A stretch of DNA of 64,000 bases from Verrucomicrobiia bacterium (GTDB lineage: Bacteria; Verrucomicrobiota; Verrucomicrobiia; Verrucomicrobiales; DEV007): contig JAUICH010000014.1 in assembly GCA_030427505.1 (NCBI GenBank), positions 62,001 through 126,000 on the forward strand, read 5' to 3'. Position 1 is the stretch's first letter; every line of letters starts with the position of its first letter. The notes beneath the pieces are model-generated. The model was not told where the DNA came from, made no database searches, and worked only from the letters and a program-made list of their open reading frames with translations. Positions 1-64,000 of this stretch are shown here, piece by piece. Position numbers and translations under genes: made by a program.

Positions 1-1
1 G

Positions 2-2029
2 GTCCTTCTGTCTCTGTCTTTCGGCTTGACCGACCTGCCCGCCCAGGTGTCTGGAGGAGGTGAAATCGCCCCCGTGCCGGCCATGCGTTTGCCCGACGGC
101 GGCATTCCCCTGGAAGCCACGCTGGAGACCCGCACCGAAGCCCGCACCTTTACCCTGACCATCCCCGCGCCCCGAGGCCAGATCCTGGACCGGAACGGCT
201 ATCCGCTGGCGCAGACCAAGGTGGCCTACTACGCCGCCATCAATTTTCCCTACCTGCCGAACGCGGCGGACGCGGAGATCCTCCGCTACGCGCAGGAGCG
301 CATTCTCCTGGTCAACCGCCACCTGGGCGCGAATTGGCAGATCTCGCCGGAACTGATCCTTCAGCACTACGAAAACCGGCGCTGGCTGCCGCTGACCTTT
401 TCCTCCATCCTGAGCGATGACGAAGCCCGGGATCTCCGCCCCATTCTGGGCCGCGGCCTCATGCTGCACCCGGTCTACATGCGGACCTACCCGCAGGACA
501 ATCTGGCTTCCCATATCATCGGGTATGTCGGGAAACGTCCTCCCCGCAAGACTGGTCCCGTGGGGGACGGGGAAGCGCTCTGGGGCGAGGGCGAAGGCGC
601 CGACGGCCTGGAAGAAGCTTTCAACGAACAGCTCACCGGGAAACCCGGAAAAATCAACGTTCTCTTCGACACGGACGGTTCCAAGCTGACGGAGGAACTC
701 ATGCAGCGCCCCATTCCGGGCAACAACGTGGTGACCACCATCGACCTGCGGATGCAGCAGCTGGCGGAGAAAATCCTGTCCCAGCATGCCAAGCGTGGGG
801 CCTTCGTCATCATGGACGTGCGCACGGGAGACATCGTAACCATGGCGTCCTGGCCTCAGTTTGACCTGAACGTCTTCATTCCTTCCATCTCTCAGGAAGA
901 CTACCGGGAACTCCAGGAAGATCCTGACAAACCTCTCTTCGCCCGTGCCTTCCGCGGCCTCTATCCGCCCGCTTCCACCTTCAAGGTGCCGGTCGCGCTG
1001 GGGTTGTTGGAGTTTCAGGCCGTCACCGAAGAGTCCCTGTTCGATTGCCCGACCAGCTACGCCATTGGCGACCGCGTGTTCCACAACTGGAATAAGAATG
1101 GTGAAGGCTCCATGAACGTGGTGGCCGCCATCACGCGCTCCTGCAATACCTGGTTCTACCAGGCCTCCGTCTCCTCCGGTCAGGGCGTGGAGCCCATCGC
1201 TTCCGCGGCCCGCCGGCTCGGATATGGCATTAAGACCGGGTTGCCGCTCAAGGCGGAGCCGGACGGTCTGCTGCCCACGGATGCCTGGTCCCGCGGCCGT
1301 TTCGGTCATGACATTCTGGATGGGGATCTGGCGAACATTTCCATCGGTCAGGGCACCGTGCTGGCCACGCCCCTCCAAGTGGCCCAGGCCATGGCCGCCA
1401 TTGGCAACCGGGAACGGCTCATCCGTCCCCGCCTGGTCATGCAGGTGCAGGACGTGAACAACCGCGTCACCCAGACCTTCCAGCCCGATCGCGGCCGCCT
1501 GCTGAACTTCGATCCCTACAACCTGGAACTCGTCATCAAGGGCATGCACGACGTGGTGAACGACTGGAAGGGCACCGGCAAGGCCGCCGCCAACGAAGAC
1601 ATCGGCATCGCGGGGAAGACCGGTACCGGTCAGTGGAAACCTCTGGAGGAACAGAACGTGGCCTGGTTCGCCGGCTTCGCTCCCTGGGACTATCCGGTGT
1701 ATGCCTTCGCCGTGATTTATGAAGGCGAACCCGGCGAAGGCGTCGGCGGGGGCCGGAACGCCGGACCCATCGTGGGCGAGTTTTTCCGCGAGTACCTGGG
1801 AGAAGAGGATCACCTGACCTCCATCCAGAGCGCGTCCGAAGACATCCGGCTGGCCTACAGCGAGTCCATGCAGACCCGCCCAGAGATCGAAGCCATCTAC
1901 AATGGCGGCACCCAGGTGGCCATTCAGCTGAACGTCCCGCAGAACAACGTCGAACAACCCGCGCCCGAACCGTCCCGCGAAAGCGGGTTCATGCGCGGTC
2001 TGCGCAAACTCTTTGGCGGAGACCGCTGA
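2..2029 (+). CDS. mrdA: Penicillin-binding protein 2 (peptidoglycan transpeptidase), 5' end outside window
   Basis: This is a class B penicillin-binding protein that cross-links peptidoglycan during cell elongation, anchored in the inner membrane. The frame is open to the left edge, and the first residues (VLLSLSFGLTDLPAQV) look like the end of the N-terminal anchor. The gene therefore probably starts upstream, and the TTG at 26 is not a real start. The PBP dimerisation domain opens with 'APRGQILDRNGYPLA'. The transpeptidase motifs are in order: STFK (active-site Ser, near 974), SCN (SxN, near 1139) and KTGT (near 1616). The C-terminal tail after the catalytic domain is Pro/Glu/Asn-rich. PBP2 usually sits beside mreC, mreD and rodA, which would lie left of the window. 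Confidence 0.93.
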   Translation, partial: VLLSLSFGLTDLPAQVSGGGEIAPVPAMRLPDGGIPLEATLETRTEARTFTLTIPAPRGQILDRNGYPLAQTKVAYYAAINFPYLPNAADAEILRYAQERILLVNRHLGANWQISPELILQHYENRRWLPLTFSSILSDDEARDLRPILGRGLMLHPVYMRTYPQDNLASHIIGYVGKRPPRKTGPVGDGEALWGEGEGADGLEEAFNEQLTGKPGKINVLFDTDGSKLTEELMQRPIPGNNVVTTIDLRMQQLAEKILSQHAKRGAFVIMDVRTGDIVTMASWPQFDLNVFIPSISQEDYRELQEDPDKPLFARAFRGLYPPASTFKVPVALGLLEFQAVTEESLFDCPTSYAIGDRVFHNWNKNGEGSMNVVAAITRSCNTWFYQASVSSGQGVEPIASAARRLGYGIKTGLPLKAEPDGLLPTDAWSRGRFGHDILDGDLANISIGQGTVLATPLQVAQAMAAIGNRERLIRPRLVMQVQDVNNRVTQTFQPDRGRLLNFDPYNLELVIKGMHDVVNDWKGTGKAAANEDIGIAGKTGTGQWKPLEEQNVAWFAGFAPWDYPVYAFAVIYEGEPGEGVGGGRNAGPIVGEFFREYLGEEDHLTSIQSASEDIRLAYSESMQTRPEIEAIYNGGTQVAIQLNVPQNNVEQPAPEPSRESGFMRGLRKLFGGDR

Positions 2030-2150
2030 GGTTGGTCCGCCGGAGCGCGGCTTCACCTACGAGGCACAAACCCTGATCCCAGTTCATCAGGCCGTGTTGT
2101 AGGCGTGTAGGACAAACCCTTGCCTTCCGGGCCGTCAGACCCGGCTGACA

Positions 2151-2200
2151 CCCAAGGGCTGAAGGCCCGAGAGCGCAAATCCCAGGCCTTCAGGCCTGGG
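2151..2200 (-). repeat. Double-hairpin intergenic repeat, copy 1
   Basis: On the minus strand this reads hairpin 1 (CCCAGGCCTGAAGGCCTGGG), a short linker containing TTTGCGC, then hairpin 2 (GGGCCTTCAGCCC). The same architecture recurs at 2358, 33971, 36202 and 46992, always between genes. Confidence 0.7.
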
Positions 2201-2357
2201 AAAAATGCCCCCTTGGAATAGCGGGCTGAAGGTCCGCTAGCGAGCCTACGGATTTGTTTGCCGCCTCCGCTTGTGGTCAGGGCGAAACGAACGGGATCTG
2301 GGATAGCGAAGGCCCGCGCGCGACCCTACGGGCCGCTTGTTCTCAGGAGGGGCGTTA

Positions 2358-2408
2358 CCCAGGCCTGAAGGTCTGGGCTTTGCGCGACAAGGGCTTGCAG
2401 CCCTCTGA
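2358..2408 (+). repeat. Double-hairpin intergenic repeat, copy 2
   Basis: Hairpin 1 is CCCAGGCCTGAAGGTCTGGG, followed by the linker CTTTGCGCGACA and hairpin 2 AGGGCTTGCAGCCCT. It is in the opposite orientation to the copy at 2151. Confidence 0.7.
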
Positions 2409-2500
2409 GGATCCGCCGGTTCAGACCATCCGGAAGGGGGGCAAAGTCAGGAGCGGTCGCGGGTATCGGGACGAAGTTGAGGGAAGCGGACGGCGGTTCT

Positions 2501-2575
2501 CCCCACTTCGCCTCCGGCTGCCTGCCGCAAAGCGCCGACTCAGATCGGCGCACTCCATGGAAGCTTTGCTTCAAT
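2501..2575 (+). repeat. Dispersed 'CGCCTCCGGCT' element, copy 1
   Basis: The element starts with CCCCACTTCGCCTCCGGCT, continues with a hairpin (AGCGCCGACTCAGATCGGCGC) and ends in an AAGCTTTGCTT segment. Related copies lie at 35974 (+), 54511 (-) and 57549 (+). Confidence 0.7.
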
Positions 2576-2756
2576 ACCGTTGCCGATCCTTCAAGCCGCA
2601 ACGGCAGTCCGCTTTCGGCGCAGACAGAATCGATACCAGGATTCTCGGGCGTGTTCGGGAAAGATAGCCCACACTTCCAACGAATACACTCTAGCGCCAG
2701 CAGTGGTGGTATGGGACGCCGGGTTGGATGGTTGTTAGGGAATCAAAGGAGTAAGT

Positions 2757-4142
2757 TCACAATACCCTGGGTAGAAGGGGAACGGGGGCGAGGCGCGGAC
2801 CCGCCTCCATGGGGGAGATCAGGTCCCATTCGCGGCGGCCCGTGGATTCCGCGACCAGGGTCGCGATGGCGCCGGCGATCAGGATGTAGAGGGGGCTTTT
2901 CATGTCATTGACCAGGCAGTCCACGAAGTAGAGCGCCACCAGCGTTACCAGGGGCACGGCTCGGGCGATGGCGGGCTCGGCCCAGGTCTTCGGGGGATAG
3001 CGGCGCAGGAATCCGATCACTGGCCAGGTCATGACCAGGGCAAAGGAAACCAGACCGGTGATGCCGGACTGACCGAAGATGATGATCCAGTAGGAGTCGG
3101 TGATGGAAATGTCGTTTCCGGCTTCGTCGTAGATGCGGGACCGGCCCCAGCCGCCCCAGCCAAACACGGGCCGGGCCAGTGCCTTCTCAATGAGCATTTC
3201 TTCATTGAGGGCGCGGAACTCAAAGGAGGCGGCGCGTTCCTCGCTGATCTTGCTGAAAAAATTGACCATCCCTTCTCCGGTCCAAAGGCCCGCGACTTTC
3301 ATCGACACCGCCAGAACAGGAAGCAGCGCCACCAGCTTCAGCGGGAGGCCAAAGCGAAGTTTGCGGCAAAGCGTGATGATGAGGTAGCCCGCGCCCAGCA
3401 GGCCAATGGCCCCGAACGACTGGCAGGCCACGGCGGTGACCACCACCACGATGACCAAGGTGCGGAGCGGAAAGCCGAACACGGTTTTCACCGTGCCGTC
3501 CCACTTCCAAAGAATCAACCCGGCCAGCGCGCCACCCGCCATCCACATGCCCACCATGAGCCCATGCTGCATGAAGACCGTGGGCCGGTAGCCGATGGGC
3601 CGCACCGTCTGGCTGAAGATGTGGGCGTGGTGACCGTAAACCCAGTTGTGAAGTTGCGGGCTCATCACCATCTCCAGCCAGCAAAACGGGCTGTAAACCA
3701 GCGCCCCCAGAAAGAGTCCCCAGAGCAGGTCTCGGATGGCCTCGCGGTTGCCGAAGTAAAGCCGCCCGATCAGGTAGGGCGCGAACCAGGTGGTCAGGTA
3801 GTTTTTGGCGTTGGAGAACCCATCATACGCGCCGAGCCCATTCGAGAGAGAGGAGAGCATGGGCGTCAGGCACCAGAAAAGAAGCACGCCGTCGTAAAGC
3901 CGCCAGCGGAATGCCGCCAGCCGCCCGCGATCGCGCAGGAACGTCGCCAGCAGCACGGCCAGGGAGGCGGCGAAGGTCTTGTTGTAGTCTGGCAGGCCCG
4001 GGAAGTAATAGGTGTCGTTAGGCAGAAACATCCACGCCGTGATGAAGGCCACCAGCGCGGCGCGGCGTGGCGGGAGCTTCCCATACAGCCACAGCACGAA
4101 CGGGAGATACCCGAACATCGCGATGGGGATGAGGAAGCTCAT
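2757..4142 (-). CDS. O-antigen ligase/polymerase-like membrane protein of the EPS locus
   Basis: A 461-residue protein made mostly of hydrophobic segments, about ten or more by eye, with a large soluble loop after 'FSKISEERAASFEFR'. That layout fits WaaL/Wzy-type proteins, which polymerise or ligate lipid-linked glycans at the outer face of the inner membrane. A 'GWGGWGRSRIYDEAGND' segment followed by 'DSYWIIIFGQSGI' is typical of the O-antigen ligase-like proteins of bacterial EPS loci. It is the last gene of the minus-strand EPS cluster, 33 bp after a GT4 gene. Polymerase and ligase cannot be told apart here. Confidence 0.75.
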   Translation of the reverse strand: MSFLIPIAMFGYLPFVLWLYGKLPPRRAALVAFITAWMFLPNDTYYFPGLPDYNKTFAASLAVLLATFLRDRGRLAAFRWRLYDGVLLFWCLTPMLSSLSNGLGAYDGFSNAKNYLTTWFAPYLIGRLYFGNREAIRDLLWGLFLGALVYSPFCWLEMVMSPQLHNWVYGHHAHIFSQTVRPIGYRPTVFMQHGLMVGMWMAGGALAGLILWKWDGTVKTVFGFPLRTLVIVVVVTAVACQSFGAIGLLGAGYLIITLCRKLRFGLPLKLVALLPVLAVSMKVAGLWTGEGMVNFFSKISEERAASFEFRALNEEMLIEKALARPVFGWGGWGRSRIYDEAGNDISITDSYWIIIFGQSGITGLVSFALVMTWPVIGFLRRYPPKTWAEPAIARAVPLVTLVALYFVDCLVNDMKSPLYILIAGAIATLVAESTGRREWDLISPMEAGPRLAPVPLLPRVL

Positions 4143-4175
4143 GGGTCTGGCTGGAGGAGCGGGGACGCGGTATCA

Positions 4176-5483
4176 TCAGGCCGCCGCGGCGATGGGGCCG
4201 CGGCGTTGTGCGATGGCTTCGGTGACGATCCCGAGGAGCCGTTCCACTTTGGCTTCCCAGGTGTATTCGCGGGCCCGTTCCCGGGCGTTGCGGGCCATGG
4301 CTTCGTGAAGCCTGGGACGGCTTGCCAGTTCGCAAAGCGCGCTCGCCGTCTGTTCGACCAGACGGGCCCGCGACTGCACGGGGATTTTCCAGCCGCAGCC
4401 TTCCGTGACGTACTCGCCGATTCCGCCATGGTCCGCCACGATGCAGGGCAGACCGCTGGCCATGGCTTCCAGCGCCACCGCGCCGCCGAATTCCCGGATC
4501 GAGGGAAAGGCAAACACATCCGCTTCGGCGAACCGGGCCGGCATCTCCTCCGGCGGCACGTATCCGGTTAACGTCACGCGGTCCTGGATGCCGTGTTCCT
4601 GGATGAGGGCCTCCAGGTGGGGCCGCTCGGGGCCGTCGCCAATCACGCTTAGCTCGATGGGACGGCTCACCTGTTGGCTCGCCTGGGCCACGGCTTCCAC
4701 GACCATGTCGGCCCCTTTATAGGGAACTAGGCGCCCGGCGAAGACCACCCGGAGGGGTTTGCCCGGATCGGGCGTTTCCAAGGGGCTCCGGAAGAAGGCT
4801 TTGCCGATGCCATTTTCCGCCATCAGTTCGATCTTCTCGCCCGGAATCTCCAGGGCCCGGCTGATCCAGTCCCGGGTGAACTCCGAACCGGAGAGAATCC
4901 GGTCGGCCCGGCGGTAGGTGTCCACGTAGCCCGGAATGAGCCGGCCGATGTGGCGCAGAAAGTTAAAACCCGCGAATTCCCGGCTGGCGATCTTCTCGAA
5001 CCCCCGGGGAAAGGGCAGGCCGCCATTCACCGGGCCGAGGATGAAAGGCACGTCGCGGCAGGCCTTGGCGATCGAGTAAGGATAACGCGGCAGAATGGGG
5101 GTGGCGCCGATGACCGCGTCGAACTGGCCGCTTTCCACTGGCTCGCGGTAGCGTTGGTAGACCTGCCGGTTGAACTCTTCGTAGATGGGGTAGGACAGCG
5201 CGTGTTGCAGCGGCCAGTTCGTGCCGCCCTTGGAGGTGAGCCGGTGGACCAGCCGGAACCAGCGGGCGGAAGCTTTCGACTCCGGGATGAAGTCGATGGA
5301 CGAATCCGGGCAACGGGCGCGGAGGGCGGCTTCGTTCCGGGCATGAGTGACCAGGGTGACGTCCGTCAGCTTGCGGAGGTGGTCGAACAGATTGAAAGCC
5401 ACCAGCGGCACGGAGGGCCAGTCGGGATTGCACTGCTCCATCACGAGCAGCAAACGCAGGTTATTTGTGCGGTAAGGTTTCAT
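4176..5483 (-). CDS. Glycosyltransferase family 4 (EPS)
   Basis: A 435-residue GT-B glycosyltransferase that would add a sugar to the lipid-linked EPS repeat unit on the cytoplasmic face. The C-terminal GT4 half shows 'VVFAGRLVPYKGADMVVEA', 'LSVIGDGPERPHLEALIQEHGIQDRVTLTGYV' and the nucleotide-sugar-binding 'FPSIREFGGAVALEAMASGLP'. The N-terminal acceptor half has 'VMEQCNPDWPSVPLVAFNLFDHL'. The donor and linkage cannot be read from sequence. It lies between two other EPS genes on the same strand. Confidence 0.9.
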   Translation of the reverse strand: MKPYRTNNLRLLLVMEQCNPDWPSVPLVAFNLFDHLRKLTDVTLVTHARNEAALRARCPDSSIDFIPESKASARWFRLVHRLTSKGGTNWPLQHALSYPIYEEFNRQVYQRYREPVESGQFDAVIGATPILPRYPYSIAKACRDVPFILGPVNGGLPFPRGFEKIASREFAGFNFLRHIGRLIPGYVDTYRRADRILSGSEFTRDWISRALEIPGEKIELMAENGIGKAFFRSPLETPDPGKPLRVVFAGRLVPYKGADMVVEAVAQASQQVSRPIELSVIGDGPERPHLEALIQEHGIQDRVTLTGYVPPEEMPARFAEADVFAFPSIREFGGAVALEAMASGLPCIVADHGGIGEYVTEGCGWKIPVQSRARLVEQTASALCELASRPRLHEAMARNARERAREYTWEAKVERLLGIVTEAIAQRRGPIAAAA

Positions 5484-5524
5484 GGAAGGTTGTGTGGTTA
5501 GGGTGGTGTTTGAGAAATCAGGGT

Positions 5525-6763
5525 TCAGGCGGCGAGAGCGCAGGTCTCGGCCTCCGGCTGGGGCAGGATCACTTCCGGAAGGTTGAACTGGCCGAGGAAT
5601 CGGCGAGCGGTGAGCCTGAGGTCGAAGCGCGTCTTCGCGGTGCGGCGGGCGCTGGCCCCAATGCGTTTCCTCAGGACCGGATCGTCTATCAAACCGGCAA
5701 GCGTCTCAGCGACCGCTTCCGGGTCGCACTGCGGCGTGAGAAAGCCATTGTTACGGTGGTCGATCACGTCGCGCATGCCGCCAACCAACGAGCAGACCAC
5801 GGGAAGCCCGCGGGACATGGCTTCCATGACAGCGACCGGAGCGGCATCGCCCATACCCTGGCGGGTCAGCAGGAAAACGTCGGCCCGGTCGAAGAGGCGG
5901 TGGACGGCATCCTCGCCCAGGTTTCCGGTAAAGGTAACGGCGTTCTGGAGGCCGAGTTCTTGGACGCGCGCTTCGAGCGCTTGCCGCTCAGGTCCATCTC
6001 CGGCGATGGTGTAGTGAAACAAGGCCCCGGTTTTCGCGAGACGATCCAGAGCGATGAGCGCGTCGTGGTGTCCGTTTTCAGGAATGAGCCGGGCGACGGT
6101 AACGATCTGAACTGGCCCGGAGGAGGACGCGATCTTTTTCCGGCTGGCAAAGCTCTCCGTGTCCACACCCATCGCGGTCACGGGCACCTGGTCCGGACGG
6201 AGCGAAGTGTGTTCCAGGAGTTGTTCCCGCAAGGAGCGCGCCGCCGCGGAGACCCAGACGGCCGCGTCTGTCTTGCTGACATGGTCCTTTCCATTTACCG
6301 GCAAATCGTCGTGCAGAGTCAGGCTGTATCGCAGGCCGCAGAGACGGTGGGCCAACGCTCCAAGATGCGCGGCTTTGTCACAGGAGTGGATATGCACCTG
6401 CGAGAGGCCCTGTTCTTTCGCCTTCCTACCGAGTTCGGCGGCCGCGGGGATCAGCGGCAGACAGCGCAAACGTTCCTGAATGGAGCTTTCCCCGAGACCG
6501 GTCAGGTAAGCCATGGCCCGGAGAAGGCCCACCGGCCGGAACAGCAGCCAGGCCACCGTGCCGGGCCGGACGCGGTTCAGGTAGGTGGTCTGGCGGCGGG
6601 CTTCTTCGCCGAACAGATGGCGGCAACTGCCGGGTTCGGGCGGGCGGGTCGAAAAGAGTTCGACGTGGGCGCCAGCTCTGCGCAGGGCATAGGCTTCCCG
6701 CCAGAAACACGCGTGGTTTGTGGAGGGGAACTCAGGAACCAGATAACCAATTCGGATCTTCAT
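5525..6763 (-). CDS. Glycosyltransferase family 4 (EPS)
   Basis: A 412-residue GT-B enzyme. The N-terminal domain begins 'MKIRIGYLVPEFPSTNHACFWREAYALRRAGAHVELFSTR', as in colanic-acid WcaL-like transferases. The C-terminal donor domain has 'IVTVARLIPENGHHDALIALDRL', 'YTIAGDGPERQALEARV' and 'LLTRQGMGDAAPVAVMEAMSRGLPVV', which carries the usual E-x7-E region. Only six bases separate it from the preceding GT4 gene, so the two are probably co-transcribed. Substrate unknown. Confidence 0.9.
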   Translation of the reverse strand: MKIRIGYLVPEFPSTNHACFWREAYALRRAGAHVELFSTRPPEPGSCRHLFGEEARRQTTYLNRVRPGTVAWLLFRPVGLLRAMAYLTGLGESSIQERLRCLPLIPAAAELGRKAKEQGLSQVHIHSCDKAAHLGALAHRLCGLRYSLTLHDDLPVNGKDHVSKTDAAVWVSAAARSLREQLLEHTSLRPDQVPVTAMGVDTESFASRKKIASSSGPVQIVTVARLIPENGHHDALIALDRLAKTGALFHYTIAGDGPERQALEARVQELGLQNAVTFTGNLGEDAVHRLFDRADVFLLTRQGMGDAAPVAVMEAMSRGLPVVCSLVGGMRDVIDHRNNGFLTPQCDPEAVAETLAGLIDDPVLRKRIGASARRTAKTRFDLRLTARRFLGQFNLPEVILPQPEAETCALAA

Positions 6764-6769
6764 GGGAAT

Positions 6770-7996
6770 TCAGGCGTAGGTAAGGGATTGAGCAGGGGAG
6801 GCCGGAGCGCCCCGGCCGGGGAGAGACTGGTCGAGAACGCGCCAGAGCTGGGTCCGCCAGGAGTGGGCGTCGTCGAAAAAGGATTCCCGTTCCCGTTCCA
6901 CGGACTCAGATGGAGAGGCTTGGGTGGCGGGGGCCTCGGCGAGTTTTTCGATGGCTTCGGCCAGGGCTTTCGGGGAGTCGGGCCGCACCACGACCACCGA
7001 GTGCGCGAGATCGTGAGCCGACGGACAAACGCTGGTGGCGATGACCTTCCGGCCGGAGAGAAAGCCCTCCACGATCACCTGGTTGAAACCTTCCACAAAG
7101 CGGCTCGTCGTCGGCACAACCACGGCGTGGCAGTTCCCGAGATGCCGCTGAAACGCTTCGAAAGAACAGTGTCCTTTCAGCGACACGTACTTGCCGAGAT
7201 TCAGTTCGCGCACCCGCTGGGCCAGTTTTTGAAAAGCCGGTCCAGTCCCACAGAAGTCGAGATGAAGCGGCCGCTTCAGGCACAGTTGCGCGATCTGGAA
7301 AGCCTCCAGCAAATCGAACACGCCCTTCTCGTCCACGATGCGGCCGGCGTAGAGGAGCCGGAAAGTCTTCGCGCTTGAATCCGCGGGCGGGATCGCCGCG
7401 ATCCGGTCGCGCCGGTAGGTGGGTAAAAAGCGCAGCGGCTTCTGCCCGGCGGGCAGTTGACGGTCGATCGCTTCCGAGGCCGAGAGACAGGCGCCGGAGA
7501 CGGCCCGCAGGGCGAACCTTTCCAGCCGGTCGAACATCCGCCGCTTCCAGGAGCGCGGCGCTTCCGGCGGCCAGAGGACACAGTGGATGGAGGGGATCAG
7601 GCGAATGCCCAGGATGCGAAGCGGCGCGATCAGCGTCCACCAGGTGGTGCCTTCCGCGATGACGACCGCGTGCGGGCGGAAACGCAGAAGGTCGCGCCAG
7701 AGGTTCCAGGCGGCTTCCAGTTGCGCGAGCAGGTAGCCTTTGCGTCCCTGGCGGCCGCGGTTCGAAAGGGGCCGGTTCACGACGGTGATGCCCTTGGCCG
7801 ATTCGGTGGCCGCCCGTTCGCAGGTGGACACGGCCAGCGCTTCCGCCCGGGTGGCCAGGGCCACGTCGAAAAACTGGCTGCTATAGGTCAGGGCGAACTG
7901 GCCGGGGTCGTCTTCCTTCTTCAGCCAGTGGCGGAAGGTCCCGGCCACGTCTCCGGGACCGGCGGCATAGTAGAGTTTCAGAGGTTTGGGATTCAT
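6770..7996 (-). CDS. Glycosyltransferase family 4 (EPS)
   Basis: A 408-residue GT4-type transferase. The donor-site half includes 'FRLLYAGRIVDEKGVFDLLEAFQIAQ', 'LHLDFCGTGPAFQKLAQRVRELNLGKYVSLKGH' and 'VVVPTTSRFVEGFNQVIVEGFLSGRKVIAT'. The N-terminal half is less conserved ('MNPKPLKLYYAAGPGDVAGTFRHWLKKEDDPGQ'). It follows the flippase gene by 21 bp and precedes another GT4 by 6 bp, so it sits inside a tightly packed unit. Sugar and acceptor are unknown. Confidence 0.88.
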   Translation of the reverse strand: MNPKPLKLYYAAGPGDVAGTFRHWLKKEDDPGQFALTYSSQFFDVALATRAEALAVSTCERAATESAKGITVVNRPLSNRGRQGRKGYLLAQLEAAWNLWRDLLRFRPHAVVIAEGTTWWTLIAPLRILGIRLIPSIHCVLWPPEAPRSWKRRMFDRLERFALRAVSGACLSASEAIDRQLPAGQKPLRFLPTYRRDRIAAIPPADSSAKTFRLLYAGRIVDEKGVFDLLEAFQIAQLCLKRPLHLDFCGTGPAFQKLAQRVRELNLGKYVSLKGHCSFEAFQRHLGNCHAVVVPTTSRFVEGFNQVIVEGFLSGRKVIATSVCPSAHDLAHSVVVVRPDSPKALAEAIEKLAEAPATQASPSESVERERESFFDDAHSWRTQLWRVLDQSLPGRGAPASPAQSLTYA

Positions 7997-8017
7997 GGCT
8001 AAGTTGTTGAGAGAGTT

Positions 8018-9376
8018 TCAGAGGGCGATGGTGGGGGTGCCGTGCAGGATCCAGCCGAGGAGCCCGAACAAGCCGACCATTCCGATGAAGGCCGCGCTGT
8101 CGTGGGTGGGCTCTACTCCGGCTTTCCGCAGGAGCAGCCGGGTGGGGATCAAGGTAAGGAACTGGCCCGCGACGTACCCGGCGAGGAAGCCGGGCAGCCC
8201 GAAGAGGGCGCCGCCAATCGCCAGACCGGAAAGGAGGAGCCCCGCTTCGCAAAGGCTCAGGATCATGCGCGACCGGGAATCGCCCCGCGCCAGCAGCAGC
8301 GGCTCGGACAAAACCCGGAGCACCGCGGCGGCGGCGCCAAAGCTTAGGATCTGGAGAAGACCGCCGGCCGGCAGATAGCGGTCGTCATAGAGAAACTCGA
8401 TCAGCCATGGCCCGGCGATCAGGAACACCGCCAGCGGCAGCAGAGAACCGCCCAGCAGGAGACGGCGGTACCGGTGAAAGTCGGTGCTGCTCCCGGACCG
8501 GGAAAGGACCGGAAACAGCACCCTGGTTGCCAGACCACTCACGAAGAGATTCACTGACTGGGAAAAGAAGAACGCGACCGTATAGATCCCCAGTTGTTCG
8601 AGGGTCAGGAACTTACCCAAAAGGAGCCGGTCGCCATTCGTGGCGATGAAGGCGAAAATGGTGGCCAGCAGGATCCAGCGTCCGAAGCGGATCAACTCGC
8701 CCGCGCTCTCCCGGTCCCAGCAGAACCGGTGGCGGATCTGGCCGGGGAGCGTCCAACTGGCGGCGAGATTGGCCACGGCGGCGGCCAGGCCCCCGGTCAC
8801 CAGCGCCCAGACCGAAGGATGCTTCGCGGCCAGACCGATGGAAACGGCCAGCCCGAATACCGCCGTCGAAAGATCGATGGCCGTCAGCGGGCCATGGCGC
8901 AGGTGGCGCGAGACCAGATGCACCGCGGTCGATTTGAAGCCCATCAGCACCAGGGTGAAAGACGCCACCGGCAGCACGGCGGCCAGCTCGGGCTTGCCGT
9001 AGATCCGGGCCAGGGGCCAGGCCAAGGCGCAGGCGATGAGCCAGAGGCCGGTTCCGCGGATCGCCTGCAGCGTCCAGGCCGTCCGCAGAAAGGCGGGGGA
9101 GGGCTCCGCTTTCCGGTGCACGATGGAGGCGCCCACGCCCACGTCGGAGAACATCTCCAGACCGACGAGGAACACGCTCACAATCGCCATCAGGCCGAAG
9201 GCTTCCGGAAACAGAATCCGGGTCAGGATGAGATTACCGGCCAGCCGGATGACCTGGGCACCGCCCGTGTTGAGGCCTCCCGCGATCAGGCAGCGGAGGA
9301 ACGCGCCATCCAGACGGGAGCGCAGGAGTCCCAGGCGTCCGATCTGGGGGAGGGTGACTGTCTTGGCGAGATTCAT
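8018..9376 (-). CDS. Oligosaccharide flippase, MOP/Wzx-like
   Basis: A membrane protein of about 452 residues with some 12-14 hydrophobic segments. It resembles the polysaccharide-biosynthesis flippases that move lipid-linked repeat units across the inner membrane ('LIAGGLNTGGAQVIRLAGNLILTRILFPEAFGLMAIVSVFLVGLEMFSDVGVGASIVH' is the family's N-terminal region). I place the start at the ATG at 9376 (MNLAKTVTLPQ), which has GGAAAG ten bases upstream. An in-frame ATG at 9409 falls inside the sigma-54 promoter at 9398-9413 and is unlikely. It is the first gene of the second EPS transcription unit. Confidence 0.88.
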   Translation of the reverse strand: MNLAKTVTLPQIGRLGLLRSRLDGAFLRCLIAGGLNTGGAQVIRLAGNLILTRILFPEAFGLMAIVSVFLVGLEMFSDVGVGASIVHRKAEPSPAFLRTAWTLQAIRGTGLWLIACALAWPLARIYGKPELAAVLPVASFTLVLMGFKSTAVHLVSRHLRHGPLTAIDLSTAVFGLAVSIGLAAKHPSVWALVTGGLAAAVANLAASWTLPGQIRHRFCWDRESAGELIRFGRWILLATIFAFIATNGDRLLLGKFLTLEQLGIYTVAFFFSQSVNLFVSGLATRVLFPVLSRSGSSTDFHRYRRLLLGGSLLPLAVFLIAGPWLIEFLYDDRYLPAGGLLQILSFGAAAAVLRVLSEPLLLARGDSRSRMILSLCEAGLLLSGLAIGGALFGLPGFLAGYVAGQFLTLIPTRLLLRKAGVEPTHDSAAFIGMVGLFGLLGWILHGTPTIAL

Positions 9377-9397
9377 GGCTTCTTTCCGCTCTATAAG

Positions 9398-9413
9398 GGC
9401 ATGTGGCATGCCA
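9398..9413 (-). promoter_or_regulatory. Sigma-54 (-24/-12) promoter of the flippase-GT unit
   Basis: On the minus strand the site reads TGGCATG-CCAC-ATGCC. It matches the RpoN pattern TGGCAyG-N4-TTGCw with the invariant GG and GC ten bases apart. Transcription would begin near 9387, just ahead of the ribosome-binding site and the ATG at 9376. An almost identical site precedes the first EPS gene at 15473. Confidence 0.72.
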
Positions 9414-9490
9414 AATAGGGGTTGTGTAGTTTTAATCAGTTTATCTACAATGAGTTACGGGGATTAACCCGCCGGAGAAGGGTGGCGGTT

Positions 9491-9515
9491 TCCGGTAATT
9501 TTTCCGCGTTTTTCC
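9491..9515 (-). promoter_or_regulatory. Conserved upstream box, candidate enhancer-binding site
   Basis: On the minus strand it reads roughly GGGAAAAACGCGGAAAAATTACCGGA, written here as two blocks: GGGAAAAACGCGG then AAAAATTACCGGA. The box recurs upstream of the other EPS promoter (15565-15590), 77-78 bp from the sigma-54 element in both cases. That position suits a bacterial enhancer-binding protein. Confidence 0.5.
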
Positions 9516-9542
9516 CTTCCGGGACGGTAGTTTTTACCGTCC

Positions 9543-11759
9543 TCAGGACGCCTTCCGGGCCATCTGGGGAATGGGCAGACCGGCGCCCGATGCGGTCCCG
9601 AATCGGCTGCTGAAGAGGGACCGGAGACCGCCCCGGTTTAGCCGGGCCAGCACGTCATCCTTCCAGGAGATGAGGCGTTCGAGCGGTGACGCGGACGATC
9701 CGACCAGGACGGCCGTGAAGGCGGGAATCGACGACTGGTAAAGAAACTCGATACCCGCGCGGAGACGCCCGTAGTGGGTGCGGCGGTCCCGGGCCACCAC
9801 GACGGACGCGTCGGCGATCTGGACGAGAAATTGCGTCAGATCGCTTTCCAGCAGGGGCGCGCCGTCGATGAGGATGGCGTCGAACCCGGTCCGGGCCTGG
9901 CCGAGCAGGATTTCGAGGGCGAAACGGTTGTGGAGCACCGGGCTGGAGACGTCCAGTTGGAGCCGCGCGGTCCGGTTTTCCCAGCGAATCCGCTCCAGGG
10001 CGTTTGAGGCCAGCGTCTCGGGAGTGGCTTCCGCGTCCGCGTCGAAGACCGGCGGAACGGGGGCGTCCGCATGGTGCGTGATCTCGAGACACAGGATGCG
10101 GGCCCGGTACTGCCCGAAGGCGGCGGCGGCATTCCGGGTCAGGGATGTCGTCCCGGCCTCCCGGTGAGCGCCGGTGAACAGGAAGAGGCTGGCGCCCTCC
10201 GCCGGTTTCTCCTGGTTCAGGCGGACGACCAGCTTCCGGACGGCGGCCGCGGCGGGGTGGTCCGCCTGGTGGAGCGTCACCAGGTCGCTCCACGCCTGAC
10301 TTCCGCCGCCCAGATTCGGGACCGGTTCGGGCGCGGCGGTTCCCAGCGCGTGCCGCAGATCCCGGACTCCCCGAATGCGCGTGTCGAGCAGTTCGAGGAG
10401 TCCGGCGGCCGTGCCGGTGACCCCGAACGCGGCAATCGCGATCAGGGCCAGGTATTTCACGAGGTTGTCGCTGACCGGCCCCGCCGGGGGCGTGGCGCGT
10501 TCCTCGATCGATACGTGGGTGGGTTCTTTCGAGTCGAGCGACACATCGCGAATGCTGTCCTCGACCAGGGCGAGGCGGTTGCGCAGCAGTTCGATGTCGT
10601 CACTCAGTTCCTGTCCTTCGGCGATCAGTTCGGTGCTGCGCTGAAAGGACTGTTCGGCCTCCTTGAGCGCGTCTCCGAGCTGTTGCGTTAGAACGGCGGC
10701 GGCTTCCCGCGCGGTTCTCGCTTTGGTGGCGGTTTCGTTCAGTTCGAAGGCCCGCTTTTCGGTCAGGATGCGGTCGAAATCTTCGTGAAGGTCCGTCCTG
10801 AAATTTTCCAGGTAGTCCGTCATGGCCGTCATCCGCTCTTCCACGTAAATGCGGTCTGGGTTCTCCGGGGTGAGGCCGTCGATCTTCCCGCGCAGTTCCT
10901 GAAGCTTTTGATAGGTCCAGGTGTCGATGAGATAGACGGCTTCGTTTCGGGCGACGGCTTCCTCCGCGTAGATCTCGAGATCCAGCTGATTGACGGCCTT
11001 GATGTTCCGGTCCGCGAGATCCACCTCCGAGACCGTTTCCAGTTCCTTCGCCTTCGCCAGGAGGTACTGCTCCTGCATGGTGACGACGCTTTCGAAGTAG
11101 GGATTCTTGAACTCGTTGAAAGAGCGGCTGTTCAGTTGGGCCGCGACTTCGTTCTGGCGCGCCTTCTTTTCCTCGATCTCCGCCAGAATGGATTCTTTCT
11201 CACTTCTCAGGTAATCGAGCCGGCGCTGGCTCTGTGCCTCCTGCTCCCGCTCCAGTTTGCGGATGTAGGACTCCATCACAGCGTTCACCATTTCGGCCAT
11301 GCCGCCGGGATCGTCAGACGTCAGGCTGACAAAGAGCAGGTAGCTGTTGTCCACCGGCTTCACCTCCAGGCGCGGGCGTAGCGCGTCCGCCGCGGCTGCC
11401 ACGCTGTCTCCGCCCCAGAGAAAGGCGGGCCACTCGGTCTCCGGAATGGTCTCCAGCGCGCCAGAGAGAACCTCGCCCGTCAGGAGCCGCTTTGCCTGGG
11501 TGTCGGCGAAGTCGCGGAAACTCCCGTGGATGGTCCGGTCCTGCCGGCTGAGAAACTGGCGGATGTTCGGGGAGACCAGCAGGCTGCCGCCGGCGAAATA
11601 GTAGGGCTTCCGCTTCAGGAAGGCCAGCGGCGCCAGGAGCATCGCCAGCGCCAAACCGGCCACCAGGATCCAGGCCCCCCGGCCAAGGAGGAAGTTCGCG
11701 GCGTCGAAAGGGCGCGCCTTCTTTCCAGGGATGTCTGCGGGATTGATGGGTGCTTTCAT
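9543..11759 (-). CDS. Wzc-like chain-length/co-polymerase protein with degenerate BY-kinase domain
   Basis: A 738-residue inner-membrane protein controlling EPS chain length. Order: first membrane segment (about residues 30-48), Wzz-type periplasmic region with a long coiled coil (about 180-400), second membrane segment near residue 440, then a cytoplasmic P-loop domain. The kinase motifs are damaged. The Walker A position (530-538) reads GAHREAGTT with no lysine, Walker A' reads 'ILCLEITHH' instead of an IDxDxR motif, and only Walker B 'FDAILIDGAP' (626-635) looks normal. No C-terminal tyrosine cluster is visible. It is probably a pseudokinase and may act as a structural co-polymerase. It follows the GT2-Wza gene by 39 bp. 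Confidence 0.88.
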   Translation of the reverse strand: MKAPINPADIPGKKARPFDAANFLLGRGAWILVAGLALAMLLAPLAFLKRKPYYFAGGSLLVSPNIRQFLSRQDRTIHGSFRDFADTQAKRLLTGEVLSGALETIPETEWPAFLWGGDSVAAAADALRPRLEVKPVDNSYLLFVSLTSDDPGGMAEMVNAVMESYIRKLEREQEAQSQRRLDYLRSEKESILAEIEEKKARQNEVAAQLNSRSFNEFKNPYFESVVTMQEQYLLAKAKELETVSEVDLADRNIKAVNQLDLEIYAEEAVARNEAVYLIDTWTYQKLQELRGKIDGLTPENPDRIYVEERMTAMTDYLENFRTDLHEDFDRILTEKRAFELNETATKARTAREAAAVLTQQLGDALKEAEQSFQRSTELIAEGQELSDDIELLRNRLALVEDSIRDVSLDSKEPTHVSIEERATPPAGPVSDNLVKYLALIAIAAFGVTGTAAGLLELLDTRIRGVRDLRHALGTAAPEPVPNLGGGSQAWSDLVTLHQADHPAAAAVRKLVVRLNQEKPAEGASLFLFTGAHREAGTTSLTRNAAAAFGQYRARILCLEITHHADAPVPPVFDADAEATPETLASNALERIRWENRTARLQLDVSSPVLHNRFALEILLGQARTGFDAILIDGAPLLESDLTQFLVQIADASVVVARDRRTHYGRLRAGIEFLYQSSIPAFTAVLVGSSASPLERLISWKDDVLARLNRGGLRSLFSSRFGTASGAGLPIPQMARKAS

Positions 11760-11798
11760 GAGGTGGACCGGTTTGAGGTGGGTAGGATGAAGGCGCGG

Positions 11799-13850
11799 TT
11801 ACAGACCGGCCACGGCGAGCGCGGCAAGGTTCAGGTAGCTGACCGAGGGCGATAGTTTCGTGATCACGTAGTTGATGTCGGCGAGGGTCCGGGAGCTAAC
11901 GTAGATGATGTCTCCATCTTCCAGCAGGTAGTCCTGGCGCAGGTCGCCCACCTTGGCGAAGCGGTCCATGTCCACGGGCTGGACGTGGCCCCGGCCGTTC
12001 TTGAAGCGGATCAGGTAGGTCTTTGAGGCCTTCGCGTCCCGGGTGGGACCGCCCGAGGCCATGACCGCGTCCAGCACGGACAGCTCGGTCTTCAGCCGGA
12101 CCGCTCCGGGGCTCTTCACTTCGCCCATCACGTAAACCAATTCGTCGTCGCTCTCGGGAATGAAGACGATGTCGTTGTTCTTTAGCTTAGGATTCATGGC
12201 TACGTTGCCGTTTTGCAGCAACTCGCGGAGGTTCACCCAGACGACCATGTCTTCGCCCCGGAAGATCATGGCTCGGGACAGAAAGGCCTCTTCGGCGACG
12301 GTCGGAAGACCGCCCGACATGGCCAGCGCCTCCAGCAGGGTGCCGGTGCCGCCAAACTTCACCAGGCCCGGTTTCTCCACCCGTCCGAGCACGAACACCT
12401 TGTTGTTGTTGTACTCCTGGACCATCACGGTGACGTCCGGTTTCTCGTAGTAGGTGGACAGCTTTTCGACCACGAGCGTGGTCACCTCGGCCGTGGTCAT
12501 GCCGCGAACATTCAGGATGCCGGCCTGCGGCACCGCAATCATCCCGTCCGGAGACACCGTGGCTTCCTTCACACTGATCTCAGGCCGTTCCCGGACCTGG
12601 ATGTTCATGATGTCGCCAGGGCCCACGAAGTACTCCTCCGGAACCGAGTCGGAGAAGCGCTTCAGTTCGGATTCCGACGCAAAGGTCTGCGCTTCTTTCT
12701 CAGTCTCGGCCTCGAAAGCGCCTCCCACGTTGAAGTCCTTCTGCTGGCTGATCCGGTCCGGCACTGAGAAGTCGTTCATGCCGGCTTTGAATCCGCTGCT
12801 GGCACAACTGGTCAGGAAGAGGCCCGCCGTGAGGGCGGCGGCCATGGCCCCGGCAGCCGGACGGCGGTTGTGGAGGGGGTGGCCGAAGAGGCTGCCAAGA
12901 CCATAGCGAATCGCTCCCAAACATTCCGGCACCACCACGGCGGAACAGTGCCAGGCATAGGTGCGCGCCTGGGCGCGGTTCAGCGACTTGGCGGCGGCGA
13001 AGTAGCCCACTCGGAGCAGCCGGGGAAACAGCACCAGGCCAAAGCCCGGCAAGGCCAGAAGGGCGAGGCTGGGGTGAAGGAGAAGGGCGAGCAAGAGACC
13101 GGCCAGCACCAGCGCCGGACCCAGGCCGCCGCGGATGAAGATGCGAATGAGTTCCCGCAACCAGAACGGGTCCGGGCCTTTTCCGTGCCGCCTGGCCACG
13201 GCGGCAAATCCATAACCGGTTCGATAAGCGCGCTTCCAATATTGTGGGATGGTTTTCATGTTCAGGTCGTGTTTCGTCATGGGTTGATTGAGTTGGAGGA
13301 TCTTCCAGCCGGCCTTGCGCACCCGCTGGCTGAGTTCGGGGTCTTCGCCGCCGACGAGTACTTCGTCATAGCCGCCGGTGGTCTCCAGGACAGAGCGGCG
13401 GACCAGGACGTCGCCGCCGAAGTCGGCGCATTCTCCGGGCGCGGCATTCCATTCCTGATCGGCAATCCAGTTGAAGACGGAGGCTTCAGGGTGGCTCTCC
13501 CTGCGGTGTCCGCGAACCGCGCCAACCTCGGGGCCGAGGGCATCCGCAGCGTGGTCCAGCCAGTCCGCGTCCATCACCGTGTCCGCGTCCAGGAATTGCA
13601 CCAGGGGCGCCGATCCGGCCCGCCAGCCCGCGTTGCGGCCCTGGCCGGGGGAGGGGTGTTTCGGGTCGAGCTCGATCACCTTCACGCCGGGCCGGGCGCG
13701 GGCGATGTCCACGCTGCCGTCGGTGGAGCCGGAGTCCACGTAGATGACGCGCAACTCGCCGCGGCGGTAGTGGCTGGCGAAAACGCTGTCGAGACAGGAG
13801 CCAAGGGTGGCGGACGTGTTAAGACCGATGATGACGATGTCGATATTCAT
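11799..13850 (-). CDS. Fusion of membrane-linked GT2 glycosyltransferase and Wza-like polysaccharide export lipoprotein
   Basis: One uninterrupted frame of 683 codons encodes two proteins that are normally separate. Residues 1 to about 330 are a GT2 enzyme ('DIVIIGLNTSATLGSCLDSVF', 'VDSGSTDGS', 'FLDADTVMDADWLD', 'GGEDPELSQRVRKAGW') ending in two membrane segments. Residues 336-349 (MAAALTAGLFLTSC) form a complete lipoprotein signal with its lipobox Cys at 349. An outer-membrane export protein follows: the Poly_export domain ('YFVGPGDIMNIQVRERPEISVKEATVSPDGMIAVP') and SLBB repeats ('VFVLGRVEKPGLVKF', 'VYVMGEVKSPGAVRL'). The export part could be made separately from the ATG at 12845, but I see no clear ribosome-binding site there. 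Confidence 0.85.
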   Translation of the reverse strand: MNIDIVIIGLNTSATLGSCLDSVFASHYRRGELRVIYVDSGSTDGSVDIARARPGVKVIELDPKHPSPGQGRNAGWRAGSAPLVQFLDADTVMDADWLDHAADALGPEVGAVRGHRRESHPEASVFNWIADQEWNAAPGECADFGGDVLVRRSVLETTGGYDEVLVGGEDPELSQRVRKAGWKILQLNQPMTKHDLNMKTIPQYWKRAYRTGYGFAAVARRHGKGPDPFWLRELIRIFIRGGLGPALVLAGLLLALLLHPSLALLALPGFGLVLFPRLLRVGYFAAAKSLNRAQARTYAWHCSAVVVPECLGAIRYGLGSLFGHPLHNRRPAAGAMAAALTAGLFLTSCASSGFKAGMNDFSVPDRISQQKDFNVGGAFEAETEKEAQTFASESELKRFSDSVPEEYFVGPGDIMNIQVRERPEISVKEATVSPDGMIAVPQAGILNVRGMTTAEVTTLVVEKLSTYYEKPDVTVMVQEYNNNKVFVLGRVEKPGLVKFGGTGTLLEALAMSGGLPTVAEEAFLSRAMIFRGEDMVVWVNLRELLQNGNVAMNPKLKNNDIVFIPESDDELVYVMGEVKSPGAVRLKTELSVLDAVMASGGPTRDAKASKTYLIRFKNGRGHVQPVDMDRFAKVGDLRQDYLLEDGDIIYVSSRTLADINYVITKLSPSVSYLNLAALAVAGL

Positions 13851-14380
13851 GAGGCGATGGCGGTAAGGTTAGGTTTCTTGGGAAGGATGCGGGCGGGAAT
13901 GCCGACCGCGATGGAGTGGGAAGGAACGTCAGAGAGGACCACGGCGTTCGCGCCGATGGCGACGTCGTTGCCGATGCGGATGGGGCCGAGCAGTTTGGCT
14001 CCGGCGCCGATGTCCACCCGGTCGCCAATGACCGGGGAGCGGGGATCGGTCACCTGGCGCAGCCCGACGGTGACACCCTGGCGGATCACGCAGTCGTCGC
14101 CAAAGCGGGCATCGCCGCTGATGACGATTCCGCCGAAGTGGTCGATCCGGAAGCGGTCGCCGATCGCGGCTTCGCAGGGCAGTTCGATGCCGGTCAGGAT
14201 CTGCACCAGCTTGAACAGCGCCTTATAGATAAACGAGGCCAGCTTGCGCAGCGGGGTGAAGCGGATGCCGTAGCGCCACGCGCCGAAGCGATAGACCGTC
14301 AGCACCCAGAAGCCCTGGCGCGTCCAGTCCCCGCCGTGGGTGGCGAGGTCGCTGCGAAGATGCCGGAAGAGAGATTTCAT
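13847..14380 (-). CDS. Serine acetyltransferase-like hexapeptide acyltransferase (EPS)
   Basis: A 177-residue left-handed beta-helix acyltransferase of the CysE/EpsC type. The imperfect hexapeptide repeats run from 'EAAIGDRFRIDHFGGIVISGDARFGDDCVIRQGVTVG' to 'VIGDRVDIGAGAKLLGPIRIGNDVAIGANAVVLSDVPSHSIAVGIPARIL'. The His in 'RIDHFGGIVI' fits the catalytic position. The long N-terminal helical segment of true CysE is short here, so it more likely acetylates an EPS sugar or precursor than serine. Its stop overlaps the start of the GT2-Wza gene by four bases (ATGA), which suggests translational coupling. Confidence 0.82.
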   Translation of the reverse strand: MKSLFRHLRSDLATHGGDWTRQGFWVLTVYRFGAWRYGIRFTPLRKLASFIYKALFKLVQILTGIELPCEAAIGDRFRIDHFGGIVISGDARFGDDCVIRQGVTVGLRQVTDPRSPVIGDRVDIGAGAKLLGPIRIGNDVAIGANAVVLSDVPSHSIAVGIPARILPKKPNLTAIAS

Positions 14381-14416
14381 CGGAGAAACGCGGTGAAAGG
14401 TTGAAGAGGAATGCGG

Positions 14417-15445
14417 TTACCAGGGTTTCGGCGGGCACACGCTGCCAAAGGAGGTGTCGCGCAGCGCGGTCTCGATCTCCCGCACGACCGTGGCGGAGTA
14501 GCGGCACTTCGCGGCGGCGAACTCGTCCCGGCGGAAGCGGTTGACGATGCGGCGGCAGTGGTGCCAGGCCCATTCGAAGCCAGTGTTTCCCAGCACGGCG
14601 AGCAGGCCGCCGTTCTTCCGGTGATAGAGGCACTCCGCCCGCAACCGGAACGGCCGCACCTGGGAGCCCGCCTCGTCGAAAGCGTGACGTGTCACCTTGC
14701 GGCTGCTGGCGCCACCGGAATGGCGAACCACCGCGTCCGGAATGAAGTGGACCGCCCAGCCAAAGCGCCGGGCCCGGCGGCAGAGATCCGTTTCCTCGTA
14801 GTAGAGGTAGAAGCGCTCGTCGAAGAAGCCGATCTGCTCGATGACCCGGCGGCGTAGCGCGGTGAAGGCGCCCGGCACCCAGTCCACCTCCAGCGGCACG
14901 CGGTGGTCGTGCCAGCGATAGTCGGCTCCGCCGAGCAGCTTCGATTCCGCGTGCCGTTCCGCGATGCCGGAAAGCATGAGAACTTTCCGGAGGAGAGTCG
15001 GGAACCGGCGGGCCGAGGGCGCGCGCTCTCCGTCGTCATCCAGGAGAAGCCCTCCCAGGATGCCGCACTCCGGATGCGCGTCCAGGTAGGTGGCGGCATT
15101 CCGCAGCGCGTCCGGCTCCAACTCCGAATCCGGGTTAACTAAAAAGATCAGTTCGCCCTTGGCCTGGGCGAAAGCCGCGTTGTTGGCCGCGGCGAATCCA
15201 GCGTTCTCGGAGTTCCGGATCAGCCGGACGTCCGGGAAGCACGCGGCGACCAGATCGGCGGAACCGTCATCGGAAGCATTGTCAGCGACAATGACCTCGA
15301 ATCCGCCGGGGAGCTCCTGCTCGAGGATCGACCGCAGACAACCTTCAATGCGGTCAGCCGAGCGGAAGCTGACCACGATGACACTGGCAAGCGGCGCCGC
15401 CTCGCCGGCCTCAACTGGGGTATTGGGAAAAAATTCGTCTCGCAT
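14417..15445 (-). CDS. Glycosyltransferase family 2, rhamnosyltransferase-like (first EPS gene)
   Basis: A GT-A fold transferase of about 342 residues. The nucleotide-binding region is 'SVIVVSFRSADRIEGCLRSILEQEL' and 'VIVADNASDDGSADLV'. The DxD-equivalent is 'FLVNPDSELEPDAL', and the acceptor/catalytic region is 'GFFDERFYLYYEETDLCRRARRFGW'. It resembles WbbL-type rhamnosyltransferases. The start at 15445 is preferred because an upstream in-frame start at 15484 would overlap the sigma-54 promoter at 15473-15488. A GGGAGGGG stretch lies about 15 bases upstream of the chosen ATG. It heads the minus-strand EPS unit. Confidence 0.87.
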   Translation of the reverse strand: MRDEFFPNTPVEAGEAAPLASVIVVSFRSADRIEGCLRSILEQELPGGFEVIVADNASDDGSADLVAACFPDVRLIRNSENAGFAAANNAAFAQAKGELIFLVNPDSELEPDALRNAATYLDAHPECGILGGLLLDDDGERAPSARRFPTLLRKVLMLSGIAERHAESKLLGGADYRWHDHRVPLEVDWVPGAFTALRRRVIEQIGFFDERFYLYYEETDLCRRARRFGWAVHFIPDAVVRHSGGASSRKVTRHAFDEAGSQVRPFRLRAECLYHRKNGGLLAVLGNTGFEWAWHHCRRIVNRFRRDEFAAAKCRYSATVVREIETALRDTSFGSVCPPKPW

Positions 15446-15472
15446 GGCTTGTGTTGGTTGCCCCTCCCCAAG

Positions 15473-15488
15473 GGCACATGCCATGCCA
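15473..15488 (-). promoter_or_regulatory. Sigma-54 (-24/-12) promoter of the EPS locus
   Basis: The minus strand reads TGGCATG-GCAT-GTGCC, matching the RpoN consensus with GG and GC at the required spacing. The predicted start of transcription, near 15462, leaves a leader of about 17 bases before the ATG at 15445. It pairs with the matching promoter at 9398. Confidence 0.75.
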
Positions 15489-15564
15489 GGTGTTTTCGCG
15501 CGTTCTTAAGTCTTTAATAGACAGAGAGTCATGAATATGGAACCAATTCCAAGGCTTCCCGGAA

Positions 15565-15590
15565 TCCAGTAATTTTTTCCGGATTTTTCC
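15565..15590 (-). promoter_or_regulatory. Conserved upstream box, candidate enhancer-binding site
   Basis: The minus strand reads GGAAAAATCCGG then AAAAAATTACTGGA. It shares the two A-runs separated by CGG and the TTAC core with the box at 9491-9515, and lies 77 bp upstream of its sigma-54 promoter, against 78 bp for the other. The matching position supports a shared activator site. Confidence 0.5.
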
Positions 15591-15811
15591 ACCATACCGG
15601 AACGATTTACGGTCCCCAAAAACCCCGGGAATCCGGCAGATACCCGCCACTTCAGGCCACCAACCCCAGCCGCGAGAGCAAGAATCAAGAGCCCGAAAAC
15701 AACCTCGATCACGACTCGAAAAGCGGTGAAAATCCTCCTCTGACCAGAGACGAAACTAGAAGAAAAACGAAACGGTGCCGCTCTCCGCTTCATCCAGTTC
15801 GCGAACGGCAA

Positions 15812-15849
15812 AAAGAAAAAAACCCGCAAGTCGCTAGACCTACGGGTTT
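15812..15849 (-). terminator. Rho-independent terminator of the initiator tRNA gene
   Basis: On the minus strand, AAACCCG...CGGGTTT closes a stem of about 13 bp (with G-U pairs) around the loop TAGC, and is followed by a T-rich run. It begins about eight bases after the tRNA CCA end. Confidence 0.8.
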
Positions 15850-15856
15850 CGGAAAG

Positions 15857-15933
<77 letters not shown>

Positions 15934-15960
15934 TTTTAGAACCAAATTGAGCAGGTGGGC

Positions 15961-15988
15961 ACTATGGGGGCAGTCCTGGGGCTTTCAA
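15961..15988 (-). promoter_or_regulatory. Sigma-70-type promoter of tRNA-fMet
   Basis: On the minus strand, TTGAAA (-35) and CATAGT (-10) are separated by 16 bases. The -10 ends 28 bases before the mature tRNA 5' end, leaving room for a short leader. Confidence 0.55.
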
Positions 15989-16162
15989 GTGCTTTCTGTG
16001 GCAAATCTTAATAAAATCTTACTGAGAACTTAATGGGGGCTTTCGGTAAGTTCGGTCTGGATTTCAGGGGGAATTCGACCCATAGATGCGGCCCTTCGGG
16101 TTGCGGGTCCGTAGTCCTGGGGGATTGACTCTCGTTTAACTCACTCTTTTAGGATTTCTTTC

Positions 16163-17458
16163 ATGAGCAAGATCGTCGTCGCTTACTCCGGGGGGCTGGA
16201 CACCTCGGTCATTCTGAAGTGGTTGCAGGAAACGTATCAGGCGGAAATGATCGCCTACTGCGCGGATGTGGGGCAGGGGGAAGAACTTGACGGCCTGGAG
16301 GAAAAGGCGCTGAACACGGGCGCGTCGAAGTGCCTCATCGGCGACCTGCGGGAGGAGTTCGCGCGGGACTACATTTACCCGATGATCCAGGCGGGGGCGA
16401 TCTATGAGGGCCAGTACCTCCTGGGCACCAGCATCGCCCGGCCCTGCATCGCGAAGGGGATGGTGGACGTGGCCCTGGCGGAAGGCGCGGGCGCCATCGC
16501 CCACGGCGCGACGGGGAAGGGGAACGACCAGGTGCGCTTCGAGCTGTCCTCCGCCTCTCTGGCGCCGGAGGTGGAGATCATCGCGCCTTGGCGGCAGGAA
16601 CGATTCCGCGAGGCCTTTCCGGGCCGGGCGGAAATGATCGCCTACGCGGAGTCCCACGGCATTCCGGTGACGGCCAGCAAAAAGAAGCCCTATTCCATGG
16701 ACCGGAATCTCCTGCACATCAGCTTTGAAAGCGGCGTACTGGAAGACCCCTGGTACGACGCCACCGGCGCGGACAGCCGGGACATGTATGTGCTGAGCGT
16801 GGCGCCGGAAGACGCGCCGGACGTGCCGGAGTATGTCCAACTGCTCTTTGAAAAGGGGAACTGCGTCGGCCTCCGGTTCGACGGCTTGAGCGAGAAGTTA
16901 GAGGAATTGAGCCTGAAGGCCGAGGGCGAGCGGGATGGTTACACCTTGCTGACTCCCTACGGCGTGATGCGCCTGCTGAATCTCCTGGGCGGCCGGAACG
17001 GCATCGGCCGGATCGACATGGTGGAAAACCGCTTCGTCGGCATGAAAAGCCGCGGCGTCTATGAAACGCCGGGCGGCACCATCCTGCTCCACGCCCACCG
17101 CCAGATGGAAAGCCTGACCATGGACCGGGAGGTCATGATGGAGCGCGACCGGATGATTCCGAAGTACGCCCAGCTGGTTTACAACGGTTTCTGGTTCGCT
17201 CCCGAGCGGGAGGCCATCCAGGCCTACGTGACCGAAAGCCAGAAGAACGTCTCCGGCGAGGTCCGGCTGAAGCTCTACAAAGGCAACGTCATGTCCGCCG
17301 GACGGCGCTCGCCCTTCACCCTCTACAATCCTGACATCGCCACCATGGAGGCGGACCCCACCAACGCCTACAATCAGGACGACGCCACCGGCTTCATTCA
17401 CCTGAACGCCTTGCGCTTGAAGAACGAAGCGCTCCGCGACCGGCGGGTGGCGGAGTGA
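16163..17458 (+). CDS. argG: Argininosuccinate synthase
   Basis: Joins citrulline and aspartate using ATP to give argininosuccinate, the penultimate step of arginine synthesis, in the cytoplasm. The 431-residue protein starts with the PP-loop '[14 protein letters not shown]' (residues 5-18). Other family blocks are '[15 protein letters not shown]', '[27 protein letters not shown]', '[20 protein letters not shown]' and '[18 protein letters not shown]'. AGGA lies about nine bases before the ATG. It stands alone, with no other arg genes nearby, and faces away from the tRNA gene. Confidence 0.97.
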
Positions 17459-17798
17459 GTGAGGTGACCCGGGTGGTTTAGGGAGAGGGGGATGCCTGGT
17501 GTTTTCCTCTCGGTTTGCCCCAGACAAGGAGATGGGGAGACAAGGAGACCTGGGGAGCAGAGCCCATTACGGCAGGCGAGCGGCGGCGGGTTGGATTAGC
17601 CTTGCTTATGGACTTATCACGCAATTGCGGCGTGGAGCCCAAAATTGCGGCCTTGGGACACCGTAAGGTGGATTTTTGTATTAGTTGAGCTAATACGTCT
17701 CCCTTTTCTCACAAATCCCCTTGCAGTCGTACAGGGGCCATCTTAGCTTCGCCTTACTGCTCAATTCTGGGCAGCGAACCTCCACGAAAATCATATTC
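17459..17798 (+). other. Intergenic region with a GTATTAG inverted repeat
   Basis: 340 bp without a gene between argG and the PQQ-like protein. It contains a perfect 7-bp inverted repeat, GTATTAG-TTGAG-CTAATAC (17678-17696), 103 bp before the next ATG, which could be an operator. A short repeat of an AATTGCGGC word occurs near 17620-17665. No terminator for argG is obvious. Confidence 0.4.
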
Positions 17799-20102
17799 AT
17801 GATCAAGCGTTTCGTTCTCGCTTCGTTAGCTTTCACATTGGCCGCCAACGTCGCGGTCACGCAGGCGCAGGAGAGCGCCGCGGGAGACATTCACAAGGGG
17901 AACTGGATCTCCTGGCGCGGACCGTTGCAAAACGGCGTCAGCCTGGAGTCTTACCAGAACGGGAGCTTCAATCCCGAGCCTCTCTGGACCTACGACATCG
18001 CGGGCCGCGGCACGCCGGTGATCTACAAGGATCGCCTGTATTCCTGGGGTTACCGGGGCAAGGGGCCGGACTTGGAAGAAGTGCTCACCGCGCATGACGC
18101 GGAGACGGGCGAGGTTATCTGGGAACGGGCCACGCACGACATCATGAGCGACACGGTGTACGACCGCTACACCATCGGCTCGCCCGCGATCGATCCCGAA
18201 ACGGAGAACGTTTTCCTGGCCACGACCTACGGTTTGGTCAGCGCTTATAACAAAGCGGGCGACCTGCTCTGGCGGCACTCCATGGTGGAGCGCTTTGGCC
18301 GCCTGACCTTCCCGAATGGCCGTGCCGGTGCGCCGGTCATCGACGGGGAGATCCTTATCATCCGCGGCGTCACCTCCTACTGGGGGAAAGAAGGCCCGGC
18401 CCGCGACCGCTTCTTTGGCTTCAATAAGAACACGGGCGAACTCATCTGGTCCTCCACTCCCGGCGTGGGCCCGCCGTTCCTGTCCGACAGTTCGTTCTCC
18501 ACGCCCTACCTGGACACCCGGGATGGGAAGCGCGTGTTCTACGCCGGCACCGGCTGTGGCAACATCGTCTGCGTGAACGTGAAGGACGGCACCCCGCTGT
18601 GGCGTTTCCAGGCGGCCAAGGGCGGCATCAACTCCTCCCCGGTCGTCGAAGGCGATCACGTGATCTGCGTCCACGGCGTGGAAAACATCATGTCCACCGC
18701 TTCCGGCGGACTGTTCTCCATCAAGATCCCGGAGGACCTGGATAACACCGGCGGCGTGGTGGACGAAGCTCAGGGCGGCGCGCCGGAGATTCCGCACGAC
18801 ACCCAGGACTGGCGGAACTTTATCGAGATGTTCACCAGCTCACCGCTGGTGCACGACGGAGTGGTCTATCAGATCTCCAAGTCCGGCATCCTCTATGCCG
18901 TGGACGCGAAGTCCGGCAAAACCAAGTGGGAGTTCAAGCTGTCCAACGAACAGCTCCACGCCTCGCCGATTTTCGTGAACGGCTGGCTGGTCATCCCCAT
19001 GTTCCCGGGTGAGTTCTACATCCTGAAGCCCGGCGAGGACAAAGCCGAGGTGGTCCACGAAATGAAGCTGGACGGGAACTGCATCGGCTCCGCCGCTGTC
19101 TGCCGCGGCCGGCTTTACGTGCACACCACGGAGAAACTCTATTGCTTCGAGATTAAGAACGAAGGCATCACTTACGACGACGTTCCGGCCGAACCGGCTC
19201 TGGAGCCGGGCGAGGCGACCTCTCTCCTGACGGTACCCTCGGACGTGCTGCTGAAGCCTGGCGACGCCGTTTCCGTGGCGCTTGAAAAAGTGGACGCCAA
19301 CGGCGTGACCGTGGGCGAAGCCGGCGCCGCCGAGTGGGCCAAGTTCGTGCCGCCGACCGCCAAGGTGAAGTCCGAAATGGACGCCGAATACACCGGGGGC
19401 AAGCTGACCGCGCCCGCCTCCGCCCAGATGTCCGCCGGTATGTTCAAAGCCTCCTCCGATGGGCTGGCGGGTTTTGTGCGGGGCCGCGTCATTCCGGATC
19501 TTCCCTACGCCGAAGACTTCGAAGGCTTCGAACTCGAAGAGACCCACGCGGTCGAAGGCGTGCCTTTCGACTACCCGCCGCTGGCCTGGATTGGTGGCCG
19601 CCTGAAGTGGGAAGTCCGTGACTTGGACGGGAACAAGGTGCTGGCGAAGACGCTGGACCGCGTGCTTTTCCAGCGCTCCCTGACCTTCATCGGCGATCCC
19701 GAAGCCAGCAACTACACCGTGCAGGCGGACGTGATGACGGACGGCAACCGCCGGATCAAGAGCGTGGTCGGCCTCATCAACCAGTGCTACATCATCTCCC
19801 TGGTGGGGAACGCCAACATCCTGGAAGTCAGCTCCAACCACGAACGGGTGAAGGAAAGCGTGCCGTTCCCCATCGAGGCGAACGTCTGGTACACCCTGAA
19901 GACCCGCGTGGACATCGCCGATGACGGTTCCGGAGTCATTCGGGCCAAAGCGTGGAAGCGCGGCGAAGCCGAGCCCGAAGCCTGGACCATTGAGGTCAAT
20001 CACAAGAACGCCCACAAGCAGGGCTCCCCCGGTCTGTTTGGGTTCTCACCCCAAAGTCAGAAACGGGTGTTTATTGATAATGTCTCAATTACCGCTAATT
20101 AA
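17799..20102 (+). CDS. Secreted PQQ-like beta-propeller protein with C-terminal sugar-binding-like domain
   Basis: A protein of about 767 residues whose start at 17799 gives a clean signal peptide (MIKRFVLASLAFTLAANVAVTQAQE). An in-frame ATG 26 codons upstream lacks this property. The N-terminal half has PQQ/WD-like blades ('LTAHDAETGEVIWERA', 'FGFNKNTGELIWSS', 'LYAVDAKSGKTKWEFK'). The C-terminal 200 residues ('PYAEDFEGFELEE', 'VFIDNVSITAN') resemble the DUF1080/LamG-type beta-sandwich of PVC secreted proteins. No PQQ-dehydrogenase active site is evident, so an enzymatic role is doubtful. It is followed 39 bp later by a second propeller protein, so they are probably co-transcribed. Confidence 0.82.
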   Translation: MIKRFVLASLAFTLAANVAVTQAQESAAGDIHKGNWISWRGPLQNGVSLESYQNGSFNPEPLWTYDIAGRGTPVIYKDRLYSWGYRGKGPDLEEVLTAHDAETGEVIWERATHDIMSDTVYDRYTIGSPAIDPETENVFLATTYGLVSAYNKAGDLLWRHSMVERFGRLTFPNGRAGAPVIDGEILIIRGVTSYWGKEGPARDRFFGFNKNTGELIWSSTPGVGPPFLSDSSFSTPYLDTRDGKRVFYAGTGCGNIVCVNVKDGTPLWRFQAAKGGINSSPVVEGDHVICVHGVENIMSTASGGLFSIKIPEDLDNTGGVVDEAQGGAPEIPHDTQDWRNFIEMFTSSPLVHDGVVYQISKSGILYAVDAKSGKTKWEFKLSNEQLHASPIFVNGWLVIPMFPGEFYILKPGEDKAEVVHEMKLDGNCIGSAAVCRGRLYVHTTEKLYCFEIKNEGITYDDVPAEPALEPGEATSLLTVPSDVLLKPGDAVSVALEKVDANGVTVGEAGAAEWAKFVPPTAKVKSEMDAEYTGGKLTAPASAQMSAGMFKASSDGLAGFVRGRVIPDLPYAEDFEGFELEETHAVEGVPFDYPPLAWIGGRLKWEVRDLDGNKVLAKTLDRVLFQRSLTFIGDPEASNYTVQADVMTDGNRRIKSVVGLINQCYIISLVGNANILEVSSNHERVKESVPFPIEANVWYTLKTRVDIADDGSGVIRAKAWKRGEAEPEAWTIEVNHKNAHKQGSPGLFGFSPQSQKRVFIDNVSITAN

Positions 20103-20141
20103 TCCTTCTTGAGGAATTCCTTAACCCTCCAATAACCACCT

Positions 20142-22058
20142 ATGAAATCTCTCCTTCGTTTCTGGTTCCTGCTGGCGGCGACTGCCCTGTTTGTCGTCGC
20201 CTGTGGCGAAAAACCCGCGGAAGAACCCGCCGAGCCCTCGGGTAAAGAAGAACCCGCCTCCGCGAAACCGGCGGAAGAAGCTGCCGCGGAGAAACCCGCC
20301 GCCGAAAAGCCCGCCGCGCCCACGCCCGCCCCCGAGGCCAAGGCAGAGGAAAAGCCCGCCGCCGCCAAGGCTGAGAAACCCGCTCCGAAGGCCGAAGAGC
20401 CAAAGATGGCTGAGAAACCCGCGCCTGCTCGGGCACCGGAGCCCGCGCCCGCAAAGCCGGCCGAGAAGAAGAAGGAAGAACCGGCCGTCGCCGCCTCCAG
20501 CGGAAACACCGGCGGTGACTGGCCTGAGTGGGGCCGGGACGACACCAATAACATGATGTCTCCCGCCGATGGCATTCCCTCCGACTTCACGGCTGGTGAA
20601 GAAGGGGATAACGGCGAGATCGACCTGAAGACCGCCAACAAGGCCGACTGGATCGCGAAGCTGGGTTCTCAATCCTACGGCACGCCCACTATTTCCGGTG
20701 GCCGGGTGCTCGTGGGTACGAACAATGAAGAACCCCGCGATCCCAATGTGACGGGTGACCACGGCATTGTCCTCTGCCTTGACGAGCAGAGCGGCGAGAT
20801 GATGTGGCAGTTTGTGGTTCCGAAACTTGGCGCCGGTAAAGTGTCGGACTGGGAATACCTGGGGGTATGTTCTTCCACCAATCAGGATGGAAAGTTTGGC
20901 TACGTGGTGACCAACCGGTGCGAGATAGTCTGTCTGGACCTCTATGGCATGGAAGACGGTAATGATGGACCGTTCGACCAGGAGGCTAAATACAAGAACG
21001 GAGGTATCGAGGGCCTGGCTGGCGCGCAGCCCGGGGAGATTGGCGCTCAGGATGCGGATATCGTCTGGGGCTACGACATGCGCGGAGAGCTGGGAGTTTT
21101 CCCGCACAACGTCACCAGCAGCTCGGTCGTTCTGGCGGACGGCAAAGTCTTCGCCACTACTTCCAATGGGGTGGACTGGTCCCACATCAATATTCCCGCT
21201 CCGCAGGCACCCTGCTTCATCGCGCTGGACCAGAAAACCGGCGAACTCGTCGGCGAAGAAGGTTCCGGCATCGGCACCCGCATCATGCACTGTAACTGGT
21301 CCACGCCCGCGTTCGCGGAGAACCTGGCCGGCACGCCCACGGTCATCTTCGGCGCTGGGGATGGCTACTGCTACGGCTTCGGCACGAAAGCGGAAAAGGA
21401 CGCGGACGGGTTCGACATCCTGCCGGAACTCTGGAAGGTGAACTGCTGCCCGGACGAATACCGATTTGACGAGCAGGGGAACCCCATCAAGTACGCCACC
21501 TACCCAGGCCCCAGCGAGATCATCGCTTCGCCGGTGGTCTACAATGACAAAGTCTACGTCGCCATCGGGCAGGACCCCGAGCACGGTGAAGGCGTGGGCG
21601 CGCTGACCTGCATCGATCCGTCCAAGGGCGGCGGAGACGAGTCCATCGTCTGGCAGTTCAAGGACATCGGCCGCACCATTTCCACGCCTTCCATCGTGGA
21701 CGGCGTGCTCTACATCTCCGACTACTCCGGCCGCGTGTTCTGCCTCAATCCCGAAACGGGCGAAAAATACTGGGAGTATGACACCCTCAGCCACATCTGG
21801 GGTTCTACGCTGGTGGTAGACGGGAAGATCTTCATCGGTAACGAAGACGGTGAACTGGTCGTGCTGCCCGCCGGAAAAGACGCGGACAAGAATGGCGACG
21901 GCGAGCTGAAGTCGAAGGACGGCGAAGTCCTCAACATCATCGAGTTTCCCTCCTCCATCTACTCCACTCCGGTGATTGCCAATGGCGCGATCTACATCCT
22001 GACGCAGACGCACCTCTACAAGTTCTCCAACAAGGGTGGGGGAGTGGCGATGAAGTGA
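20142..22058 (+). CDS. PQQ-like beta-propeller lipoprotein with Ala/Pro/Glu/Lys linker
   Basis: A 638-residue lipoprotein. The signal MKSLLRFWFLLAATALFVVAC has its lipobox Cys at 21. About 100 residues of A/P/E/K-rich linker follow ('EKPAEEPAEPSGKEEPASAKP' style), probably a flexible periplasmic spacer. The remainder is a propeller with blades such as 'GIVLCLDEQSGEMMWQFVV', 'CFIALDQKTGELVGEEG' and 'RVFCLNPETGEKYWEYDTLSHIWGSTLVVDGKIFIGNEDGELVVL'. It is partnered with the preceding propeller gene. The ligand is unknown; an electron-transfer or scaffold role is possible. Confidence 0.82.
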   Translation: MKSLLRFWFLLAATALFVVACGEKPAEEPAEPSGKEEPASAKPAEEAAAEKPAAEKPAAPTPAPEAKAEEKPAAAKAEKPAPKAEEPKMAEKPAPARAPEPAPAKPAEKKKEEPAVAASSGNTGGDWPEWGRDDTNNMMSPADGIPSDFTAGEEGDNGEIDLKTANKADWIAKLGSQSYGTPTISGGRVLVGTNNEEPRDPNVTGDHGIVLCLDEQSGEMMWQFVVPKLGAGKVSDWEYLGVCSSTNQDGKFGYVVTNRCEIVCLDLYGMEDGNDGPFDQEAKYKNGGIEGLAGAQPGEIGAQDADIVWGYDMRGELGVFPHNVTSSSVVLADGKVFATTSNGVDWSHINIPAPQAPCFIALDQKTGELVGEEGSGIGTRIMHCNWSTPAFAENLAGTPTVIFGAGDGYCYGFGTKAEKDADGFDILPELWKVNCCPDEYRFDEQGNPIKYATYPGPSEIIASPVVYNDKVYVAIGQDPEHGEGVGALTCIDPSKGGGDESIVWQFKDIGRTISTPSIVDGVLYISDYSGRVFCLNPETGEKYWEYDTLSHIWGSTLVVDGKIFIGNEDGELVVLPAGKDADKNGDGELKSKDGEVLNIIEFPSSIYSTPVIANGAIYILTQTHLYKFSNKGGGVAMK

Positions 22059-22095
22059 TCGTCACTGGACTTCCGCTCCGTTCGTGAATTTACCG

Positions 22096-22124
22096 GTGAG
22101 GGTGCTCGTCACGAGCGCCCTCAC
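22096..22124 (+). terminator. Stem-loop after the propeller gene, possible terminator
   Basis: GTGAGGGTGCTCG and CGAGCGCCCTCAC form a 13-bp stem (one G-U) with a TCA loop, 38 bases after the stop codon. No T-run follows, so it may be a Rho-dependent or mRNA-stabilising hairpin. Confidence 0.45.
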
Positions 22125-22183
22125 TCATTGTCAGAGATCCCTTTTAGCCCCCGTAACCGGAAACCGGAACGATTCCCACTAGC

Positions 22184-22414
22184 ATGAAAGCGACTGTCGT
22201 CATCGTGGCATTTCTCATCCTGGCCGCTCTGCATCAGGACTTCTGGCTATGGGAAGACAAGTCGCTGGTCTTCGGTTTCCTGCCCGTGGGCCTGGCCTAT
22301 CACGCGGCCTACTCCCTGGTGGCGGCCTTGTTCTGGTGGCTGGTCAGCAAGCTGGCCTGGCCCTTCAAGATCGAGCAGTGGGCGGATGAAGAAGGGGACG
22401 ACTCCGCTTCCTGA
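22184..22414 (+). CDS. DUF3311-like small membrane protein
   Basis: A 76-residue protein with two hydrophobic segments and the family signature 'HQDFWLWEDKSLVFGFLPVGLAYHAAYSLVAALFWWLV'. DUF3311 proteins are usually encoded just before an SSS-family symporter, as here (88 bp gap), and are thought to act as an accessory subunit. The acidic C-terminus 'EEGDDSAS' is cytoplasmic or periplasmic depending on topology. Its own activity is unknown. Confidence 0.8.
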   Translation: MKATVVIVAFLILAALHQDFWLWEDKSLVFGFLPVGLAYHAAYSLVAALFWWLVSKLAWPFKIEQWADEEGDDSAS

Positions 22415-22502
22415 CCGCTTCTCCTTTCCCGCCGGGCCATTTGCTTCGTTCGGCGCCCCCCAAAAACTGACTACTCCGTTCCCCTTAGCCCTCGTCTGAC
22501 TG

Positions 22503-24074
22503 ATGGATTCCTCCGTTTCGCTCACTCCGCTTTTCATCATCATCGGTTACCTGGCGTTATTGTTGGGGTTGGGCGTCTTGAGCAGCCGCTTCTTCAAAGG
22601 CACCAGCGCGGACTACTTCGTGGTCAGCCGCTCGGTGGGGTCTTTCCTGCTTCTCATGTCCATCTTTGGCACCACCATGACGGGCTTCGCGCTGGTGGGG
22701 TCCACGGGGAAAGCCTATACCAATGGCATCGGGGTCTACGGTCTTATGGCCTCCTGGTCGGGCCTCATCCATTCCGCTGTGTTCTTCGCCGTGGGCATTC
22801 GGCTCTGGGCCGTGGGGAAACGCTACGGCTACGTCACCCAGTGCGAATATTTCCGGGACCGGTTCGAGTCGAAGACCCTGGGCTTCGTGCTCTTCCCCAT
22901 CCTGGTGCTGCTGGTTATTCCCTACCTGCTGGTGGGCGTCATCGCGGCGGGGAAATTTATCCAGGCCACCACCAAGGGCATGTTTCCGGAGGCCTTCGCC
23001 CTCAGCCTGCCGAATGGCGCGCCGCACCCACTCTCCGGCGGCCTGCCGCCTTGGATGGGCGCGGGCATCATCTGCCTGATCGTGCTGTTCTACGTCTTCT
23101 TCGGCGGCCTGCGCGGCGCGGTCTGGGCGAATACCTTCCAGACCATCGTCTTCATGGTCACGGGCGTGATTGCCTTTTACATGATCTCCACCCGGCTCCA
23201 CGGATTGAGCGCGGCGTCCCATGCGCTGCTGGAAAGTGACTTCGCCTCACCCCGTCTGGCCCGGGAGGGGATGATGGGCAAGATGCAGTTCCTCAGCTAC
23301 TGCTTCATCCCATTGTCCGTGGGCATGTTTCCCCACCTGTTCCAGCACTGGTTGACCGCCAAGAGCGCAAAGAATTTCAAGCTGACCGTGGTGGCTCACC
23401 CCATCTTTATTCTCATCGTCTGGGTGCCCTGCATCCTCATCGGTATCTGGGCCACGGCTTACTTGGGCGAACTAGGCCCCGGCCAGAGCCCGAACGCGGT
23501 GCTGGGCCGCATGGTTAATAAACTTGTGGAATCTCCGGTGCTGACCGGTTTCGTGGGGGCCGGTGTTCTGGCCGCTATCATGTCCAGCCTGGACTCGCAG
23601 TTCATGTGTCTGGGCACCATGTTTACCAATGACATCGTGATCAAGATTTTCGGGAAGGACCGCTTCTCTGACGGTCAGAAAATCCTCATCGCGCGCGGTT
23701 TCATCCTGGCGGTGGTGCTCTGCACGTATCTCCTGGGCGTGGCGCTCATGGACTCCGCGCATGTGTTCGACTTGGGCGTGTGGTGCTTCAGCGGCTTTGC
23801 CGGACTGTTCCCGCTGATCTTTGCCGCTGTTTACTGGAAGGGCGTCACCAAAGCCGGCGCCTATGCCTGCATCTTCGCCACCGCGATCTCCTGGGGCATC
23901 CTCTTTTACCGCGATATCCTGGCGGAGAAGCCTGCTGGATCGGAGGACGAACTGCTGGTCTGGGGCGCCATGCCGGTCATGTTCATCATCATCGTCTCCA
24001 CCATCGCCCTCGTGGCGGTGTCCCTCTTTACCAAGAAACCCACCGAAGCCACCGTGAAGAAGTTCTTTGCCTGA
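22503..24074 (+). CDS. Sodium:solute symporter, SSS family
   Basis: A 523-residue membrane protein with about 13 hydrophobic helices. It begins 'LFIIIGYLALLLGLGVLSSRFFKGTSADYFVVSRSVGSFLLLMSIFGTTMTGFALVGSTGKAYTNGI', a characteristic SSS start, and contains 'GVLAAIMSSLDSQFMCLGTMFTNDI', the conserved TM8 region with Na+-coordinating Ser residues. It imports a solute with sodium; the substrate (carboxylate, sugar or amino acid) cannot be read. The DUF3311 partner lies directly upstream. Its last 33 bases are included in a downstream tandem duplication (see 24042-24665). Confidence 0.92.
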   Translation: MDSSVSLTPLFIIIGYLALLLGLGVLSSRFFKGTSADYFVVSRSVGSFLLLMSIFGTTMTGFALVGSTGKAYTNGIGVYGLMASWSGLIHSAVFFAVGIRLWAVGKRYGYVTQCEYFRDRFESKTLGFVLFPILVLLVIPYLLVGVIAAGKFIQATTKGMFPEAFALSLPNGAPHPLSGGLPPWMGAGIICLIVLFYVFFGGLRGAVWANTFQTIVFMVTGVIAFYMISTRLHGLSAASHALLESDFASPRLAREGMMGKMQFLSYCFIPLSVGMFPHLFQHWLTAKSAKNFKLTVVAHPIFILIVWVPCILIGIWATAYLGELGPGQSPNAVLGRMVNKLVESPVLTGFVGAGVLAAIMSSLDSQFMCLGTMFTNDIVIKIFGKDRFSDGQKILIARGFILAVVLCTYLLGVALMDSAHVFDLGVWCFSGFAGLFPLIFAAVYWKGVTKAGAYACIFATAISWGILFYRDILAEKPAGSEDELLVWGAMPVMFIIIVSTIALVAVSLFTKKPTEATVKKFFA

Positions 24075-24360
24075 AAATGCCAGACGAAAGTTAGGGCGAG
24101 ACGGACCGTCTCTAAATGCTGAAATCCGCAGCAAATCTGCGGTAAGAGTCCGGTTTTGAAAACCACAGAGGACACTGAGTACACAGAGAATTTCCGTTGC
24201 GGAAGCCCTTTAGCCAATCGAAAACCTCAAACTCTTGTTCCACACAAAAAACACGGAAGACCGTCTGAAAGTCCTCCCAATTGTCCGATACAAAAACTCT
24301 CTGTGACCTCTGTGTTCTCTGTGGTCAAAAACCCAGGCAGCGGCTGAAGATTTGAAACTC
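24042..24360 (+). repeat. Tandem duplication unit 1 (319 bp), overlaps the symporter 3' end
   Basis: Begins in the symporter coding sequence (ACCGAAGCCACCGTGAAGAA) and runs to 24360. The next base begins a diverged second copy (ACCGAAGCTACCATGAAGAA). Inside the unit, a CCACAGAGGACAC...ACACAGAGAA arm near 24159 is complementary to CTCTCTGTGACCTCTGTGTT near 24296, giving a long hairpin. Confidence 0.8.
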
Positions 24361-24665
24361 ACCGAAGCTACCATGAAGAAGTTCTCTGCCTGAAAATTCC
24401 GCACGAAGTTAGGGCGAGACGGACCGCCTCTGAATGCCGTATTCTGCGGTAAGGGTACAGTTTGGAAAACCACAGAGGACACAGAAGACACAGAGAAATT
24501 CCGTTGCGTAAGCCTTTGAGCCAATCGAGAAAATTACACTTTTCATCCCCCCCGAAAGCACAAAGGACCGTTTGAAAGTCCTCCCAACCGTCCGAAACAA
24601 AAACTCTCTGTGACCTCTGTGACCTCTGTGTTCTCCGTGGTTAAAAATTCCCTCCGCGGCTGAGA
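24361..24665 (+). repeat. Tandem duplication unit 2 with CACAGAG hairpin
   Basis: A diverged copy of 24042-24360. It retains a pseudo-terminus of the symporter frame (…TCTCTGCCTGA), then 'AAGTTAGGGCGAGACGGACC' and the same long inverted repeat (arms near 24470 and 24602). No gene lies between 24075 and 24706. Confidence 0.8.
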
Positions 24666-24706
24666 ATCCAGAAACGCCGCCCCCACCGATTTCAAAAAAC
24701 TCGAAG

Positions 24707-25771
24707 ATGACAGCAGACGAAGCGAAACAACAACTGGACGATCACCTGCGGGAGATCATTCACTGGCATTTCTCGCCGGAAACGGGTTGCCCCTTCTGGC
24801 TGGATTGGGCACAGCAGGCCGGGTGGGACCCACGGCAGGAGATTCAGTCCTTTGCCGACATCGTGAAGTTTCCCCACTTTCAGGACGAATGGCTGCGTGA
24901 CGAGCCGAACGAACGCTTCGTGCCAAAGGCCTACCAATTCCGGCCCTTCAACGTGTTCGAAACCGGCGGCACCACGGGTCTGCCCAAGCAGCGCGTGGGC
25001 TGGGACGACTACAAGCACGACTACGAGATGTTCTCCGACACGCTGAGCGACGAGTTCTTCCCGCGCGGCGGAAACTGGATCATGGTCGGACCCACCGGCC
25101 CGCGCCGTCTGCGCCTGGCGGTGGAGCACCTGGCGAACTACCGGGGCGGTTCCTGCTACTTCGTGGACCTGGATCCCCGCTGGGTGAAGAAGCTCATCTC
25201 CCGCAAGGAATACGACCAGGCGGAACGCTACCAGCAGCACGTCATGGAGCAGGCCGTGGGCATCATCAAGCACCGCGACATCAAGTGCATTTTCACCACG
25301 CCGAAGCTGCTGGCCTCCATCGGCGAGCGCATCTCCATCCCTGGCAACGGCATTCGCGGCTGCTTCTGCGGCGGCACGTCCATGACGCCGGAATACGTCC
25401 GCTTCCTCCAGGAAGAAGTGCTGGAAGACAAAGCGCAGTTTGTCCCGACCTACGGCAATACCCTGATGGGTCTGGCCGTGAGTATTCCGGAAGAGCTGAA
25501 GGCCAATAACTACAGCGTCACCTACTACGCGCCCCAGCCCCGCGCCGTGCTGCGCATCGTGGACGGGAATGACACGGAAGTCACCAAGGGCTACGGCGAA
25601 TACGGCCGGGTGGAGCTGACCACGCTGTCGAAGGAATTCTTCATGCCCCGCTTCCTGGAGCGGGACGAAGCCATCCGCCGCAATCCGCACGAGAAGTACC
25701 CGTGGGATGGGGTGGGCGATGTCCGCCCCTTCGGCGCCATGGAGAAAACCGTCATCGAAGGCGTCTATTGA
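24707..25771 (+). CDS. LuxE/PaaK-like acyl-activating (AMP-forming) enzyme
   Basis: A 354-residue adenylate-forming enzyme of the LuxE / phenylacetate-CoA ligase type, which would activate an acyl group as an acyl-adenylate. The phosphate-binding motif is 'FETGGTTGLPKQRVGW'. Later family blocks are 'IKCIFTTPKLLASIGERI', 'GCFCGGTSMTPEYVRF' and 'FVPTYGNTLMGLAV'. At 354 residues it is close to LuxE and shorter than PaaK (about 430). It sits upstream of an aldehyde-dehydrogenase/LuxC-type gene and an alcohol dehydrogenase, which suggests an acid/acyl-CoA to aldehyde to alcohol route. The acyl substrate is unknown. Confidence 0.7.
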   Translation: MTADEAKQQLDDHLREIIHWHFSPETGCPFWLDWAQQAGWDPRQEIQSFADIVKFPHFQDEWLRDEPNERFVPKAYQFRPFNVFETGGTTGLPKQRVGWDDYKHDYEMFSDTLSDEFFPRGGNWIMVGPTGPRRLRLAVEHLANYRGGSCYFVDLDPRWVKKLISRKEYDQAERYQQHVMEQAVGIIKHRDIKCIFTTPKLLASIGERISIPGNGIRGCFCGGTSMTPEYVRFLQEEVLEDKAQFVPTYGNTLMGLAVSIPEELKANNYSVTYYAPQPRAVLRIVDGNDTEVTKGYGEYGRVELTTLSKEFFMPRFLERDEAIRRNPHEKYPWDGVGDVRPFGAMEKTVIEGVY

Positions 25772-25882
25772 TCCGCCACCTGTAAGAAAGGAAGCGCCTC
25801 CGGGGTCCATTTCCCCGGTAACCGGAAAAAGCCAGTCGCGTTCGTTTCAGAATGGCGCACCTTCTTTCCGGGCCTCCTTTTT

Positions 25883-25915
25883 CGCGGGTTTAATGGCCCG
25901 CGAGCGAACGTTCGC
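25883..25915 (+). promoter_or_regulatory. Two adjacent inverted repeats upstream of the LuxC-like gene
   Basis: CGCGGG-N8-CCCGCG (25883-25902) is followed at once by the palindrome GCGAACGTTCGC (25904-25915). They lie 30-60 bp before the ATG at 25945, so they could form an operator or a leader hairpin. Confidence 0.35.
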
Positions 25916-25944
25916 GCCTCACAGCACTCTAATTTATTTCAGCC

Positions 25945-27384
25945 ATGTCCGTTCCTCACATCCCCATCCTCCGGAAAGGCCAGATTTACCAGAGCCTGGA
26001 TGTCAATCGCCTGATGTCCGTCAGCGGCGAGCAACCCGCCGCGGATATCAGTTTCGCCTGCGCGGACATGATCCGCTACGACCTGCGCTCCATGCACGAA
26101 GCCCGCGAGGTGCTGCGGAAAATGAAGTGCGCGGACCTCATCGCGATCACCAAACAAGCCGGCGAATACTTCCTGAACGACTCCCTGCCCATCGGCCTGG
26201 AGGGGGAGATGCAGACGCCGGACGACTACGTGATGGCCCTGGCCTCCACCAGCGGGCTGCCGCACAGCCTCATCCGGATGAATCTGAAACGGCTCGGCGG
26301 CATCTTCGGCCAGATAGAGGACATCCTGCGCGGCCTGACCCGCGGCCTAGACCTGGACGTTATCGACCAGGGCTACGGCGAACAGGGCGGGGCGCCCGTC
26401 AGCTACGTGGCCGCCGCCGATAGCCTGGGCGTCATTCTGCCCTCGAACTCTCCGGCGGTGAACGCCCTGTGGATTCCCTCCATCGCCCTGAAAGTGCCCG
26501 TGGTGTTGAAGCCGGGCCGGGAGGAACCCTGGACCCCGTGGCGCGTCATCCAGGCCTTTATCAAGGCCGGTTGCCCGCCCGAAGCCTTCAGCCTGTATGC
26601 CACCCAGCACGACGGCTCCGGCGCCATCATCCGCCGCGCGGGCCGTGTCATGCTGTTTGGCGACGACAATACCGTGAAGCAGTACGAGCACGACCCCCGC
26701 GTGGAAGTTCACGGCACCGGTTACAGCAAGTTTCTCATCGGCGAAGACGAGATCGAAAACTGGCCGGACTACATCGACTCCATCGTGGAATCCGTGTCCG
26801 CCAACAGCGGGCGCAGTTGCATCAATACCTCCACCATCGTGGTTCCGAAATACGGCGATGAAATCGCCCGCGCCGTGGCTGAGAAACTCTCCGTCATCAA
26901 GCCTCTGGCGCAGGACGATCCGGAGGCCAAGCTTTCCGGCTTCGCCAACCCGAAGTTCGCCGAATGGATCAACGCCGCCATCGAAGACGGTTTGAAAGCC
27001 GGTGGCGCCACGGATGTGACCGCCGAGTTCCGCGATGGCGATCGCTTCCAGCAGCGCGACGGGATGAACTACCTGCGGCCCACTATCGTGCGGGTGGACT
27101 CTTTCGAGCAGGAACTCGCCGTGCGCGAATTTCTCTTTCCCTTCTCCAGCGTGGTGGAATGTCCGCAGGCCGAAATGCTGGAACGTATGGGTCCGTCGCT
27201 GGTGGTCACGGCCATTACGAAGGATCTCGGCTGGATCAACGAACTTTTCGATTGCCCGCACATCGACCGCCTGAACATCGGCAACGTGCCGACCAACCGC
27301 ATCCAGTGGAACCAGCCCCACGAGGGCAACCTCTTCGAGTTCCTTTACACCCGCCGTTCCTTCCAGATCGCGGCCAGCGCCTGA
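25945..27384 (+). CDS. Acyl-CoA reductase/aldehyde dehydrogenase superfamily protein, LuxC-like
   Basis: A 479-residue member of the aldehyde dehydrogenase superfamily. The nucleotide-binding half has 'DSLGVILPSNSPAVNALWIPSIALKVPVVLKPGREEPWTPWRV', and the catalytic Cys is in 'ANSGRSCINTSTIVVP' (Cys292). The C-terminus has 'REFLFPFSSVVECP' in place of the usual E-I-F-G-P block. Because it lies between an acyl-activating enzyme and an alcohol dehydrogenase, reduction of an activated acyl group to the aldehyde is the likely reaction. Oxidation of an aldehyde to acyl-CoA or acid is the alternative. Confidence 0.75.
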   Translation: MSVPHIPILRKGQIYQSLDVNRLMSVSGEQPAADISFACADMIRYDLRSMHEAREVLRKMKCADLIAITKQAGEYFLNDSLPIGLEGEMQTPDDYVMALASTSGLPHSLIRMNLKRLGGIFGQIEDILRGLTRGLDLDVIDQGYGEQGGAPVSYVAAADSLGVILPSNSPAVNALWIPSIALKVPVVLKPGREEPWTPWRVIQAFIKAGCPPEAFSLYATQHDGSGAIIRRAGRVMLFGDDNTVKQYEHDPRVEVHGTGYSKFLIGEDEIENWPDYIDSIVESVSANSGRSCINTSTIVVPKYGDEIARAVAEKLSVIKPLAQDDPEAKLSGFANPKFAEWINAAIEDGLKAGGATDVTAEFRDGDRFQQRDGMNYLRPTIVRVDSFEQELAVREFLFPFSSVVECPQAEMLERMGPSLVVTAITKDLGWINELFDCPHIDRLNIGNVPTNRIQWNQPHEGNLFEFLYTRRSFQIAASA

Positions 27385-27410
27385 GGCGTGTGAAAAAGAC
27401 CCGCCTTTGA

Positions 27411-28583
27411 ATGCCTGAAGACGCGCTCACGATCGACTCCCTCTGCGCCGGTCTGGATGCTCCAGACTGGCTGAAGCGTTTCGAGCACGCTCCCGGAGGG
27501 GAAGTCATCTACGGACCCGGCGCCTTGTCCTGTTTGGGCGACAAAGTCCTCGCCCTGGGCGTGGAGCGCGTGCTCTTGGTGACGGACAAGGGGCTGGCCA
27601 AGGCCGGGCACCCGGACCGGGCCCAGGGCATCATGGAGGGCGTGGGCCTGACCGTGACCCGCTTTGACGACGTTCACGAGAACCCCACCACCGAAGACGT
27701 GGACCGCTGTGTGGCGGTGGCGCGGGAGGCGGACGCGCAGATCATCGTGGGCCTGGGTGGCGGCAGCAGCATGGACACCGCCAAGGGCTGCAATTTCATC
27801 TACACCAATGGTGGCCGCATGCAGGACTACTGGGGCGTGGGGAAGGCCACGAAGCCCATGCTGCCCCTGATCGCCGTGCCTACCACGTCCGGCACCGGCA
27901 GCGAGTGCCAATCCTTCGCCCTCATCGCGGACGCGGAAACACACATGAAGATGGCTTGCGGCGACAAGAAAGCCGCCGCCGCCGTGGCCATCCTGGACCC
28001 CGAGTTAACGTTGACTCAGCCTCCGGCCGTGACCGCCCTGACGGGCATCGACGCCGTCTCCCACGCCGTGGAGACGGCGGTCTGCACCAAGCGCACGGAC
28101 ATTTCCCTGGCCTATTCCCGCGTGGCCTTCGCCCTGCTGAACCAGGGGTTCGAGCGGGTCATGACCACGCCGGACGACCTGGAGGCCCGCGCCCGCATGC
28201 AGCTGGGCGCCGCCTTCGCCGGCACCGCCATCGAAAACAGCATGCTGGGCGCCGCCCACTCCTGCGCCAACCCTTTAACCGCTCACTTCGGCATCGTGCA
28301 TGGCCAGGCCGTCGGAACCATGCTGCCCCATGTCGTGCGGATGAACCGTCAGCTGGACGAAGCCGCCCGGATTTACGAGAGCCTGAACGGTGGAAACCTG
28401 GACGAACGCCTGGAACAATTGCTTCGTCTGGCGCGGATGGACCGCACCCTGGCGGACCTGGGCGTTGGCGAGGACACCCTTCCAGGCTTGGCGGAAGAAG
28501 CCGCCAAGCAGTGGACCGCTCAGTTCAATCCGGTACCCATCACCGCGGTGGAAGCGGAGCGCCTCTATCGGGCCGCCATGTAG
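27411..28583 (+). CDS. Iron-containing (group III) alcohol dehydrogenase
   Basis: A 390-residue Fe-ADH that interconverts an alcohol and an aldehyde with NAD(P). The cofactor site is 'IIVGLGGGSSMDTAKGCNF'. The 'PLIAVPTTSGTGSE' block is typical, and metal-site histidines are seen in 'GIDAVSHAVETAV' and 'LGAAHSCANPLTAHFGIVHGQAVG'. It follows the LuxC-like gene by 26 bp, consistent with one operon handling the aldehyde. A weak terminator (TCCCG-CTC-CGGGA plus T6, 28593-28611) lies just after the stop. Confidence 0.9.
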   Translation: MPEDALTIDSLCAGLDAPDWLKRFEHAPGGEVIYGPGALSCLGDKVLALGVERVLLVTDKGLAKAGHPDRAQGIMEGVGLTVTRFDDVHENPTTEDVDRCVAVAREADAQIIVGLGGGSSMDTAKGCNFIYTNGGRMQDYWGVGKATKPMLPLIAVPTTSGTGSECQSFALIADAETHMKMACGDKKAAAAVAILDPELTLTQPPAVTALTGIDAVSHAVETAVCTKRTDISLAYSRVAFALLNQGFERVMTTPDDLEARARMQLGAAFAGTAIENSMLGAAHSCANPLTAHFGIVHGQAVGTMLPHVVRMNRQLDEAARIYESLNGGNLDERLEQLLRLARMDRTLADLGVGEDTLPGLAEEAAKQWTAQFNPVPITAVEAERLYRAAM

Positions 28584-28592
28584 CGGCGGATT

Positions 28593-28611
28593 TCCCGCTC
28601 CGGGATTTTTT
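28593..28611 (+). terminator. Weak terminator after the alcohol dehydrogenase gene
   Basis: TCCCG-CTC-CGGGA forms a 5-bp stem directly followed by six T residues, starting nine bases after the stop codon. Confidence 0.45.
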
Positions 28612-28802
28612 AAGCTTCGCTGAAAAAGCCGAATCTTTTTTCCGTATTCCCGTCTAAGAACTGGAAGGGATGGCGCGTTACAATTTGGGGGGCTTATTGT
28701 ACTTGAGGTTCCCGGCGTATCTCGCCATTAAATGTTATCGAACCTGACCGGTGGCGATTTCGTCAAAACGGTACAACACATCAGCATGGAAGGGGAGGAA
28801 CC

Positions 28803-29540
28803 ATGAGAAAACCGACGCTATCTCTAGTTGGGGCAATAACGATCTTGCTAACCGGTGTGCCTCATGTGGGCGCCAGAACCTTCACTTCCACTGATGGGGT
28901 GACCATTGAGGCGGAGGTGCTGTCCATCACGGGGGATAACGTGGTGATTAAGCGGGTGGACAGCAAGATCTTCAATATTCCGATCGCCAAGTTTTGCGAG
29001 GAAGACCGCAAGTACTTCGACGAATGGAGCAAACAGGAAGCGGAGAACAAAATTCCGAAACTGGACGTGGCGGTTTCCAGCGGGCGTAAGAAAAGCTCGG
29101 ACCCCAATGGGGACTACGACGACCGGAAAGGCAGCTTTCAGATGAGCGTGACCATCGAAAATGACGAGCGAACTTTCGATCTGAAAGGCGCTACCGCCGC
29201 CGTGGTTTCGCTCGGTTTGAGCAGCCAGTACCGCGACGAGTACGCCGTTTTTGAAAAGGAAATCTTCAAAATAGACATTCCCGCGGGGAAGACCTTCAAA
29301 TGGGAAGGGAAAGAAGTGAACTACCGGTATGACGACAATCCACCGGTTCTCTCCGGGCACCAGTATTATGGATACGTGATGGTGGTGAAGAACTCCACGG
29401 GCAAGACCATTCTCGTCAAGTCTTCCAACAAGAAATTCGAAAAGAACGCGGAAGCCGTTTTGAACTTGAACAAGAAGGACCAAGTAAACGAGGAACTCGA
29501 GAAGATCTCCCGGAGCGGAGTCTATTTTGGCTTTGATTGA
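28803..29540 (+). CDS. Secreted SHD1 (SLA1 homology)-like protein, paralogue 1
   Basis: A 245-residue protein with a signal peptide (MRKPTLSLVGAITILLTGVPHVGA) and a good ribosome-binding site (GGGAGGA). Right after the signal is an SHD1-like small beta domain ('RTFTSTDGVTIEAEVLSITGDNVVIKRVDSKIFNIPIAKFCEEDRKYFDEW'), common in Verrucomicrobiota and Planctomycetota. The C-terminal 150 residues ('QMSVTIENDERTFDLKGATAAVVSLGLSSQYRDEYAVFEKE') belong to no family I recognise. The following gene is a clear paralogue. Function unknown. Confidence 0.75.
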   Translation: MRKPTLSLVGAITILLTGVPHVGARTFTSTDGVTIEAEVLSITGDNVVIKRVDSKIFNIPIAKFCEEDRKYFDEWSKQEAENKIPKLDVAVSSGRKKSSDPNGDYDDRKGSFQMSVTIENDERTFDLKGATAAVVSLGLSSQYRDEYAVFEKEIFKIDIPAGKTFKWEGKEVNYRYDDNPPVLSGHQYYGYVMVVKNSTGKTILVKSSNKKFEKNAEAVLNLNKKDQVNEELEKISRSGVYFGFD

Positions 29541-29611
29541 GGACAACGAAAGAAACTAACTGACCCTTTTGGATGTCAATTCCCACGCCTCTTAACCTGA
29601 CCGATAGACCC

Positions 29612-30367
29612 ATGAAGAAAAGAGTAGGAAGAATGAAGCGGACGCAAATCGGCGGTCTGCTGATCGCAGTGGGAATGATGATTCCGGGGGCCGGTTTTTC
29701 CCGGGAATTTATCTCCTCGGACGGGGCGAAGATGGAAGGAGAGATCGTGACGGTGTCGGGTTCCGACGTGATCATCCTGCGTAGCGACAACCGGCGTTTC
29801 ACGATTCCGATCGACAAGTTCAGCGCCGAAGACCAGACCTACATCAAGGAGTGGGCGGTCAAGGAAGCCGCGAACAAAATTCCGAAACTGGAAGTTGCCG
29901 TGAACACCGGCAAAGGCCGCCGCACCGACCGTGCGGACGGTTTCGATGACCGGACGGGCTTGATTCACTTTTCCATCGTCATCGAAAATGAAGAGCGGGA
30001 CTATGACCTGCTGAATGCCAAGGCGGGTCTGGTGGTCTTTGGCCAGGATTGCCAATACCGCGATGAGTATGTCGTCTTTCAAAAGGCCTACTTTCCCGTG
30101 AACGTGAAGGAAGGGGAGTCCCAGGAGTGGACGGGGGAGGAAATGAGTTATCCCTACGACGACCGCGAACCCGCCGTCTGGGGGCACGAGTACTATGGCT
30201 ACACGCTGGTCATCCAGAACGAACAGGGAAAGGTCATCTTCACGAAATCCCTGCCCAAGAAGTTCGAAGGCAAGGAAGAAGCCGCCCTGCAACTGGAGCG
30301 GCGGACGGTTTGTGACGACAACATGAAGAAGAAGACCAACGCCATGGGATCGGTCTATTTTGACTGA
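29612..30367 (+). CDS. Secreted SHD1-like protein, paralogue 2
   Basis: A protein of about 251 residues parallel along its whole length to the preceding gene: SHD1-like block 'REFISSDGAKMEGEIVTVSGSDVIILRSDNRRFTIPIDKFSAEDQTYIKEW', then 'ANKIPKLEVAVNTGK', 'FSIVIENEERDYDLLNAKAGLVVFGQDCQYRDEYVVFQKAYFPV' and 'HEYYGYTLVIQNEQGKVIFTKSLPKKFE'. Starts at 29612 or 29633 both give a signal peptide; the 29573 ATG would add a non-signal leader. The pair arose by tandem duplication and has diverged strongly. Function unknown. Confidence 0.72.
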   Translation: MKKRVGRMKRTQIGGLLIAVGMMIPGAGFSREFISSDGAKMEGEIVTVSGSDVIILRSDNRRFTIPIDKFSAEDQTYIKEWAVKEAANKIPKLEVAVNTGKGRRTDRADGFDDRTGLIHFSIVIENEERDYDLLNAKAGLVVFGQDCQYRDEYVVFQKAYFPVNVKEGESQEWTGEEMSYPYDDREPAVWGHEYYGYTLVIQNEQGKVIFTKSLPKKFEGKEEAALQLERRTVCDDNMKKKTNAMGSVYFD

Positions 30368-30403
30368 TTCCGTGGCCGGAAATTGGGGCGCCAGTCGCCT
30401 GCC

Positions 30404-31186
30404 CTATACCGCCGCCTGCTGCACCAGGATGTCCTGGTTCAGGAACTTTCCTTTCACCGTCAGCCGGTGCAGGTGTTCGTCCGGCTTTACGAGCCCCTGG
30501 GTCTTGCCTGCTTTCATGAACTGAATGGGGATCTTGGCGGATTCTTCCCATTTGTCCGGGCTCTGCCCGATCCGGGTCAGCCGCGTCATCTTACGCGGCG
30601 GGGCCCCTTGGGTGTAGAGAGTGTGGTCGAACGCTTCTTTCGCGTGGATGACGCCGTCGTGAATGTGGACGGTGGGAAAGAATAGCAGCCCGTCCAGCGC
30701 CGTGGGAAACGAGAAAGCCATGGGGTGGACTTTCGCAGTGCCCTCCTTCAGCTTGAACACCGCGAAGCCGTAGTCCTTGTATTCGGGAAAGGAAGACCAG
30801 GCCGCCTCCGGGAGCCGGAACCGCTCGTCCAGCCGGGCAAAGTCGTCCACCGAAGGGACGTAGGACGCTTCAAAACTGCCTACCGAGTAGACTTCCAGAG
30901 GCGCGGCTACCGCCTCCAGAGCGATCCCAAACGCTTCAGCGGCGACCTCGGTTTCCGGAAAGCCTTTGGGCAAGTCGCTGAAAAACTCTTCGTAGTCCTG
31001 GAGATTGATGAACCGTACCGCCGCTTCCCCCGCGCCCGGCTTCACCGGCAGGGGCAAGACCATCGCCACTTCCTGGGACGAGGCGAAACGCATTTGATAA
31101 GCCAGCCCCTGCCGTCCCTGACCATCCAGCCGGGCGAAGATGTTGGTGTCGCTGACATGATGGACAGGGCCGGTGAAACAACACAT
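30404..31186 (-). CDS. Conserved protein of unknown function ('MCCFTGPV' type)
   Basis: A 260-residue protein without a signal peptide. It begins with the unusual motif 'MCCFTGPVHHVSDTNIFARL' (adjacent Cys residues near the N-terminus) and has 'AMVLPLPVKPG' and 'FPTALDGLLFFPTVHIHDGVIHAKEAFDHTLYTQG' blocks. I have seen this N-terminal pattern in uncharacterised bacterial proteins but cannot name a function. It lies on the strand of the next two genes but is separated by 95 bp. The N-terminal CC pair and later His residues could bind a metal; that is speculation. Confidence 0.6.
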   Translation of the reverse strand: MCCFTGPVHHVSDTNIFARLDGQGRQGLAYQMRFASSQEVAMVLPLPVKPGAGEAAVRFINLQDYEEFFSDLPKGFPETEVAAEAFGIALEAVAAPLEVYSVGSFEASYVPSVDDFARLDERFRLPEAAWSSFPEYKDYGFAVFKLKEGTAKVHPMAFSFPTALDGLLFFPTVHIHDGVIHAKEAFDHTLYTQGAPPRKMTRLTRIGQSPDKWEESAKIPIQFMKAGKTQGLVKPDEHLHRLTVKGKFLNQDILVQQAAV

Positions 31187-31281
31187 TTCGAATGAGTCCT
31201 GAGGGTTCGTTCTCTCCCTTGTATCAGGAATCGCGGAAACGGAAAAGGCCTAATGAGCTGAGGTCGCCGGGAGGCTTCCAG

Positions 31282-32649
31282 TTAGCCCTCCGGAGTCCAG
31301 TAGTCCGGCAAGCCAGCCTTCGTCTCCGCCAGGATGTCGCGGATCCGTTCCCGTTCGGACACGGACAGATGCTGGAAGTCTTCGCTGTTGTCCGCGCCAG
31401 TGAGCACATCCCATAACCGGCGGTAGATTTGGGCCTTCAGCGGAGCCGGCAGATTGTCGAAAGCCTGGGAATAGATCATGTAGCTGCACCGGTATTTGAA
31501 AAGCCGGTCCAGCAGTTGGAACTCCGCCAGGGAGCGGCCCCGGCCGGTGGAGGGGACGCTGTCTTCAAAGACGCTCTGGAATTCGCCCGCGCTGTCGATG
31601 CCGCCATCCTTTAGAGTGTATTCCTCACAAAACAACAGATGGCGCAGGATCTTCTCCGCCTGGTTGTTGATGATGCGCCCGGTGGTGCCGCCCATGCCGC
31701 CGGTGTCCGGGTTGCCCAGTTCGCGGTCCAGCAGTTGCTTGCGGAAAATGGCGCGGCGCACTTCGTAGTCGCCCTCGATCAGGCGGTTGTGCATGCCGGT
31801 CTGGTGCTCCAGCACCATGAGTGCCACGATGTCGCTGGTTGGCGCCGGGTAGCGGGCGGTGCGGATGTAGCCGTCCAGGCTGGTCACGTTCGCGCCTTCC
31901 GCGGGATCGAACTCCGCGCCGCCTTCGCCCACCGGCATGGCAAAGGCGTTGCCCATGTGAAAGTCGTTTCCGTGCCGTCCTGTCACGTACCAGCCGCCCC
32001 AGCGTTCCCGCAGCGGACTGTCGTGACCGGTTTGAAACGTGCCCGCCGAAAAGATGGGCAGTCCGTTATGGTCCGCGTAGACGGAGCGCACCATCATCCC
32101 CGGCCGGTTGCCGGTGCGGGAGGAGGCGTGGCAGGTAAAGCAGTCGCCGGTGTGCTGCTGGATCTTCAACTGGTTCTTCGCCGGTTGGCGGTCCAGCACG
32201 TAAAACACCGCGCCCAGCTTCGGGTCCGTGGAAATGACTTCAAAACTGCCCCCCGGCACCCAGCCCAGGTAACAGTCGCGATTGAAATAGATCGCGCGGG
32301 GATTGCCGGGATGGATGAGGGAATTTTGGAAACTCGTTTTCGAAAAAACCAGCACCTGGGAAGACTCCGGAATGTTCAGCTCCCGGAGCAGGGCGCGCAC
32401 GCAGGCCTTTTCGTTCGCCACGTTCAAGTCCAGGCCCCCGGACTCCAGCTTCTTCTTCAAGTTGGCGATCACATCCGTCGGAGCGGTCTCCGCATACCGG
32501 ATCGGCGGCAGGTCAAAGTCATCCAGCGCCAAAGCGCTACCCTGAAAGCTCAGCAAAGCGCCAAAGACAAGCGCCAGCAATACCCCAAGCGTCCGCCCCC
32601 AGCTCATCCAAGTTTGCGCCTCCTGCGCCTTTTTGCGGCCCTTCCTCAC
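31282..32649 (-). CDS. Secreted protein with a single haem c motif, unknown function
   Basis: A protein of up to 455 residues starting at GTG (32649), with GTGA overlap of the upstream regulator's stop. A later ATG at 32607 (MSWGRTLGVLLALVFGALLSFQGSALA) gives the cleaner signal peptide. It contains one c-type haem motif, 'GDCFTCHASSRTGNRPGMMVRSVY' (CFTCH, residues 170-174), and a conserved 'SPLRERWGGWYVTGRHGNDFHMGNAF' block known from uncharacterised cytochrome-like proteins of environmental bacteria. Co-transcription with an NsrR-like regulator hints at a redox or nitrosative-stress role. Confidence 0.7.
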   Translation of the reverse strand: MRKGRKKAQEAQTWMSWGRTLGVLLALVFGALLSFQGSALALDDFDLPPIRYAETAPTDVIANLKKKLESGGLDLNVANEKACVRALLRELNIPESSQVLVFSKTSFQNSLIHPGNPRAIYFNRDCYLGWVPGGSFEVISTDPKLGAVFYVLDRQPAKNQLKIQQHTGDCFTCHASSRTGNRPGMMVRSVYADHNGLPIFSAGTFQTGHDSPLRERWGGWYVTGRHGNDFHMGNAFAMPVGEGGAEFDPAEGANVTSLDGYIRTARYPAPTSDIVALMVLEHQTGMHNRLIEGDYEVRRAIFRKQLLDRELGNPDTGGMGGTTGRIINNQAEKILRHLLFCEEYTLKDGGIDSAGEFQSVFEDSVPSTGRGRSLAEFQLLDRLFKYRCSYMIYSQAFDNLPAPLKAQIYRRLWDVLTGADNSEDFQHLSVSERERIRDILAETKAGLPDYWTPEG

Positions 32650-33104
32650 GTCTCAAGATTCACGGATTGATTCACCGGCTTCAAAGCCTCCAGGATTTCC
32701 TCCCGGTTCGCCACCATGTCGGCCAGGGTGTGGCGGCTGAGTTCCTCAAGAAACGCGTCCCGCGCGTTCGCCAGCACGCCCTTCAGGCGGCACACCGGCG
32801 TGATGCGGCAGTGGTTTTCGCCCCGCCGGAAACATTCCGCGATGGGGAAGCCCGGCTCGATGGCGCGCACCACCGCGCCCACGTTGATCTCCGCCGCCGG
32901 CTGCCCCAGCTCGATACCGCCGCCCCGGCCCCGCGTGGTGTTCAGGTAGCCCAGCGTGGCCAGGCGGTTCACCACCTTCACCAGGTGGTTCCGGGAAATA
33001 TCATAGGCCTCCGCCAGCTCGGTGAGCGAGGCTTTCTCCGGCGCCCGCGCCACCACATAGATCAGCGTGCGCAGGGCGTAGTCCGTGAAAGAATTGAGCT
33101 GCAT
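32646..33104 (-). CDS. Rrf2-family regulator, NsrR-like
   Basis: A 152-residue winged-helix regulator. It begins 'MQLNSFTDYALRTLIYV', has the recognition region 'YDISRNHLVKVVNRLATLGYLNTTRGRGGGIELG', and carries three Cys residues (C91, C99, C105) in 'AECFRRGENHCRITPVCRLK', the arrangement that binds an Fe-S cluster in NsrR. NsrR senses nitric oxide and represses detoxification genes. The gene is divergent from a diheme cytochrome c (52 bp between starts) and overlaps the haem-motif gene, which are its likely targets. I see no perfect NsrR operator in the gap. Confidence 0.83.
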   Translation of the reverse strand: MQLNSFTDYALRTLIYVVARAPEKASLTELAEAYDISRNHLVKVVNRLATLGYLNTTRGRGGGIELGQPAAEINVGAVVRAIEPGFPIAECFRRGENHCRITPVCRLKGVLANARDAFLEELSRHTLADMVANREEILEALKPVNQSVNLET

Positions 33105-33155
33105 GGAACGACCAAATTCTCTTGAAAGTTGTACTTAGAATGCAACAATCGCAAC

Positions 33156-33839
33156 ATGCTCCGGCGATTTTTTTTGACCCTCGCTCTGGCCGCGCTCACC
33201 GCCCCCGCTTTCTCTGAAGAATCCGCCGCGCCGAAAGGGGCCCCGGGCGAGGAGCCGAAACCGGACGCCGCGCTCTTTGCCCTCGTCTGCGCCCAGTGCC
33301 ATGGGGAGAAGGGGGAGGGGAGAGCCGACCTGAAGACCCCCGCCATCGCCAGCCTGCCGGACTGGTATGTGGTCGCGCAGATCGAGAAGTTTCAGAACGA
33401 CATTCGCGGCACCGTGCCGGGAGACACGGAGGGCCCTCTCATGCACGGCATCGCCAAAAGCCTGACGGCCCAACAGGTCCGCGAAGTGGCTCTGGCCGTC
33501 GAAGCCCTGCCCATGATTCGCCCCCGGAAAACCCTGAAAGGCGACACGGACCTGGGCCGGGAAATTTTCCAGGAGCGCTGCATGGAATGCCACCGCTATA
33601 ACGGCAAGGGCGAACTCGTCTTCATGAGCGCCCAACTCATCGGCTTCCAGGATTGGTATATTTTCAATCAGCTCAAGAAATTTAAGGCCGGCCTGCGCGG
33701 CGCCCATCCGGAGGACGAGAAAGGCGCCAAGATGCACCTCGTGGCCGGCTTCCTGACCGAAGAAGAAATGCGCGGCGTCGCCACCTACCTCATGGACCTG
33801 GCCGAACGCCACGGCCCCTGGGCGGAGCGGGTGCGTTGA
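33156..33839 (+). CDS. Diheme cytochrome c, periplasmic
   Basis: A protein of about 227 residues with a signal peptide (MLRRFFLTLALAALTAPAFSEE) and two class I cytochrome c domains. The haem motifs are CAQCH (45-49) and CMECH (142-146), each followed by a Gly/Lys-rich turn and a later Met (for example 'GPLMHGIAKSLT', 'GAKMHLVAGFLTEEEM') that can ligate the iron. It acts as a periplasmic electron carrier. The start at 33156 is chosen because the upstream TTG at 33129 adds residues before the signal peptide. It is divergent from the NsrR-like regulator. Confidence 0.88.
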   Translation: MLRRFFLTLALAALTAPAFSEESAAPKGAPGEEPKPDAALFALVCAQCHGEKGEGRADLKTPAIASLPDWYVVAQIEKFQNDIRGTVPGDTEGPLMHGIAKSLTAQQVREVALAVEALPMIRPRKTLKGDTDLGREIFQERCMECHRYNGKGELVFMSAQLIGFQDWYIFNQLKKFKAGLRGAHPEDEKGAKMHLVAGFLTEEEMRGVATYLMDLAERHGPWAERVR

Positions 33840-33970
33840 ATAAAACTGACCTGACCCTACAAGTCACGAAAGAGCCGCGGACGGCGTTGGATTGGGTAGC
33901 CCGAGAGGGGTACGAGATGGCGGACATTTACCAGCGGACCTTCAGCCCGCCAACAAATAGGGGCGCGGTT

Positions 33971-34018
33971 CCCAGGGATAAATCCCTGGGCTTTGCGCTA
34001 TAGGGCTTTCAGCCCTTG
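33971..34018 (+). repeat. Double-hairpin intergenic repeat, copy 3
   Basis: CCCAGGGATAAATCCCTGGG, linker CTTTGCGCTAT, then AGGGCTTTCAGCCCT. It lies in a 376-bp gap (33840-34215) between the cytochrome c and FkbM genes that shows no coding potential. Confidence 0.7.
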
Positions 34019-34215
34019 GAGGCCAGCCGGGTCAGTAGACCCGGTAGGAACAGGACATTTTCGAACGATCGAAGATTCGCTCCAGAAGTGATAGCGACAT
34101 GTGAAGAATGCGTGGGAGCAAAGAGGGCGAGCCGCCAGGGCCGCTCGAAAACAAAACGCATTGGGGAGGGCATTGAGCCTTGCCGGTTTCGCCGCTTGGG
34201 CCATGATGAAAGTTC

Positions 34216-34929
34216 ATGCACCGCTCGGTCCAGTGGCTTTGCCGCCGTTGCCGCTGGCTGGTTTTTCTCAGCCGCTGGTACCGGATTGTTCGCGACCGGT
34301 TCCGGGCGCCGACGGATAGCTTTTCTCAGCATGGGGAGGACCTGCTTTTTGCTCAGTTGCTGGAAGGGGCGGACATCACGGGTGGTGTCTATATCGACGT
34401 GGGGGCGAACCAGCCGACCCATGGCTCCAATACTTACCGGCTTTACCGGCAGGGCCTGCACGGCATCCTCATCGAGCCGGATGATTCCAATGCTCAGCTA
34501 CTGCGCCGGGTGCGGCCGAAGGACATCGTGATCGAGGCGGTGGTGGGGGCCACGGCGGGTATCAGCCGTTTTTGTCATCATGTGTTTTCCGTGCTCAGCA
34601 GCCTGGAGGTGGCGGACATGGATGTGGTGCGGAAGACTGAGTATCTCCCGCGCGTCACGGTGGACAACGTGGTGGCCACGACGGGCGTGCCCTGGGTGTA
34701 TCTGCTGTCGGTGGATACCGAGGGCAACGACCTGGAGGTCCTGAAAGGCGCGGAGCGCACGCTGCGGCGCACCTTTCTGGTCTGTGTGGAGGCCAATGCA
34801 AACCGAAAGAAGGCGAAGCTGACGGCTTACCTGGAACGTCATGGCTTCGAGCTTCGCGAAACCGCCGCCGTGAACCTAATCTTTCAGAAGGTGGGCGGCC
34901 TGGACGCGGTGGAGCGGGGAGAGTCGTGA
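34216..34929 (+). CDS. FkbM-family methyltransferase
   Basis: A 237-residue SAM-dependent methyltransferase. The SAM-binding motif is 'DITGGVYIDVGANQPTHGSNTYRLYRQGLHGILIEPDDSN', and 'LLSVDTEGNDLEVLKGAERTL' is the FkbM signature block. An N-terminal basic/aromatic stretch ('HRSVQWLCRRCRWLVFLSRWYRIV') may associate with the membrane. FkbM enzymes often O-methylate sugars or natural products, so a role on surface glycans is plausible. The gene stands alone between repeat DNA and the rhomboid gene. Confidence 0.85.
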   Translation: MHRSVQWLCRRCRWLVFLSRWYRIVRDRFRAPTDSFSQHGEDLLFAQLLEGADITGGVYIDVGANQPTHGSNTYRLYRQGLHGILIEPDDSNAQLLRRVRPKDIVIEAVVGATAGISRFCHHVFSVLSSLEVADMDVVRKTEYLPRVTVDNVVATTGVPWVYLLSVDTEGNDLEVLKGAERTLRRTFLVCVEANANRKKAKLTAYLERHGFELRETAAVNLIFQKVGGLDAVERGES

Positions 34930-35037
34930 AGCCCGGGTCCGCCCGGTTCGTGGCTCCGGGAGCGAGGAGTTGCTTGCGCGCCTCGTCCGGGCGGCGGAAG
35001 GTGCCTTGCCGCCGCTGCTGACTCCCACGCTGACGCC

Positions 35038-35829
35038 ATGTTTTTTCCCATCTCAGACGACGACCGGGAACTGTATAAACCGGCCCTGGTCACCACTGGG
35101 TTGCTGGTGCTGAACATCGGGGTGTTTGTGCTCCAGCTTCTGTTGGGGGAGGATTTCATTTATGGCTGGAGCGCCATCCCGGCGGAACTGACGCGGAACA
35201 TCGACTTGGTCCGGCCCGTGCCGACTGGCATGATGGGGCCGGATGGGTTGCCCGCGGTCATCCCGCAGGCGCCGGGGCCGCACCCGATCTACCTCACGCT
35301 GCTGACTTCCATGTTCATGCATGGCGGCTGGGCCCACATTGTGGGCAACATGCTCTACCTGTGGATTTTCGGGGACAACGTGGAGCATCGCTTCGGCCAT
35401 GTGCGGTTCCTGGTCTTTTACCTGCTGAGCGGCCTAGTGGGCAGCGCGGCGCACATTGCTTTCAATGCCGATAGCGTGGTGCCCACGCTGGGCGCGAGCG
35501 GCGCTATCTCGGGCGTCCTGGGGGCCTACATGGTGCTGTTTCCGCGGAACACGGTGTATGCCGTGGTCTTCTTTTTCTACGTGGTCTCCATTCCGGCGGT
35601 GCTGGTCATCGGGCTGTGGGCGCTGACGCAGTTTGTGTATGGCTTCGGCTCCATCGCGGTGACGGAGCAGACGGCGAGCGTCGCCTACATGGCGCACATC
35701 GGCGGGTTTGTGACCGGGGTGCTGGCGGGGTTGTGGTGCCGCTCGCAGTACCGCCGGGGCAAGGGCGAACCGGACAGCCTGTTCCGCCGCTACTATGCGC
35801 GCGATCCCAAAGGCCGCGAGTGGTGGTGA
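35038..35829 (+). CDS. Rhomboid-family intramembrane serine protease
   Basis: A 263-residue protein with about six or seven membrane segments that cleaves substrates within the membrane. The catalytic Ser is in 'LGASGAISGVLGAYMVLFP' (GASG, Ser154) and the catalytic His in 'YMAHIGGFVTGVLAGLW' (His220). The HxxxN-type block 'MFMHGGWAHIVGNMLYLWIFGDNVEHRFGHVRFLVFYLLSG' is typical. The long first periplasmic loop with Pro/Gly ('PTGMMGPDGLPAVIPQAPGPHP') matches the larger bacterial rhomboids. Substrate unknown. Confidence 0.92.
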   Translation: MFFPISDDDRELYKPALVTTGLLVLNIGVFVLQLLLGEDFIYGWSAIPAELTRNIDLVRPVPTGMMGPDGLPAVIPQAPGPHPIYLTLLTSMFMHGGWAHIVGNMLYLWIFGDNVEHRFGHVRFLVFYLLSGLVGSAAHIAFNADSVVPTLGASGAISGVLGAYMVLFPRNTVYAVVFFFYVVSIPAVLVIGLWALTQFVYGFGSIAVTEQTASVAYMAHIGGFVTGVLAGLWCRSQYRRGKGEPDSLFRRYYARDPKGREWW

Positions 35830-35973
35830 GGGGATTGCCGGTTGGGATACGCCGATGCTTTCTGATTTTTACCCAACAAGTCACAATAGGTCTCGTCAGG
35901 CGTCTTTTGAGGTTGGAATGGGCCGTGAGAAGGGGTATGGGGAACGAAACGGGGAGAAAGCGAACGTCTTTTT

Positions 35974-36052
35974 CCCCCGCCGCGCCTCCGGCTACCCACC
36001 CCAGAGCGCCGAAAAAAGATTCGGCGCACTCTAGAGAAGCTTCGCTTCCCCG
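35974..36052 (+). repeat. Dispersed 'CGCCTCCGGCT' element, copy 2
   Basis: CCCCGCCGCGCCTCCGGCTA, then hairpin AGCGCCGAA...TTCGGCGC and the GAAGCTTCGCTTC end. It lies in the 651-bp gap after the rhomboid gene. The minus-strand copy at 54511 is the closest relative. Confidence 0.72.
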
Positions 36053-36201
36053 CAAAACCTGGGATTCGGTGGACATCTTCAGCGGACCCCGGCTTACTGT
36101 ATGGGTTATGTGAAATATGGGTAACGATCAGGTTACTTTGGCGCAATCCCCATGGGATGCGCCGGACCTTCGGCCCTCGGAAAACCATTCGGGCACGATT
36201 T

Positions 36202-36251
36202 CCCAGGCCTGACGGCCTGGGCTGGTATGTGTTGGGCCTTCGGCCCTCCTT
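36202..36251 (+). repeat. Double-hairpin intergenic repeat, copy 4
   Basis: CCCAGGCCTGACGGCCTGGG followed by a linker and GGGCCTTCGGCCC. The remaining gap 35830-36480 has no coding potential apart from repeats and the terminator at 36402. Confidence 0.6.
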
Positions 36252-36401
36252 GAGCTTATTATGCAGTGGTTAGAGGCCAGATGCGGCTCTCCCCGTGCTT
36301 CTTTCTTGCCACAGGATTCGCGCTGGCCAGGGCAAGATCCGCATAGAGGAAACCCATGCCCCTGGCGGCACTTGCTTCAGCTCAGAGGGAACCGGGAAAA
36401 C

Positions 36402-36438
36402 AAAAAGCGCCACCCGGACGGACCGGGCGGCGCTTTTC
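36402..36438 (-). terminator. Terminator downstream of the outer-membrane protein gene
   Basis: AAAAAGCGCC(A)CCCGG-ACGGA-CCGGG(CG)GCGCTTTT forms a strong GC stem flanked by A and T runs, 43 bases beyond the stop of the minus-strand gene. It could work in both directions. Confidence 0.75.
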
Positions 36439-36480
36439 GAAGACAGAAGTTGAGAAAAATCTACTTCAATGGATGTCCCG

Positions 36481-37026
36481 TTAGAACGAGACGCTGACAC
36501 CGATTTCGAAACCGAAATCGTCCAGATCGTCGAACTCGGCGGAAACTCCGGCGATCGAACCGCTGACTTCGTTGATGTAGATGTAGCGAATGCCGCCAGT
36601 CAGATGGAAATTCGGGGCGAGTTCGTAGACCAGTCCGGCGAAGGCCTGGGCCGTGAAGCCCTCGTCATCGGCGGAGCCGTAGTCTTCCACGTCCACTTCC
36701 ACGAAGGAAACGCCCAGTCCGGCGCCAAAATAGGCGGAAAGCGGGCCTCCCAGGAGGACTTCGCCGCGGTAGTTGACCATCAGGGGAACGACATCCACGT
36801 CCACATCGGTATCGAAAACGGTCTCTTCCCGGCCCGCGTAGCCGAGTTCCACTTCCACGCCATTGGACAAGATGTCGGTGGAGCTAAACACATAGCCGAA
36901 CCGGCCCGTGAAAAACTCTTCTTCGGAATCGGTGAGATATCCAAAGGATCCACCGACGTAAGGTTCGGCCTGCGCCACCGTCGCGGTGAAGACCAGGCCG
37001 AGAATAAGGAAAAGGGAAGTCTTCAT
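36481..37026 (-). CDS. Outer-membrane beta-barrel protein, unknown function
   Basis: A protein of about 181 residues with a signal peptide (MKTSLFLILGLVFTATVAQA) and alternating beta-strand patterns ('YVGGSFGYLTDSEEEFFTGRFGYVF', 'LSAYFGAGLGVSFVEVDV', 'NFHLTGGIRYIYINEVSGSIAGV'). It ends in a terminal Phe ('GFEIGVSVSF'), the usual outer-membrane insertion signal. It resembles OmpA/OprF-type eight-strand porin-like barrels and is very acidic. The start at 37026 is preferred over 37062 because it opens directly with the signal peptide. Confidence 0.75.
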   Translation of the reverse strand: MKTSLFLILGLVFTATVAQAEPYVGGSFGYLTDSEEEFFTGRFGYVFSSTDILSNGVEVELGYAGREETVFDTDVDVDVVPLMVNYRGEVLLGGPLSAYFGAGLGVSFVEVDVEDYGSADDEGFTAQAFAGLVYELAPNFHLTGGIRYIYINEVSGSIAGVSAEFDDLDDFGFEIGVSVSF

Positions 37027-37533
37027 ACTTGCATCCATCCTCCAGGAACTCTTCAGGGTCAAGCGAATAGTTAACCTCTGAATGAGCCCAAGAAATTGAC
37101 TGTTAAGCGGTTCCGAAGATACGGCTGAGTTGTGGAAAACGCCTCAATCTTATAGGTTCCGGTCCCGGGTGAGACGCATTGGTGATGCTAGGCAGTGTGG
37201 ACAAACTGGAGAACGGACCGGAAATGAAGCAAAGGAAAGAGAACTCAGCGCCGCGAAGCGGCGACTACTTGGAGACGCGGCCCATTTTTATCCCGCCTTT
37301 GCGGGCTCTGCCGACACCTTTCGCTTCGCTCCAGGGGGTTGCGAGCCGCTTCGCGGCCGAAGCAGTCTGCCTGGCTTCGTTCCCGCTCACTCTATTGGGG
37401 GTAGGCCCAATACCGTTCACGGAGCCTTGCCAGCCCAAAAATGATCTCGCGCCGCTCCGCCCCCAACTTGTCCACACTGCAAAATCCTCGTGCGAAAACT
37501 GGTTTGGAAATCTTCTTTTGCCTCGGGTTGGAT
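37027..37533. other. Gene-free intergenic region with short GC palindromes
   Basis: About 500 bp. It contains several short palindromes (for example CGCCGCGAAGCGGCG near 37250 and GCCGCTTCGCGGC near 37348), similar in style to other intergenic repeats here. The open frames across it have unnatural composition and no family resemblance. Confidence 0.5.
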
Positions 37534-38448
37534 TCACTCGCCAGAGACCAGTCCCCGCACCTCCATCCAGTCCTCCACGAGGCCGGTCCAGTCTTCGATG
37601 GGGTCTTCCGTGTCGCGCATGCCGAAGCCGTGGCCGCCGCTGACGAAGACGTGCAGTTCGGCGGGAATCTTGTGCTGCTTCAGCGCGAGGTAAAAGCGGG
37701 CGCTGCCTTCGGCGGAAATGCGGTCGTTGTCCGCGTGGAACAGGATGGCGGGCGGGGTGTCGTCCGTGACTTTGAATTGAGGGGCCAGTTGGCCGGGGGT
37801 CTGCTCGTCGAGAAGGTAGGCGGGATACACCAGCACGCCAAAGTCAGGGCGGCAGCTCACGGAGTCGATGGCCTCGTCCTGGGGGTAGGTGCGGGTTTCG
37901 TAGTTTGTCATGGCCATGGCCGCCAGGTTACCGCCGGCGGAGAAGCCCAGGATGCCGATCTTGTCCGGATCGATACCCCATTCCGCGGCGTTTTTCCGCG
38001 TCAGGCTGATGGCCCGCTGGGCGTCTTCCAGGGGGGCCTCGTAGACCGGACGGCCTTCGCGGCGGGGGACGCGGTATTTCAGGAGGATGGCGGTGACGCC
38101 TCCCTGGTTCAGCCATTCGCAGACCTGGGTGCCTTCGTGCTCGTAGGCCAGGATGTTGTAGCCGCCGCCCGGGCAGACGATGACCGCCGTGCCGTTTTTG
38201 GGCTTGTCAGGATGAAAGATGGTGATGCTCGGTACCGTCACATCCGTGAGACGAATGACTTTCGGATTTTCGCCCTCCTTTTCGACGAAACGCTCGGGAC
38301 CCAGTTCGCCCGGCTCACCGGCCAGGCCTTCCGGAAAGAGCTTGATGGGTTCGGACACCTCTCCGGCGGTCGCAATCGTAACGGTTAGTAAGAAGAGACC
38401 GCTGAGGGAAAGACAAACGGCGGGAAGGAGAAGGGAGGCTTTCTTCAT
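37534..38448 (-). CDS. Secreted alpha/beta-hydrolase, esterase/lipase-like
   Basis: A 304-residue exported hydrolase with a signal peptide (MKKASLLLPAVCLSLSGLFLLTVTIATAGE). The fold is shown by the oxyanion block 'AVIVCPGGGYNILAYEHEG', the nucleophile elbow 'GILGFSAGGNLAAM' (Ser170), the Asp in 'ILFHADNDRISAEGS' and the His in 'HVFVSGGHGFGMRDTEDP'. It is close to the carbohydrate-esterase-like hydrolases that remove acetyl groups from polysaccharides, and is probably periplasmic or secreted. Substrate not proven. A perfect inverted repeat lies 66 bp upstream. Confidence 0.87.
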   Translation of the reverse strand: MKKASLLLPAVCLSLSGLFLLTVTIATAGEVSEPIKLFPEGLAGEPGELGPERFVEKEGENPKVIRLTDVTVPSITIFHPDKPKNGTAVIVCPGGGYNILAYEHEGTQVCEWLNQGGVTAILLKYRVPRREGRPVYEAPLEDAQRAISLTRKNAAEWGIDPDKIGILGFSAGGNLAAMAMTNYETRTYPQDEAIDSVSCRPDFGVLVYPAYLLDEQTPGQLAPQFKVTDDTPPAILFHADNDRISAEGSARFYLALKQHKIPAELHVFVSGGHGFGMRDTEDPIEDWTGLVEDWMEVRGLVSGE

Positions 38449-38513
38449 CCATCCTCGCTACCGAAACCTTTAGGCAAATGCCAGCAGTATTTGGCGCTAA
38501 TGATTACAAACAC

Positions 38514-38544
38514 CTTGTGAATTTATACCGAGAAAATTCACAAG
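38514..38544. promoter_or_regulatory. Perfect 11-bp inverted repeat, candidate operator
   Basis: CTTGTGAATTT and AAATTCACAAG flank a 9-base spacer in the AT-rich gap between the esterase (minus) and the patatin gene (plus). It is 66 bp upstream of the esterase ATG. Neither arm is followed by a T-run, so a protein-binding operator is likelier than a terminator. The rest of 38449-38829 shows no gene. Confidence 0.5.
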
Positions 38545-38829
38545 ATATCGAATATAATTTCCCATAGCCTGTCTAAAATATTGAGAAGATTCCTGTAGAA
38601 CCGGAAACTTTTTTTGAAACCCCAAAAGCCCAAAAACGGCGAATAGCCGCCTGACCACAACGTAAACCAATCAAACCACGGACCCTCCCTCAATGAAGGA
38701 CGGTCCGGAAAAGTCCCCCCACGAGAGGGAAGCCCAGATCCAAAGCCAGGAAGCAAAGCTTCAATTTCAGGAGAGAACTCGGAATACGCGAAAAGCAGAC
38801 GGCCATCTGTCGCTGAAGGGCGCACAGAA

Positions 38830-39870
38830 ATGCCTGCGAATACGTCCAGAATCAACGGTCATAACGGTCACAACGGCCATCACAATGGTCAAGATCATCG
38901 CACTTCCCATTCCACGGGTTGGCTCCCCTGGAACAAAGTGCAGGATTGGGTGGCCCGGCTGACCGGTCCCGAAGAAGAACGGCCCAAGGTGGGGCTGGCC
39001 CTGTCGGCTGGCGGCGCCAAGGGGCTCGCGCACGTCGGGGTCATCCAGGTCCTCGAAGAAAACGGCATCGAGGTGGATGCCATCGCTGGTTCCAGCATGG
39101 GAGCTTATGTCGGGTCCCTGTGGGCCGCCGGCTATAATGGCCGGGAACTGGAAGGCCTGGCCGCCACCATGAAGTCCTGGAAGGACGTCATTAGCCTTAT
39201 GGACCCGGTCTTTCCGCCGCGGCGCGGTTTCCTGAAAGGTCACCGGAACGCCTCCCGCCTGCGCAAGTCGCTGGGTAGGATGCGCTTCAAAGACTTGGAC
39301 AAGGACCTTTACGTCATTGCCACGGAACTCGATTCCTTCGCCCGGACGGTCTTTCACGAAGGAGACGTGGTGGACGCCGTCATGGCCAGTGCCGCCATTC
39401 CCGGAGTCTGCGAACCGGTGAAGTTGAACGGCATCGAATACCTGGACGGCGGCGTTTGCGATCCGCTGCCGGTGAGCGTGCTGAAGCAGGCCGGGATGGA
39501 CTACATCATCGCGGTGAGTGTCCTGCCCACGGTCGAAGAACTCAACGAAGGCCGATACGGACACCTCGACCCGGACCGGAAACGGAACGCCTTCCAGAAA
39601 GCGGGTGCCTGGCTGAACAAGCACCTGAACTACTTCGCCAAGGGCAACCTGCTCGACATTCTGCGGGGCGCGGCGATGGGCTCGCAAATGCGGCTCATCG
39701 AAACCAGCGCCGCCCAGGCGAACGTGGTCATCCGCCCCATCGTGAACGATTCGCTCTGGCACGACTACAACAAGTACCAGCGCTACATCCAAGTGGGCCG
39801 GGAAGCCGCCACGGCGGCGTTGCCTCAACTGGAAGAATATTTCATCAACCCCCAAAAACAATGCGCCTGA
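38830..39870 (+). CDS. Patatin-like phospholipase
   Basis: A 346-residue lipid acyl hydrolase using a Ser-Asp dyad. The oxyanion motif is 'LALSAGGAKGLAHVGVIQVL', the nucleophile is in 'IAGSSMGAYVGSLWAAG' (GxSxG, Ser89), and the Asp is in 'IEYLDGGVCDPLPVSVL' (DGG, Asp206). The first 25 residues are rich in His, Asn and Gly. No signal peptide is visible, so it probably works at the inner membrane or in the cytoplasm. Its stop overlaps the start of the acyl-CoA ligase gene, so it likely supplies fatty acids to the downstream beta-oxidation genes. Confidence 0.92.
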   Translation: MPANTSRINGHNGHNGHHNGQDHRTSHSTGWLPWNKVQDWVARLTGPEEERPKVGLALSAGGAKGLAHVGVIQVLEENGIEVDAIAGSSMGAYVGSLWAAGYNGRELEGLAATMKSWKDVISLMDPVFPPRRGFLKGHRNASRLRKSLGRMRFKDLDKDLYVIATELDSFARTVFHEGDVVDAVMASAAIPGVCEPVKLNGIEYLDGGVCDPLPVSVLKQAGMDYIIAVSVLPTVEELNEGRYGHLDPDRKRNAFQKAGAWLNKHLNYFAKGNLLDILRGAAMGSQMRLIETSAAQANVVIRPIVNDSLWHDYNKYQRYIQVGREAATAALPQLEEYFINPQKQCA

Positions 39871-41444
39871 GATCAAAGAAAGTCCTGACCAGGGACTGGG
39901 ACCAACTGGACCCGTATGAACTGCGGGAGCGACAGTTGTCCCGGCTGAGGTGGTTTCTGTCCACCCGGGTGATTCCCTTTTCCGCCCACTACGGGAAAGT
40001 ATTCCGGGAGAGTGGCGTGGAACCGGAAGACATCCGGAGCTTTTCCGACCTGGCCCGCCTGCCGTTTACCAGTAAGCTGGACCTGCTGAACACGCCGGAA
40101 AATCCGAACCGGGCGCGGGACTTTGTCCTCATCCCGGACGAGGCCGTGCTGCGCCGCCGGCCGGAGGTTATCTTCAGCGTGCTGCGCCGGGGCAAGAAGA
40201 AGACCCAGGCGCGGCTGGCGGAAGAGTTCCGCCCCATCCTGATGACGGCCACCACGGGCCGGTCCAGCGATCCGGTGCCTTTCCTCTATACCCAGCATGA
40301 CCTGGACAACCTGGCCATGACGGGCCGCCGCATGATGGAGGTCTGTAATTCCAAGCCAGAGTACCGTCACCTGAACCTCTTTCCCTACGCGCCGCACCTG
40401 GCCTTCTGGCAGATGCACTACGCGGGGCTGGGGTTTAATACCTTCTGCCTCAGCAGCGGGGGCGGGAAGGTCATGGGCACGTCAGGGAACGTCGCCATGA
40501 TCAAAAAGATTCAGCCCGATGCCCTGATCGGCATGCCCACCTTCCTCTACCACGTGCTGCAACAGGCCGTGTGCGACGACGCGCGGAACCCGAACATCCA
40601 GCGCATCGTGCTGGGCGGCGAGAAAGTGCCCGAAGGCATGCGCCGGAAGCTGAAAGCCCTGTGCGCGGAACTGGGTTCCAGCAAAGTGGAAGTGATTTCC
40701 ACCTATGGCTTTACCGAGGCCAAGGCCGCCTGGCCGGAGTGTCCGGCCCCCGAAGGCGAAATGCCCAGCGGCTTCCACCTGTTCCCGGACCTGGGACTCG
40801 TGGAAGTGATCGACCCGGAAACCGGGAAACCTCAGCCGGAAGGGGTGGGGGGCGAGATCGTCTTCACCGCCCTGAACAGCCGGGGCACGGTGGTCTTCCG
40901 CTACCGCACTGGGGACTACATCGAGCATGGGCTAACCTACGAAATGTGCCCGCACTGCGGCAGGCGCGCCCCGCGTCTGGTGGGCAAGATTTCCCGCGTG
41001 TCGAACTTCCGCCAGCTGAAGCTGGACAAGATAAAAGGCACGCTGGTGGACTTCAACGAGCTGGAGCACGTCCTGGACGACATCGACGGCATCGGCGCCT
41101 GGCAGATCGAACTGCGCAAGGTGAATGACGATCCGTATGAGGCAGACGAGATCGTGGTGCATGCCAGCCTGAGCGGCGACGGCGGGAAGACCGAAATGAA
41201 GCGCCAGATCGAACGGCGCATGCGCGTGGCCACGGAAGTCAGCCCGAACCGGGTGGAATTCCACGACGCGGAAACCCTGCGCCGCCTGCACGGCGTGGGT
41301 GAAAACCTGAAAGAAGAGAAAGTGGCCGACCACCGGCCCAAAGCGGTGGCGCCAGAGAAAACTCACAACGGCTCAAGCCAACCCAAACCCGATAACCACG
41401 GGGACAACGAACATGAAATTCTCGAAGAAACCAGTCATCGTTGA
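39861..41444 (+). CDS. AMP-dependent acyl-CoA ligase, PaaK/CapK-like
   Basis: A 527-residue adenylate-forming enzyme that would convert a free acid to acyl-CoA. The ATP-binding motif is 'MTATTGRSSDPVPFLYT'. Other blocks are 'ALIGMPTFLYHVLQQAV', 'RIVLGGEKVPEGMRRKL', 'EVISTYGFTEAKAAWPECP' and 'RYRTGDYIEHGL'; then a Cys-rich 'EMCPHCGRRAPRLVGKISRVSNFRQLKLDKIKG' follows, as in PaaK-type ligases. The start at 39861 overlaps the patatin stop by ten bases; the frame is open much further upstream but only as a shadow of patatin. The last 32 bases overlap the thiolase gene. Confidence 0.85.
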   Translation: MRLRSKKVLTRDWDQLDPYELRERQLSRLRWFLSTRVIPFSAHYGKVFRESGVEPEDIRSFSDLARLPFTSKLDLLNTPENPNRARDFVLIPDEAVLRRRPEVIFSVLRRGKKKTQARLAEEFRPILMTATTGRSSDPVPFLYTQHDLDNLAMTGRRMMEVCNSKPEYRHLNLFPYAPHLAFWQMHYAGLGFNTFCLSSGGGKVMGTSGNVAMIKKIQPDALIGMPTFLYHVLQQAVCDDARNPNIQRIVLGGEKVPEGMRRKLKALCAELGSSKVEVISTYGFTEAKAAWPECPAPEGEMPSGFHLFPDLGLVEVIDPETGKPQPEGVGGEIVFTALNSRGTVVFRYRTGDYIEHGLTYEMCPHCGRRAPRLVGKISRVSNFRQLKLDKIKGTLVDFNELEHVLDDIDGIGAWQIELRKVNDDPYEADEIVVHASLSGDGGKTEMKRQIERRMRVATEVSPNRVEFHDAETLRRLHGVGENLKEEKVADHRPKAVAPEKTHNGSSQPKPDNHGDNEHEILEETSHR

Positions 41445-42669
41445 CGGGGTACGCACCCCGTTTTGCAAGATGGGCACCAGCCTGGCGCGGCTAGACGCCG
41501 CGGAACTGGGCCGGACCGCCGTAAACGCTTTGCTCGCACGGACCGGCATCGATCCTGGGCTGATCGATGAGACGCTGATTGGTTGCGTCTCGCAGCCGGT
41601 CCATGCGGCAAATGTGGCGCGAGTCATCGCGCTGCGGGCGGGCGTGCCCCAGGACAAGCCCGCCGTGACCGTGCACCGGAACTGCGCCAGCGGCCTGGAG
41701 TCCCTGACGGACGCCGCGCTGCGCATCGAGGCCGGCGCGGGTGACGTCTTTTTGATAGGCGGCACGGAAAGCATGACACAGGTCCCGCTCCTGTTCTCGC
41801 TCTCCGCTGCCGCGAAGTTTGCCGCCCTCAGCCGGGCCAAACAGTTTGGCGCCCGGCTGGGCGCGATGGCCCAGTTCCGCCCGGAGGACTTCGCGCCCAT
41901 CATCGGCCTGAAGCTGGGCCTCACGGACCCGGTGTCCGGCCTGAACATGGGCGAGACCGCCGAGCTGCTGGCGCGCGAGTACGGCATCAGCCGGGACGCG
42001 CAGGATGAGTTCGCCTTAGAATCCCACCGCAAGGCCGCCGCGGGCCGCGAGCGGCTGGCCGAAGAGATCGTGCCCGCGTATGTGCCGTCCGACAAGGGCA
42101 AGGGCTACGCGGACTTCGACAACGGCGTGCGGGAAGATTCCTCCCTGGAAGCGCTGGGTAAGCTGAAGCCGATGTTCGACCGCAAGACCGGCACGGTCAC
42201 GGCGGGGAATTCCTCCCAGATCACCGACGGCGCGGCCATGCTGCTGGTCATGTCGGAGGAAAAGGCGGAAGCCTTGGGCCTGGAACCGCTGGGCCGCATT
42301 ACGAGCGCTCAGTACACCGGCTGCGATCCGGCCCGGATGGGTCTGGGTCCCGTGTCCGCGATTTCCGATCTCAGCGAAGCCACCGGGCTGAAACCCGCCG
42401 ACGCGGACGTGGTGGAGATCAATGAAGCCTTCGCCGCCCAGGTGCTGGCGGTCCTGAAAGAATTGGAAGCGCGGGGCCTGCCCGTGCCGGTGGAACGTCT
42501 GAACCCGAATGGCGGCGCCATCGCCCTGGGCCACCCCGTGGGCGCCACAGGCAGCCGCCTGGCCTTGACCGCCCTGAAAGAACTGAAACGAACCGGCGGA
42601 CGCCGGGCCCTGGTTTCCCTCTGCGTGGGGGGCGGACAGGGCGCCGCAGTCTGGCTGGAATCCGTCTAA
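41413..42669 (+). CDS. Thiolase (3-ketoacyl-CoA thiolase / acetyl-CoA acyltransferase)
   Basis: A 418-residue thiolase that cleaves 3-ketoacyl-CoA to acetyl-CoA and a shortened acyl-CoA. It has the nucleophilic Cys in 'VTVHRNCASGLESLTDAALRI', the 'NPNGGAIALGHPVGATGSRL' block with the catalytic His, and a C-terminal 'VSLCVGGGQGAAVWLESV' containing the second Cys. 'VVEINEAFAAQVLAVL' is also conserved. It is the FadA/FadI partner of the multifunctional enzyme encoded 21 bp downstream. Confidence 0.94.
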   Translation: MKFSKKPVIVDGVRTPFCKMGTSLARLDAAELGRTAVNALLARTGIDPGLIDETLIGCVSQPVHAANVARVIALRAGVPQDKPAVTVHRNCASGLESLTDAALRIEAGAGDVFLIGGTESMTQVPLLFSLSAAAKFAALSRAKQFGARLGAMAQFRPEDFAPIIGLKLGLTDPVSGLNMGETAELLAREYGISRDAQDEFALESHRKAAAGRERLAEEIVPAYVPSDKGKGYADFDNGVREDSSLEALGKLKPMFDRKTGTVTAGNSSQITDGAAMLLVMSEEKAEALGLEPLGRITSAQYTGCDPARMGLGPVSAISDLSEATGLKPADADVVEINEAFAAQVLAVLKELEARGLPVPVERLNPNGGAIALGHPVGATGSRLALTALKELKRTGGRRALVSLCVGGGQGAAVWLESV

Positions 42670-42690
42670 CCTTTTCCCCAACCCACCATC

Positions 42691-44853
42691 ATGAAAACCA
42701 CTATCGAACCCACCCCGGCCTCCGCTCCCGAAACGCGGGACCCCTCCGTGGACGCCAACTCCGCTTCGGCGAGTATCCGCCGGGAAGTGCGGGAGGATGG
42801 CCTGGTCCTGCTGACCTTTGACCGCCCGGACAGTTCGGCGAATATCTTCGACCGGGAGACGCTCCTGGAGTTGGAGGCGCACTTGGACTGGATCGCGGAG
42901 AAGAACGTGCTGCGCGGCCTTATTCTGAGAAGCGCCAAACCGTCTATCTTCCTGGCTGGAGCGGACATTAAGAGCCTTTCCACGCTCAGAGAAGAAGAAC
43001 TGGAAGCCTTCATCGAGCTGGGGCAACGGGTCTTTTCCAAACTGGCGCACCTGCCGCTGCCGAAGGTGGCGGCCATTCATGGCGTCTGCGTGGGCGGTGG
43101 CCTGGAAGTGGCCCTGGCCTGCGACTGGCGCGTGGTGAGCGACGATCACGCCACGAAACTGGGCCTCCCGGAAACCATGCTCGGCATTTTACCCGCCTGG
43201 GGAGGTTCTACCCGGCTGCCGCGACTGATCGGTTTGCCGAAAGCGCTCTCCCTGATCCTGACCGGAAAGATGGTGGATGCGCGCCATGCCGTGAAGCTGG
43301 GGGTGGCGGATGCCTATGGATTTCCCGAAAAACTGGAGGAACTGGCCCACCAGTATATAGATCGCGGCCAGCGTAAAAAGAAAGGCTTCCCCTTGCTGCA
43401 CAACCCCTTAAGCCGGGAGATTATCCGCATCAAGGCCAAGGGAGACGTGCTGAAGCAGTCCGGCGGCAACTATCCCGCGCCGGTGGAGGCCCTGAACGTG
43501 GCCGTCGATGGCGTGGGCCGTTCCGAGGAGCGTTCCCTGCTCGCGGAGCGGGAGGCGGTGCTGCGCCTGGCCAAGACCCCGCAGGCCGCCAACCTGATCC
43601 GTGTCTTCAACTTGCAGGAGCGCTCCAAGAAACGGCGCTACGCCACGGAAGCGGGAGTGGCGCCCAAGACGATCGCCAGCACAGCGGTCATTGGGGCGGG
43701 GGTGATGGGTTCCGGCATCGCCCAGTGGCTCAGCAGCCGCCAGTTGCCGGTCATCCTCCAGGACATTTCCGCCGAACGCGTCGCGGCCGGTCTGAAGTCT
43801 ATTTACAAATTGTATGCCGGAGGAGTGAAACGCCACCTCTTCACGAAGACCGAGGCCGAACGGCGCTCAGACCTGATCACTCCGGCCCACCAGCCCGTGC
43901 CGCTGAAGCGTTGCGATCTGGTGATCGAGGCCGCCACGGAAGACCTGGCCATCAAGCGGAAGATCTTCGCGGACCTGTGCCGCCGGACTTCGGACGAGAC
44001 GGTGCTGGCCACGAACACCTCGGCCCTGCCTCTGAAGGGGCTGGTGACTTCCGAGGGCGTGACCCATCCCGAGCGCATCGTGGGGCTGCATTTCTTCAAT
44101 CCCGTGCACCGGATGAAACTGGTGGAGATCGTGGTGACGGACACCACCACCGGCGAAACCGTGGAAACGGCCCTAAAGTTCGTCCGCCAGATTGGTAAGC
44201 TGCCGGTGGTGGTGAAGGACCATCCGGGCTTCCTGGTGAACCGGATTCTCATGCCCTACCTCATCGAAGCCGGACGGCTCTACGACCGGGGCGTGGACCC
44301 CGAAGTCATCGACGCGGCGATGCGCGACTTTGGCATGCCGATGGGGCCCCTGCGTCTGCTGGACGAAGTGGGGCTGGACGTGGCCCTGCATGTGGCCCGT
44401 ACCATGGAGAAAGCCTTTGGCTCGCGGATGAGCATTCCCGAAGTGTTCACCCGCATCGTGGACAGCGGCAATTTTGGCCGGAAAGCGGGTCACGGTTTCT
44501 ACCGCTACGGCGGCAAGGGCGAGCCCAAGGTCAGTCAGGCGGCGCTAAACTGCCGCACGGCGCTGGATCGCGAACCGGCGAATTTGACCCGCGAAGACAT
44601 TCAGGACCGCCTGGTGCTGCTGATGGTGAACGAGGCCTTCCGCTGCCTGGAAGAAGGCGTCACGGACAGTCCGGAAGACGTGGACTTCGCCATGATCATG
44701 GGCACCGGCTTCGCGCCCTTCCGGGGCGGGCCCATGCGGTATGCCGAGACCGAGGGCCTGAAGAAAGTCGCGGGCCGGCTGGTCCGCCTGGCCGAGGAGG
44801 AAGGCGAACGCTTCTCCCCCTGCGGCCTGCTCATGGAAAAGGCCCAGGACTAA
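42691..44853 (+). CDS. fadJ: Multifunctional enoyl-CoA hydratase / 3-hydroxyacyl-CoA dehydrogenase
   Basis: A 720-residue FadB/FadJ-type enzyme performing the second and third steps of beta-oxidation. The N-terminal crotonase domain has 'IFLAGADIKSLSTL' and 'HGVCVGGGLEVALACDWRVVSDDHATKLGLPETMLGILPAWGGSTRLPRLIG' with the catalytic Glu pair. The NAD-binding domain starts 'TAVIGAGVMGSGIAQWLSSRQLPVILQDIS' near residue 330, followed by 'GLHFFNPVHRMKLVEIVVTD' and the C-terminal 3HCDH domains. An unusual 30-residue N-terminal extension is Pro/Ser/Thr-rich. FadJ and FadB types cannot be separated with certainty. Confidence 0.92.
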   Translation: MKTTIEPTPASAPETRDPSVDANSASASIRREVREDGLVLLTFDRPDSSANIFDRETLLELEAHLDWIAEKNVLRGLILRSAKPSIFLAGADIKSLSTLREEELEAFIELGQRVFSKLAHLPLPKVAAIHGVCVGGGLEVALACDWRVVSDDHATKLGLPETMLGILPAWGGSTRLPRLIGLPKALSLILTGKMVDARHAVKLGVADAYGFPEKLEELAHQYIDRGQRKKKGFPLLHNPLSREIIRIKAKGDVLKQSGGNYPAPVEALNVAVDGVGRSEERSLLAEREAVLRLAKTPQAANLIRVFNLQERSKKRRYATEAGVAPKTIASTAVIGAGVMGSGIAQWLSSRQLPVILQDISAERVAAGLKSIYKLYAGGVKRHLFTKTEAERRSDLITPAHQPVPLKRCDLVIEAATEDLAIKRKIFADLCRRTSDETVLATNTSALPLKGLVTSEGVTHPERIVGLHFFNPVHRMKLVEIVVTDTTTGETVETALKFVRQIGKLPVVVKDHPGFLVNRILMPYLIEAGRLYDRGVDPEVIDAAMRDFGMPMGPLRLLDEVGLDVALHVARTMEKAFGSRMSIPEVFTRIVDSGNFGRKAGHGFYRYGGKGEPKVSQAALNCRTALDREPANLTREDIQDRLVLLMVNEAFRCLEEGVTDSPEDVDFAMIMGTGFAPFRGGPMRYAETEGLKKVAGRLVRLAEEEGERFSPCGLLMEKAQD

Positions 44854-44897
44854 CAAGGACCGAAACTTTTACCTCTTTAGAAAGGAAACACACACCC

Positions 44898-46775
44898 ATG
44901 AAAGAATCCCCCGAAACCGAGAAGCCGCACGACGCGGTGATCGATACCTCAAAAATGACCGCCGGAGAGCGGGCCGCGCTGGAGATGACCGAAGCGGCGC
45001 GAGAACAGGCGGGCGAGCGCAACAGCTTTGCCGGGTCCCTCTTCATGGGGCGGCCCGACTTTTCCTCCCTGGCGCCGTTCCCGGCCCAGAGCGTGGAGGA
45101 CCGGGACCAGGGCGACGCCTTCCTGCAACGCCTGACCAATTTCCTGGACTCTAACACCGACCCGGACGCGATCGACCGCGAGGGCGAGATCCCGGACGAA
45201 GTGTTCGAGGGCCTGGCGAAGCTGGGCGCCTTTGGCATTAAGATTCCCACCAAGTACGGCGGCCTGGGCCTGTCCCAGACCAACTACTCCCGCGCCGCGA
45301 TGGAACTGGGCGCACGGGACGGGAACCTGACGGCTTTGCTGTCCGCCCACCAGTCCATTGGCGTGCCACAGCCGGTCATCGTTTTCGGCACCGAGGAGCA
45401 GAAGGAGAAATACCTGACCCGCTGCGCGGCGGGCGAGGTGTCCGCCTTTGCCCTGACCGAGCCAGAGGTGGGGTCCGACCCCGCCAAGATGAAGACCCTG
45501 GCCACGCCCACGGAGGACGGAAAACACTTCCTCATCAATGGCGAGAAACTCTGGTGCACCAACAGCCTGAAGGCTGGGCTGATCGTGGTGATGGCCAAGA
45601 CACCCGCGCCGGAAGGGAAACCGGAATCGGCCAAACCCATCACGGCCTTCGTGGTGGACATGGACACACCCGGCATCGAGATCACGCACCGCTGCCGCTT
45701 CATGGGGCTGAAGGCGCTCTACAATGGCGTCGTCCGCTTTACCAACGTGAAGGTGCCGCGGGAGAACATCATCCTGGCCGAAGGCCGGGGCCTGAAAGTG
45801 GCGCTGACCACGCTGAACACCGGACGCATCACGCTGCCGGCGGCCTGTGTCGGCATGAGCCGGGAGTGCCTGCGTATTTCCTCCGAGTGGGCGCGGAAAC
45901 GCGAACAGTGGGGCGCGCCGATCGGGAAGCATGACGCCATTGCTCAGAAACTGGCGGCCATGGATGCCGATACCCTGGCCATGGAAGCCATGGTGCGCTA
46001 CACCTCCGCGCTGGTGGACCGCGACAAAAAGGCGGACATCCGCATCGAGGCGGCCTTCGGCAAGATGTGGGGCTCCGAACGCGCCTGGGACATTGTGGAT
46101 GACACCATGCAGATCCGGGGCGGACGCGGCTACGAAACCGCGGACTCCCTCAAAGCACGGGGCGAAGAACCCATCCCGGTCGAGCGCATGCTGCGGGACT
46201 GCCGGATCAATACCATCTTTGAAGGGTCCAGCGAGATCATGCGGCTCTTCATCGCCCGCGAAGCCCTGGACCCGCACCTGAAAGTGGGCGGTCCCGTGCT
46301 GAACAGCCGGGCGCCGATGAAGAAACGGCTGACCGCCGCGATGAAAGCCGCCTGGCATTACGCCAAGTGGTACCCCGGCCTGTGGCTGCCGCGCTTTACC
46401 AGCGGAGCCTCCGGAGACCTGGCGCCGGAAGTGCGCGCGGAGCTGCGCCGGGTGCGCAACCTGAGCCGGAAACTGGCCCGCCGCCTCTTCCACGCCATGC
46501 TGCGGCACGGTCCGAAGCTGGAGAAGAAACAGGCCCTGCTGGGCCGGTTCGTGGACATCGGCGCGGAACTCTTCGCGCTTTCGACCCTGGCCAGCTACAC
46601 CGGGCACCTCATCGCCTCCGGCGAAGCCGCGAAACACGGCGGCCGCGAAACCCTGCTGAGGAAGCTAAGCTACTTCAGCAAGCGCTCCCGCCTCAGCATC
46701 GCGGAAAGCTTCCGCGGCATCCGCCACAACGCCGACGCCGAAGGCTACCGCCTGGCGCGCGGCGTATTGGAGTAG
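44898..46775 (+). CDS. Acyl-CoA dehydrogenase, FadE-like
   Basis: A 625-residue FAD enzyme that makes the trans-2 double bond in the first step of beta-oxidation. Domain order: N-terminal helical ('VFEGLAKLGAFGIKIPTKYGGLGLSQTNYSRAAMELG'), middle beta ('AFALTEPEVGSDPAKMKTLATPTEDGKHFLINGEKLWCTNSLKAGLIVVMAKT'), C-terminal helical ('QWGAPIGKHDAIAQKLAAMDADTLAMEAMVRYTS', 'MQIRGGRGYETADSL', 'INTIFEGSSEIMRLFIAREALDPH'). A further C-terminal domain of about 150 residues makes it longer than simple dehydrogenases (about 380) and close to long-chain types. It is last in the lipid operon. Confidence 0.93.
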   Translation: MKESPETEKPHDAVIDTSKMTAGERAALEMTEAAREQAGERNSFAGSLFMGRPDFSSLAPFPAQSVEDRDQGDAFLQRLTNFLDSNTDPDAIDREGEIPDEVFEGLAKLGAFGIKIPTKYGGLGLSQTNYSRAAMELGARDGNLTALLSAHQSIGVPQPVIVFGTEEQKEKYLTRCAAGEVSAFALTEPEVGSDPAKMKTLATPTEDGKHFLINGEKLWCTNSLKAGLIVVMAKTPAPEGKPESAKPITAFVVDMDTPGIEITHRCRFMGLKALYNGVVRFTNVKVPRENIILAEGRGLKVALTTLNTGRITLPAACVGMSRECLRISSEWARKREQWGAPIGKHDAIAQKLAAMDADTLAMEAMVRYTSALVDRDKKADIRIEAAFGKMWGSERAWDIVDDTMQIRGGRGYETADSLKARGEEPIPVERMLRDCRINTIFEGSSEIMRLFIAREALDPHLKVGGPVLNSRAPMKKRLTAAMKAAWHYAKWYPGLWLPRFTSGASGDLAPEVRAELRRVRNLSRKLARRLFHAMLRHGPKLEKKQALLGRFVDIGAELFALSTLASYTGHLIASGEAAKHGGRETLLRKLSYFSKRSRLSIAESFRGIRHNADAEGYRLARGVLE

Positions 46776-46991
46776 GGAGTGTCTTAGTTTTAATGGTAAT
46801 CCGGTCAAGCCGGGCCGTTCGACGGCGCAGATTGGCGCTGACAAATCCTGGATGCGGTCGCTTGACCGGGGCCAACGGCCCGGCGCATGCCAGCCTGGGG
46901 CGCGAGCCCCAGGAAATCCTCATTCAAATGACGTCCCGAGCCCCGAAGGGGCGACAGCGCTTTCAGCCCGCGATGGGGCTTGACCCGGAGT

Positions 46992-47040
46992 CCTAGGGCT
47001 GACGCCCCAGGCTAAGCGCTGCCGGGCCTTCAGCCCTTGG
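46992..47040 (+). repeat. Double-hairpin intergenic repeat, copy 5
   Basis: CCTAGGGCTGACGCCCCAGG, linker with AAGCGC, then GGGCCTTCAGCCC. The gap 46776-47198 also has a shorter hairpin near 46888 (CCTGGGGCGCGAGCCCCAGG) and no convincing gene. Confidence 0.65.
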
Positions 47041-47198
47041 GATGGGAACTTTTTGCGGCGCTGTGGCCGTATTGCAGAAAGCGTAACCGGAAAAGATATC
47101 TGTAAACGCAAGTGAGACGGAGGAAATCCCGGTCACACGTAGCAGGTGCGGCTACGACCCAGTTAATGATGCTCTAACCGGTTTCACTCGGTTACACC

Positions 47199-47684
47199 TT
47201 ACATATTGCCGGCGACGATCAGAATCCCGATTAGAATGAGCGAAAGCGAGATGATCAGCATGATGCCGGTAAACTTCCAGTAGGCACGCTGTTGATTCAG
47301 CGCTTCTTCCAAGTCTCTGACCGAATAGGAAGATTCGAGGGATTTGATAAATCCGCCGTATTTCCAAAGCTTCATGGCCGGATAGAAAAAGAGGAGGCCA
47401 AAGAGAATGTTGATGATGGAGCCTAAGGTTCTGCCGACCATGTAAGGGACCGACCCGGAGCCCGTAATGGGATCGATACCCGTGGAGCTTCCGATGACGA
47501 GCATCACAATTCCCCACAGGAGGTAGAAGGTGGCTCCGATGATCCCTAGCACGCCCACAAAACGGACCCAGCCCCTGGTCCTGCGAAGGTGGTCCATGAC
47601 CACATTGGTGATAAGGGTCGTCTCGCCGGAACCCCCGCGTTGGACGAGATCTGCTTCGGGGCTGGAATATGGATTGTCGCTCAT
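47199..47684 (-). CDS. DUF5362-like membrane protein with NPYSSP motif
   Basis: A 161-residue protein. It starts 'MSDNPYSSPEADLVQ', an N-terminal motif frequent in PVC-bacterial membrane proteins, followed by three or four hydrophobic segments ('VRFVGVLGIIGATFYLLWGIVMLVIG', 'IINILFGLLFFYPAMKLWKYG', 'FTGIMLIISLSLILIGILIVAG') and the 'DLEEALNQQRAYWKFTGI' block typical of DUF5362. Function unknown. Confidence 0.72.
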   Translation of the reverse strand: MSDNPYSSPEADLVQRGGSGETTLITNVVMDHLRRTRGWVRFVGVLGIIGATFYLLWGIVMLVIGSSTGIDPITGSGSVPYMVGRTLGSIINILFGLLFFYPAMKLWKYGGFIKSLESSYSVRDLEEALNQQRAYWKFTGIMLIISLSLILIGILIVAGNM

Positions 47685-47878
47685 GGCTGTCTTGGATGGA
47701 AGCTAGTGGAATGACAGGCGTTCTGTCTAGGCTCGGCAGTACTGTCAAGCCTATATGGGTAACAAGAATTGGGCCATTCTTAGCCTGTCGAGATTTGAAA
47801 ATCCCCTGAGACGCTGAGAGCCTTACGGTTAGGTCTTGCCGGAACCTCCTGAAACGCCGCGGGGCGGGCGACTTCGCC

Positions 47879-48529
47879 TTACTGCACGGACCCCACCTGA
47901 CGCGTCAGGTCGCGGATGTCCTGATCCAGCAGACTGTTAGGCTGGGCCTTGAAGTCCTTGTCCAGATCTTCCAGAGCGGCGCGGGCGTGGGCGGGCTTTC
48001 CGGCGTCGAGGCAGCGCTCCACGTAGGGGCGGACCAGGTTGTAAAACAAGTGGCCGCCCGCGTTCGTGCGGAACCGGGCCATGGCGCGGCCGTAGTCTTC
48101 CTGGGCGGCGTCCCATTCGCCCTGGTCCAGGCGCAGAAAGATCGACTCCGCCGCCACGGTGATGGCCAGGTCGAAGCGTTCCGATTTGTTCTCCAACTGA
48201 ATCTCCCGCTCCAGCCGCTCCGCCGCCCGTTCATCGCCGGTCGTGCGGTAGAGGTTCAAGAGCTGCACCTGCCCGCGCAGCCGCAGATCCGTTTCGTCAT
48301 GGAAATTCGTGGCCCAGCGTTTCCAGAAGGCTTCCATCGTTTCCGGTGGCGCCTGCTTCGCCTCCAGCCAGCCGGCTTCCAGTTCCCAGGTGCTGACCAG
48401 GCGCGGCATGTACTTCCGTGCATAGCGGATCAGTTCCGGATAGCTGGCGTGCTCCGTGTTCATCGCCGCCCATTGCAGGGTGAGCTGGCAGCGTTCGTAG
48501 TTGAAGGTCCGCGTCAGGTCGGAGATCAT
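47879..48529 (-). CDS. C-terminal part of a frameshifted transglutaminase-like protein
   Basis: The frame of 216 codons from an ATG at 48529 continues the protein begun at 49682. Reading this frame upstream gives 'YPVGTTFDPQTWRRITDAQFRF' directly before its first Met, so the true coding sequence joins the upstream gene at about 48596. The content is helical and TPR-like ('FDLAITVAAESIFLRLDQGEWDAAQEDYGRAMARFRTN', 'GKPAHARAALEDLDKDF'). It probably forms the C-terminal domain of a protein of about 600 residues; whether it is translated separately is unknown. Confidence 0.6.
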   Translation of the reverse strand: MISDLTRTFNYERCQLTLQWAAMNTEHASYPELIRYARKYMPRLVSTWELEAGWLEAKQAPPETMEAFWKRWATNFHDETDLRLRGQVQLLNLYRTTGDERAAERLEREIQLENKSERFDLAITVAAESIFLRLDQGEWDAAQEDYGRAMARFRTNAGGHLFYNLVRPYVERCLDAGKPAHARAALEDLDKDFKAQPNSLLDQDIRDLTRQVGSVQ

Positions 48530-48572
48530 GAATCGGAACTGCGCGTCGGTGATGCGCCGCCAGGTCTGAGGA

Positions 48573-49682
48573 TCAAAGGTAGTGCCGACGGGATACTTCG
48601 CTCTTGATGCGGTTTACGTCCAGCTCCCACTGGCCGCGCTCCGCCAGGTAGCCCACCCAGGCGTGCCCTCCCGACCGGCCCTGGCCCATGAAGAGGATGG
48701 TGGGTATGCCCTTGGCCTTGCCCGTTTCCGAAACGAAGAAGGCTTGGTCCGCGCAGATGCCGCCGCGCTTCCCGATCTCCGCCAGCTTGTACGCTTCCTC
48801 GTGCGGCCACAGGAAATGCCCCTCCTGCGCGCGGGGAACATCGTAGCGGATGGAGGAGTAGAGCGCCGTCAGGTAAGACGGGTTCTTTAGCTCGATCTGC
48901 TGCACGTATTGCAACTCCGAAAACGCCAAGGGCGTGTCCACCATATAGGTCAGGTCTTTCACGGGAAGGTCCGCCGGGTCCAGCATCAGCCCGCCCGTCC
49001 CGGCGGCCTTCGTGAAGAACTCAAAGCGCCGCTCCGGTTCCAGGTCGCCAGCGGGGAGCCATTCTTTCTTGGTGAAAGGGTGCGGCCAGGCGTCAGGGAA
49101 GGGTTGATCGAACACCACGGCAAAAGCCACCGCCAGGGCGGGGTAGTGACGCAGCGCCTCCGGCTGGCGGGTGGCGATGCGGCAGAGAATCTCCAGCGCC
49201 TTCGGCGCATCGTCGCCGGGGTTCACCGAGCGCACGAAGAGCTTCGGCACCTCGTGCTGCAAGCTCAGGCCGCGAAAAGCTTCCGCGACCGCCGGGTCTG
49301 TCTTCAGCGCGGAGCTGTCCGGCGCGCGGAGGTACAGGTCCAGCCAGCGCAGGTGCACCAGCCAGCCCTGGACGTGGTCATTTTCCATGGCGCGCTCGAT
49401 GCCGTGGCGTTCTTGCGCGTAGAGGAGGGCGTCGTGCAACTCATCCCGCGCCGCCGGCCAGCCGCCAGGGTCCGGGTGCGCCGTCCACCAGTCCACCAGG
49501 TGCGCCTCAGTAAAGGTCGTCAGCGTGGGCCGGGATTCCGCGACGGCCCGCGGCGCCGGGCCGGTGACCAGAAAAGCTAAGATAAGAGGAAGGGCCGCGG
49601 TAAGGCCCATGGAGTAGGGCACCCGTGCCCGGCGGCGCAGCTGGAACCCTTTTCCCCAAGCCATGCGCGGCTTCCTCTTCAC
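48573..49682 (-). CDS. Transglutaminase-like protein, N-terminal part, interrupted by a frameshift
   Basis: 369 codons from a GTG at 49682 (GTGA overlap with the upstream gene) encode an exported protein; the better signal peptide starts at the Met at 49610 (MGLTAALPLILAFLVTGPAPRAVAE). A papain/transglutaminase-like triad is suggested by 'GKRGGICADQAFFVSETGKAKGIPTILFMGQGRSGGHAWVGYL' (Cys and His) followed by 'QWELDVNR' (Asp). The frame changes at 48596: E362 is followed by VSRRHYL and a stop, whereas skipping one base gives YPVGTTFDPQTWR. This is a mutation or sequencing error unless frameshifting is programmed. Confidence 0.72.
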   Translation of the reverse strand: MKRKPRMAWGKGFQLRRRARVPYSMGLTAALPLILAFLVTGPAPRAVAESRPTLTTFTEAHLVDWWTAHPDPGGWPAARDELHDALLYAQERHGIERAMENDHVQGWLVHLRWLDLYLRAPDSSALKTDPAVAEAFRGLSLQHEVPKLFVRSVNPGDDAPKALEILCRIATRQPEALRHYPALAVAFAVVFDQPFPDAWPHPFTKKEWLPAGDLEPERRFEFFTKAAGTGGLMLDPADLPVKDLTYMVDTPLAFSELQYVQQIELKNPSYLTALYSSIRYDVPRAQEGHFLWPHEEAYKLAEIGKRGGICADQAFFVSETGKAKGIPTILFMGQGRSGGHAWVGYLAERGQWELDVNRIKSEVSRRHYL

Positions 49683-50197
49683 GAAACCGGCGGCTTAACC
49701 GTGGGCGCCAGGCGGTTCCACAGGTTGGTCAACTGAAACCCGGCTTCCGGATTCTCGTGCAGATGCTTCTGGGCCTGCCGGTAGAGCTTGGCGGCTTCTG
49801 GCACATCGTCAAACTCCTTCAGCAACAGCTCGATGGCCCCTTCATAGGCGGGCAGCTCCGCCGGGTAGAACTGGAGGATCTTCCGGTACTCCGCCAGCGC
49901 TTCCTCGTAGCGGCCCTTCTCCACATAAAACTCCGGCAGCTTGTAGTTCAGAACCGGTTTGGAGAACCGTCCGCCGGGAAAAAAGAACGAGTCCACAAGC
50001 GCGGAGATCGGCGCCATGACGAGCCGCATCAGTTCAGGAATGACGAACAGCGCCGCCAGGAGGATCAGCGCGACCTGGAGAAACACGAACGGTCCGTCCG
50101 AGCTTTCCCGGGCGCGCGGCGCCATGATCAGAAACGAGGCCACGCACGCCGCCGCGAGGACCCCGCGAATAATCTTGCTGACCCACTTGGGTTCCAT
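49679..50197 (-). CDS. Membrane-anchored TPR-like protein
   Basis: A protein of about 172 residues with two hydrophobic segments near the N-terminus ('IIRGVLAAACVASFLIMAP' and 'FVFLQVALILLAALFVIPELM') and a short TPR region ('NYKLPEFYVEKGRYEEALAEYRKILQFYPAELPAYEGAIELLLKEF', 'DVPEAAKLYRQAQKHLHENPEAGF'). The ATG at 50197 begins a sensible N-terminus; the frame is open further upstream but that sequence looks non-coding. It overlaps the transglutaminase gene by four bases, so the two may act together. Function unknown. Confidence 0.65.
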   Translation of the reverse strand: MEPKWVSKIIRGVLAAACVASFLIMAPRARESSDGPFVFLQVALILLAALFVIPELMRLVMAPISALVDSFFFPGGRFSKPVLNYKLPEFYVEKGRYEEALAEYRKILQFYPAELPAYEGAIELLLKEFDDVPEAAKLYRQAQKHLHENPEAGFQLTNLWNRLAPTVKPPVS

Positions 50198-50377
50198 ACC
50201 AGCAGTACCATAGCTCCTCCCGGCAGGCTCAGGCAAGCGATTGCTATGGGCGCGGCGGCGGGACACGGAAGCGCTAATGGGACACGGAAACGCCACGCCT
50301 TGCGAGCCGGGAGGGCGCGGGTTTGGGGGGCAGGTTCGGCGCATGAGACGTTTTTTCCTTTCGCCGTCTTCTGGCTG

Positions 50378-50775
50378 ATGGCCGCCAGTCGGCAAACTGG
50401 ACCGGTGGAGACCGTTTCCGTGAGCCAGCCGTTCCGCCAAACTCTCCCGGCGGACAGTCAGGCGCGGGTCTCCATCCGGCTGGGAGAGGGGGACTACTTC
50501 ATGGGAACCGTGAAACGCCACACCGGCGGGTGCGCTGGCGGGCCTGGAGTTGCTCGGCTCTGGGGGCGCCCGCGTTCGCGATCTGCTACCGGTGCGCCAG
50601 CGGGGGGGAAATCCTCTTCACGGCGGAGAGGGCGGAGGACCATCAAGTCCGGATGGCCACGGGCGAGACTGGCGGCGAGATCGTGCTGACCTTGAACCGT
50701 GTGTTGTCTCTGGAAGAGCAGCGGCCCCTTCCGAAGTCGCTCCTGAGTCCCCGGCTCGACCGGCGACAGAGGTGA
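50378..50775 (+). pseudogene. Decayed gene fragment, resembles the pre-domain of CHAT/TPR proteins
   Basis: Three frames in turn give natural-looking protein. Frame 2: 'VSVSQPFRQTLPADSQARVSIRLGEGDYFMGTVKR'. Frame 3: 'GALAGLELLGSGGARVRDLLP'. Frame 1: 'GEILFTAERAEDHQVRMATGETGGEIVLTLNRVLSLEEQ'. Joined, they resemble the beta-sandwich found before CHAT domains (sugar/lipid-like 'l.l..G.....v.q.g.dv.l.l.gp.G' pattern). At least two frameshifts are needed, so this is likely a remnant. Much of the 50198-51066 gap is otherwise non-coding. Confidence 0.4.
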
Positions 50776-50992
50776 AACGCGATCTCCGAGCGCGTTCACG
50801 AGTGGCCTGACAAGTGTGAACAAAGGGAGAGGAGGACCTTGGTCATCCGATGCTAAAGCCCGGCAACACCGCCAGCGGCGGAGCATAAATAGATTTCGCT
50901 GTTCGATCTGGATCGCGCAATTCGCGAGTTTCCCACCAGTCCGGCCCGGACCCCGGAAGTCGGCGACCACCTCCACCAGCGACCGCCCTGGC

Positions 50993-51032
50993 TAAAAAAC
51001 CTCTGTGTCCTCTGCGCTCTCTGTGGTCAAAA
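50993..51032. repeat. Half of a CACAGAG-type repeat
   Basis: AACCTCTGTGTCCTCTGCGC then TCTCTGTGGTCAAAA matches the right arm of the hairpins in the 24042-24665 tandem duplication. The complementary left arm is not present. Confidence 0.6.
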
Positions 51033-51066
51033 TCCCCTGGTTCACGCTGTCCCAATCAGCGATCCC

Positions 51067-51813
51067 TTAGCTCTCACCCCCCTCCAAAATCATCCGCCGC
51101 AGTTCCCCCACCGGCCACTGCCCCGGCGCATTCGCCTCCCGTAAGAACCCATAGTTCAGCACCGACCCCGCCAGCGCCAACCGCGGCCGCGACACCTTCC
51201 CCAGCGGACCCATTCCCATCAAGCTGACGCGAAACGCAGCTGGGTCCGGGGCAGGGGACGGGAGGGCTGCCAGCGAGACCTCACCACAAAGGCTGACCAT
51301 CGCCGCCAGGTCCTCCTCGCGCTCCAGCCACACCGCCAGCTTTCCGATGTCCGCCCCCAGTTCCCGCGCCTTCCCCATCTGCTCCCGCAGCGTCTCCATT
51401 CCCGGGAACACCTCGAAATTGTGGTACGACAGCACCGCCTTTACCCCGGCCTCCCGCGCCGCTGCCACCGCCGGGGTCATCGCCACCGCCGAGCGGATCT
51501 CCGTGTCCATCAGCATCGCGTAGGGGAGGAACCGCGTGTAAAGCCCCAGCCGGGCCGCGTCGTCCAGGCCGTGCTCGCCCCCTTCCTCCGGGCACCGCGC
51601 CGTGATCAGCAGCGGCAGGGCAGGGGATACTGCCGCCGCCACCGATTCCGCCCGGTCCAGGCAGAGCAGCAGATTGTCCAGGCGGAACTCCAGCACGTCA
51701 CAACTCATCGCCAGCCCGGTGGGCCCGGTAGCCTCCACAAAGTCCAGATCCGCCGCCGAACACACCGGCGCCACCACGGCGGCCCGGCCTTCTGAAATAC
51801 CCTTAAAATCCAT
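51067..51813 (-). CDS. aroD: 3-dehydroquinate dehydratase, type I
   Basis: A 248-residue shikimate-pathway enzyme that dehydrates 3-dehydroquinate through a Schiff base. Diagnostic residues: 'DVLEFRLDNL' (EFRxD), 'PLLITARCPEEGGE', the catalytic His in 'KAVLSYHNFEVFPGM' (His131) and the Schiff-base Lys in 'GADIGKLAVWLE' (Lys158). Length matches the type I family. It is a single gene, divergent from the sugar transferase gene. Confidence 0.9.
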   Translation of the reverse strand: MDFKGISEGRAAVVAPVCSAADLDFVEATGPTGLAMSCDVLEFRLDNLLLCLDRAESVAAAVSPALPLLITARCPEEGGEHGLDDAARLGLYTRFLPYAMLMDTEIRSAVAMTPAVAAAREAGVKAVLSYHNFEVFPGMETLREQMGKARELGADIGKLAVWLEREEDLAAMVSLCGEVSLAALPSPAPDPAAFRVSLMGMGPLGKVSRPRLALAGSVLNYGFLREANAPGQWPVGELRRMILEGGES

Positions 51814-51823
51814 AGATTTCTAA

Positions 51824-51852
51824 TTGATCCTAAATAGAAAGATCATTATAAT
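51824..51852 (+). promoter_or_regulatory. Sigma-70-type promoter of the sugar transferase gene
   Basis: TTGATC (-35) and a perfect TATAAT (-10) are 17 bases apart, in an AT-rich gap 39 bp before the GTG start at 51891. This contrasts with the sigma-54 promoters of the main EPS cluster. Confidence 0.7.
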
Positions 51853-51890
51853 TTTTAGGAAAGGCATAAATTTTTCGAAGGTTCACGAAC

Positions 51891-53282
51891 GTGACTCAGC
51901 GGCAGGAAATCAACCGCAAACTCTCCCAGATCATCGACTCCGTGCTTCTCGGAGCCGTGCTCTTGTTCAGCCACACCCTCCGGGCGTGGGCCGGGGAGAC
52001 CTTTGCCTCCATGCCAGTCATCCCGCCGTTTCGCGAGTTTTACTGGCTCTTCGCCATCGTCGTCCTCATCACTCCCGTCGTCCTGGAGTATCACGGCTTC
52101 TACGATCACCCCTTACGCCGTTCCCTCAAGGACTTACTCCCGCCCCTCTTCCAGACCCTCCTCTGGATGGGCCTCATCGTCGGCGGCTGCGTCATCTTCC
52201 TGAAATGGTCCGCCGAAAGCCGCGCCGTCGTCCTCCTCTTCGTCGCTGGCGCCGGCATGGCCCTGGTGGTGAAGGAGTGCCTCGTTAAGCAATACCTCCT
52301 CAGCCGCATGCGGCGCGAAGACTTCCGCGAACGCGTCCTCCTGGCCGGGGGCGCGGAGGACATGGACCAGATCCTCGCCTCCCTGCCCAGCGAACAACGC
52401 CTCCGCCTGGAGATCGTCGGCCGCGTCGATCTCACCCGCCAGGGCGTCGCCGATCTCATCAAGATTCTCCACGAACAATCCGTCGAGCGCGTTATCTTCG
52501 CCGCCGATCACGTCCACTTTCGCCGCGTCGAGGAAGCCATCAACGCCTGCGAAACCGAAGGCGTCGAGGCCTGGCTCGCCGCCGACTTCATGCAGACCAC
52601 CCTGGCCAAGCTGAACGTGGAAGACATTGGCGGCGTGCCCATGCTCGTCTTCCGCTCCACCCCCGACAACGGCTGGGCCCTCATGGTCAAGAACGCCACC
52701 GACCGCGTCCTCGCTTTCGCCCTCATCATCGCCACCGCGCCCCTCTGGCTCCTCACCGCCCTGGCCATCCGCCTTGCCGCCCCCGGTCCCATCCTCTTCC
52801 GCCAGTTGCGCGGCGGCCGCTACGGAAAGCCCTTCATGATGTACAAGTTCCGCACCATGTATGAAGACGCCGAACAGCGCCGCGCGGAACTCGAAGCCAT
52901 GAACCAGATGACCGGCGGCCCCGCCTTCAAGGTCGAGCACGACCCCCGCATCTTCCCCCTCGGCCGCCTGCTGCGGAAGCTGTCCATCGACGAACTCCCC
53001 CAGCTCTGGAACGTCGTCAAAGGCGAAATGAGCCTCGTCGGCCCCCGGCCCCTGCCCGTTTACGAAGTGGAGAAAATCGAAAACTCCGCCCAGCGCCGCC
53101 GCCTCAGCGTCAAGCCCGGCCTCACCTGCCTCTGGCAGATCAGCGGCCGCAACCAGATCACCGACTTCGCCGAATGGGTCCGCCTCGACCTCGAATACAT
53201 CGACAACTGGTCCCTCTGGCTAGACTGGAAGATCCTGGCGCGGACCGTGCCGGCGGTGCTGTTGGGGCTGGGGGCGAGGTGA
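51891..53282 (+). CDS. Undecaprenyl-phosphate sugar (glycosyl-phospho) transferase
   Basis: A 463-residue polyprenyl-phosphate glycosylphosphotransferase of the WbaP/WcaJ type that loads the first sugar onto the lipid carrier, starting EPS repeat-unit assembly. The N-terminal half has about four membrane segments and a nucleotide-binding-like region ('RVLLAGGAEDMDQILASLP'). A fifth membrane segment ('LAFALIIATAPLWLLTALAIRLAAPGPILFRQLRGGRYGKPFMMYKFRTM') leads into the catalytic Bac_transf domain ('RKLSIDELPQLWNVVKGEMSLVGPRPLP', '[19 protein letters not shown]'). It lies away from the EPS cluster that it probably serves. A GTG start is used. Confidence 0.9.
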   Translation: MTQRQEINRKLSQIIDSVLLGAVLLFSHTLRAWAGETFASMPVIPPFREFYWLFAIVVLITPVVLEYHGFYDHPLRRSLKDLLPPLFQTLLWMGLIVGGCVIFLKWSAESRAVVLLFVAGAGMALVVKECLVKQYLLSRMRREDFRERVLLAGGAEDMDQILASLPSEQRLRLEIVGRVDLTRQGVADLIKILHEQSVERVIFAADHVHFRRVEEAINACETEGVEAWLAADFMQTTLAKLNVEDIGGVPMLVFRSTPDNGWALMVKNATDRVLAFALIIATAPLWLLTALAIRLAAPGPILFRQLRGGRYGKPFMMYKFRTMYEDAEQRRAELEAMNQMTGGPAFKVEHDPRIFPLGRLLRKLSIDELPQLWNVVKGEMSLVGPRPLPVYEVEKIENSAQRRRLSVKPGLTCLWQISGRNQITDFAEWVRLDLEYIDNWSLWLDWKILARTVPAVLLGLGAR

Positions 53283-53476
53283 TTGGAGGCGAGATGCTGC
53301 AAATATCTCGTGTGTATCGAGCCAATGCCAGTTTTTTGTCGGCGTAGAGATTCAATTCGCAGTATTGTCGGTCTATTACAATACAAGGTCTCTTTTGTAG
53401 TTGCAGTTTTCGGGCGAATGTCGCTAACTAATGACCCAGAGAAAATTCTGCCAGTATTTCTCGATCTTTGAGTTCC

Positions 53477-54175
53477 ATGGAGGCACAACGACAAAATGAA
53501 TCTTTGAGAAGATTAGGAGTCACTGTTCTTGGTTTTGTCTTTGGCATCGGCGGCGCTACAGCTATTTCGTTCTTTGCTTATATTCACGCAATGAACGCGC
53601 GTAAAGAAGACTTGGCTAGGGAAGATATGAAAATGAAGGCAGAAGCTGCCCTTAGAGAAAAAACGCTTGCTCGAGAAGAAGCGAGATTCAATGAGGAAAT
53701 GCAGATAAGGAAAGAAGCTTTAGCGAAGCAGGAAGCACAGTTCGAGGCTGAAATGCAATTGAGGGAAGCTCAGTTGAAAAAAGAAGAAGCCAGATTTGAA
53801 GCTGAGTTAAGTTTGGGAAGAGAATTCTTGGCCAAAAGAGAGGCAATCGATAGAGAAACTATCAAAGATGCAATTAAAGAAACGAAGGAAAAACTCTTCG
53901 TTTCAAGTTATCGGAATGGTGCAGTGGAAGTTTCTAATCTTTCCCTGTTTGAGGTGTACGTAGAGCGTGTGAGTTGGACATTACCTGTCAGAGATCCATT
54001 TCAACGAAATTATGAATTTATTTTTGCTGAGCCGGTGGAGATCAAACCTGGGCATAAGGAATGGTTTGAATATCCACTGGAAAACTATGGAGGCTTGTTA
54101 GAATCATTAGAATATAAAGTGCATATCTTCACTACTAGAGGGACTATATACAGCGAGAATCTCGAAGTATTGTAA
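53477..54175 (+). CDS. AT-rich membrane-anchored coiled-coil protein, unknown function
   Basis: A protein of about 232 residues with one N-terminal membrane segment ('LGVTVLGFVFGIGGATAISFFAYI'), then a highly charged coiled coil of about 100 residues with repeating 'EARFNEEMQIRKEALAKQEAQFEAEMQLREAQLKKEEARFEAE' units. A C-terminal beta-rich domain follows ('FVSSYRNGAVEVSNLSLFEVYVERVSWTLPV'). Its base composition is far more AT-rich than its neighbours. It is bracketed by a duplication of the 3' end of the sugar transferase gene. This looks like acquired cargo; the role is unknown. Confidence 0.65.
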   Translation: MEAQRQNESLRRLGVTVLGFVFGIGGATAISFFAYIHAMNARKEDLAREDMKMKAEAALREKTLAREEARFNEEMQIRKEALAKQEAQFEAEMQLREAQLKKEEARFEAELSLGREFLAKREAIDRETIKDAIKETKEKLFVSSYRNGAVEVSNLSLFEVYVERVSWTLPVRDPFQRNYEFIFAEPVEIKPGHKEWFEYPLENYGGLLESLEYKVHIFTTRGTIYSENLEVL

Positions 54176-54259
54176 GGTATAGAGGGTGTGTTTGTGGATA
54201 AGAGGGAATGAAGGGTTAATGTGGCCTATTTATTCCCTCCGATGTCTCAGTTAGAAATA

Positions 54260-54464
54260 ATCGAAAACTCCGCCCAGTGCCGCCGCCTTAGCGTCAAGCC
54301 CGGCCTCACCTGCCTCTGGCAGATCAGCAGCCGCAACCAGATCACCGACTTCGTCGAATGGGTCCGCCTCGACTTCGATTACTTCGACAACTGGTCCCTC
54401 TGGAAAGGCCGGAAAATCCTCGCCCGCACCGTCCCCGCAGTGTTGCTAGGGGTGAGGCGAGGTG
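54260..54464 (+). pseudogene. Duplicated 3' fragment of the sugar transferase gene
   Basis: This segment repeats 53076-53280 at an offset of 1184 bp with scattered differences ('[46 protein letters not shown]'). It lacks the rest of the catalytic domain. With the intact gene it forms imperfect direct repeats flanking the AT-rich gene at 53477. It is not a functional enzyme. Confidence 0.82.
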
Positions 54465-54510
54465 CGAAAGTAATAATGCTCGACTCAACCCTACTGGTGA
54501 ATACTTGCTG

Positions 54511-54588
54511 CGGGCGCGAAGCGTCTCTTGAGTGCGGCGAATTTTCTTTCGCCGCTCTGTGGATGGTAGCCGGAGGCGCGGTGGGGGA
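54511..54588 (-). repeat. Dispersed 'CGCCTCCGGCT' element, copy 3 (inverted)
   Basis: On the minus strand it reads CCCCCACCGCGCCTCCGGCT, then the AGCGGCGAA...TTCGCCGC hairpin and an AGACGCTTCGCGCC end, closely matching 35974-36052. It directly follows the sugar transferase fragment. Confidence 0.72.
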
Positions 54589-54681
54589 TGATGATGTCCA
54601 ATGGCTCCCGGAGTGCTGATCCCAAGGTTCATACAGCAGGTTACCGCTAGACCTGTCCGAGGCGAGATACGTCCTCATTCC

Positions 54682-55347
54682 TCATTCCTCATTCTCGTAA
54701 AATGTATCTTCTATTTCGATCCATTCCCAGTGGGGAAGGCTTTTGAGGAGAGCAATACCTTCTTCAGAAACAGGACGGATGATATTGATTTTTTCCAGGT
54801 TTCGGCAGGCGACTATATGCCGAATGTCTTCCAAGGTGAAATCACCTTCAGAGGACTCATGGGTGAGGTAGGTGAGTTTCTCAAGAGCTGGGAGGTATCT
54901 GAGGGAATAAAAATTGTCACCCCAGAGTTCGATGGTCTCAACATTGGGAAAGCGGTTGAAGTATTGAAAGCTCTCGTCCGGCATCCCATAGTGAATGCCG
55001 ATGGTATGCACCTCAGGAAAAGTGCGTAGATCTTTCATGACTTCGGGCGCAATACCTTCAAACGCAATAATTCGGATCTCAGTAACATTTTTGAGGGCGT
55101 TGACCGCTCGAATATCTTCGAGGGTGACTTTGTGTGGATCGGTGCCCCCAACCAGCGCTACGAAAGTCCCAGTGTCGTTCTGATGGACATCGTGCCCCCT
55201 GGCGGTCAAGTAGTCGATGGCCTGTTGCTCGGAGAGTTGCGGGGCGTCCGGTTTGTCAGCGACAGACTCCAAGTCAGGTTCAGATTGTCGGCAAGAAAGT
55301 GCGAATGCGCAGACCCCAAACAAGAAAATACGGGGAAATGGATTCAT
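54682..55347 (-). CDS. Lipoprotein with leucine-rich-like repeats, unknown function
   Basis: A 221-residue lipoprotein; the signal 'MNPFPRIFLFGVCAFALSC' ends at a lipobox Cys (Cys19). The body has LRR-like units of about 23-25 residues ('LEDIRAVNALKNVTEIRIIAFEG', 'VMKDLRTFPEVHTIGIHYG', 'FQYFNRFPNVETIELWGDNF', 'LRYLPALEKLTYLTHESS'). Such folds usually bind protein partners. The gene is more AT-rich than the operons around it, and no partner gene is evident. Confidence 0.68.
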   Translation of the reverse strand: MNPFPRIFLFGVCAFALSCRQSEPDLESVADKPDAPQLSEQQAIDYLTARGHDVHQNDTGTFVALVGGTDPHKVTLEDIRAVNALKNVTEIRIIAFEGIAPEVMKDLRTFPEVHTIGIHYGMPDESFQYFNRFPNVETIELWGDNFYSLRYLPALEKLTYLTHESSEGDFTLEDIRHIVACRNLEKINIIRPVSEEGIALLKSLPHWEWIEIEDTFYENEE

Positions 55348-55562
55348 GAGTACTGAGCTGGAGAAGCTTGATGGGGTAGCTCCTAATTTGGCTTAACTAG
55401 ATGAGAAGATTTGATGTTAGCTTGAATTTACATCGTTGGTCAACGCTTCGTCGGACGGCTGGACCTGTTCCTACGCAGTTTGGCTATCCAGTATCAAATG
55501 GTACCAGATGCGGTACCGCAATTCGGATTGACCCCATCTCCCAGCTATTGAACAGATAGCGC

Positions 55563-57470
55563 ATGAGATTTTCCCCGATCCTCACAGCGTGCCTGGCCGT
55601 CTGCTTCTCCTTCGCCTTCCCAAACACCAGCCACGCCGCGCCACCCGTCGAGAAAACCACCGACGTCTGCATCTACGGCGCCACGCCTTCCGGGATCGTG
55701 GCCGCCTTGGCGGTGGAGCGGGCGGGGAAGTCGGTGGTCATTGTGGAGCCGAGCCGGTGGGTGGGGGGCATCCTGGGGGCGGGGATCAAGCCGCGGCAGG
55801 ATTGTCCGAACCCGGCGGCGACGGGGGGCCTGACGAAGGAGCTGATCTATTCCCTGGGGGAAGCGCCGGGGCCCATCCGGGAGAGTTTTCTGAAGCTGCT
55901 GGCGGAGCGGGGGATCGAGGTCATCTACGAGCACCGCGTGGCCTCGGTGACGAAGGAGGGAGGACGGATCGCGAGCGCGACTTTTGACCTGGCGCCGTAT
56001 GACGAACTGGGCTGTCCGCCGGCGGAGCCGAAGGAGAAGGGGACCCTGGTGGTGCGGGCCGGGATGTTCATCGATGCCGGTTACGATGGCGAACTGATGG
56101 CCCGCGCCGGCGTGTCCTATCGCGTGGCGCGGGAGTCTGTGGACGACTTAGGCGAGGCCATCGCGGGACTCCAGGAACCGGTGGAACTGACGCCCATCGA
56201 TCCCTTTGTCACGCCCGGCCACCCGGAGAGCGGCCTGCTGAAATGGGTCACCGGCGAGGCCACGGAACCCCACGGCTCGGCGGACGAACACATCCAGGCC
56301 TACAACTACCGCTTCTACGTCACCGCCGATCCCGCGAAGCGCGTGCCCCTCACGCCGCCCGCGGACTACGACCCCCAGGACTTCGAACTCGTGGGGCGCT
56401 ACGTGGAGTACCTGAAGGAAACCTTTGCCAAAGACGAGGCCACGCTGTTCGTCCGGCTGGCCCGCATCTTTCCCGGCTGGATGAACTCCGGCGAATACAA
56501 CTACCACCGCGAGTCGCTCATCACCAACGCGCCCGTCGGCGTCAGTCATCTCTACGCGGATGGCGACTATGCTGAGAAAGCCCGCGTCTGGAAACTGCAC
56601 CAGGACTACCTGCGCGGCCTGCATCACTTCATGAGCACCGACCCCCGCGTGCCCGAAAAATTCCGCGAACAAACCGCCGTCCTGGGCCTGGACGGCACTC
56701 ACCACCCCGACACCCACGGCTGGCCGCACCAGCTCTACGTCCGGCTCACCCGGCGGCTGGAGGGCCGCTACACCCTGACGGCGGCCGACGTTTACAACCA
56801 CACCACCGTGGAAGACCCCATCGCCCTGGCCCAGTATGGCATCGATATCTATCCCTGCCGCCGCGTCTGGACTCGCGACGCGGAGGGTCACGTCCAGGTG
56901 GGGCTGGAAGGCTGGATGTTCGTCGGCGGCTCCAAGGGCCCGACCAAGACGCCCTATCCCATTCCCTACCGCTCCATCACGCCGAAGGAGGCGGAAGCCG
57001 AAAACTTGCTGGTCTCCGTCTGCTTTTCCGCCACCCACCTCGGCTACGCGTCCGCCCGGATGGAGCCCGCCTTCATGATCTGCGGAGAAGCCGCCGGCAT
57101 CGCCGCCTGCCAGGCCCTGGAAGAAGGCGTCCCCGTCCAGCAGATCGACCCCGCCACCTACCGCGCCGCCCTCGAAGCCGCCCACATGCGCCTCGAATGG
57201 ACCGAAGAAGCCGCCGCCGAACGCGACAAGCTCGACCAGGAAAAATTCATTGAGCGCTTCCTCTCCAGCATCGACACCGGCAAAGACGGCACCGTTTCAC
57301 TCGAAGAGTGGAACGGTGCCAAGCCAGGCTGGGAATGGCTCTTCCCCAAGATCGACGGAAACCAAAACGGCCAGATGGAGACGGGAGAATACCTGAAGTT
57401 CCAAGCCTACAAGGTAGCCCACGAAGACTGGCAGAAGCGGCTCCGCGCGGGAGAGAAGGTGGGGGATTGA
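55563..57470 (+). CDS. Secreted FAD-dependent oxidoreductase with two C-terminal EF-hands
   Basis: A 635-residue exported protein (signal MRFSPILTACLAVCFSFAFPNTSHA). The dinucleotide-binding fold is 'DVCIYGATPSGIVAALAVERAGKSVVIVEPSRWVGGILGAGIKPRQD', the FAD_oxidored-family variant GATPSG. A second FAD contact is 'AGMFIDAGYDGELMARAGVSYRV', and 'LLVSVCFSATHLGYASARMEPAFMICGEAAGIAACQALEEG' is the conserved C-terminal FAD block. Residues 571-582 (DTGKDGTVSLEE) and 598-609 (DGNQNGQMETGE) are canonical EF-hand loops, implying calcium binding. Related proteins in PVC bacteria are linked to carbohydrate breakdown. Substrate unknown. Confidence 0.83.
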   Translation: MRFSPILTACLAVCFSFAFPNTSHAAPPVEKTTDVCIYGATPSGIVAALAVERAGKSVVIVEPSRWVGGILGAGIKPRQDCPNPAATGGLTKELIYSLGEAPGPIRESFLKLLAERGIEVIYEHRVASVTKEGGRIASATFDLAPYDELGCPPAEPKEKGTLVVRAGMFIDAGYDGELMARAGVSYRVARESVDDLGEAIAGLQEPVELTPIDPFVTPGHPESGLLKWVTGEATEPHGSADEHIQAYNYRFYVTADPAKRVPLTPPADYDPQDFELVGRYVEYLKETFAKDEATLFVRLARIFPGWMNSGEYNYHRESLITNAPVGVSHLYADGDYAEKARVWKLHQDYLRGLHHFMSTDPRVPEKFREQTAVLGLDGTHHPDTHGWPHQLYVRLTRRLEGRYTLTAADVYNHTTVEDPIALAQYGIDIYPCRRVWTRDAEGHVQVGLEGWMFVGGSKGPTKTPYPIPYRSITPKEAEAENLLVSVCFSATHLGYASARMEPAFMICGEAAGIAACQALEEGVPVQQIDPATYRAALEAAHMRLEWTEEAAAERDKLDQEKFIERFLSSIDTGKDGTVSLEEWNGAKPGWEWLFPKIDGNQNGQMETGEYLKFQAYKVAHEDWQKRLRAGEKVGD

Positions 57471-58251
57471 GCCAGGCGCACGACCGAGAGCAGAAGGGAG
57501 GAGAGCATTGGGGTAAGGGAACGATTTGAGAGAAGGCGTGCGCCGATTCCCCCCACCGCGCCTCCGGCTCCTGCCGCAAAGCGCTGATTCTGATCAGCGC
57601 AGTCCAAGGACACTACGCGTCCCCGTGGGGTTCTGGGGAGAAGGGTGAGGTAGTTGGGAAGGCGGTGGCGAAGCGTTTCGGACCGGCCTCGATGGGGTGG
57701 GGGACCCGCCCCTAAACGTTATAAACGGCCTCGCCCATTGTAATAGCGGCCGCGGCCGGAAAATCTTAGTCTTAGCCTGCCGGTTGGATACCGGTTGTTG
57801 TTGGTTGAACTGACTGTCTATCTGAGACAGCGCCCGCCGGGCGCCCCATTTTCGCCCATCAGCCCATACCAGGGGTGGTTATAGGTTGAGTAAGGCGAAG
57901 CCGGTGCAGCCTGCTGCCTGAGGCGGTGGGCTGCACTCTTATTTGCGGGCTGAGTAATTTCAGAGCGCCATCGGCGCACCGAAGACGTAGAGCGTCACCG
58001 GCGCGCCGCATACCAGCCTGGGTCGAAGGCCCAGGTATCAAAGGGTATCAGTTAGGTCAAGGACCAAAAGCCAATAGGCGTCAGGCCTGTTCCCCTTAAA
58101 TATCTGATAGTCAGTGACTGTTATTGGATAAAGTTACATGACATTGGCCGGAAGCACTACCGGCTTCTCCGGCACCTTATCCTGACGCCTATGGGCCTTT
58201 GGCCTTGGGGGATGGGCCGCGAACGGCCTTTTCCAAAGGGTGCGATTCTCG
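57471..58251. other. Gene-free, repeat-rich intergenic region
   Basis: About 780 bp. It includes dispersed-element copy 4 (57549-57624) and palindromic pieces related to the double-hairpin family (near 58017 CCTGGGTCGAAGGCCCAGG). No supported coding sequence was found. Confidence 0.55.
57549..57624 (+). repeat. Dispersed 'CGCCTCCGGCT' element, copy 4
   Basis: CCCCCCACCGCGCCTCCGGC, then the hairpin AGCGCTGATTCTGATCAGCGC and a diverged end (CACTACGCGTCCCC). Its central hairpin differs in sequence from copy 1 but keeps pairing, which suggests selection for structure. Confidence 0.7.
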
Positions 58252-59784
58252 CTAAAGATCCCGGCAAAAAATCGGCGAACTCCACGCCCACTGATCGTTC
58301 TTTTGCCGGACTCGCGCGTAGTAATAGTCGCCCTCGCGGCCTTCGTGATCTTCGTATTCCAGGCGGTAACGCCAGTCGTGGGGCATGGGGGCGCGGTTCA
58401 TCCGGTAGGCGTGGGACTCTAGGCCGCCGACCAGGCCGGAGCGGGCGCCTTCCAGCAGATCGCGCAGCCGCCACTCGATCCGCTGGCCGTTCAGCACCGC
58501 ATACACCGTTTCGTCAACCGGCATCTCGACCTCGAGGCACACGCCCTGCGAGGTGCTGGTGAAGTTGTTCGGCGTGCCCTCGCTGACCGTCTCGAACGAA
58601 ACGCTGGTCTCCGTGCGGCCGGTGATCTTCGACTGGTAAAAGCTGGCGTGCTCGCCGGTGCCCTCCAGGGGTGAGACCACCTGCATGCCGCGGAAGCGCG
58701 GGTCCAGGCCCAAGATGGCGCCGGAGCCGATGCCCAGTTCCGCCTCCCAGCGGTGGGTCTCGCCGCGCGGGCCCCAGCCCACCTCCAGGTAGAGCTTCGT
58801 ATGCACCGTCTGGCCCGGCGCCTGGGGGATGACGTCGCACTCCGACATCCGGCAGAGCAGGCGATTGTTCTTGATGACATCCACGTAATCGATGGCGCCG
58901 GCAGCGGCCACCTCCACCAGGATGTGGCGCTTGCCCCGGGGCGGGATCACCGCGCCGATGGGGGAGTCGTTAATGGAAAAGCGCAGCTCGATCTTGTCCC
59001 CCGTCATCGCCCAGGTGCGCCGCTGGAAAAACGCCTCCCAGATGGCCTCCCGCGAGCCGTCCGCCGCCCAGACGCCCGTCAAGCCGTGCCCGTAGCTGCC
59101 CGGGTGCCCGCTGTGGTGATCCGTCCCGCCCGTGATGCCCACGATGTGGCCGTTCTTTAGCCCGTATTGCAGCGTGCCCTCCCAGTCGGACGGCCCCATG
59201 ACGTGGAGAAACGGGCGCGTGTTGTCGCTCTCCTCCGAGCAGCCATGCATGGACAGCAGCTCCACCAGCGGCTCCAGCGCCGGATCGTGCGACAGCCAGT
59301 CCATGCCCCGCGTGCCCTTCTTATACCCAATGTGGTGCGGCTGGCACAGCGTCTCCACCCCCTCCGCCCGCAACTGGCGCAGGTGCCGGTGCAGATCCTC
59401 GATGCCCGTGGGATACAGGATCTCGCCCCCCAGGTCCTTATACAGCACGTTCCGGTCGCCACAGGCGCAGAAGTGTACCTCAAACGCCGGAAACACCACG
59501 AACCGCCCGTCCTCATCCGCCTGCCGCAGCTCCGCCATCATCTCATTCCACCCGCCCTTCAGCTTCTCAAACCCCTTCAAATGAAAGTCGATAATGTGCT
59601 GAATCCGCTCATTCGCCTCCGGCATGTCCGGCCAATGCGCATGCCCCGTGATGGAGACAAAGTCCAGCCGCTCCCGCGCATTCGCCAGAGCGTCCTTCAG
59701 CGGCCCATGGCCATAAGAAATGCCGCAGTGGTTGTGAATGTCCCCGTAGGCGGGGCGGAGGTGGTGGTAGGCGAGGTGGGTCAT
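58252..59784 (-). CDS. PHP-superfamily, DUF3604-like protein
   Basis: A protein of about 510 residues. Metal-binding PHP-type motifs are visible: 'YGDIHNHCGISYGHG' (HxH), 'DFVSITGHAHWPDM', 'VVFPAFEVHFCACGDRNVLY', 'ETLCQPHHIGY' and 'ITGGTDHHSGHPGS'. This is the DUF3604/PHP arrangement, with a metal-dependent phosphoesterase-like fold but no assigned substrate. The C-terminal half ('KRHILVEVAAAGAIDYVDVIKNNRLL') is beta-rich. The start at 59784 gives the conserved N-terminus; the frame is open to 59880. No signal peptide. Confidence 0.78.
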   Translation of the reverse strand: MTHLAYHHLRPAYGDIHNHCGISYGHGPLKDALANARERLDFVSITGHAHWPDMPEANERIQHIIDFHLKGFEKLKGGWNEMMAELRQADEDGRFVVFPAFEVHFCACGDRNVLYKDLGGEILYPTGIEDLHRHLRQLRAEGVETLCQPHHIGYKKGTRGMDWLSHDPALEPLVELLSMHGCSEESDNTRPFLHVMGPSDWEGTLQYGLKNGHIVGITGGTDHHSGHPGSYGHGLTGVWAADGSREAIWEAFFQRRTWAMTGDKIELRFSINDSPIGAVIPPRGKRHILVEVAAAGAIDYVDVIKNNRLLCRMSECDVIPQAPGQTVHTKLYLEVGWGPRGETHRWEAELGIGSGAILGLDPRFRGMQVVSPLEGTGEHASFYQSKITGRTETSVSFETVSEGTPNNFTSTSQGVCLEVEMPVDETVYAVLNGQRIEWRLRDLLEGARSGLVGGLESHAYRMNRAPMPHDWRYRLEYEDHEGREGDYYYARVRQKNDQWAWSSPIFCRDL

Positions 59785-59933
59785 TGGGGAATTGAAGAAA
59801 AGAGATTGGCAGGGGGCAGATAACCGGTCCAACCGTTCCCGGGCACTCTGAGGTGCCTTGCTGGGCCCGGCAACTATCATTCAATCTTTACTTGGCCGCA
59901 ATCTACGGGCGTAGTAAGTAATTTTGAAGAGCA

Positions 59934-60164
59934 ATGAACACCGGATATTCTCTCACTCTTAGAGATTTCCTAATGCTTTGGGACAAACGGGATGGCTATC
60001 CGAAAGCGACGAGGGAAGCTCTGGAAAGTGTGGTGCAAGCCTTCGCGCGCCAGAGCAAGCTTGAGACCCTAAGCCGGGCCAATCTCAAAATCATCCACGA
60101 GGCAATACAACGATCTTCCAGTCAACGGTCAGTGTATAACATCGCAATGTCGATATGGAGATGA
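59934..60164 (+). CDS. Small AT-rich protein, unknown function
   Basis: 76 residues, mainly helical and charged ('SLTLRDFLMLWDKRDGYPKATREALESVVQAFARQSKLETLSRANLKIIHEAIQRS'). It is the first of three AT-rich genes on the plus strand, and its stop overlaps the next start. I do not recognise a family. The position and composition suggest a small accessory gene acquired with its neighbours. Confidence 0.5.
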   Translation: MNTGYSLTLRDFLMLWDKRDGYPKATREALESVVQAFARQSKLETLSRANLKIIHEAIQRSSSQRSVYNIAMSIWR

Positions 60165-60463
60165 GAAACGACGAACTGCAGGCAGCTTTGGGCTCCGTAA
60201 TCGACGAAGAAACATTCGTGGTGTTTCTGGAAGCGTTGGCGCTAAATCGCGAGAAAGAAAAAGAAATTGAGAAGCTACATCCGAGTTCCCCGTGGGGACC
60301 GGGAACATTGGGGTGGGAGAATGGATCGATTGAATCCTTTCTCTCAGCCGCCGCCACATGGGCTGTCGACTCCAAGGATGGAACAGTTGGAGGTTACGAA
60401 ATTCCCGATAATCCTTGGAAGCGATGTGCTGACATAATCTTTATGGGGAAGATTTACGAGTGA
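60155..60463 (+). CDS. DUF7660-like small protein, possible immunity protein
   Basis: 102 residues with a conserved C-terminal pattern ('WENGSIESFLSAAATWAVD...NPWKRCADIIFMGKIYE') that resembles the DUF7660 family, often found near polymorphic toxin or immunity genes. Starts at 60155 and 60161 are both possible; the latter gives ATGA coupling with the upstream gene. No toxin partner is visible in the window, so an immunity role is inference. Confidence 0.55.
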   Translation: MEMRNDELQAALGSVIDEETFVVFLEALALNREKEKEIEKLHPSSPWGPGTLGWENGSIESFLSAAATWAVDSKDGTVGGYEIPDNPWKRCADIIFMGKIYE

Positions 60464-60477
60464 TAGAATAGGCGAAA

Positions 60478-61068
60478 GTGGGTAAAAGAAATATTGAGAT
60501 TCGGCGTATGTTCGGACGTAAAAGAAAAAACAACCCACCTCGTAGCTCTGGAGCCTATGTGGTTACCGGAGAGGACAAGGTGGAGGAGATAGAGGGAGTC
60601 CCACAGTCGTCTCTTGGCGCCCCTTGCCCTCACGTGATCTGTGGAGAGCAGGAAGTATTTCTAATCTATCTCGCTCAGGAACATTCGGATAAAGCAAATG
60701 GAGAAAAAGTCCGGATAGTCGATGGATCTTCAGAAGAACCGGTTGTCACGATTCAGTTTATCGAGCCGTACGCTCATTACCTAGGCCCTCCTAACGATGA
60801 GTCGTTGAGAGGTCATCCGCTGGTGGAGCGAGGGTTGACTCCGTATAGCTGTTCTAAGGTGCAATCTTCATCGTGGATAGCCGCGCTTGAAAAAATGAAT
60901 TCAGTTCATCCGTGCCACCGCAAAGAGTCTTTTGATGGCATTGGTCATTATATATTTACCTTTCATGACTCGGTTTTTGAATGCGTAGCGGATGCCTTCG
61001 TGGTTCTTACACACGAGCGAACGACGATTAGAAAGGCTATTGATAATATCTTATATCTTGTGAGCTAG
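60478..61068 (+). CDS. Conserved AT-rich protein, unknown function
   Basis: Up to 196 residues (GTG start at 60478, or ATG at 60508 giving 'MFGRKRKNN'). The C-terminal half has a pattern I have seen in uncharacterised proteins ('GHPLVERGLTPYSCSKVQSSSWIAALEKMNSVHPCHRKESFDGIGHYIFTFHDSVFECVADAFVV'). It has no signal peptide or membrane segment. It follows the DUF7660-like gene by 14 bp in the same AT-rich islet. Function not known. Confidence 0.55.
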   Translation: MGKRNIEIRRMFGRKRKNNPPRSSGAYVVTGEDKVEEIEGVPQSSLGAPCPHVICGEQEVFLIYLAQEHSDKANGEKVRIVDGSSEEPVVTIQFIEPYAHYLGPPNDESLRGHPLVERGLTPYSCSKVQSSSWIAALEKMNSVHPCHRKESFDGIGHYIFTFHDSVFECVADAFVVLTHERTTIRKAIDNILYLVS

Positions 61069-61126
61069 TGGTTCCTTTCGATTTGCGCGGAGGCCGAAAG
61101 AAGTAGATTGAGGGGTTAGGGTATGC

Positions 61127-62662
61127 TCACCCCTTCGTCACCTCCCCAACCAAGTCCAGCTTCCGGTCGGTGAGGTAGGCGTAGCGGTTGATCCAGATGC
61201 CGTGTGGGCTGGCTTGCCAGGCGGTTTCGAGGCGTTTGGCGAAGTCTTCGTCGGGGCCGTAGCCGTGGGCGAGGGCGTAGATGGGGGTCTGGCCGGCTTC
61301 GGCCTGGGCTTGGCGGATCTTGCGGGTCATGGCGTGTTCGCCGGCGGCGTGGGGCTGGTCCGGGCCGGGGTAAGCGTAGGCAGCCAAGGTGTCGAGACCG
61401 GGGCCGTCGTCGATGTCGAGGAGGCGGACGAGGGCGTGGGTGAGGAGTTTTTCGTCGAGCTTCGGATTCGCTTCCATGAGCTGGGTGCCGTAGAAGTTAA
61501 GAATCATCATCCAGTGCATGGTATATAGCTTCGCGCTGATGGCGGAGCTGTAGGGAGCCACGCGACCGAAGTCCAGGCCAGTGGCCAGGGTCCACGGCGG
61601 GGGGAAGGCGTTGGGCATGACTTCCTTGTCCTGGGCGCCGGAATCGTCGAACACTTTGCGGAAGCCGGCCACGGTGCGCTCCACGATCTCCGCCTTGAAG
61701 CGGAGGAAATCGCCGATGCCGGGATGATCGGAAAGCAGGCGGATCAGGGCGAAGCGGCCGCCGTCCCGCTGGGTGAAGGGGCGCAGGTCGCGGTTTTTCA
61801 AGCTGCCGTGGAGGTAGGTGTAGAAATCGCCCACCTCGCGGCGCATGCGCTCGAAGTCGTAGCCCATCTTTTCGGCGTCGGCCTGGGCGTGGACGCCGAA
61901 GTCCACGAAGCAGGAGTTCAGCAGGTAGGGCGGATACTCCGGCCAGTCGAAGCGGATGCCGTGGATGCCGGGGTACTGCTGGAGCAGGTCGCGGATGAGG
62001 GCGTGTTCGTAGCCGATGATCTCCGGGCTGCTGAGGGTGCCGTTCTTCGAGACGCGCTTGCCGGGCAGGCTGCCGTCGGGCAGGCGCGGAGTGTCTTCAT
62101 CGACGGGTCCGCCGAACTGGACGCGGTAGCCGGGCGGGATGGCGGCCTGGATCTGGAAATACACCTTCAGCCCGGCTTTCCGGGCGGCCTCGACGAATTT
62201 TCCGACGATGGGGCCTTCCTTTTGGGTCAGTTCGGTGGCCGGAGCGGGCTGGTAGCGCAGTCCTTTATAGAGAGGCTGATCGGGCACGAAGCTGGGGGCG
62301 GTGGTCACCCAGACCTCCCGCTTTCCAAAGAGCGGCCGGTCGAGAAGCCGCACGGCGCCCGCGCCCGCGTCGGCGGGAGGTTCGCGGTTCCCGGTTTCCT
62401 GGTCCGCCTCCGCCATGACGTAGGGAGAGGTGGCGACGGCGGTCGCGCCCACACGGTTGATGAGGTTGTCCAGGACGCCCTCGATGCCCTCGCTCTGGAT
62501 GTATTCCGGCAGGACGGTGACGCCGAGGAATTTGCCGTCGGGGCGGGTGCGTGGGGTGGTGGCGGAGGCGGGAGCGGTGTCCTGGGCATGGAGAGCGACA
62601 GGCAGGGCCTGGGCGGCGGAAGCTGCGGCGGCGGCGTGGAGAAAGGTGCGTCGATCGGGCAT
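61127..62662 (-). CDS. Tat-exported glycoside-hydrolase-like (TIM-barrel) protein
   Basis: A 511-residue protein starting 'MPDRRTFLHAAAAASAAQALPVALHAQ', a twin-arginine export signal (RRTFL). The body has barrel-like segments ('LKVYFQIQAAIPPGYRVQ', 'GIHGIRFDWPEYPPYLLNSCFVDFG', 'SSPEIIGYEHALIRDLLQQYPGIHGI') as in glycoside-hydrolase-type proteins of Opitutae, with acidic residues in 'FDWPEYPP' that could be catalytic. No assigned family or substrate is certain. It stands alone on the minus strand, upstream of the intron. Confidence 0.65.
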   Translation of the reverse strand: MPDRRTFLHAAAAASAAQALPVALHAQDTAPASATTPRTRPDGKFLGVTVLPEYIQSEGIEGVLDNLINRVGATAVATSPYVMAEADQETGNREPPADAGAGAVRLLDRPLFGKREVWVTTAPSFVPDQPLYKGLRYQPAPATELTQKEGPIVGKFVEAARKAGLKVYFQIQAAIPPGYRVQFGGPVDEDTPRLPDGSLPGKRVSKNGTLSSPEIIGYEHALIRDLLQQYPGIHGIRFDWPEYPPYLLNSCFVDFGVHAQADAEKMGYDFERMRREVGDFYTYLHGSLKNRDLRPFTQRDGGRFALIRLLSDHPGIGDFLRFKAEIVERTVAGFRKVFDDSGAQDKEVMPNAFPPPWTLATGLDFGRVAPYSSAISAKLYTMHWMMILNFYGTQLMEANPKLDEKLLTHALVRLLDIDDGPGLDTLAAYAYPGPDQPHAAGEHAMTRKIRQAQAEAGQTPIYALAHGYGPDEDFAKRLETAWQASPHGIWINRYAYLTDRKLDLVGEVTKG

Positions 62663-63009
62663 GGGGGAGGGGGGGTAAAAAGGTTTAGAGAGTGCTGATT
62701 ACGAGTAGGATACGGAGATTTTTACGTTAGAGAATGTAGAGGGAATTTGTGGGGAAACTAGCGGCGGGATCTTAGTAAAGGCAGGTGAGCTGGGGAAGAT
62801 CAAGCAAATGAGGGTGCGAGGGATGTTGAGGGGACGTCTCGGAAAGGTGGAAAGCGATCTACCTGCCCGTCCGGCTCGGACCGCGTTCACGGAAGGAGAG
62901 AAAGTTTGCCTAATTTGTTTGGAAGGACATAGGCGTGATTGGGCGATGCGGAGGGAGAGCTATCTTGTTCTCTTACTGAGAAGGCAGTTTGCCGTTGTTT
63001 CTCGTGAGC

Positions 63010-63033
63010 CCGGTTCGCGAGTTCCTCGCCCGG
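63010..63033 (+). other. Stem-loop just upstream of the group II intron
   Basis: CCGG...GCGAG-TTC-CTCGC...CCGG forms a hairpin whose right arm ends 13 bases before the intron. Group IIC introns typically insert after stem-loops such as terminators, so this may be the insertion target. Confidence 0.5.
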
Positions 63034-63046
63034 AGGTCGAGGACCA

Positions 63047-63736
63047 GTGCGCCCCGCATGGGCGATAACTATTCATCTGAAAGGAGATGAACGGAAAGAG
63101 TGACAAAGAACCGTAGAGAAGCACAAGCCGCCGAGGGCGACCGGAGTGGTGAAGGAAGTGTGTATCAAAGGCACGACCGCAGGAACACGAACTGGCAGAG
63201 AGGCCGGGCGCGGGTGATGAGCATGCTGGTGAATGCGAAATCCGACGAAGTCACCGAAAGACGCGTCAGGTAGAGCCAGGCGGCACGGGCCGAAAGTTAT
63301 CGCGCCTTACCCGGGGAGATCTCCTTGGCCCTCGGAACCGAGAGCTGGGGAGAAGTCAGCAGAGGCCGTAGTAGCGAAGAAGGCGGTGAAAGCCGCTGGA
63401 GCCAAGGGCCGAAGAACCAACGAAACAGACGACCCGACCGACTCGGTGGACCGTGCGAGTAGACATCCGAAACAGAGCGGAGCGGCAACTGCGGCAGCTA
63501 CCGTATTCTGGCGGGGAAAGGCAAAGGCGGTGGATCCGCCGGAGCCCGAACCGTGGATGTCCAGTTTGGACCAGCGGCGGAGGAAGGAGACAAGCAAGTG
63601 CTGAATGGACCGGTGGACGCCACCGGTATCCGCTCGGGCCAAGACCCGAGCCGTGGTTCAACCGCCGGATGCTGAAAACGGCATGTCCGGTGGTGTGGGA
63701 GGGGCGACGGGCGCGAGCCCGTCGCCTCGACCCGAT
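63047..63736 (+). mobile_element. ORF-less group IIC intron
   Basis: A 690-bp self-splicing-type RNA element. It starts GTGCGCCCCGCATGGGCGAT (group II 5' consensus GUGYGCCC). Interior blocks match group IIC introns of the Oceanobacillus type: 'AGGAACACGAACT' near 63181, 'TTACCCGGGGAGATCTCC' near 63306 and 'AGAAGTCAGCAGAGGCCGTAGTA' near 63352. Domain V is a 34-nt hairpin (63661-63694) with a CGC catalytic triad, a G-U pair and a 2-nt bulge. Domain VI ends ...CGACCCGAT with a bulged A seven bases from the 3' end. Domain IV (about 270 bp) has no reverse transcriptase. The ends are set by consensus, so a one- or two-base error is possible. Confidence 0.88.
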
Positions 63737-63838
63737 CCTTTGCGCCTCACGCTTCGGGTTTCTTTAAAGATGGCTTGAATGCGGTGTTGGAAAACCTTGT
63801 GAATTCTGCCACCTGTCGCTTTCCTTTCCTCAATACCC

Positions 63839-64000
63839 ATGATGATGAAACGCCCCTATTCTTTTTCCCTTTCTCTATTGGGCAGCCTCTGTGTGATGCT
63901 GCTGATCCATTTGTCCGCTGGTTCGTCCATGCTGCGTGCCGAGGAAGCGGCGAAGCCGAAGGCGGCGAGTCCGGAGCCATTGGCGTTGAGCGAAATTGAA
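63839..64000 (+). CDS. Start of a secreted protein (3' end outside window)
   Basis: 54 codons are present: three Met codons, then 'KRPYSFSLSLLGSLCVMLLIHLSAGSSMLRAEEAAKPKAASPEPLALSEIE'. The first 33 residues form a typical signal peptide with a likely cleavage after 'MLRA'. A Lys/Ala/Pro-rich mature start follows. The frame is open to the window end. Identity cannot be judged; it lies 103 bp downstream of the intron and may be the gene whose leader the intron entered. Confidence 0.7.
   Translation, partial: MMMKRPYSFSLSLLGSLCVMLLIHLSAGSSMLRAEEAAKPKAASPEPLALSEIE

Follow-up and report, generated by a model that had tools for sequence, protein, structure and literature searches.

The window, a 64,000-nt stretch of DNA analysed as a whole, carries a 690-nt element between a divergent minus-strand gene starting at 62662, which has no Pfam match, and a sense-oriented esterase-like gene (Table 1). 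The start codon of the latter lies 102 bp 3' of the element, and its product has an N-terminus that looks signal-like by eye, which agrees with the original prediction of a secreted-protein gene about 100 bp downstream. That prediction described 63047-63736 as an ORF-less group IIC intron, and both limits stand: the 5' end, GUGCGCC, aligns with GUGUGCC in relatives that bear a reverse transcriptase (RT), and the 3' end, ...CGAU, is the final position of a full-length match to RF00029 (Intron_gpII). Two Acido-Lenti-1 RNAs (RF01687) also lie in the window, at 36202-36247 and 46992-47037.

Table 1. Positions of the intron, its parts and its flanking features in the window.
Feature	Position	Strand	Evidence or score
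Predicted stem-loop(s) immediately before the intron, in two versions	63001-63043	+	9 (version 1) and 3 (version 2) of 200 shuffles as good
IBS1, ACCA, the 3'-terminal four nt of the 5' exon	63043-63046	+	4/4 pairs with EBS1
Intron, ORF-less, supported as group IIC, D1-D6 present	63047-63736	+	690 nt; Rfam, folding, covariation, relatives
Domain I core, RF02001 (group-II-D1D4-3)	63131-63305	+	90.5 bits, E 6.7e-17
EBS1, UGGU, loop of a D1 hairpin	63227-63230	+	assigned by position and pairing
Presumably D2-D3 and the start of D4, RF01998 (group-II-D1D4-1)	63324-63409	+	43 bits
Domain IV leader retained from an ORF-bearing ancestor	63421-63600	+	alignment to relatives
Perfect hairpin ACCGGTGG/CCACCGGT at the site of the absent RT ORF	63609-63627	+	
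Second hairpin, GCTCGGG/CCCGAGC, immediately 5' of D5	63632-63651	+	
Domain V, 34 nt, CGC triad at 63663-63665	63661-63694	+	folding, covariation
Domain VI, unpaired A at 63730	63696-63736	+	folding, covariation
422-aa esterase-like gene, start; extends out of the window	63839-64000	+	PF00756

The element has the terminal features of a group II intron (5' GUGYG, 3' AY and a bulged A in D6) and a D5 hairpin with the catalytic triad and a two-nucleotide bulge, and its D1-D4 core lies in order 5' of D5 (RF02001, then RF01998). The Rfam D1-D4 families carry no class label in the output, and the assignment to class IIC comes from the other evidence given below. The RF00029 match over D5-D6 (63660-63736) scores 40.1 bits, barely above the cut-off of 40, so that taken alone it would be weak evidence. 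The fold of D5 matches the original description and is equalled by none of 200 shuffles (z -5.06). D6 forms a stem of 12 bp capped by a GCGA loop; its unpaired A, seven nt before the 3' end, is the expected bulged A and presumably the branch point. Across nine copies of D5-D6, including that of the window, both sides have changed in 14 of 29 pairs and 98.1% of the cells are paired, against only 37 to 46% for shifted pairings; none of 500 shuffles equals the observed values for cells paired, double changes or covariation score, and 18 of 500 do so for further pair types. One double change in D5 of the window copy, G-C to U-G, leaves the pair intact. Folding of the full 690 nt is more stable than that of any of 20 shuffles (z -6.2). 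In D1-D3, 85 of 90 predicted pairs stand in the window copy, as do 89 and 86 in two RT-bearing relatives, a count biased in favour of pairing because the pairing model was built from these same three sequences. Changes private to the window copy at ungapped D1-D3 pairs comprise 12 that are compensatory, 3 that keep the pair and 2 that break it, and the compensatory ones could be older than the ORF loss.

The nearest full-length relatives are introns of G001 (same family), G287 (same order) and G421 (same class), whose RNAs are 72% (1-378), 74% (1-506) and 75% (1-373) identical to the window intron and which, at 1913, 1915 and 1927 nt, carry an RT in D4. The RT frame of G001 comprises 429 codons, with identities of 72% in G287 (3-425) and 63% in G421 (17-423), and scores 363 bits against the group II maturase family TIGR04416 of NCBIfam (cut-off 300). 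Among solved proteins it is closest to the GsI-IIC RT (369 bits), followed by the 7uim group II RT (290), which we take to be a IIC enzyme, LtrA (135) and the 6me0 RT (94), presumably TeI4h. It is this relative that displays the IIC-type RT of the intron family, the window copy itself being without one. G287 carries a much-copied IIC intron: its draft genome has at least 30 D5 rows (40 of 69 candidates were scored). Of the 29 extra copies listed, the 17 that were fetched (L073-L086, L089-L091) all sit close to a contig end, at 44-61 nt, and wherever the contig is long enough the last codons of the RT precede D5.

Class IIC introns typically insert just 3' of a terminator or attC stem-loop and pair with the exons through EBS1-IBS1 (3-4 pairs) and EBS3-IBS3, and the insertion site is partly in keeping with this. 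The stem-loop foreseen 5' of the intron is predicted in two versions that differ in their pairing, the first at 63023-63043 after another at 63001-63021 (63001-63050 folded) and the second a single hairpin over 63012-63045 (63012-63046 folded). It is, however, only moderately better than shuffles, has no U-run, and drew no terminator call on the intron strand in the promoter and terminator scan, which returned one terminator-like site on the opposite strand (chance mean 1.6). The stem-loop beside the intron is stronger in L087, L088 and L183 and weak in L184. Two G287 copies, L087 and L088, have a hairpin and then CTA before the intron (2 and 3 of 200 shuffles as good), and G574 has a long hairpin with CTA (0 of 200); weaker hairpins precede the introns of G421 (8 of 200), G001 (11 of 200), G287 C151 (17 of 200) and G595 (61 of 200). 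EBS1 of the window copy occupies a loop position that reads UAG or UGG in relatives. Its partner ACCA has a frequency of 0.004 on the intron strand, and 63043, the first base of IBS1, doubles as the last base of the predicted upstream stem. Elsewhere EBS1 and IBS1 form 3 of 4 pairs in G574 and G595, 2 of 4 in G287 C151, 1 in G001 and 1 plus a G-U in G421; the motif was not found in G542, and the L087 and L088 sequences stop short of its position. Since the pairing is poor in G001, G421 and G287 C151, it is no strict rule in the relatives. Taken with the covariance matches, the RT-bearing relatives and the IIC-type RT of G001, the predicted stem-loop and the EBS1-IBS1 pairing support, at the level of sequence, the identification of 63047-63736 as a real group II intron, ORF-less and of class IIC.

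It had further been suggested that splicing could affect the leader of the downstream gene, and an intron in sense orientation so close 5' of a start codon might indeed be a leader element of the esterase gene whose splicing controls expression. No promoter is called around the intron, though, nor a terminator on its strand. Moreover, a stem-loop is the usual IIC target (PMC4424553), so that a role for the gene would be unneeded, and we regard this suggestion, which the scans leave unsupported, as highly improbable.

The RF01998 match ends at 63409, which leaves 251 nt before D5, slightly less than the roughly 270 bp first given for D4. These 251 nt contain no RT-like frame, and the absence of an RT or maturase from D4 was borne out. 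A tblastn search with the frames of two relatives finds no RT domain in the window intron; its single hit below E 1e-3 (2.7e-4) pairs D1-D3 RNA with the open stretch 5' of the L029 RT. Four open frames cross D4, of 101-123 codons and with one extending past 63736, and none of the four has a Pfam match. Still present is the D4 leader, retained through AAGGAG, which by eye precedes the former start codon, and GUGCUGAAUGGA, which aligns on AUGCCUGAAGGA, the RT start of G001. The pairs of a leader hairpin at 63473-63510 stand in the window copy and partly in four relatives, and covariation over the leader is weak overall (covariation term +0.8). Beyond the start-codon region the ORF is missing over some 1.3 kb, and two hairpins take its place. 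At the position of the second, G060 has a hairpin whose loop, by eye, contains the stop codon of the RT, and G072 has one that resembles it, at a place where the reading frame is unseen. From GTCAGCAGA to D5 the window copy measures 305 nt and the seven RT-bearing introns measured span 1483 to 1552 nt (G001 1538, G287 1540, G421 1552). The ORF might conceivably have been dropped during the building of contig C17, and the hairpin at the site of the absent ORF would suit such an artefact. Yet the intron lies inside this 144-kb contig, and the ORF is lost with other junctions in five other genomes, though these too are assemblies; we hold an assembly artefact to be the least probable of the explanations considered.

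These five further ORF-less introns, each with D1 and D5-D6, occur in G011, G111 and G114 (same order) and in G574 and G595 (same class), and their GTCAGCAGA-to-D5 distances are 259, 262, 248, 231 and 315 nt, respectively. The copies of G011, G111 and G114 are probably IIC, judged solely by their relatedness in the tree. This tree comprises 13 introns, and its six ORF-less members require 5 changes of state, at least 3 of them forced by well supported branches; G595 joins the RT-bearing G298 (99/98), and the places of the window copy and G574, each among sisters that bear an RT, are poorly resolved (4 of 10 inner branches are weak, and G111 is on a long branch). Because ORF-less copies are spread across relatives and the tree calls for these changes, loss of the ORF appears to be recurrent in this intron RNA family. 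A single deletion ancestral to all ORF-less copies is disfavoured: they form one group in 0% of bootstrap trees, and their D4 junctions differ.

The D5 survey behind these comparisons took 40 stretches from the matches listed, some chosen for a known RT, and D1 was scanned in 37 of them (L135, L148 and L160 being too short). Three of the 37 are ORF-less with D1 and D5 (L140, L142, L147), eight have D1, D5 and an RT (L151-L155, L157-L159), and the 26 without a D1 match are pieces, contig-end cuts or divergent copies, some with RT pieces. By position, the RT-like tblastn hits in L140, L142 and L147 fall in the open stretch 5' of RT starts, that is, in intron RNA; L142 has a second D5 with an RT-like hit near it. 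A second set of 15 fetched stretches gave 2 ORF-less introns (L183, L184), 3 whose RT is complete or nearly so (L185, L187, which is without its 5' end, and L189) and 10 partial ones. All were picked by similarity, and the counts are not to be read as frequencies. In G076 two D5-D6 pieces lie 1.2 kb apart on the same contig (L030:2661-2735 and 3907-3954), with no RT match and no D1 match over threshold within the 6 kb fetched. As for maturases in the genomes with ORF-less copies, G595 has an RT over the TIGR04416 cut-off, the RT of G111 is cut by a contig end, and G011 and G574 have partial RTs only. G114 (98% complete), whose ORF-less copy is L140 (G114:C57), gives no TIGR04416 match at E 1e-5, and its intron may be a second orphan.

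The original prediction had supposed a maturase supplied from elsewhere, but none was found in the draft genome that contains the window (6.41 Mb, 56 contigs, 96.5% complete) by searches with PF00078, PF08388 (GIIM) and TIGR04416. PF08388 has zero matches and PF00078 two (L004:955-2463 and L005:1210-2331); TIGR04416 finds only these same two RTs, at 71 and 51 bits against the cut-off of 300. Their best PADLOC models are RT_XIII and RT_III-A, and they are best taken as retron RTs and unlikely to act as the maturase. An open frame of 360 codons lies beside the RT at L005:1210-2331. In a draft of this kind a maturase copy may be missing from the assembly, and the ORF-deleted intron could then still be spliced and mobilised in trans, as in Thermosynechococcus, by an enzyme encoded in the unassembled part. 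Mobile introns do break assemblies, as all 17 fetched extra copies of G287 illustrate; G595 combines an ORF-less copy with an RT over the cut-off elsewhere, and the truncated RT of G111 may be read alongside it; and bacterial ORF-less introns are nearly always accompanied by a related IEP (PMC4424553). None of the three intron places in the window's own genome is at a contig end, however, so no collapsed multi-copy family is apparent there, and we entertain continued action in trans tentatively, at somewhat less than even odds.

Besides the full copy, these three places comprise two remnants. The first, C24:11698-11806 (L039), is a 5'-truncated piece of 109 nt, identical to intron positions 582-690, that begins 1 nt after the hairpin at 63609-63627 of the full copy. 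It interrupts a sulfatase gene, of which about 120 codons precede it (Sulfatase profile 1-68 of 301); the G034 homologue, by comparison, runs to 478 codons and covers the profile in full. The sulfatase frame stays open through the piece (218 codons stop to stop), with a hydrolase gene next. Reverse transcription may conceivably have halted at the hairpin 63609-63627; just as well, a full-length copy may later have been truncated by a deletion, or the assembly may be wrong at this point. The second, C6:467087-467193 (L003:1501-1607), is a D1 remnant 87% identical to intron positions 172-278; it has the same GCTGGTGA loop with EBS1 as the full copy. Plasmids gave no match to the intron. The exact 32-nt D5 occurs 0 times in each of genome_contigs and viral_contigs, from which records of this genome are possibly excluded, and no empty site was found.

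With two other remnants in the genome, the full copy might itself be a dead relic of the same origin, its RNA no longer splicing and decaying like the C6 and C24 pieces. The two private broken pairs in D1-D3 would agree with this, and at an intergenic place loss of splicing would presumably cost little. The number of D1-D3 pairs that stand is nevertheless near that of the RT-bearing relatives, the double change in D5 has kept its pair and the EBS1-IBS1 pairing is intact; we consider a relic unlikely, if by no means negligible.

Our preferred reading is that the window intron is an ORF-deleted group IIC ribozyme, with a probability of about 0.82. This figure covers the ORF-deleted IIC reading, and the present state of the intron is shared among action of a maturase in trans, decay as a relic and an intron now immobile. 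A group IIC retro-intron would have entered beside the stem-loop by the usual IIC route of stem-loop recognition and EBS1-IBS1 pairing. Its RT/maturase ORF would then have been lost almost entirely (~1.3 kb, beginning at about codon 4 and stopping shortly before the end), with the catalytic RNA (D1-D3, D5 and D6) and the D4 leader retained. While a maturase was available, the intron would have been spliced, and perhaps moved, in trans, and the identical C24 copy suggests recent copying or rearrangement. Since no maturase is visible in the genome, the intron is at present most likely immobile, unless a maturase sits in the missing part, and splicing, if any, would proceed alone or with a host factor.

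The window intron adds a new case to a type of element that is uncommon but already known, and among the matches listed in our literature searches no title concerns ORF-less IIC introns of Verrucomicrobiota. Its interest lies in a genome that seems to have no maturase and in the recurrence of ORF loss among relatives. If our reading is true, a small orphan IIC ribozyme with ORF-bearing sisters and separate losses would be a test case for the step from retro-intron to splicing-only intron, which is often invoked for organellar introns and for the origin of spliceosomal ones. A broader proposition, that IIC introns of this bacterial class repeatedly lose the RT ORF and that the window and G114 copies persist as maturase-independent splicing introns, self-spliced or spliced by host proteins as IIC counterparts of C.te.I1, seems to us doubtful. 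The view that ORF-less introns are uncommon accords with a 2015 review, where they are rare in bacteria, nearly always occur with a related IEP and have C.te.I1 as the sole exception known (PMC4424553), but is partly qualified by the figures taken from a 2022 census, which make the category not so rare (281 of 2,381 introns without an IEP in representative genomes; PMC8919778). The census introns, drawn from RefSeq genomes, are of the same category as ours, with D1-D4 and D5-D6 and no RT within 1,300 bases.

Among known systems, RT-bearing group IIC introns such as GsI-IIC have the ORF in D4, whereas the window copy has none, and the link to them runs through the G001 RT, which is closest to the GsI-IIC RT. 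We take the introns of O. iheyensis and B.h.I1 to be further RT-bearing IIC examples (named in part in PMC4424553). Common to these introns and the window copy, compared feature by feature, are D5-D6, a compact RNA, an adjoining stem-loop (in the window copy a predicted one) and EBS1 in a D1 loop. The TeI3 introns of Thermosynechococcus elongatus belong to class IIB. The likeness lies in one large D4 deletion that removed most of the ORF and left remnants; TeI3 comprises 17 copies, mobilised in trans by IEPs that their own genome encodes (PMC2882425), whereas here there is one full copy and no IEP was found. C.te.I1 of Clostridium tetani resembles the window intron in being ORF-less in a genome where no IEP gene was found, and differs in being class B-like, in splicing, alternatively, in vivo and in having a D4 loop unlike IEPs (PMC3919590).
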